Made by a program: the position numbers and the translations under genes. From a virus, in IMG/VR virus record IMGVR_UViG_3300006929_003912, positions 1 to 25,171 of that record: a stretch of 25,171 nt of DNA; one strand, written 5' to 3'. The number at the start of each line of letters is the position of its first letter. Positions within the stretch are counted from its first letter, which is position 1. The notes below the pieces were generated by a model. It was given only the letters and a program-made list of their open reading frames with translations, had not been told where the DNA came from and ran no database searches. This document shows, piece by piece, positions 1 through 25,171 of the stretch.

Positions 1-1
1 C

Positions 2-2047
2 ACGTTAGAAGATGCTTTAATGGAAATGGACGGGAGAACGATGGAATCATTTGATTTAAGTGAAGTCTTATTTAGAATACTAATGGAAGAAGAATTTAAT
101 TTTTGGGACTACTGTGAAGGAAGATTGGGGGATTGTTTAGAGGTTGATACTAAATTTTTTGATGGTTACTGGCACCCAAGTTACGACATTAATGAATATC
201 TCATTGACCGACTATATGAATTAATGCCAGGACCTGTACAAGAAGGGCAGTCTATTTGGGGGAATGGTGTAATGGACCGCGAAAAAGAATGGTGTGAAGA
301 TGATGAAAATTGGTTATGCAATACTGGAAGTGAAAATTTAGGTTTTAGTGACTTATACATTGATGATGGTCATGATATTATTCATAATTTTCCTGGGAAT
401 GTACATCTATCAGATTTAAGTCCAGAAGAAAAAGAAACTCGAATTCCTAATAGTGAAAAAAAGAAAAAATATAAAAAAGTAAAATTAAATCCTGATTTAT
501 CTGTTGGTCCTTTTAACGTACCAGTATTAACTGAACAACAAAAAAAAAGTAGATTCAAAACCATATATGAAAATGATAATTGGAAATATGTCTGGCCAAT
601 AGGTGAAGGGTCTTTTTGTGAAATAGCGAAAGGTACTAAATGGTGTGAGGAGTGGACTAAAGACCAGAACTGGTATCAATCTATAGGTAGTAGTGGAACT
701 CATTATATTTTAATAGATAAAAAAACGGGTGAAAAGTATAGTCTTGTAGACCAAGAAAAGGTACCTGGAATGCCTAGTTATAAAGTAAGAGTTTATGATA
801 AGGATAGAGAGTTCCTTAGTACACATAGATTTTTAGCGGACAAACCAACACTACAGGAATTGTTCAATCAATCCTACACCATGTTAGATAAATTAAGATA
901 TAATGTAGAAATTCCAAAAGAAGATTTAGATAATTTTTATAAAGAAACGGTAGAGAAGGAAGATTGGGTAAATACTGAGAGTGGTAAACTTTTAGACCTG
1001 GTATATAAAATTGTAAAAAGACCAACCTTTGAAGGCCTTAGATGGCGATTAGGAGAAGACTATAATGGTGGGTTAACCGTATTATCTGAGGGTGATGTCC
1101 CAGTAATTAATAGTATGATTGCTGGTAAAGAGTTTTTAAGTATCTATCTTCCAGATGTGGATTTTAAGGCACAGTGGATGAATATAGGTGATGATGATGA
1201 TTATTATTTTGATTTAGCTGTAGACCGCTATTATAGTGAGGACCATTGTGAAGAGATGGAGGAAGATGAAATTGCGTATATAGGGAGTTACATGAACGAA
1301 GAAAATATAAAAAAATTAAATGACCTTTCTGAAATTATTGGTGAAAAAGTAGGAGACTGGAGACAGGAATCTGAAATAGATGAGTATCTAACCAAATACT
1401 TTACCAAAGATTGGAACGACTATATATGGAGGATTATTGAACAGATTGGTTGTGCGGTAGGAAGAAACCGAGTTAAAGATATAACAAAATTAGTGAAAGA
1501 GGGGTTACTTTTAGATGTGGATTATATTGGTGTTAGAAACTACCCAATGTGGAGAATAGATATAACATATCCTGAATTATTATACCTTGTAGGGATATAT
1601 GGTGTGGATAATATAAAACAATTAGAAGACCATTCCATAAATGAACTCGATGTAAATTTATATGATTCTTGGTGGGATAGTTGGTCTCTCGAAGGTGGTG
1701 AAGAAGATATTAATTGGGAAATGGGTAGATTCTTAGATAATGTAATGGAAGAATACGGTGATGACCTTAAAACTGTAGGTGAGAATGAAGAAAAATTTAC
1801 AGAAACAATAAATAACTTAGGATTTACAAAACCCTATAGAGAATGGACACTAAAACAAGATGTTGAGGGAAGCAGTTACAAAAGGACAATAATAATAAGA
1901 AATTGGGATTTAAAGAGTGGTAAAATATACATCCAGATACAAGAAAATGATGAACAAGGAAGATGGCAAACAAAATCATACCAAACCACTATTGATGAAT
2001 TACCAACCTATGTTAATCAACGACAACTCTTTGAATCAATCGAGTAA
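2..2047 (+). CDS. Large unrecognised phage protein, 5' end outside window
   Basis: The frame is open back to the left edge (codons for T-L-E-D-A-L precede the first Met codon at 20), so this is probably the 3' part of a longer gene; no A-rich leader precedes position 20. About 680 residues are visible. They are acidic and rich in Trp and Tyr. Around residues 195-245, counted from Met20, lies the pattern WP-x-GEGSFCE-x-AKGTKWC followed by SGTHYILIDKKTGEKY. I recall a similar G-T-K-W-C ... Y-x-IIDK-x-TG-x-KY arrangement from uncharacterised tailed-phage proteins, but know no function. A lysine stretch near residues 147-153 precedes it. No signal peptide or membrane segment is seen. The 3' end overlaps the convergent peptidase gene by 12 bp. 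No function is proposed. Confidence 0.8.
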   Translation, partial: TLEDALMEMDGRTMESFDLSEVLFRILMEEEFNFWDYCEGRLGDCLEVDTKFFDGYWHPSYDINEYLIDRLYELMPGPVQEGQSIWGNGVMDREKEWCEDDENWLCNTGSENLGFSDLYIDDGHDIIHNFPGNVHLSDLSPEEKETRIPNSEKKKKYKKVKLNPDLSVGPFNVPVLTEQQKKSRFKTIYENDNWKYVWPIGEGSFCEIAKGTKWCEEWTKDQNWYQSIGSSGTHYILIDKKTGEKYSLVDQEKVPGMPSYKVRVYDKDREFLSTHRFLADKPTLQELFNQSYTMLDKLRYNVEIPKEDLDNFYKETVEKEDWVNTESGKLLDLVYKIVKRPTFEGLRWRLGEDYNGGLTVLSEGDVPVINSMIAGKEFLSIYLPDVDFKAQWMNIGDDDDYYFDLAVDRYYSEDHCEEMEEDEIAYIGSYMNEENIKKLNDLSEIIGEKVGDWRQESEIDEYLTKYFTKDWNDYIWRIIEQIGCAVGRNRVKDITKLVKEGLLLDVDYIGVRNYPMWRIDITYPELLYLVGIYGVDNIKQLEDHSINELDVNLYDSWWDSWSLEGGEEDINWEMGRFLDNVMEEYGDDLKTVGENEEKFTETINNLGFTKPYREWTLKQDVEGSSYKRTIIIRNWDLKSGKIYIQIQENDEQGRWQTKSYQTTIDELPTYVNQRQLFESIE

Positions 2048-2851
2048 AGTCCATGTACTAGGTTTGTGTTGATATCCATATTTATTTTCTCCTAAAACAC
2101 GTAAAAGTTTTTCCCCTAAATTTATAGCATTTTCAACATCCTCTACAACCACATACTCATAATTAGAATGCCATCCATAATAACCAGCAGCAAAATTTAA
2201 ACAACTAAAATCAAACATTTCTTTTAACACCATGGTGTCCGTGTAAGGATGGTGTAACCAATCAGTAATACCATGTTCTAATATTATATTTTTACACTTA
2301 TTAATAAAACTACCTTCTTCATTATATAATTTTACGCCCATTAGAGTTTTACTCATAGTATTATTTTCGGTAGAATCAAATTGTATAGCATAACCCACAT
2401 CATTAAAAAATTCTTTATCAGCTTGTCTGGTTCCCTGACAACCTATTTCTTCAGCAACTGGAAAAAACGCTTTAACATTATCTAATTTATCCAACAATTC
2501 TAAACAAATAAACACACCAGCTTTATCGTCACCACCTATACCACATCTTTCACCAGTATTATCAGAATAAGCAACCAAGGATAATTTTTTTTCATCTTGT
2601 GCATTTAAATGGTATTCTTCTTTTACTGTATAGTCTTGAATTTCATGTACACTATCTAAATGCGCTACTAAACACGGAAAGTATTCTGATTCACCTTTAG
2701 TAACATAAATTGAACCTAACTTATCTACTTTATAAGAATATCCTTTTTTATCTAAAATATTTGTAACATAATCTATTAGTAAATCTTCTTCCCAAGTATA
2801 TGTCGGTACTGATAAAATATTTTTAAGTTTTGTTAATGTTTTTTTATTCAT
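2036..2851 (-). CDS. Compact zinc aminopeptidase-like protein (MH clan, M20/M28/M42-like)
   Basis: This 271-residue protein has the order of metal and catalytic residues expected of co-catalytic zinc exopeptidases: AHLDSVH (H64, D66), GGDDKAG (D108/D109), PVAEEIG (E134/E135), QFDSTEN (D159) and GWHSNYEYV (H228). These families remove N-terminal residues or cleave short peptides. At 271 residues it lacks room for the dimerisation or lid domain of typical M20 enzymes of about 400 residues, so it appears to be catalytic-domain only. No signal peptide is seen, which suggests action in the host cytoplasm, perhaps recycling peptides made by proteolysis; that role is inferred. Its promoter is only 4 bp upstream of the start, which may give a leaderless mRNA. 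The exact family among M20, M28 and M42 is not certain. Confidence 0.85.
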   Translation of the reverse strand: MNKKTLTKLKNILSVPTYTWEEDLLIDYVTNILDKKGYSYKVDKLGSIYVTKGESEYFPCLVAHLDSVHEIQDYTVKEEYHLNAQDEKKLSLVAYSDNTGERCGIGGDDKAGVFICLELLDKLDNVKAFFPVAEEIGCQGTRQADKEFFNDVGYAIQFDSTENNTMSKTLMGVKLYNEEGSFINKCKNIILEHGITDWLHHPYTDTMVLKEMFDFSCLNFAAGYYGWHSNYEYVVVEDVENAINLGEKLLRVLGENKYGYQHKPSTWTLLD

Positions 2852-2855
2852 ACTA

Positions 2856-2887
2856 CAAAGATAAATAAAAAATTTAATATAAACAAA
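2856..2887 (-). promoter_or_regulatory. Bacteroidota-type promoter for the zinc peptidase
   Basis: On the minus strand this reads TTTG (2884-2887), 20 bp, then TATCTTTG (2856-2863). It fits the Bacteroidota primary sigma factor consensus TTTG-N17-23-TAnnTTTG. Only TAGT separates the -7 box from the ATG at 2851, so transcription would begin at or within a few bases of the start codon. Confidence 0.6.
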
Positions 2888-2890
2888 TTA

Positions 2891-2898
2891 TATTTATA
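2891..2898 (+). promoter_or_regulatory. TATTTATA motif, candidate late promoter for the aldolase cassette
   Basis: This is one of ten TATTTAT(T/A)-like boxes that sit in short gaps before plus-strand genes. Its last base is 14 bp before the ATG at 2913. It partly resembles the T4 late box TATAAATA but reads in the opposite sense. Being AT-only, single copies are weak evidence; the argument is the repeated position. It lies next to the divergent minus-strand promoter. Confidence 0.4.
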
Positions 2899-2912
2899 AT
2901 AAAACCCTTAAA

Positions 2913-3719
2913 ATGAAATCTATGATTAAAGAAGAAATAACTCGAATTAAAAACTTAATGACAATCTCAGAGGAATTAGAGATGGGGCCATATATGGACT
3001 CAACATATTTAAAAACCCCAGAACAAGCAGGAATTGATGAATATGAAACTGAACTAATAGTTTTTGATACAATTAAAGATGCGATTGAACATAATATGAA
3101 ATTAGTTATGATAAGACCTGAATACGTGCAATCAGCTAGAACATTAATAGATGATAAAGGAGCAAATCTTTTGGTTGGTACAGTTATAGGGTTTCCACAT
3201 GGTGATAATAGTCATGGTGAAAAAATGGATGAGGCCTTAAAAGCTATACAAGACGGTGTGGATGAATTAGATTTTGTGGTGAATTATAAAGCCTTTAAAA
3301 AAGGTGATTTAGATACAGTTAAAAAAGAAGTTAGTGAAGGTACAGTTATTGGTATAAGTGAAGGAAAATCAGTAAAATGGATTATAGAATCTGCAGCTTT
3401 AACAAGTGAAGAAATAGCTGAACTAACAAAGTTAATTAGTGAAATAGTTATACAAACGGTTGGAGTTGAAAAAGCGAGTAATGTTTTTGTTAAGACCTCA
3501 ACAGGGTTTTTTAAACCCGAGGACGGTAGTTCTGGTGGAGCCACGGTAGACGCGGTCTCTATAATGTCACAAAATGCAGGACCTCTAAAGGTTAAAGCTT
3601 CTGGTGGTATTTATAGTAAAGATGATGTTTTAGCCATGGTTAAAGCGGGAGCTTCTAGAATTGGTACTTCTGCCGCAAAAGAAATAATGTTAGGACAAGA
3701 AACAAATAAAGATTATTAA
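2913..3719 (+). CDS. deoC: Deoxyribose-phosphate aldolase with N-terminal tag-like extension
   Basis: This is a 268-residue class I aldolase of the DeoC family, which splits 2-deoxyribose 5-phosphate into glyceraldehyde 3-phosphate and acetaldehyde. The Schiff-base lysine lies in VKTSTGF (K194), the second active-site lysine in VKASGG (K228), and the acidic partner is probably D120 in DELDFVVNY. The usual N-terminal D-H-T-x-L-K appears as MDSTYLK at residues 28-34, with Ser in place of His. About 25 residues precede it that normal DeoC proteins lack (MKSMIKEEITRIKNLMTISE); they are Lys/Glu-rich, helix-prone and contain IKE and ISE, matching the T4 prohead-protease pattern I/L-x-E. The stop overlaps the next start as TAATG, so the two genes are translationally coupled. 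Both act, by fold, on deoxyribose compounds. Confidence 0.88.
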   Translation: MKSMIKEEITRIKNLMTISEELEMGPYMDSTYLKTPEQAGIDEYETELIVFDTIKDAIEHNMKLVMIRPEYVQSARTLIDDKGANLLVGTVIGFPHGDNSHGEKMDEALKAIQDGVDELDFVVNYKAFKKGDLDTVKKEVSEGTVIGISEGKSVKWIIESAALTSEEIAELTKLISEIVIQTVGVEKASNVFVKTSTGFFKPEDGSSGGATVDAVSIMSQNAGPLKVKASGGIYSKDDVLAMVKAGASRIGTSAAKEIMLGQETNKDY

Positions 3720-4609
3720 TGAAAAATTTAATTAAAAAAATATTAAGAGAAGAGGTCACTAATGATATTATGACATTTCAAGATGAAATATTTGACCTTC
3801 CGCTAACCCAAAGAAAAGCAGTAGCTAGAGGATTAGAAACATTATTAATTTCTAAAAATAACGAAGAAGAATTAATTGAGCAAATCAATTATAAGGGCAT
3901 TCCTGAATTAAAAGCAACCGGTACTCTAGGTAAAATATTTAAATGGTTTAAGAGATATATTACGGATAAAGCGACAAACTTCCTAATTAACGCTTCAATG
4001 AATGAAATAAAAGATACCATTCAAATGTTAAAAGTGTTAGACCCAACAGATATGGCGGGAATATTTAAACCTAAAGCTATGTATTTGGGTGGGGGGATTG
4101 ATTTTGCTGAAGATGGTGCTTCCTGGAGAACTAGAGTAGAAGAATTTTACGGTGCAGACCATGTAGTTAAAGATGAGAGATTGTACACATTAGTTACCAC
4201 GGGTAAATTAAATTTTAGTGGTTTAAAAACCCCAGCACTACTAAACCCATTAAGAGCGGAAACGGTAAGAGCGGAAGACCCGGAATTCGGTGAAATGTTT
4301 GCAAAATGGAAAAACAACGAATTAACACAAGATGATATGGTTATATTCCAGGAAAAAATTAGAGAACAAATTGTCCACCAAGACTTATATATGTTACAAG
4401 TATGTGACACTAACTTAATTAGTTTTGATGGAACAGCAGGAGCAGGAACTTTTGGTGAAGCTCAGATATCAGCTTTAAAAAATCAACAAGTTTTTGTATG
4501 GTTAAATAAAGGAATGAAAATGTCAAACATTTCTCCTTGGTTATTTCCATCTATAACTAAAATTATAAAGGATGACGAACTTTGGCCATTCTTAGAAAAA
4601 CTTGGTTAG
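3719..4609 (+). CDS. Nucleoside 2-deoxyribosyltransferase-fold protein with N-terminal extension
   Basis: This 296-residue protein has two parts. Residues 1-115 are helix-prone and begin MKNLIKKILREEV, a short basic amphipathic segment ending in LRE-E, a T4-type prohead-protease pattern. Residues 119-285 resemble the nucleoside 2-deoxyribosyltransferase fold: a first strand with MYLGGGID followed by WR (136-137), then DLYMLQVCD (222-230), LISFDG (233-238) and AGAGTFGEA (240-248). Glu247 is the likely counterpart of the catalytic Glu in the family's G-T-x-x-E motif. Family members exchange or hydrolyse the base of deoxynucleosides. The assignment is by motif spacing alone and a homology search could change it. 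It shares a TAATG junction with the aldolase gene upstream and converges with the SprT-like gene, overlapping it by four bases. Confidence 0.6.
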   Translation: MKNLIKKILREEVTNDIMTFQDEIFDLPLTQRKAVARGLETLLISKNNEEELIEQINYKGIPELKATGTLGKIFKWFKRYITDKATNFLINASMNEIKDTIQMLKVLDPTDMAGIFKPKAMYLGGGIDFAEDGASWRTRVEEFYGADHVVKDERLYTLVTTGKLNFSGLKTPALLNPLRAETVRAEDPEFGEMFAKWKNNELTQDDMVIFQEKIREQIVHQDLYMLQVCDTNLISFDGTAGAGTFGEAQISALKNQQVFVWLNKGMKMSNISPWLFPSITKIIKDDELWPFLEKLG

Positions 4610-5106
4610 TATACTTTAACCACTTTACGATTTAAATCCCACGTAAAATTATACTCTGCAGTATACTGGTTATTGTTATATTTTTTACAACATTTACCAC
4701 ACGCTAATTGTTTTTTACTTTTTCTAGCATAATAAACTTCTCTTTCACATCTAGGGCAGGTAGCAATCCATTTCATTACATTAGATTTATCAACACCACT
4801 ATTACTAGTACATCTTTCACCACTACAACCTATAGATATCGCAATTCTTTTCCAAGTATCATCGTGATTTGAATAGCCTCTTTTTTTATAATCTAATGCG
4901 TGTGCTATTTCATGTAGGATAGTGTTTTTTACTCGGGATTCATTTATTTCGTGTTGGGTTAAAGGTCTAGAGAGTGATATCGTTTTAAGTCTACCATTAT
5001 GACAACCAAATCTACGAACTGCTCTATCCCATTTAAAGGTATAGTCAGATACCCCATGTTTCCTCATTAGTTTGAGAGCTGTATTTCTAGCTTTTTCTAA
5101 ATTCAT
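4606..5106 (-). CDS. SprT-like zinc metalloprotease
   Basis: This 166-residue protein carries the zincin motif HEIAH at 65-69 with a third histidine ligand at H81 (YSNHDDTW), the layout of SprT and the SPRTN protease domain. It is followed by a zinc ribbon: CPRC at 117-120 and CGKC at 136-139. SprT-domain proteins cut DNA-bound or crosslinked proteins in eukaryotes; their phage role is not established. Start choice is supported by the promoter directly upstream and by the 14 bases TTTGTAGTATGAAT that it shares with the peptidase gene start. The gene follows the ClpC-like gene on the same strand with a 51-bp gap but appears to have its own promoter. It is complete and has no signal peptide. 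Confidence 0.88.
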   Translation of the reverse strand: MNLEKARNTALKLMRKHGVSDYTFKWDRAVRRFGCHNGRLKTISLSRPLTQHEINESRVKNTILHEIAHALDYKKRGYSNHDDTWKRIAISIGCSGERCTSNSGVDKSNVMKWIATCPRCEREVYYARKSKKQLACGKCCKKYNNNQYTAEYNFTWDLNRKVVKVY

Positions 5107-5110
5107 ACTA

Positions 5111-5142
5111 CAAAAATAAAGAAAAATGTTGTAACCACCAAA
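5111..5142 (-). promoter_or_regulatory. Bacteroidota-type promoter for the SprT-like gene
   Basis: On the minus strand: TTTG (5139-5142), 20 bp, TATTTTTG (5111-5118), then TAGT and the ATG at 5106. Spacing and distance to the start codon equal those of the peptidase promoter, which argues against chance. Confidence 0.6.
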
Positions 5143-5157
5143 TAAAAAAGTGAGTGT

Positions 5158-7188
5158 TTAACGAGTACTAGGTTTAATTTTTACCTTCTCAGTTTTTTTG
5201 TTGTAACTAAGGGTATACTTACCTCCTTCTTTAACGGAACCTTTAAGTATTTCTTCTGAAATATAATCCTCTATTTCAGATTGTATAGCACGTTTAAGAG
5301 GTCTTGCTCCGAACTGTTTATTATAACCTATCTCAGCAATAAAACTTACCACACTAGGACCAAAATTAAAATCATACTCTTTCTCAATCAATCTAGACTT
5401 TAAATTTTTTAATTCTAATTTAACAATCTTATTTATATTTTCACCTTCTAAATGACTAAAATTAACAATATCATCCAACCTATTTAAAAATTCTGGATTA
5501 AAAGTGTTCTTAAGAGCTTTTGAGATTAGTGACCTCGCGTGTTCATCACCAGCTTGTTTTCGAGCTTTGGTAGCGAAACCAATACCGTCACCAAAATCCT
5601 GAACAGATTTTATACCAATATTAGAAGTCATTATAATTAAAGTGTTTTTAAAATTAATTTTTCTCCCAGAAGCATCCGTAACATGACCATCATCTAATAT
5701 TTGTAATAACATATTAAAAATATCTTTATGTGCTTTTTCTATCTCATCAAACAATACTAAAGAGTAAGGGTTGTTTCTTACTTTTTCAGTTAGTTGACCA
5801 CCCTCATTATATCCTACATAACCCGGAGGTGAACCTATTAATCTAGACATAGAGTGTTTTTCTTGAAACTCTGACATGTCTACTCTAATAATAGAATCCT
5901 CAGTACCAAAAACCTCTTCAGATAATTTTTTAGCTAAATAAGTCTTACCAACACCAGTAGGGCCTAAAAATATGAAAGAACCAATAGGTTTATTACCATC
6001 TTTAATACCAACTGAATTTCGTCTAATTGCTTTACAGATTTTTTCTATAGCTTCATCTTGGCCGATGACGACATCTTGAAGTTTAGACTCCAAACCTAAA
6101 AGTTCCATTTTTTGATTAGCGTCTAAACGAGAAAGAGGTATTTTAGTTATTTCAGATATTACTTCAAATATATCGTCCACAGTAATAAGAGTTCTATTTT
6201 TTTCTTGCTGTTCTTCAAACTGAGTTTTTAATAAAGATAATTTTTCTATAAGTTTTTTTTCATTGTCTCTGATTTCTGCAGCTTTTTCATAGTTTTGAGA
6301 TTGTACCACTTCCATCTTATCCTTTTTAATTTGGGATATTTTCTTTTTTAAAGTTTCTATTGATTTAGGGTATGTTGTGTCTATTTGTGCCTTAGCCCCC
6401 ACCTCGTCTAAAATATCAATAGCTTTATCTGGAAACTCCCTATCAGTAATATATCTCTGTGCTAAATTAACACAGAATTGAAGAGCTTCTTCGTTATAAT
6501 ATACTTTATGATGGTCTTCGTACTTATCCTTAATATTTTTTAATATCTCAAAAGTCTGAGAAGGTGTTGTTGGTGAAACCATCACTTTTTGAAATCTTCT
6601 TTCTAATGCACCATCCTTTTCTATCTTTTCTCTATATTCATTTAAAGTGGTAGCTCCTATACATTGAACTTCACCTCTTGATAAAGCGGGTTTAAAAATA
6701 TTAGCAGCATCCAAGTTTCCTGAAGAATTACCAGTACCTACAACAGTGTGAACTTCATCAATAAAAATAATAATATCTTTATTATCTCTTAATTCATCTA
6801 AGATAGCCTTCATCCTTTCCTCGAATTGGCCTCTGTATTTTGTACCAGCTACTAGAGACGTTAACTCCAAAGATACTATTCTTTTATCTAATAAATTACG
6901 CGGACACTTACCAGCGTGAATAATAATTGCTAGACCTTCTACAATCGCTGTCTTACCACACCCAGGTTCCCCTATAAGAATTGGGTTATTTTTTTTACGT
7001 CTAGATAAAGTTTGTGCAATTCTTTTTATTTCTCTTTCTCTCCCTATGACCGGGTCTAACTCATTTAAACTAGCTAGTAAAGTTAAATCACGTGAAAAAT
7101 TATCTAATATAGGTGTAGTTGAAGAAGGAGTATCATTATCTCTACTTCTCCTAGGTTCATTTTTTGGTATTTCGTCAAATTCAGCCAT
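5158..7188 (-). CDS. clpC: ClpC-type double AAA+ unfoldase lacking the N-domain
   Basis: This 676-residue protein has two AAA+ modules. Module one has Walker A GEPGCGKT (73-80) and Walker B IIIFIDE (139-145). Module two has Walker A GPTGVGKT (409-416), LVLFDE (477-482) and sensor 2 GAR (627-629). The short middle region (about 280-330) has a UVR-like stretch, [10 protein letters not shown], as in ClpC, not the long coiled coil of ClpB, so a disaggregase identity is unlikely. In module two GIGF (535-538) stands where ClpA, ClpC and ClpX carry the IGF/LGF loop that docks on ClpP. The double Clp N-domain of cellular ClpC, which binds adaptors, is absent; only about 25 low-complexity residues precede the first module. 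It therefore probably feeds proteins into a ClpP supplied by the host or by the phage outside this window. A long regulated leader precedes it. Confidence 0.9.
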
Positions 7189-7220
7189 AATATTTTTTAT
7201 TTAAATTTATATATTAATCT

Positions 7221-7273
7221 TGTCATAATCAATACAGACATTATGTCATATAAGATTTGAATGTTATGTCATA
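7221..7273. repeat. Three TGTCATA boxes at exact 23-bp spacing
   Basis: TGTCATA occurs at 7221-7227, 7244-7250 and 7267-7273, each start 23 bp from the last. The second and third extend to TTATGTCATAT. The second also forms a perfect GACAT-N-ATGTC palindrome (7237-7247). The boxes fall in the transcribed leader of the clpC-like gene, roughly 30-85 bases after the predicted start of transcription. Regular spacing suggests binding sites for a repressor or activator; the protein is unknown. Confidence 0.55.
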
Positions 7274-7311
7274 TTGTCTTATATTCCCTAGTGGTACAGT
7301 TTTGGTATATA

Positions 7312-7342
7312 CAAAAGTAGTGAATAAATTCAAAAAAACAAA
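7312..7342 (-). promoter_or_regulatory. Bacteroidota-type promoter for the clpC-like gene
   Basis: On the minus strand: TTTG (7339-7342), 19 bp, TACTTTTG (7312-7319). Transcription would start near 7305, leaving a leader of about 118 bases before the ATG at 7188, unlike the two near-leaderless minus-strand genes. A near-palindrome (AGTTTTG, then CAAAAGT) overlaps the -7 box and could be an operator. Confidence 0.55.
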
Positions 7343-7344
7343 GA

Positions 7345-7524
7345 ATGGAACATATAAATAAAAAAATAAAAAATTTTGAACTATTCAAAGAGATAGATAA
7401 CTTTTTTAAGGGTATATGTGATGAAACAAAAAAAACTGACCACTTGATTAATAACTCTATTTCACATAAATTTATAAATAATAAAATTAAAAGAAAAAAA
7501 AATGGCAAAAGTAATTGGAATTGA
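7345..7524 (+). CDS. Possible small protein upstream of dnaK
   Basis: An ATG after an A-rich leader opens a 59-codon frame that ends inside dnaK in another frame, overlapping it by 23 bp. The product is Lys/Asn-rich, starts [17 protein letters not shown], has one Cys and no membrane segment. It has no J-domain HPD, so it is not a DnaJ fragment. Its favour: start context like its neighbours, and coupling to dnaK. Against it: AT-rich DNA makes such frames common, and its C-terminal part reads through the dnaK start region. I do not recognise it. Confidence 0.35.
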
Positions 7525-9370
7525 TTTAGGGACTACAAATTCATGTGTCTCTGTAGTAGAGGGGGGAGACCCATCTATAATTGTTAACGGGGAAGGTAGA
7601 AGAACAACCCCATCAGTAGTTTCGTTTAAAGAAGGTAATAGGGTAGTTGGTGAACCAGCTAAAAGACAAGCAGTCTCTAACCCTACAAACACTATATATT
7701 CGGTAAAAAGATTTATCGGTAGTAAATTTACAGAAGTAAGTAAAGAAGCTAAAAAAATGCCTTACCAGGTTAAAAAAGGAAAAAATAATACTGTAAATAT
7801 TCTTATTGAAGATAAAGCGTATATCCCACAAGAAATTTCTGCAGTTGTTTTACAAAATCTTAAAAAAACAGCAGAAGACTACCTAGGGGGTAAAGTGACT
7901 GATGCGGTTATTACCGTTCCAGCCTATTTTAATGATGAGCAAAGAAAAGCTACAAAAGAAGCTGGAGAGATTGCCGGGTTAAATGTTCTTAGAGTTATTA
8001 ACGAACCTACAGCTGCAGCATTAGCATATGGTATAGATGAAAAACAAGAAAAAACAATTGCTGTTTATGATTTAGGTGGTGGTACCTTCGATATCTCTAT
8101 ATTGGAAATTTCTGATGGTGTATTTGAAGTTAAGTCTACAAACGGAGATACTCACTTAGGTGGTGATAATTTTGATGAAAAAATTGTAGACTGGTTACTA
8201 GAAGAGTTTAAAGGAGAAAACGGAATGGACCTGAACCAAGACCCTGCAGCTTTACAAAGACTTAGAGAAGCGGCTGAAAAAGCAAAAGTAGAACTATCAT
8301 CCACAAGTACAACAGAAATTAATTTACCTTATATTACAGCAGATAGTACCGGACCAAAACACCTTGTTAAACCTTTATCTAAAAATTTCTTTGAGTCTAT
8401 GATTGAAGATTTAGTAAAAAGAACATTAACTCCTTGTAAAAAAGCATTAAAAGACGCTAATTTAAAAACTAGTGATATCGATGAAATTATTTTAGTAGGT
8501 GGTTCTACAAGAATTCCAGCAGTACAACAAGCTGTTGAGAAGTTCTTTAATAAAAAACCTTCTAAAGGGGTAAACCCAGATGAGGTAGTTGCGATGGGTG
8601 CAGCAATCCAAGGAGGGGTATTAGTAGGTGATGTAAAAGACGTACTACTTCTAGATGTTACACCACTTTCTTTAGGTATTGAAACTATGGGAGGTGTAAT
8701 GACTAAACTTATAGAGTCCAACACTACAATTCCCACGAGTAAATCAGAGGTATTCTCCACAGCAAGTAATAACCAACCAGCGGTAGACATCCATGTAGTA
8801 CAAGGTGAAAGACCGATGGCAACAGACAATAGAACATTAGGAAGATTTCAACTAACTGATATACCACCAGCTCCCAGGGGTATACCACAAATTGAAGTAA
8901 CTTTTGATATCGATGCTAATGGTATTATTAATGTGACTGCGAAAGATAAAGGAACTGGAAGGGTTCAAAATATTAAAATTGAATCTGGAAGTTCCTTATC
9001 TGACGAAGAAATACAACGTATGAAAACAGAAGCAGAACAAAATGCAAGTGAAGATGCCGCTAAAAAAGAAAAAGTAGAAAAACTTAATACAGCAGACGCT
9101 ACCATATTCCAAACAGAAAAACAAATAAAAGAGTTTGGTGATAAATTAGAAGATGTTGATAAGTCTAGATTGGAGAACAATATAAAGGAACTCAAAGAAG
9201 TTATAAAAGAGGAAGATATAGAAGGTGTTGATGAATTAACAGATAAATTAAATAGTACATGGCAAGAAATCAGTACGAAGTTATACCAACAAACTGAACA
9301 AACCGAAAATCCACAAGAATCTCCTAAAGAAGAAGACGCGACGGATGTAGAATATGAAGAAGTAAAATAA
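7502..9370 (+). CDS. dnaK: Hsp70 chaperone DnaK, full length
   Basis: This 622-residue protein is a complete bacterial-type Hsp70. The nucleotide-binding domain opens [10 protein letters not shown] (6-15), has the catalytic lysine region YSVKRF (K69) and phosphate loop [10 protein letters not shown] with T195, the counterpart of E. coli T199. The interdomain linker [12 protein letters not shown] lies near 380-392, followed by the peptide-binding domain and helical lid. The C-terminus [11 protein letters not shown] keeps the acidic EEV-type tail of cellular DnaK. It uses ATP to bind and release unfolded chains and normally needs DnaJ and GrpE, neither of which is in this window, so host co-chaperones may serve. 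No break or missing motif is seen. The start follows an A-run, without a Shine-Dalgarno sequence. It sits divergent to a Clp unfoldase and ends at a strong terminator, so it is probably a single-gene unit. Acquisition from a host is likely. Confidence 0.97.
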
Positions 9371-9376
9371 AATTTT

Positions 9377-9406
9377 AAAAACCCTCTTAGAAATAAGGGG
9401 GTTTTT
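9377..9406 (+). terminator. Rho-independent terminator after dnaK
   Basis: A 13-bp stem (9377-9389 with 9394-9406, one G-T wobble) encloses a GAAA tetraloop and ends in a T-run. It lies 6 bp past the dnaK stop and separates dnaK from the late-type gene block. Confidence 0.9.
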
Positions 9407-9410
9407 ACTA

Positions 9411-9418
9411 TATTTAAA
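9411..9418 (+). promoter_or_regulatory. TATTTAAA, weak variant of the late-type motif
   Basis: The box lies directly after the dnaK terminator and 10 bp before the ATG at 9429. It departs from TATTTAT at the last base, so it is the least secure of the set with 19744. Confidence 0.25.
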
Positions 9419-9428
9419 ATAAAAAACA

Positions 9429-9674
9429 ATGGCAATTAAATCTGAAAAAATAAGTGGTAAATTAATATTAAATGAATACGAATCCACCAATCTCAAATCA
9501 TCTGAATATAATACTGAAACCAGAGAATTAATCGTAGAATTTAAAAAAGGTGGGAAATATTCTTACGCTAAAGTACCTATTAGTGTTTTTACAAAAATGA
9601 GAAAAGCGGACAGTCAAGGTTCATTCTTTTCAAAAAACATATCTAAGACCTACAAATATAAAAAATTAACATAA
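9429..9674 (+). CDS. KTSC-domain small protein
   Basis: This 81-residue protein matches the KTSC domain, a short beta-rich module named for its occurrence at the C-terminus of some lysyl-tRNA synthetases. The match covers the pattern I see at residues 18-76: EST-x-L-x-S-x-x-Y, then LIVEFKKGGKYSYAKVP (34-50), then ADSQGSFFSKNI (60-71) and a final Tyr. The domain is common as a stand-alone protein in tailed phages; its function is unknown. It follows the dnaK terminator and is the first gene of the plus-strand block that runs to the capsid gene. Confidence 0.8.
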   Translation: MAIKSEKISGKLILNEYESTNLKSSEYNTETRELIVEFKKGGKYSYAKVPISVFTKMRKADSQGSFFSKNISKTYKYKKLT

Positions 9675-9683
9675 CTCCCAGAT

Positions 9684-9691
9684 ATTTATTG
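9684..9691 (+). promoter_or_regulatory. TATTTATT late-type motif before the nucleotidyltransferase-like gene
   Basis: The box ends just before GTGTG and the ATG at 9696. If it is a promoter acting like the T4 late box, the mRNA would have almost no leader. Confidence 0.4.
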
Positions 9692-9695
9692 TGTG

Positions 9696-10427
9696 ATGGA
9701 ATCAAGCACAATACTACAAAGTTTTAAAATACAAGATGAACTTAACCCTCTTATTTGGAATGGGTCTGGGAATGGTGAATATGTGATTAAACCTGAAGTA
9801 AGAAAAAAATTAATAGAAATAGCAGAAAATTTTATAGATTTTCTTGGTGTAGATGTTGATGTAGAAGATATTACAATGACTGGTTCACTATCAAACTACA
9901 ACTGGTCTTCTTTCTCTGATATAGACTTACATATTATAGTGGATTTTGATAGTATAGATATAGACGATGACCTCCTAAGACAATTATTTAATTCTAAAAA
10001 AACTATATGGAACTCTACACATGATGTGGAGGTTTATGGTTTTGAAGTGGAGGTTTATGTACAAAATCAAAGTGAACCTCATTTTGCTACTGGAGTGTAT
10101 TCTATTATGTATGATGAATGGATAAATGAACCACAACAAGAAGAAGTTACTTTTGATGATGAAAAACTTTTATCTAAAGCTTCTACTTGGACAAATATGA
10201 TTGATGGTGTATATGAAAAAGCTAATCTTTTAGACCCCGAAGAAACTTTAAGTTTAATCGAAAAAGTGAAAGATAAATTAAAAAAATATCGTTCTTGTGG
10301 ACTTGAAAAAAATGGAGAATATTCTTACGAAAATTTAACTTTTAAATTTTTAAGACGAAACGGATACATCCAAAAACTGTTTGATTTAAAAAATAAAATA
10401 ACTGACGATATACTTTCATTAGAATAG
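9696..10427 (+). CDS. Nucleotidyltransferase-like protein (Pol beta superfamily fold)
   Basis: This 243-residue protein has the signature of minimal nucleotidyltransferases: GSLSNYNW (63-70) followed by SDIDLHII (74-81), giving the G-S and D-x-D metal-binding carboxylates D75 and D77. A third acidic position is plausible in GFEVEVYVQ (E117 or E119), where canonical enzymes carry Asp. Such proteins transfer a nucleotide to RNA, protein or a small molecule; the target here cannot be told. The rest is helical and acidic, and I recall similar proteins from other marine T4-like phages. I prefer ATG at 9696 to the GTG one codon upstream. Confidence 0.7.
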   Translation: MESSTILQSFKIQDELNPLIWNGSGNGEYVIKPEVRKKLIEIAENFIDFLGVDVDVEDITMTGSLSNYNWSSFSDIDLHIIVDFDSIDIDDDLLRQLFNSKKTIWNSTHDVEVYGFEVEVYVQNQSEPHFATGVYSIMYDEWINEPQQEEVTFDDEKLLSKASTWTNMIDGVYEKANLLDPEETLSLIEKVKDKLKKYRSCGLEKNGEYSYENLTFKFLRRNGYIQKLFDLKNKITDDILSLE

Positions 10428-10451
10428 AAAAACTTTTTATTCTTATTTTAG

Positions 10452-10459
10452 TATTTATT
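10452..10459 (+). promoter_or_regulatory. TATTTATT late-type motif before the 142-residue virion-like gene
   Basis: The gap to the ATG at 10474 is 14 bp and A-rich, the same distance as at 2913 and 21152. Confidence 0.45.
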
Positions 10460-10473
10460 AAAAAAAGACTATT

Positions 10474-10902
10474 ATGCCAGCAGGAGCAAATTATGGATTT
10501 AACTCATTACCTACCGAGATTATTGGAGGGAAAGAATATGCGGCTTTAAAAAATACAACATATTCAAACTATACTTGCACACAAGTAGTACAATCAGGTA
10601 ACACCCAAGGAAGTATCAAGTACTTAGATGAAGCACATGGAGCTTTAGCATTAACTTACCTAATACCTTCTGGCGGTACATTAAACATGATAATTGAACC
10701 AGCAAAGTTAATTGAAGCAACTGGTGTTTATTTCTTATGTGCTTGTAGTAATTGTGACGATGCTATGACTGGTACTACACAATATAATAATACTGGGTAC
10801 GCTTATCCACGAACAAATGATGGTAGTGGTAATCTAACCCATTTAAAAACCTTTGGAGGTTTTGCACCGACTATTATTGGTGGAGGTGGATTAAATAATT
10901 AA
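10474..10902 (+). CDS. Small virion-like protein, unrecognised
   Basis: This 142-residue protein is rich in Gly, Asn, Thr and Tyr and poor in charge, unlike the Lys/Glu-rich proteins around it. Composition of this kind is usual for phage structural or decoration proteins. It has a cysteine cluster CACSNC near residues 90-95 plus another Cys near 33, and a glycine-rich C-terminus (GGGGLNN). No signal peptide or coiled coil is seen. In composition it resembles the 268-residue protein at 20256. A late-type motif precedes it. A role in the head or as a decoration protein is inferred only. Confidence 0.75.
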   Translation: MPAGANYGFNSLPTEIIGGKEYAALKNTTYSNYTCTQVVQSGNTQGSIKYLDEAHGALALTYLIPSGGTLNMIIEPAKLIEATGVYFLCACSNCDDAMTGTTQYNNTGYAYPRTNDGSGNLTHLKTFGGFAPTIIGGGGLNN

Positions 10903-10920
10903 ATATAAAACAAGAAAAAA

Positions 10921-12207
10921 ATGGCTGATTTAAAAGCAATAGGTTCAGAAAAATTAACGGGAGACGCAAAAATCCGAAGAATAATGGAAATAGCTCGTTA
11001 TGGGGAAACAACCCAAAATAAAGATTATCACACATCCACTTTGTCGTTTTCTAAAAAAGCACCTAATGGTGTTACATACGCAATTATACAGGAAAAAGAT
11101 GGGTATTATGTAAAGTCTGGTATAAATGAAAGTAAACTAGATTATGTAGATGGCGTGAACAATAAAAGAAAAAATAGATTTAGAAGTTATTCAGCCGCTC
11201 TTAAAAGAGTTAATTTAATGTTAAAACCTATTAATGAAGAGTTTAATAATGGTAAATCAACTTCACTGTTTGAACAATGTGCTCCAGCTATGGATGAAGA
11301 TATGGAATATTATGAAAATAATAATGATATGAGTGCAGAAATGTTTGAACAAGATGATGAAGAGGAAAAATTTGTTTTAAAAGTAGATGAACCAGCTGGT
11401 GACATGGAAGGAGATGATATGGACCTAGATATGGAAGATGATATGGGAGATGAAGAAATGGATATGGATGTTGATATGGAAGATGATATGGGTGATGAAG
11501 AAATGGATATGGAAGATGAAGAAGTGGAAGATGAGGAAGAAATGGTCGGATTTATGAAACCAATTCAAAAACTAACTGGAAAATTAGGACAAAAACTTAG
11601 AGATGTAGAAGAAGAGTTAGGAAGTGCAGATATTAAGTACGTTTTAAATTCTATTATATCGGCAGTTAATTTAGATAATTTAGATGAGGAGGATAGAGAA
11701 GATGTTTTAGATAGATTTGAAAAGGATGATTTAGAATATGGAATGGAAGACGATATTGATATAGAAGCTGGAGATGAGGACTTTGAGATGGGGGACGAAG
11801 AAATGGATATGGACATGGGAGATGAAGAAATGGATATGGACATGGGAGACGAGGAAATAGATATGGAAGATGAAGAATTAGCAGAAACTGATGATTCTTA
11901 TTCTGACGACCTTACACTAGAGTCAAAAATTTCTAAAACACTTAAAAAATATTTTAAAGCTTCAAAAGAAGAAAAAAGTCTACACGAAAGAAAAATTAAA
12001 AAATATATTAGAGGTAAATTAAACGAGACTAACTTAAAGAATAATAGTAACCCATACACTGTAGAACAAGAATTGACCATCGATAGATTAATTAAAGAAG
12101 GTACAATTAAAAAATATAGAGGTGAAAACAAATCAGGTGTCTTATATTTTGAAAATAAAAATAAAAGACCAATTGGTATAGACAAGAGAGGTAAATTAGT
12201 AAAATAA
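10921..12207 (+). CDS. Acidic repeat-rich protein, possible prohead core or virion component
   Basis: This 428-residue protein has three parts. Residues 1-115 form a folded region with FSKKAPNGVTYAIIQEKDGY and NRFRSYSAALKRVNLML, a pattern I recall from other large phages without a known function. Two strongly acidic Met-rich stretches follow (about 122-205 and 265-325), built of units such as DEEMDMDMG, with a helical segment between them. The last 100 residues are basic, ending GIDKRGKLVK. The acidic composition resembles the scaffold protein at 21945, as expected of a prohead core component, but nothing proves it. I/L-x-E sites occur (INE-E, LFE-Q). The stop overlaps the next start as TAATG. 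Confidence 0.8.
   Translation: MADLKAIGSEKLTGDAKIRRIMEIARYGETTQNKDYHTSTLSFSKKAPNGVTYAIIQEKDGYYVKSGINESKLDYVDGVNNKRKNRFRSYSAALKRVNLMLKPINEEFNNGKSTSLFEQCAPAMDEDMEYYENNNDMSAEMFEQDDEEEKFVLKVDEPAGDMEGDDMDLDMEDDMGDEEMDMDVDMEDDMGDEEMDMEDEEVEDEEEMVGFMKPIQKLTGKLGQKLRDVEEELGSADIKYVLNSIISAVNLDNLDEEDREDVLDRFEKDDLEYGMEDDIDIEAGDEDFEMGDEEMDMDMGDEEMDMDMGDEEIDMEDEELAETDDSYSDDLTLESKISKTLKKYFKASKEEKSLHERKIKKYIRGKLNETNLKNNSNPYTVEQELTIDRLIKEGTIKKYRGENKSGVLYFENKNKRPIGIDKRGKLVK
11794..11868 (+). repeat. 27-bp tandem repeat coding DEEMDMDMG
   Basis: Two nearly identical 27-bp units (11794-11820 and 11821-11847) and a diverged partial third encode the acidic Met-rich stretch of the 428-residue protein. A related acidic run lies at 11440-11513. 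Near-identity at the DNA level suggests recent slippage or duplication. Confidence 0.75.
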
Positions 12208-12611
12208 TGAATCTAATCTATATCAATGAGTTAGGACCTAATTTTAGAGGTGAAAATATGTATGAATTTATATTTTCATCCAACACCGAAGAGTTATGGG
12301 GTGAGGATTGGGATGCTGTTCCAGCTTATGGTAAACCATCTCCACCTGATATGGAGTATATTAGTGTTGTAGGGACTCTAGCTAAAAGTAAAATAAAGTT
12401 AATCCTAGTACAGAATTCTGAATATTTTGGAATGGAACACGCGATGGATAACGTTATTTGTTTGGGTTGGGAAAGTTTTGATGAAGACCATAACACCGAT
12501 AAAGAAAGATTAGTTTTTCATTTTGGTGAAACTAAAAAAGAAATTGAGGATAAATTATACTCACGAGATTTAATTTTAGATTACGATAAAACTTTATCTT
12601 ATGTTAAGTAG
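12207..12611 (+). CDS. Unrecognised small acidic protein
   Basis: This 134-residue protein has a start that overlaps the preceding stop (TAATG) and a tail that overlaps the next gene by 11 bp, so it belongs to a tight translational cluster. It is acidic and Trp/Tyr-containing, with GEDWDAVPAYGKPSPPDMEY near residues 33-52 and ICLGWESFDEDH further on. No signal peptide, membrane segment or metal motif is seen. It is not recognisably a small terminase subunit. I recall similar proteins in other T4-like phages but know no function. Confidence 0.78.
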   Translation: MNLIYINELGPNFRGENMYEFIFSSNTEELWGEDWDAVPAYGKPSPPDMEYISVVGTLAKSKIKLILVQNSEYFGMEHAMDNVICLGWESFDEDHNTDKERLVFHFGETKKEIEDKLYSRDLILDYDKTLSYVK

Positions 12612-13911
12612 AAATAAAATAATAGAAAAATTAGTAAATGAAGGGTTTACCTATAAAACCCTTTCTTTATTTAATGACCGCCAAATTAAAGAGCTTGCGT
12701 CTCGTATTCTTAGAGAGGCTAGTACCAGTAGAGTAGAAAAAACAACCTATACTAAATCAGAAGTTGATAAAATGAAACAGGACCACGGTGGTTTATCTGT
12801 AGATGGTACTGTTACACCTAATGAAGATGGTTCGGTAACTGTAACCCAGGAACTTGGTGAAGATAATATTGATGACGATAAAGAGTTTGAAAAAACACAT
12901 CCTAAAACTAAAAAAATAGATACCGAAGCTGGTGAAATGGATTTAGTTCTAGGTGAGATGGATTTGGACGACAGACACCCCAACCGTAAGGGTAGTGGTA
13001 ATGGGAAATCTAAAACTGACGGAGGAACTTTTGAACCTGTAAATTACGACGTTACCAAACCCAAATCACATGATGAACTAAGTAGAAAAAAAGAATTAAC
13101 ACATACTGGTGAAGATTATATCTATGAAGAATTTAAATCTAAAGACCAACAACAATACTTTTTTGCTAAGTGTGATGAGGAAGGACCAAAAAGTAAGTGG
13201 TGTAAAATGGCAAAAGAATTTGCGGATGACACCAAAGACTTCTCCAAGTTACCAGAAAAAGTTCAAAATGAAATGGTAGAAGAGTGGGTAACTAGTTTAG
13301 TAGAAAGAGAAGATAAAACAATTAAAGTTAGTAAAGGTAAGTTAATGGAGATGGTTCGTCAAAATTACAAACTTAACTATGATACAGGTAAAATAAAAAG
13401 AATGGAAAAAACCATGGATTTATTCGATTCTATGGAACAAGAAGTTGCCTTTGACCAGTTAAATAGATGGACTCTACAAAAAAACGGATTTCAACTAAAT
13501 GTAGATGAACTAGAAAAGGGGGAAGATAGTGAGGAGTCTGTTTTATTATTATACTTAAATTCAGATAGTGGTGATGTTTGGGACATTAAAATTTATACTG
13601 ATGGTAATATCTATATGGATGATGCACCAATTAATGATATACAAGATTTTGAGGAAGAAATAAAAGAAAAAGAATCAAAGAGTGAAGGTGAATTAGCTGA
13701 AACTGAAAGAGATACTGAAGGTGCGTATATGGGAGCTCCAGTTAAAGAACCAACTATAAAACCTACTACAACACCTACACCTACTAAAAAACCAGGTAGA
13801 CCCGGACCATTTAAAAGACCACAAACAACACCTAAACCTAAAGCACAAGACAAAAAAGTTCCTGATTGGTTTAACTTTGATAAAATTAAATCACAAGTAG
13901 AAAAAAAATAG
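12601..13911 (+). CDS. Unrecognised modular protein with DUF3008-like segment
   Basis: This 436-residue protein begins with a helical segment ending RILREA (35-40), a T4-type cleavage pattern (L-R-E before Ala). Residues 177-225 (KSKDQQQYFFAKCDEEG then MAKEFADD and LPEKVQ) resemble the phage DUF3008 pattern S-K-x-Q-Q-R ... M-A-x-S-M ... G-L-P-E-K-V, though the usual Arg after QQ is Gln. A Pro/Thr/Lys-rich linker (about 381-425) precedes the last 15 residues. Between genes of probable head proteins and next to the terminase block, a virion or core role is possible. The start overlaps the preceding gene by 11 bp. Confidence 0.78.
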   Translation: MLSRNKIIEKLVNEGFTYKTLSLFNDRQIKELASRILREASTSRVEKTTYTKSEVDKMKQDHGGLSVDGTVTPNEDGSVTVTQELGEDNIDDDKEFEKTHPKTKKIDTEAGEMDLVLGEMDLDDRHPNRKGSGNGKSKTDGGTFEPVNYDVTKPKSHDELSRKKELTHTGEDYIYEEFKSKDQQQYFFAKCDEEGPKSKWCKMAKEFADDTKDFSKLPEKVQNEMVEEWVTSLVEREDKTIKVSKGKLMEMVRQNYKLNYDTGKIKRMEKTMDLFDSMEQEVAFDQLNRWTLQKNGFQLNVDELEKGEDSEESVLLLYLNSDSGDVWDIKIYTDGNIYMDDAPINDIQDFEEEIKEKESKSEGELAETERDTEGAYMGAPVKEPTIKPTTTPTPTKKPGRPGPFKRPQTTPKPKAQDKKVPDWFNFDKIKSQVEKK

Positions 13912-13914
13912 AAA

Positions 13915-15285
13915 ATGGCTAATAAAAGAAAAAAGTTACATGAAGCCCCTCCTATCGATTATTCTGATGGACCAGAAAGAATGTCACCAGATATCGAAAG
14001 AAAATTAAGAAGTCAAGAGCACCCTTTAGGTGGACATCCAGCTTTCCCGGATGTTAATGGAGACGGTATTCCAGATAATTTTGAAGAGTTATTAGCATCT
14101 AAAAGATTTAGAGATGTTGTAGAAAAAGTAAAACAATCTACAGGTCTAGAAACTATAGACCCAAGGTCAGTAATGTCAATGCAACCCATGTTCCAAAGAG
14201 CTTTAATGAGAATAATGCAAATAGAAAGTCAAAATAAAAAGGCTTTAGAGGAGTTAGCTGTTGAGGTGGTTAAAAAAGAAATGGGAATTCCAGAAGGAGA
14301 CCTTCAGTTTGATGCTAAATTAGAAAAACCTAGTTTAGAAGGAATGCAAAGACAACCAGAAAAACCAAAGAAAAAACAACAAGAATTTAAAAATCCAGAA
14401 GAAGAACAAGAAGCAGCAAAAAGATTAGAAAAGTTTAATCTAGAAAGACAAAAAAGAAGATTCATCAACTCTATTATCCAAGGTTCTTCTAAAAAAGCTT
14501 TATATCTATATCATTTAGTGAATGAGAAATTAGACGAAATAAATCCAGAATTAGTAAATCTTTATTCTTTAGTTATGTCAGTTAATGATTTAATGTACTG
14601 GATAATGCCTGATATGGATATGAGAATGGCAGCTGGAGGTGGTGAAGAATTAGGTGGTGGTAGAGAAGAGTTAGATTTAGAAACAGACCCACCTACTATT
14701 AAAGCTGAAGGGGCACTATTCCCAATATTAGTTCATGAACTATATAAAGGTGTTATGGAATATGTATCCGCTCACGGATTACCATCAGACCCATCTACAG
14801 CTGAAGATGTTATAGGTATGGAAGATACTTTACCTGCTGAAGTTTGGGATTTAAGATTAGGCCCTGTAATATGGGAAAAATTTAGAGATTCTTACCCACA
14901 AGAGTTATTTGACTCACAAGATAGAAAAAGATTACAAAATTATTTTTATTATAGGTTTGTAAGTTTACCAGCAGAAGAATTTTTATCTTTAGCAAAAGAA
15001 ATATTATCTGGTAGTGATAGAGGTAAAGATTTAGTTAAAAAAATGGTAGATGAGATTATCCAAGAACTAAAAAATGAGGATTACGAAGAAGCTACAGGTA
15101 TAGACCAAAAAGATGATGATGATTTTGCCACAACAACCCTTAGTAGTATTGACGCACCCGAAGAACCTAGTACACCATCAGCAGAAGATTTTGATTTAGA
15201 TACACTTTTGGATAAAATTTCTAAAAGGGGTATGGAGTCTCTTACACCCGAAGAATTAACATTTCTGAAAAGTTTCGGAAATTAA
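13915..15285 (+). CDS. Unrecognised protein with an EF-hand calcium loop
   Basis: This 456-residue protein begins 4 bp after the previous stop. Residues 46-57 (DVNGDGIPDNFE) form a textbook 12-residue EF-hand loop, with acidic or amide ligands at loop positions 1, 3, 5 and 9 and Glu at 12; single loops of this kind also occur in dockerin-like calcium-binding repeats. The middle is a charged helical stretch (about 120-185, Lys/Glu/Gln-rich, probably coiled coil). The second half is mostly helical with conserved-looking aromatic residues and an acidic tail. Its position just before the terminase gene is suggestive of a head-assembly role, not proof. No signal peptide is seen. Confidence 0.78.
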   Translation: MANKRKKLHEAPPIDYSDGPERMSPDIERKLRSQEHPLGGHPAFPDVNGDGIPDNFEELLASKRFRDVVEKVKQSTGLETIDPRSVMSMQPMFQRALMRIMQIESQNKKALEELAVEVVKKEMGIPEGDLQFDAKLEKPSLEGMQRQPEKPKKKQQEFKNPEEEQEAAKRLEKFNLERQKRRFINSIIQGSSKKALYLYHLVNEKLDEINPELVNLYSLVMSVNDLMYWIMPDMDMRMAAGGGEELGGGREELDLETDPPTIKAEGALFPILVHELYKGVMEYVSAHGLPSDPSTAEDVIGMEDTLPAEVWDLRLGPVIWEKFRDSYPQELFDSQDRKRLQNYFYYRFVSLPAEEFLSLAKEILSGSDRGKDLVKKMVDEIIQELKNEDYEEATGIDQKDDDDFATTTLSSIDAPEEPSTPSAEDFDLDTLLDKISKRGMESLTPEELTFLKSFGN

Positions 15286-15328
15286 ATATTATTATATTAT
15301 CCCTTCTTTTTCACTTAATCTTTTTAGA

Positions 15329-15336
15329 TATTTATA
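15329..15336 (+). promoter_or_regulatory. TATTTATA late-type motif before the terminase gene
   Basis: Only GAT separates the box from the ATG at 15340, so a promoter here would give a leaderless or nearly leaderless mRNA; the box could instead act in translation. Confidence 0.35.
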
Positions 15337-15339
15337 GAT

Positions 15340-17082
15340 ATGAAAAAAGAAGAATTAATAGAGGAGTATGTAAAATGTCATAAAGACTCTGCTTATGCTA
15401 TTCGAACCTATTTAGAAACTTACGATAACACCCAAAGTAAGTACGTACCGTTTATTTTATTTCCTGAACAAGAAATGATGTTAAACAATTTTGAAAAGTA
15501 TAATGAAAATATTACTAAAAAATATAGACAAGCAGGAGTATCAACTGCAACCGCTGCTTGGATTTCTAAACAACTCCAGTTTGCGTCTACACAAAAACCC
15601 GAAAAAGTACTTATTCTAGCTAATAAATTAGACACTGCCCAAGAATTAGCAAATAAGATTAGACAATTCCTAAATCAATGGCCGGATTGGGTTAATGTTG
15701 GATTTTCTAAAGAAAAAGATTCACAACGACACTATAAATTAAATAATGGTTGTGAGGTAAAAGCAGTTGCTACATCAGTGGATGCTCTAAGGGGGTACAC
15801 ACCAACGATACTAATATTTGATGAAGCGGCTTATATAGAAGCTGGTGACGATTTATGGGCAGCTTGTATGGCTTCACTTTCTACTGGTGGTCAAGTAATT
15901 GTTATATCCACACCTAATGGATATGATAAAATTTATTATGAAATTTATGACCAGTCGATAAATCGAATGAATAATTTTAAAATTTCTGAATTACACTGGG
16001 AAAACGACCCTAGATTTACCAAAGATTTGGTTTGGGTTAAAACCAAAGATATAATTCATTATATGTTAAATAGGGAAGATTATAATGACGATTTAAATGT
16101 TGTAGAAAAAAATCAAAAAGAATTTGAATTATTAAAAAGAAATGGTTATAAACCTTATTCTTCGTGGTTTGAGTCCATGTGTAAAAAATTAAAGTTTGAT
16201 AGGAGAAAGATATCACAGGAGTTAGAAAGTGCTTTTTTAGGTTCAGGAGACAATGTAATACCTATAGATACTATAGAAAATATTAAAGAAACAATGGTTG
16301 AAGAGCCGAAAGAAAAATACGCAAGTGGACAATTATGGGTGTGGGAAGAACCAGTTAAAGGCCATAAATACATCATGGGTATAGACGTTTCAAGAGGTGA
16401 TTCTGAAGATTTTACATCTATTATTATAATAGATTTTGATGAAAGAAAACAAGTTTTAGAGTATCTAGGAAAAATACCACCAGATTTAGCCGCTGATATA
16501 GCTTATAAATGGGCAACTCTATACTCCTCCTATATTGTTATAGATATCACCGGAGGTATGGGGGTAGCTACTTCACGTAAATTACAAGAACTAGGATATA
16601 GGGATTTATATGTGGAAGGAGCGAATACAGCTGATAAGTGGAAATATGACCCTAAATTATTAGAAAAAATACCAGGAATTAATTTTAATAATAAAAGAAC
16701 ACAGATAGTAGCAAGTTTTGAAGAAGCTTTAAGACACGGGTTTGAAATAAAGTCACATCGATTATTAAATGAACTATATACTTTTGTTTACATAAACGGA
16801 AAACCAAATCACATGAAAGGTAAACATGATGATTTAATTATGGCCTTGGCCATGTGTCTTTATGTTGGTGAAAATTCATTTACCCAACTAAAAAAAGCGG
16901 ATGAAATGACAAAAGCAATGTTAAATGGTTGGGTGGCGACCGACTCAAGTCCAAAAGATACGCCGGTACACCTACGACCAACCCCAAATAGTGATGTATT
17001 ACGACCTAACGTTAAACCAAATGCTAGTAACGAATCTTTATATAAAGAGTATAGTTGGTTATTTGGTGCAAAACCTAAGTAA
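15340..17082 (+). CDS. 17: Terminase large subunit (T4 gp17-like)
   Basis: This 580-residue packaging motor has the usual two domains. The ATPase has a Walker A region KYRQAGVSTATA (61-72), Walker B ILIFDEA (D161, E162) and coupling motif STPNG (190-194). The nuclease (RNase H fold) has its three carboxylate sites at MGIDVSRG (D349), IVIDITGG (D402) and KHDDLIMA (D497, D498). The P-loop lacks the usual Lys before Ser-Thr (G-V-S-T where T4 gp17 has G-K-T-T); Lys61 just upstream may take its place, as described in other terminases. Length is near T4 gp17 (610). It pumps DNA into the prohead through the portal encoded next, and cuts the concatemer. No small subunit is recognisable in the window. 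Confidence 0.96.
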   Translation: MKKEELIEEYVKCHKDSAYAIRTYLETYDNTQSKYVPFILFPEQEMMLNNFEKYNENITKKYRQAGVSTATAAWISKQLQFASTQKPEKVLILANKLDTAQELANKIRQFLNQWPDWVNVGFSKEKDSQRHYKLNNGCEVKAVATSVDALRGYTPTILIFDEAAYIEAGDDLWAACMASLSTGGQVIVISTPNGYDKIYYEIYDQSINRMNNFKISELHWENDPRFTKDLVWVKTKDIIHYMLNREDYNDDLNVVEKNQKEFELLKRNGYKPYSSWFESMCKKLKFDRRKISQELESAFLGSGDNVIPIDTIENIKETMVEEPKEKYASGQLWVWEEPVKGHKYIMGIDVSRGDSEDFTSIIIIDFDERKQVLEYLGKIPPDLAADIAYKWATLYSSYIVIDITGGMGVATSRKLQELGYRDLYVEGANTADKWKYDPKLLEKIPGINFNNKRTQIVASFEEALRHGFEIKSHRLLNELYTFVYINGKPNHMKGKHDDLIMALAMCLYVGENSFTQLKKADEMTKAMLNGWVATDSSPKDTPVHLRPTPNSDVLRPNVKPNASNESLYKEYSWLFGAKPK

Positions 17083-17091
17083 GTTATTCAC

Positions 17092-17099
17092 TATTTATA
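17092..17099 (+). promoter_or_regulatory. TATTTATA late-type motif before the portal gene
   Basis: The box lies 25 bp before the ATG at 17125, one of the longer spacings in the set. Confidence 0.4.
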
Positions 17100-17124
17100 A
17101 AAATAATACTATATTTTTAATACT

Positions 17125-18963
17125 ATGGCAGAAAAATTAACAGTATTCCAAAGATTGGGTAAACTATTTGGTCCAGAAGGACCAAGAGTTGCACAACCAA
17201 CATACAAAGAATTTCAATTCACTAGTAAAGATTTGCTTAAAACCAAATCAAAAACTGAATTCGAAAAAGAAAAATTACAAGCACAACAAACTCTTTATTT
17301 AGCAAAACAATGGCACAAAATAGATAACGAGTTATATACACAATCTATTTATTACGAACCAACTAGATTGGCTTCTTATTATGATTATGAGTCAATGGAG
17401 TTTACTCCTGAAATTTCCGCAGCTTTAGATATCTACGCTGAAGAATCTACTACACCATCAGAAGATGGATATATGTTAACCATTTATTCCGAATCTGTAA
17501 GAATAAAATCTATTTTAGCTGATTTATTTAATAACATTCTTGATGTTAATACAAATTTACCTATGTGGATAAGAAATACGTGTAAGTATGGGGATGATTT
17601 TGTTTATTTAAAAATAGACCCAGAAAAAGGTATTATAGGTTGTAATCAGTTACCTAATATTGAAATAGAAAGAATTGAGTCTGGTAATTATCCTGCTACA
17701 CAAGTAGATACAAGTGCTGAGAAAAAAGAAAGAAAACTTAAGTTTATTTGGAAAGATAAGTCAATGGAGTTTCAATCGTGGGAAATGGCTCACTTTAGAT
17801 TGTTAGGTGATGATAGAAGATTGCCTTATGGAACTTCAATGTTAGAAAAAGCTCGTAGAACTTGGAAACAACTTTTACTAGCTGAAGACGCTATGTTAGT
17901 CTATAGAACTTCTAGAGCTCCTGAGAGAAGAGTATTTAAAGTTTTTGTTGGTAATATGGACGATAAAGATGTAGAAGCTTACATCCAAAGAGTTTCTAAT
18001 AAATTTAAAAGGGACCCAGTCGTAGACCCGAGTAATGGGAATGTGGATTTAAGATATAATCAGATGGCCGTTGACCAAGACTTTTTTATTCCAGTTAGAG
18101 ACCCAGCGTCACCTAATCCTATAGAAACATTACCAGGAGCTACTAATCTAAGTGAAATTGCGGATATTGAATATATACAAAAAAAGTTATTAGCTGCTCT
18201 TAGAATTCCAAAAGCCTTTTTAGGGTTCGAGGAAGTTGTTGGAGAAGGGAAAAATTTAGCTCTACTAGATATTAGATTTGCAAGAACTATAAACAGAATT
18301 CAAAAATCGATTATTCAAGAACTTAATAAAATAGCTATTATACATCTTTATATTTTAGGTTTTGATGAAGAACTAGACAATTTTGCATTAGGACTTACAA
18401 ACCCATCTACACAAGCGGACCTACTTAAATTGGAAAATTGGGCAAGCAAGATTACACTATTTAAAGATGCTGTTGCTGACCCAGGTACGGGAATCTCACC
18501 AGTATCAAGCACATGGGCTAAAAAACATATATTAGGTATGTCAGATGAGGAAATTAAATTAGATTTACAACAACAAAGATTTGAAAAAGCTATCGCTAAA
18601 GAATTAGAAACTACTGGTGATATAATTAAGAAAACCGGGGTATTTAATCAGATAGATAAGTTATATGGTGATATTGAAAAGACTGAAGAAGCGGGTGGAG
18701 ATATGGCTGGTGAAGGTGGAGATGAATTTGCTACTGGAGCAGAAGGATTAGCGGGTGGTGAAGAAATTGAAACTGGTGATGAAACCTTAGGTGGAGATGA
18801 AGGACTTGAACCAGCAGCTGAAAGTTTTAAAATAGAAAAAGATTTACCGTTAATCTTAGAAAATAAAGGTCTAGAACTACCGAATCTTGAAGAATTAGCT
18901 TCTAAATCAAGTAAAGAAATCAAAGACGTACAAGATAAAATAGATGATTTGTTAGATGAGTAA
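17125..18963 (+). CDS. 20: Portal protein (T4 gp20-like)
   Basis: This 612-residue protein forms the ring at the unique head vertex through which DNA passes and on which the prohead starts. T4-family signatures include EISAALDIYAEEST (95-108), LGDDRRLPYGTSMLEKARR (about 227-245), ETLPGATNLSEI (334-345) and ALRIPKAFLG (357-366). It is longer than T4 gp20 (524) because of a low-complexity Gly/Glu-rich tail after about residue 515 (repeated GDE, GGE), followed by a helical end with LILEN, a possible I/L-x-E site. The tail would lie inside the shell, where it could meet the core. It stands directly after the terminase gene; the tail sheath and tube genes that separate them in T4 are absent here. 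Confidence 0.96.
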   Translation: MAEKLTVFQRLGKLFGPEGPRVAQPTYKEFQFTSKDLLKTKSKTEFEKEKLQAQQTLYLAKQWHKIDNELYTQSIYYEPTRLASYYDYESMEFTPEISAALDIYAEESTTPSEDGYMLTIYSESVRIKSILADLFNNILDVNTNLPMWIRNTCKYGDDFVYLKIDPEKGIIGCNQLPNIEIERIESGNYPATQVDTSAEKKERKLKFIWKDKSMEFQSWEMAHFRLLGDDRRLPYGTSMLEKARRTWKQLLLAEDAMLVYRTSRAPERRVFKVFVGNMDDKDVEAYIQRVSNKFKRDPVVDPSNGNVDLRYNQMAVDQDFFIPVRDPASPNPIETLPGATNLSEIADIEYIQKKLLAALRIPKAFLGFEEVVGEGKNLALLDIRFARTINRIQKSIIQELNKIAIIHLYILGFDEELDNFALGLTNPSTQADLLKLENWASKITLFKDAVADPGTGISPVSSTWAKKHILGMSDEEIKLDLQQQRFEKAIAKELETTGDIIKKTGVFNQIDKLYGDIEKTEEAGGDMAGEGGDEFATGAEGLAGGEEIETGDETLGGDEGLEPAAESFKIEKDLPLILENKGLELPNLEELASKSSKEIKDVQDKIDDLLDE

Positions 18964-18971
18964 TATTTATT
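18964..18971 (+). promoter_or_regulatory. TATTTATT late-type motif before the core-like gene
   Basis: The box starts one base after the portal stop and ends 12 bp before the ATG at 18984. Confidence 0.42.
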
Positions 18972-18983
18972 TAAAAAAGAACA

Positions 18984-19727
18984 ATGAAATTTTTTGGTAA
19001 ATATAAAAAAGCGATAGACACTATTTTAGCTGAATCTTACTCAGATAAAAAGTTATTTAAAGAAAATTTCCATATAGTAATGGGCGCGATGAAGTTCTCT
19101 AAAGACTTTAGGGAGTTTTTTACTTTGTATAATGAGATGGAACAAAAAACTATTACTGAACAAAATGATGCTAGAGAATATATTAATGAATCTATAGATT
19201 TGTTGAGGTCTAAAGTTTCTAACTTAAAAAAAACCTTACCTATTTTTGATAGTATTATCACAAGAAAGTTAAAAAATAAAAAATTAAAAAGTAATCCGAT
19301 ATACGAAAGTTTAGATTATTTAATTTTTAAAAGTGGTGTAAAGTCTATTGAAAAAAGAGTATCGAGTAAAAAAACACTTTTAGAGTCATTACAAAGAGAA
19401 CAAAAAGGTGTAAAATTAAACAGGGGTTATTCTACGAAAATATTGTCTAAAACTTTAAGTAAAAATTTTAATGAAGAATTTAAAAATCTTACAGAGAGTG
19501 AAAAAATATTATTTAATAATATTATTTCTTTAGATGAAAAAAACATTAATTTAGAGTTTAATAAAACTAAAAATAAACTAGTAGAAAATATCAACACTTT
19601 AATTAGTGAAACCAAAGAAGACCAACTTGTAACTAGACTAGTGGAAACTAAAAATTCTATTTTAACTATGAATGTTAATAGAAAAAATCTTTTATCTATA
19701 AAACAACTATCCCAGGATTTGAAATAG
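18984..19727 (+). CDS. Putative prohead core protein, helical (position of T4 gp67/gp68)
   Basis: This 247-residue protein is Lys/Glu/Leu/Asn-rich and looks almost wholly helical, with heptad-like stretches at about 55-90 and 150-220. Sequence does not identify it. The case for a core protein is its place between portal and prohead protease, where T4 encodes core proteins gp67 and gp68, and an early DTILAES (12-18) with L-A-E before Ser, a T4 prohead-protease pattern. It has no Cys and no Trp. An unrelated structural role is possible. Confidence 0.7.
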   Translation: MKFFGKYKKAIDTILAESYSDKKLFKENFHIVMGAMKFSKDFREFFTLYNEMEQKTITEQNDAREYINESIDLLRSKVSNLKKTLPIFDSIITRKLKNKKLKSNPIYESLDYLIFKSGVKSIEKRVSSKKTLLESLQREQKGVKLNRGYSTKILSKTLSKNFNEEFKNLTESEKILFNNIISLDEKNINLEFNKTKNKLVENINTLISETKEDQLVTRLVETKNSILTMNVNRKNLLSIKQLSQDLK

Positions 19728-19743
19728 AGGTTTAATGTTCTTA

Positions 19744-19751
19744 TATTTAAT
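19744..19751 (+). promoter_or_regulatory. TATTTAAT, weak variant of the late-type motif
   Basis: It differs from TATTTAT at one base and ends 2 bp before the ATG at 19754, too near for a conventional leader. Confidence 0.22.
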
Positions 19752-19753
19752 GT

Positions 19754-20185
19754 ATGAAGAACGGGAAACAAATACCTTTACAAATTAGTAAAACATACAA
19801 GACTCATTTTGGAACAGTAAATTCTAAAAATATGAAATCTATGTATCTAACATTATCTGCATGGGCTGAACCTAAATTTGATTATGATTGTTGGTCTTGT
19901 GCTATTAAAGATACTAAAAAATCCATAAAAACATTTATGTCTGAAAATTTATCTAGAGAATATTTTAAAGAACATTCTATAGTTGATTTTGATTTAAGGT
20001 CTAGTGGGGTAGCTAAGAATAAACGTAGTTTTATGAAATGTGAGATTACTATGTTTGTTGAAAAAACTATACCTATAAAAGATATGTCTACCTTAACTAT
20101 GTTATCCGCCACCACTAACTCCTTATTGGAGAAAAACTTCGAAGATAACCCCTATTTCACCTTTCACCCAAGAAAAGTCCAGTAG
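19754..20185 (+). CDS. Unrecognised small head-region protein
   Basis: This 143-residue protein is basic and mixed alpha/beta. It contains YDCWSCAIKDTKKSIKTFM near residues 39-57 and repeated Lys/Ser/Thr; two cysteines lie in C-W-S-C and a third in MKCEIT. No domain is recognised. It is in the head gene cluster between portal and protease and probably cotranscribed with them. A virion-assembly role is inferred from position only. Confidence 0.75.
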   Translation: MKNGKQIPLQISKTYKTHFGTVNSKNMKSMYLTLSAWAEPKFDYDCWSCAIKDTKKSIKTFMSENLSREYFKEHSIVDFDLRSSGVAKNKRSFMKCEITMFVEKTIPIKDMSTLTMLSATTNSLLEKNFEDNPYFTFHPRKVQ

Positions 20186-20211
20186 AACCAAATTTTTCTT
20201 CCTTATCCTTA

Positions 20212-20219
20212 TATTTATT
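20212..20219 (+). promoter_or_regulatory. TATTTATT late-type motif before the 268-residue virion-like gene
   Basis: The box lies 36 bp before the ATG at 20256, with an A-rich leader between. With the terminator at 21088 it would bound a single-gene transcript. Confidence 0.45.
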
Positions 20220-20255
20220 ATTAGAATAAAATCAAAAAACAAAAAAATATAAACT

Positions 20256-21062
20256 ATGGGATTTTTAGACAGTAATTCAGCAACCGGAGCTGGTGTTGGT
20301 ATGAATACCTTCAGTAGTGGTGGCACAGTCAATGGAGGAAATGCACCTAATAATATGTTATTTACCGAATTAGAAGTAATAGGTATAGATATTGCTTTAG
20401 GAAAAGCTGCACAAATAGGTGTAGCAACTCACCCACACCACTTCTATTTAACTCGAACTAACGCATATATGAATGGTGGTTCACTTATCGAAGGTGCCGC
20501 AGGTGGAATGATGGGTGGAATGTCACCAAACTTACCGTCAGGAAATACATATTATAATGGAATGCCAACATGGAGCTGGTGGGATAGTGGTGATAATGTT
20601 GAAGATAACGAACCTACATGGCAACTAAGATATGGTAGTGGTGTCGGACCTGGAACTGAACTTAGTTCAGGATGGAACTTATCTTTAGGGTCTGGAAAAC
20701 ACTCTGCAGACCACCCGGTAGGAAATATGAGCCAAGGTGGAGGACAATATGGAAGATGGGAATTAGTTAATAGAGGTCAAGTAATAGCAGTTGCAGCAGG
20801 AAACCATCTTAACCCATGTTACTCAAACCAAGGTACGGGATATACCTACGACAATTCAAATCCAGGTTTAGCTGTTAACCCATTTAGTGCTAATAGTGTA
20901 CAATCAAGAAAATGGATAGTAAACACGGGTGATACACATACTGTAGTTGTGACAGGAACATCTTATCCACCGGCAACGGAACCGGTAGCAATAAGTGCAG
21001 TAACATGTATTCCTAATAACACACCTGTCAATAGAATATTAACATCAGCAGGTTACGCTTAA
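20256..21062 (+). CDS. Glycine-rich virion-like protein between portal and protease genes
   Basis: This 268-residue protein is rich in Gly, Asn, Ser and Thr, low in charge, with many aromatic residues. Examples are GGMMGGMSPNLPSGN near 86-100 and a Trp-rich stretch WSWWDSG soon after. A beta-structured exterior or decoration protein is the most natural reading, but no family is recognised. It has its own upstream motif and its own strong terminator, and many C-ending codons, so high late expression is likely. T4 has no such gene at this place, so it looks like an insertion into the conserved head block. Confidence 0.78.
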   Translation: MGFLDSNSATGAGVGMNTFSSGGTVNGGNAPNNMLFTELEVIGIDIALGKAAQIGVATHPHHFYLTRTNAYMNGGSLIEGAAGGMMGGMSPNLPSGNTYYNGMPTWSWWDSGDNVEDNEPTWQLRYGSGVGPGTELSSGWNLSLGSGKHSADHPVGNMSQGGGQYGRWELVNRGQVIAVAAGNHLNPCYSNQGTGYTYDNSNPGLAVNPFSANSVQSRKWIVNTGDTHTVVVTGTSYPPATEPVAISAVTCIPNNTPVNRILTSAGYA

Positions 21063-21087
21063 TAGATTAAAAAATATTTTAATATTT

Positions 21088-21115
21088 AAAAACACCCTTA
21101 TGGGTGTTTTTTTTT
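21088..21115 (+). terminator. Rho-independent terminator after the virion-like gene
   Basis: AAAAACACCC (21088-21097) pairs with GGGTGTTTTT around a TTAT loop and leads into a run of nine T. It splits the head block, so protease, scaffold and capsid genes need their own promoter or read-through. Confidence 0.9.
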
Positions 21116-21129
21116 ATCTAATACTTAAG

Positions 21130-21137
21130 TATTTATA
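21130..21137 (+). promoter_or_regulatory. TATTTATA late-type motif before the prohead protease gene
   Basis: It lies just after a strong terminator and 14 bp before the ATG at 21152. The terminator makes a new promoter necessary here, so this copy is among the best supported. Confidence 0.5.
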
Positions 21138-21151
21138 TAAAAAGTCTTTAT

Positions 21152-21853
21152 ATGAAAATTTTAAAAGCTAACGAACTTGGTCACGGAATATTAATAGAAT
21201 ATGACGCGGGAAACATATCTCCTAAACAAAATAGTAAAATAATTAGAGAAATGACTGACCCTTCTTTTGATGGGGAAGTTGAGATGTATTGTATTTTGCA
21301 AAAATATGGTACACCTAATAGAAACGGGAGAGTATACCCTAAAGAAATACTAGAACGTGAAAATCAAAGATACCAAGACGTAATTAAAAGAGGTAGCTCT
21401 ATCTCAGAATTAAACCACCCTGAATCTTCACTTATAGATTTAGAAAGAACATCCCATATTATTACCGAAACTTTTTGGGATGATAATAGGTTAATGGGAA
21501 AACTAAAACTTTTAACTTCACCTGGTTACCATAAAGACGGGGTAGTATCAACAGTCGGTGATATTGCTGCGAATCTTTTAAGACAAGGTGTTACATTAGG
21601 GATTAGTTCAAGGGGTGTTGGTTCACTTAAAAAAAGTGGGGAATTTAATGAGGTACAAGAAGATTTTGAATTGATTTGTTTTGACTTAGTTTCTTCACCA
21701 TCTACTCCTGGTTCTTACTTATTTAAGGATATGAAAGATATGGAAAAGTATGACGAAGTTCTAGAAAATACAAATCCAGGTAAAGACAATTCCGGTGGTT
21801 TTGACAAATCATTAGCTCTGATGTCAAAACTTAATAATTTCTTAAATAAATAA
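21152..21853 (+). CDS. 21: Prohead maturation protease (T4 gp21-like)
   Basis: This 233-residue serine protease belongs to the herpesvirus-assemblin-like fold used by T4 gp21. The probable catalytic residues are His89 in SELNHPESS and a Ser in LGISSRGVGS (S152 or S153), with D178 in LICFDLVSSPSTPG also conserved-looking. Its length is close to T4 gp21 (212). In T4 it lies in the prohead core, is activated on assembly, and cleaves after I/L-x-E in scaffold, core and capsid proteins. Candidate targets visible here are the capsid protein, the scaffold, the core-like protein and perhaps tagged enzymes. Scaffold and capsid genes follow directly. Confidence 0.94.
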   Translation: MKILKANELGHGILIEYDAGNISPKQNSKIIREMTDPSFDGEVEMYCILQKYGTPNRNGRVYPKEILERENQRYQDVIKRGSSISELNHPESSLIDLERTSHIITETFWDDNRLMGKLKLLTSPGYHKDGVVSTVGDIAANLLRQGVTLGISSRGVGSLKKSGEFNEVQEDFELICFDLVSSPSTPGSYLFKDMKDMEKYDEVLENTNPGKDNSGGFDKSLALMSKLNNFLNK

Positions 21854-21901
21854 ATTAGTTACTAATAGGTTAGGGGGTGGGATTTTTTAACGCTTCTTAC
21901 A

Positions 21902-21909
21902 TATTTATT
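21902..21909 (+). promoter_or_regulatory. TATTTATT late-type motif before the scaffold gene
   Basis: It lies 35 bp before the ATG at 21945. A small ATTAGT-T-ACTAAT inverted repeat and a G-rich run (21868-21881) lie upstream in the same 91-bp gap; neither has an obvious role. Confidence 0.45.
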
Positions 21910-21944
21910 ATAGAAACACATTATAATATTTTAAAAAATAAAAA

Positions 21945-23441
21945 ATGAGTAAGTCTACATTAGAAAAAGCGTTGCTCGAGGCGGAACAGTTGGAAGAAAC
22001 TATGAAGTCTAATGCAAAAGAAATACTTTCTTCAACTATGAAGGAAGAAATTCATGATTTAGTAAAAGAATCGTTAACTGAGGAAGACGATTACCTTAAA
22101 GAGCGAGAGGACGAAGAACAAGAAGTTGATGTCGAAATGGATATGGAATCTGACGATATGTCAGACGAATTAGATTTAGGCGATGAACTTGATATTGAGG
22201 ACGAGACCGAGGATGATATATCTTTGGAGCTGCCACCTCTAGACCTAACCTCAGCATCTGACGAAGAAGTCATAAAAGTCTTTAAATCTATGGGTGATGA
22301 AGATGGAATTGTTATTCAACAGGATGACAATGAAATTTCATTAACTGATGGTGATGAAGAGTATTTAATTAAATTAGAAGAAAACAAAAAAATGAAAAAA
22401 AATTCTAAAAACAAAATTAATGAAATGGAGGACATGGAAGACACTGATATGAAATCTATGGATGAGATGGAGGATGACATGATGGAAACTGAAGACATGG
22501 ATGAGATGAAACACTCTGACATGATGGAAGACGAAGATGTTGTTTATGAAATCGAATTAGATGAAGAAGATGAGGAGGAAATGTCAGAAATGGAAGACGA
22601 AGAAATGTCGGAAATGGAAGACGAAATGAAAGAAGGTAAGTACGGAGGTAATAAAGGAGAACTTAGACGTAGTGCTAAGCGCGACTATACCGAAGGTAAG
22701 TACGGAGGTAATAAAGGAGATTTTAGACGTAGTGCTAAAAAAGACTATACCGAAGGTACGTATGGTGGTAACGAAGGAGACATCCGAAGAAGTGCTAAGA
22801 GAGATTACACTGAAAGAGCAAAGTATGGCGGAAATATGGGAGATTTTAGACGTAGTGCTAAAAAAGACTATACGGAAGGTAAATACGGAGGTAATAAAGG
22901 TGATTTCAGAAGAAGTGCTAAAAAAGATTACACAGAAGGAAGACAAAACAGTTTGACTCAAAAAGCTAGAGCAGGTCAGAGAAGTAATTCTTACAACCAA
23001 GCAGCTAGAGCTCATTCAGGAATCCATCTGCCGGAATCTTATAATCGTCTCAAAAAAGAAGTAACTGGTTTAAAAAGTAAGAATTCAGAATACAAAAAAG
23101 CATTAGTATCATTTAAACAAAAATTAAATGAAACAGCTGTATTTAATTCTAACTTAGCATATGCTACAAGACTATTTACTGAACATTCTACTACTAAACA
23201 AGAAAAAATTAACATTCTAAGAAGGTTTGATAATGTAAAATCTTTAAAGGAATCGAAAAGCTTGTATAAAGTAATTAGAGAATCTCTTGCTGGCAACACA
23301 ACAAAGAAAAATATTTCTGAGTCTGTTGAAAGAAAGATTGCTAAAACCCCTAGTAGTGGTGCGAATACAAAATTGATGGAATCAAAAGTGTATGAAAACC
23401 CACAATTTTCTAGGATTAAGGACTTAATGTCTAAATTATAA
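21945..23441 (+). CDS. 22: Prohead scaffold protein (T4 gp22-like) with tandem basic repeats
   Basis: Assignment rests mainly on position between protease and capsid genes and on composition, as scaffolds diverge fast. The 498 residues fall into a helical N-terminus with ALLEAEQLEE, a long acidic region (about 45-230, runs of Glu, Asp and Met), five tandem repeats of about 20 residues (231-331), and a basic helical C-terminus ending IKDLMSKL, the end expected to contact the capsid shell. T4 gp22 has only 269 residues and no such repeats. Several I/L-x-E sites lie in the C-terminal part (LNE-T, LKE-S, ISE-S, LME-S), consistent with destruction by gp21 during maturation. It forms the core on which the capsid protein assembles. 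Confidence 0.88.
   Translation: MSKSTLEKALLEAEQLEETMKSNAKEILSSTMKEEIHDLVKESLTEEDDYLKEREDEEQEVDVEMDMESDDMSDELDLGDELDIEDETEDDISLELPPLDLTSASDEEVIKVFKSMGDEDGIVIQQDDNEISLTDGDEEYLIKLEENKKMKKNSKNKINEMEDMEDTDMKSMDEMEDDMMETEDMDEMKHSDMMEDEDVVYEIELDEEDEEEMSEMEDEEMSEMEDEMKEGKYGGNKGELRRSAKRDYTEGKYGGNKGDFRRSAKKDYTEGTYGGNEGDIRRSAKRDYTERAKYGGNMGDFRRSAKKDYTEGKYGGNKGDFRRSAKKDYTEGRQNSLTQKARAGQRSNSYNQAARAHSGIHLPESYNRLKKEVTGLKSKNSEYKKALVSFKQKLNETAVFNSNLAYATRLFTEHSTTKQEKINILRRFDNVKSLKESKSLYKVIRESLAGNTTKKNISESVERKIAKTPSSGANTKLMESKVYENPQFSRIKDLMSKL
22635..22937 (+). repeat. Five tandem 60-bp repeats inside the scaffold gene
   Basis: Units lie at 22635-22694, 22695-22754, 22755-22814, 22815-22877 (one extra codon) and 22878-22937. 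Each codes a version of YGGNKGDFRRSAKKDYTE and joins the next, mostly through Gly. The first two copies are nearly identical in DNA, others drift at third positions, which points to stepwise duplication with selection on the protein. Each unit is strongly basic against an acidic flank, and ends Y-T-E before Gly (or Arg). Confidence 0.93.
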
Positions 23442-23469
23442 ATAAACGCTTTAAAAAAAATTAAATAAA

Positions 23470-25171
23470 ATGGGAGCATTATTAGAATCTGGTATGGTTG
23501 GTAACATAGGGTTAAAACACCTTAAAGTTATCAAAGAAGATACCATCAACAAATGGGACAAGCTTGGATTCCTAGATGGCCTTAACGGTCATGGAAGGGA
23601 AAACATTGCCCAGTTATACGAAAACCAAGCTACACACTTGATAAATGAGGCGACTTCGTCTGATTCATCAGGTTCATTCGAAACAGTTGTTTTCCCAATA
23701 ATTAGAAGAGTATTCTCTAAATTATTGGCAAACGATATCGTTTCTGTACAAGCTATGAACTTACCAATTGGTAAATTATTCTACTTTGTACCTAAAGTAT
23801 CGTCAAGATATAGTAACACAGCAGATAGTAACTATCAACACTTTCCTCCATTTGGAGCACCAGGAGCAGGTGCAGCACAAACACCTAGTTCACCTACTTC
23901 GGCAACTACAATTAACTTGTATGATAACTTCTACGTTGGTAACGCACCGTTAATGGCAAGTGAAGGTCTTTATGATATTTCAAAAGGAGCTTACTCAGCT
24001 GTAACAGCTATTCACCTACCAGTTATGAAGTGGGATAACGCAGCTAGAACTTTAAGTACTGCTGACTTTGGTGCTACACCAGATACGGAAGTATCATCAT
24101 TAACATCATCTACAGCTTGTTTAAAATCTACGATTATTGCAATCACAGGATTTACAAATGCAGGTGCTGGTAAAATGGTTGGACCAACTGGTAACGAAAT
24201 GAATACTGAAGATTTCTTATCTTCATTAGCTGTTTCTGTAACTGGTTCTACAACTTGTAAGTCAGGTACAACTAACTACGATGCAAGTGATTTATCTACA
24301 ACAACTAAAGGTGTACCATCTGATACAACTGGTAAGAACAATACTTTATTTAGAGTTGTAACTCAAAAATATGGTAAAGGTATTGCTAACGCAGGTGGAA
24401 CTCAAACTTCAACAACTTATCCAGGTGGTAAGTATGATAGTATTTGTGATGTAACAGGTACTGTTTACGTAGAGGTTGATTTATCATGTCCAGCATGTAT
24501 TAACTGTTCATCTGTAGATGGATATGTTTGTTCATACTTTGGTTCGAACGCATTTGCTATGGCAGCAACACCACAAGGTACGAATACACCATTCTACGCG
24601 ACTTGGAGAACTTACCAAGACCTAGAATTTGAAGACCAAATGGGAGAGGTTTCTTTCGATTTAGACTCAGTAACAGTTACTGTAACAGAAAGAAAACTAA
24701 GAGCTCAATGGTCACCAGAATTAGCACAAGACGTTTCTGCATTCCATAACATTGATGCTGAAGCTGAATTAACAGCTTTATTATCAGAGGAAGTTGCAGC
24801 TGAGATTGATAGAGAAATCTTGAGAGACTTAAGAACAGGTGCGGCTTGGGATTTGAGATGGGACTACAATGGATGGAAGAGATTCCAGGCAGGACAAGCT
24901 CCTTACACTCAAAAAGATTGGAACCAAACGTTAATTACTGCAATTAACCAAATTTCTGCTCAAATTCATAAATCTACATTAAGAGGTGGAGCTAACTGGA
25001 TTGTATGTTCTTCTGAAATTTCTGCTATCTTTGATGACTTGGAGTACTTCCACGTATCAAACGCAGCACCAGAACAAGACCAATACAATATGGGTATTGA
25101 AAAAGTTGGAACATTATCAGGAAGATTTACTGTATATAGAGACCCTTACTTCCCAGCTAACCAAGTGTTAA
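23470..25171 (+). CDS. 23: Major capsid protein (T4 gp23-like), 3' end outside window
   Basis: The frame is open from ATG at 23470 to the right edge (567 codons, no stop). The N-terminus follows the T4 gp23 plan: NKWDKLG (28-34), then ENIAQLYENQ (44-53), then HLINEATSS. The predicted maturation cut is after Glu60 (I-N-E before Ala), close to T4's cut after residue 65. Further family features are VQAMNLPIGKLFYF (about 91-104) and ERKLRAQWSPELAQD followed by DAEAELTALLSEEV in the HK97-fold core. It has an unusual cysteine cluster, C340-x2-C343-x2-C346-x7-C354, with C326 nearby. Asn, Phe and Tyr codons often end in C, unlike neighbouring genes, as expected for a very highly expressed protein. 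Start is after an A-rich leader without Shine-Dalgarno sequence. Confidence 0.96.
   Translation, partial: MGALLESGMVGNIGLKHLKVIKEDTINKWDKLGFLDGLNGHGRENIAQLYENQATHLINEATSSDSSGSFETVVFPIIRRVFSKLLANDIVSVQAMNLPIGKLFYFVPKVSSRYSNTADSNYQHFPPFGAPGAGAAQTPSSPTSATTINLYDNFYVGNAPLMASEGLYDISKGAYSAVTAIHLPVMKWDNAARTLSTADFGATPDTEVSSLTSSTACLKSTIIAITGFTNAGAGKMVGPTGNEMNTEDFLSSLAVSVTGSTTCKSGTTNYDASDLSTTTKGVPSDTTGKNNTLFRVVTQKYGKGIANAGGTQTSTTYPGGKYDSICDVTGTVYVEVDLSCPACINCSSVDGYVCSYFGSNAFAMAATPQGTNTPFYATWRTYQDLEFEDQMGEVSFDLDSVTVTVTERKLRAQWSPELAQDVSAFHNIDAEAELTALLSEEVAAEIDREILRDLRTGAAWDLRWDYNGWKRFQAGQAPYTQKDWNQTLITAINQISAQIHKSTLRGGANWIVCSSEISAIFDDLEYFHVSNAAPEQDQYNMGIEKVGTLSGRFTVYRDPYFPANQVL

Follow-up and report, generated by a model that had tools for sequence, protein, structure and literature searches.

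Introduction

Bacteriophage T4 packs only a handful of proteins into its head by way of short N-terminal tags, the capsid-targeting sequences (CTSs). The T4 prohead protease gp21 cleaves after L/I-x-E. To bring a protein into the T4 head, ten residues from the start of IPIII are enough; within the leader, residues 4 and 7 matter for targeting and residues 8 and 10 for processing, and fusions packaged via the capsid-targeting sequence are delivered (PMC9026906). No description of such tags outside T4 and the giant phages was found in the open literature searched.

It is against this background that we consider a virus record from IMG/VR (25,171 bases, the whole stretch analysed, here called the window), which derives from an uncultured, T4-like phage. 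Two enzymes encoded in it carry additional N-termini, and the best explanation of both, to which we assign a probability of about 0.8, is that they are CTSs like those of T4, with proteolytic release.

The head module and its surroundings

The T4-like head module of the window comprises a terminase, a portal protein, a gp21-type protease and a gp23-like capsid protein of which the first part is present. The features are as follows (in all peptides a slash marks the known or predicted cut, or the junction).

Within the window: terminase, phrog_2 match
17125..18963, + strand: portal protein (gp20-like), without a tag; phrog_213, E 3.5e-65
21152..21853, + strand: T4 gp21-type prohead protease; phrog_207 head maturation protease, E 9e-40
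21945..23441, + strand: protein in the scaffold (gp22) position, between the protease and capsid genes; acidic, helical and rich in repeats
23470..25171, + strand: major capsid protein (gp23-like), its 3' part lost at the contig end; homologues match PF07068

The N-terminus of the scaffold-position protein, ALLEAxxLE, is conserved, and from its position this protein is likely to be the core bound by the tags. Within it (22600-23000) a unit like YGGNKGDFRRSAKKDYTEGK occurs about five times, each copy closed by TE/G; these may be recurring protease sites or an array that binds cargo.

A Clp-type ATPase (5158-7188) and DnaK (7502-9370), both conserved in relatives, adjoin the head module. The tagged enzyme pair is flanked by a minus-strand SprT-like metallopeptidase (4606-5106) and an M42-type peptidase (2036-2851), which are conserved in two contigs, G003 and G001, the latter a 232-kb contig with a DeoC relative that was the source for tag discovery and profile training. 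The DnaK, Clp-like ATPase and M42 peptidase are conserved in relatives and have no I/L-x-E leader. The protein at 20-2047 matches the C-terminal part of a 1426-residue G001 protein and was probably cut by the contig edge.

Two enzymes with additional N-termini

The pair and its leaders are encoded as follows.

2913..3719, + strand: deoxyribose-phosphate aldolase (DeoC), tagged; PF01791, E 4e-7
2913..2972, + strand: MKSMIKEEITRIKNLMTISE, the class D tag of DeoC; cut predicted behind residue 20 (TISE)
3719..4609, + strand: nucleoside deoxyribosyltransferase-like enzyme, tagged; weak PF15891/PF05014 matches
3719..3751, + strand: MKNLIKKILRE, the class A tag of this enzyme; cut predicted behind residue 11 (ILRE)

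The assignment of DeoC is supported by a PF01791 score of 30.3 bits (cut-off 23.8), a match to a DeoC of known structure (PDB, E 6e-29) and the catalytic-lysine motifs VKTSTGF and VKASGG (K194, K228), which are invariant among orthologues. Since solved DeoC chains align only from residue 23 of the window protein, equivalent to residue 5 of 5dbu, its first ~20 residues are additional to the enzyme, in keeping with the original prediction that the leader is foreign to the normal family. In an alignment of five orthologues E20 is invariant and P3 is I or V. The leader scores 19.3 against the class D profile.

The second enzyme begins with MKNLIKKILREE. Among five of its orthologues E11 never changes and P3 is L or I, in contrast to a variable linker (residues 12-22); the motifs YLGGGIDFA and DGTAGAGTFGEAQ are invariant too. 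About 20 viral orthologues exist, and a search for a bacterial homologue found none. Its earlier label, deoxyribosyltransferase-like, is tentative: the profiles that point to it are PF15891 and PF05014, at non-significant E values of 0.043 and 0.16. An AlphaFold model built from five sequences (pLDDT 38) was too poor for a structure search. The proposal that both enzymes carry extra I/L-x-E N-termini was borne out at 2913-2972 and from 3719.

Further candidate substrates lie among the neighbouring genes.

13915..15285, + strand: head-operon protein with the short N-terminus MANKRKKLHE/APPIDY; probably cut
12601..13911, + strand: head-operon protein (DUF3008-like), RILRE/A, a plausible processing site
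9429..9674, + strand: KTSC-domain protein, ILNE/Y just before the domain, which runs from residue 18; weaker candidate
18984..19727, + strand: core-like protein, DTILAES; rejected as a cut site

The junction of the first reads LHE/A, LYE/A, LRE/A and LNE/G in the window, G001, G003 and G006. In the DUF3008-like protein, named in the original prediction, the Glu is kept in relatives (KLLSE/R in G003, KLFNE/V in G001). The KTSC site becomes IITE/Y and TLKE/S in G001 and G003 and is absent in G009 and G006. The site proposed for the core-like protein is not conserved, being DSILINS in G001 and DSILESC in G003.

Recurrence of the tags across genomes

In the ORF list of G001 the same few N-termini stand on many unrelated proteins, and four tags recur: class A (MKNLIKKILREE), class B (KIxLTExELxxLIExVxKE), class C (LSExEKNRIRGLH) and class D (EExNRIKxLMG). 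When the first 26 residues of the proteins were compared without supervision (partner score >=40), 44 N-termini of G001 had a high-scoring non-homologous partner against 2-4 random internal segments, some recurrent N-termini of G001 and of Flavobacterium phage immuto being other things such as signal peptides and Rossmann starts. The corresponding figures were 13 against 0 in G003 and 3 against 0 in G004; a looser similarity threshold (28) for common N-termini was uninformative.

A wider search for the pattern, suggested at the outset, found it throughout the 232-kb relative, on ~30 of 244 proteins (an in-sample count). Out of sample, the profiles trained there matched 25/405 proteins in G009 (318 kb, overlapped by G012), 13/85 in G006 (64 kb) and 14/65 in G003, with few matches among internal segments. 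On eight control phages they gave 1/265 in T4 and 0-1 each in RM378, Mel-JY01, LR756501, phi38:1, phiST, crAss001 and phi14:2; RM378 and Mel-JY01 are T4-like and have the protease, and no tags were recognisable in them with these profiles, a point against capsid targeting. Where a tag peptide recurs, its coding DNA always differs. Variation is highest at third codon positions, and the tags are under selection at the protein level.

A search for cultured phages with these exact tags found none; the cultured phage immuto has its own variants (MENFDLKKFLVENKLTxNSKLLKE, MKKQILSEQFKRMQFLAGIITES and MKKSQLRxIIKEAL), for the most part on genes that directly precede those for terminase and portal. Related leaders, MKLTERKLRNLVKEVLKE and MKIQEQKLRGIIKEEIKKIVNE, also stand on many short proteins of a 484-kb huge phage (L039; LR756508.1, 120-169 kb), which has gp21 in the same record.

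Leaders exchanged on orthologous enzymes

Superoxide dismutase (SOD) orthologues carry three unrelated tags, and in all of them I/L-x-E directly precedes the SOD domain. One group has a class A leader (KKILRENLLTE/AKKTFFRR), a second a class B leader (MKIIITESQYNLILE/SKEDNFKR; ~73% match to the query over the body) and the SOD of two further phages a T4-like leader (MKIINFYDYLPINE/AKSSLFRR); in G001 the tag is directly followed by the Pfam domain, which begins at residue 25. A P-loop kinase has leaders of class A, class A plus B, or class D depending on the contig. This kinase, a separate tagged protein in relatives, is in G001 the C-terminal end of a 1787-residue frame (45839-51202). The junctions of a HAD-type protein read IISE, TLSE, PLNE, ILKE, LLVE or LLSE behind unrelated upstream sequence. 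VanY relatives in other contigs have N-termini of different architecture and were left out of the comparison. Judged from these alignments, the conserved element is the junction and not the leader itself. The exchange of tags among orthologues lends indirect support to the idea that a leader may by itself bring a foreign protein into the head.

On G019, a contig with the T4-like SOD leader, such leaders stand on ~20/96 proteins (20.8% vs 6.2% of internal segments, p 1e-5). Examples in this contig (L167-L171) include MIKNFHDYLNEA and MKNLKKFSDFINEA.

The predicted cut site, the capsid protein and the protease

Class C and D tags are followed by [LI]xE[QSAEGD] in 19/24 cases, as against 62-70/795 untagged N-termini (~8%; p about 2e-15 or less), the motif lying outside the region scored by these profiles and the count including several DeoC orthologues, so that it is not fully independent. 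The predicted maturation site of the window's capsid protein, LINE/A (23638-23649), aligns with the T4 gp23 cut site FLTE/A; at that position G001 has LINE, G006 LLNE, G009 LISE and immuto IVSE. As far as this alignment can tell, the specificity of the protease would fit the leaders.

Class A tags have hydrophobic residues at P7, P4 and P3 before the Glu, the register of MKTYQEFIAE in T4 IPII/IPIII (T4 record). Hydrophobics at P7 and P4 occur in 100% and 100% of class A and in 91% and 86% of class B, figures inflated in both by profile selection; the P7 register is not kept in class D, the class of the DeoC tag. Only 12/46 class A tags have a second strict site within 22 residues, and predicted cleavage there therefore depends on ILxE alone.

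Co-occurrence was followed in 16 contigs >40 kb, chosen only for the class B tag. Thirteen of the 16 have gp21, as do all ten of those with gp23, and the three without gp21 also have no gp23. In contigs reached by other routes gp21 is present wherever the region upstream of gp23 is covered; gp23 lies at the contig end in G019 and G020, and in G012 just a short piece resembling gp23 is present. The original prediction had named the same N-termini without a prohead protease as the contrary case, and all tag-bearing contigs that cover the head region turned out to have gp21.

The tagged proteins with a recognisable domain include an Fe/Mn superoxide dismutase, an M23 peptidase plus transglycosylase, a VanY carboxypeptidase, DeoC, a PAP2 phosphatase, a WYL protein, a zeta-like kinase and a DHH protein. 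Tagged VanY and M23/SLT proteins could be lysis enzymes instead of head cargo.

A proposed route into the head, and its alternatives

The capsid-targeting reading draws on the recurrence and N-terminal position of the tags, their conservation at the protein level including P3 and P1, the cut motif and its match in the capsid protein, the interchange of tags and their co-occurrence with protease and gp23; of the original prediction, its core-like example fell away. The tagged enzymes would be made late in infection with an amphipathic leader of 10-25 residues. The leader would bind the scaffold core, such that the enzyme is enclosed as the gp23 shell forms; the gp21-type protease would then cut after I/L-x-E, so that the leader departs and the mature enzyme is set free. 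This enzyme would stay in the head alongside the DNA and probably be ejected into the next host. Scaffold binding, cleavage and presence in the virion are what we infer, packaging into the head strongly so; injection into the host, argued by analogy with T4, is less certain. A literature search for virion proteomics of any tagged phage found none. On entry, DeoC and the transferase-like enzyme might perhaps, as a guess, strip the base from deoxynucleotides and degrade the sugar phosphate.

It could be argued that the tags serve only to bring proteins to the prohead for assembly, in structural or core roles, with no enzyme delivered to the host. Several head-operon proteins do share this kind of N-terminus; yet SOD, DeoC and the kinase are enzymes without an assembly role, and T4 fusions packaged in this way reach the host (PMC9026906), which makes this account unlikely, though it is the most serious competitor. 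Less probable still is that the tags are address labels for the inner membrane, the replication compartment or a phage nucleus, with I/L-x-E a by-product of amphipathic helices. Such an address would suit Lys-rich amphipathic helices and the tagged proteins that act on the cell wall or membrane (M23/SLT, VanY, PAP2), but swaps keep I/L-x-E at the junction and not the charge of the helix, one swapped tag is T4-like, the capsid maturation site has the same motif, and gp21 and gp23 accompany the tag-bearing contigs.

That the N-termini are ordinary extensions, artefacts of AT-rich composition or DNA-level signals near the start codon is very improbable. AT-rich codons do favour Lys, Ile and Asn, and some start codons were picked mechanically; against this, the tags are missing from internal segments and from other phages of Bacteroidetes hosts, synonymous sites vary most, and P3 and P1 are kept in orthologues while their neighbours vary.

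Capsid targeting of the T4 kind remains the preferred reading of the two leaders. Whether it extends to a large T4-like group, probably phages of Bacteroidetes, is to us an even bet: several tag families served by one core and protease would form a combinatorial capsid-cargo code, and dozens of enzymes (antioxidant, nucleotide-degrading, cell-wall, kinase) a toolkit injected at the start of infection. If true, the head contents of uncultured phages could be read from sequence, any tagged protein being predicted cargo, and many 'hypothetical proteins' and apparent metabolic genes would become candidate injected effectors. This would challenge the usual view that phage metabolic genes act only after expression, and would supply natural, short sequences with which enzymes could be loaded into phage capsids.

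Comparison with known systems

T4 already offers a system of this kind; what was not found described is so large, varied and interchangeable a set of tags, or their enzymatic cargo. Among giant phages (phiKZ, 201phi2-1 and SPN3US with its gp245 substrates), many head proteins, the ejection proteins, are likewise cut after Glu by a diverged gp21 homologue. However, most SPN3US propeptides exceed 100 residues, the phiKZ cut motif is S/A-x-E, and short tags common to unrelated enzymes are not described in the available portions of these reports (PMC5694885, PMC10052503). Polyvalent proteins (Iyer et al. 2017, PMC5512222) are similar in that packaging and early delivery are predicted for these effectors, but are large and multidomain, whereas here separate single enzymes each bear a removable tag.

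The closest parallel is with the T4 CTSs of IPI, IPII, IPIII and Alt, which are cut by gp21. Common to both are a short N-terminal leader ending in I/L-x-E, a gp21-type protease and a gp23 shell, together with the class A hydrophobics at P7, P4 and P3 and the T4-like leaders used by the relative G019. Unlike the handful of proteins in T4, up to ~12% of the proteome is tagged here; there are four or more further tag sequences, of which several can replace one another on a single enzyme, and metabolic and antioxidant enzymes are among the cargo.
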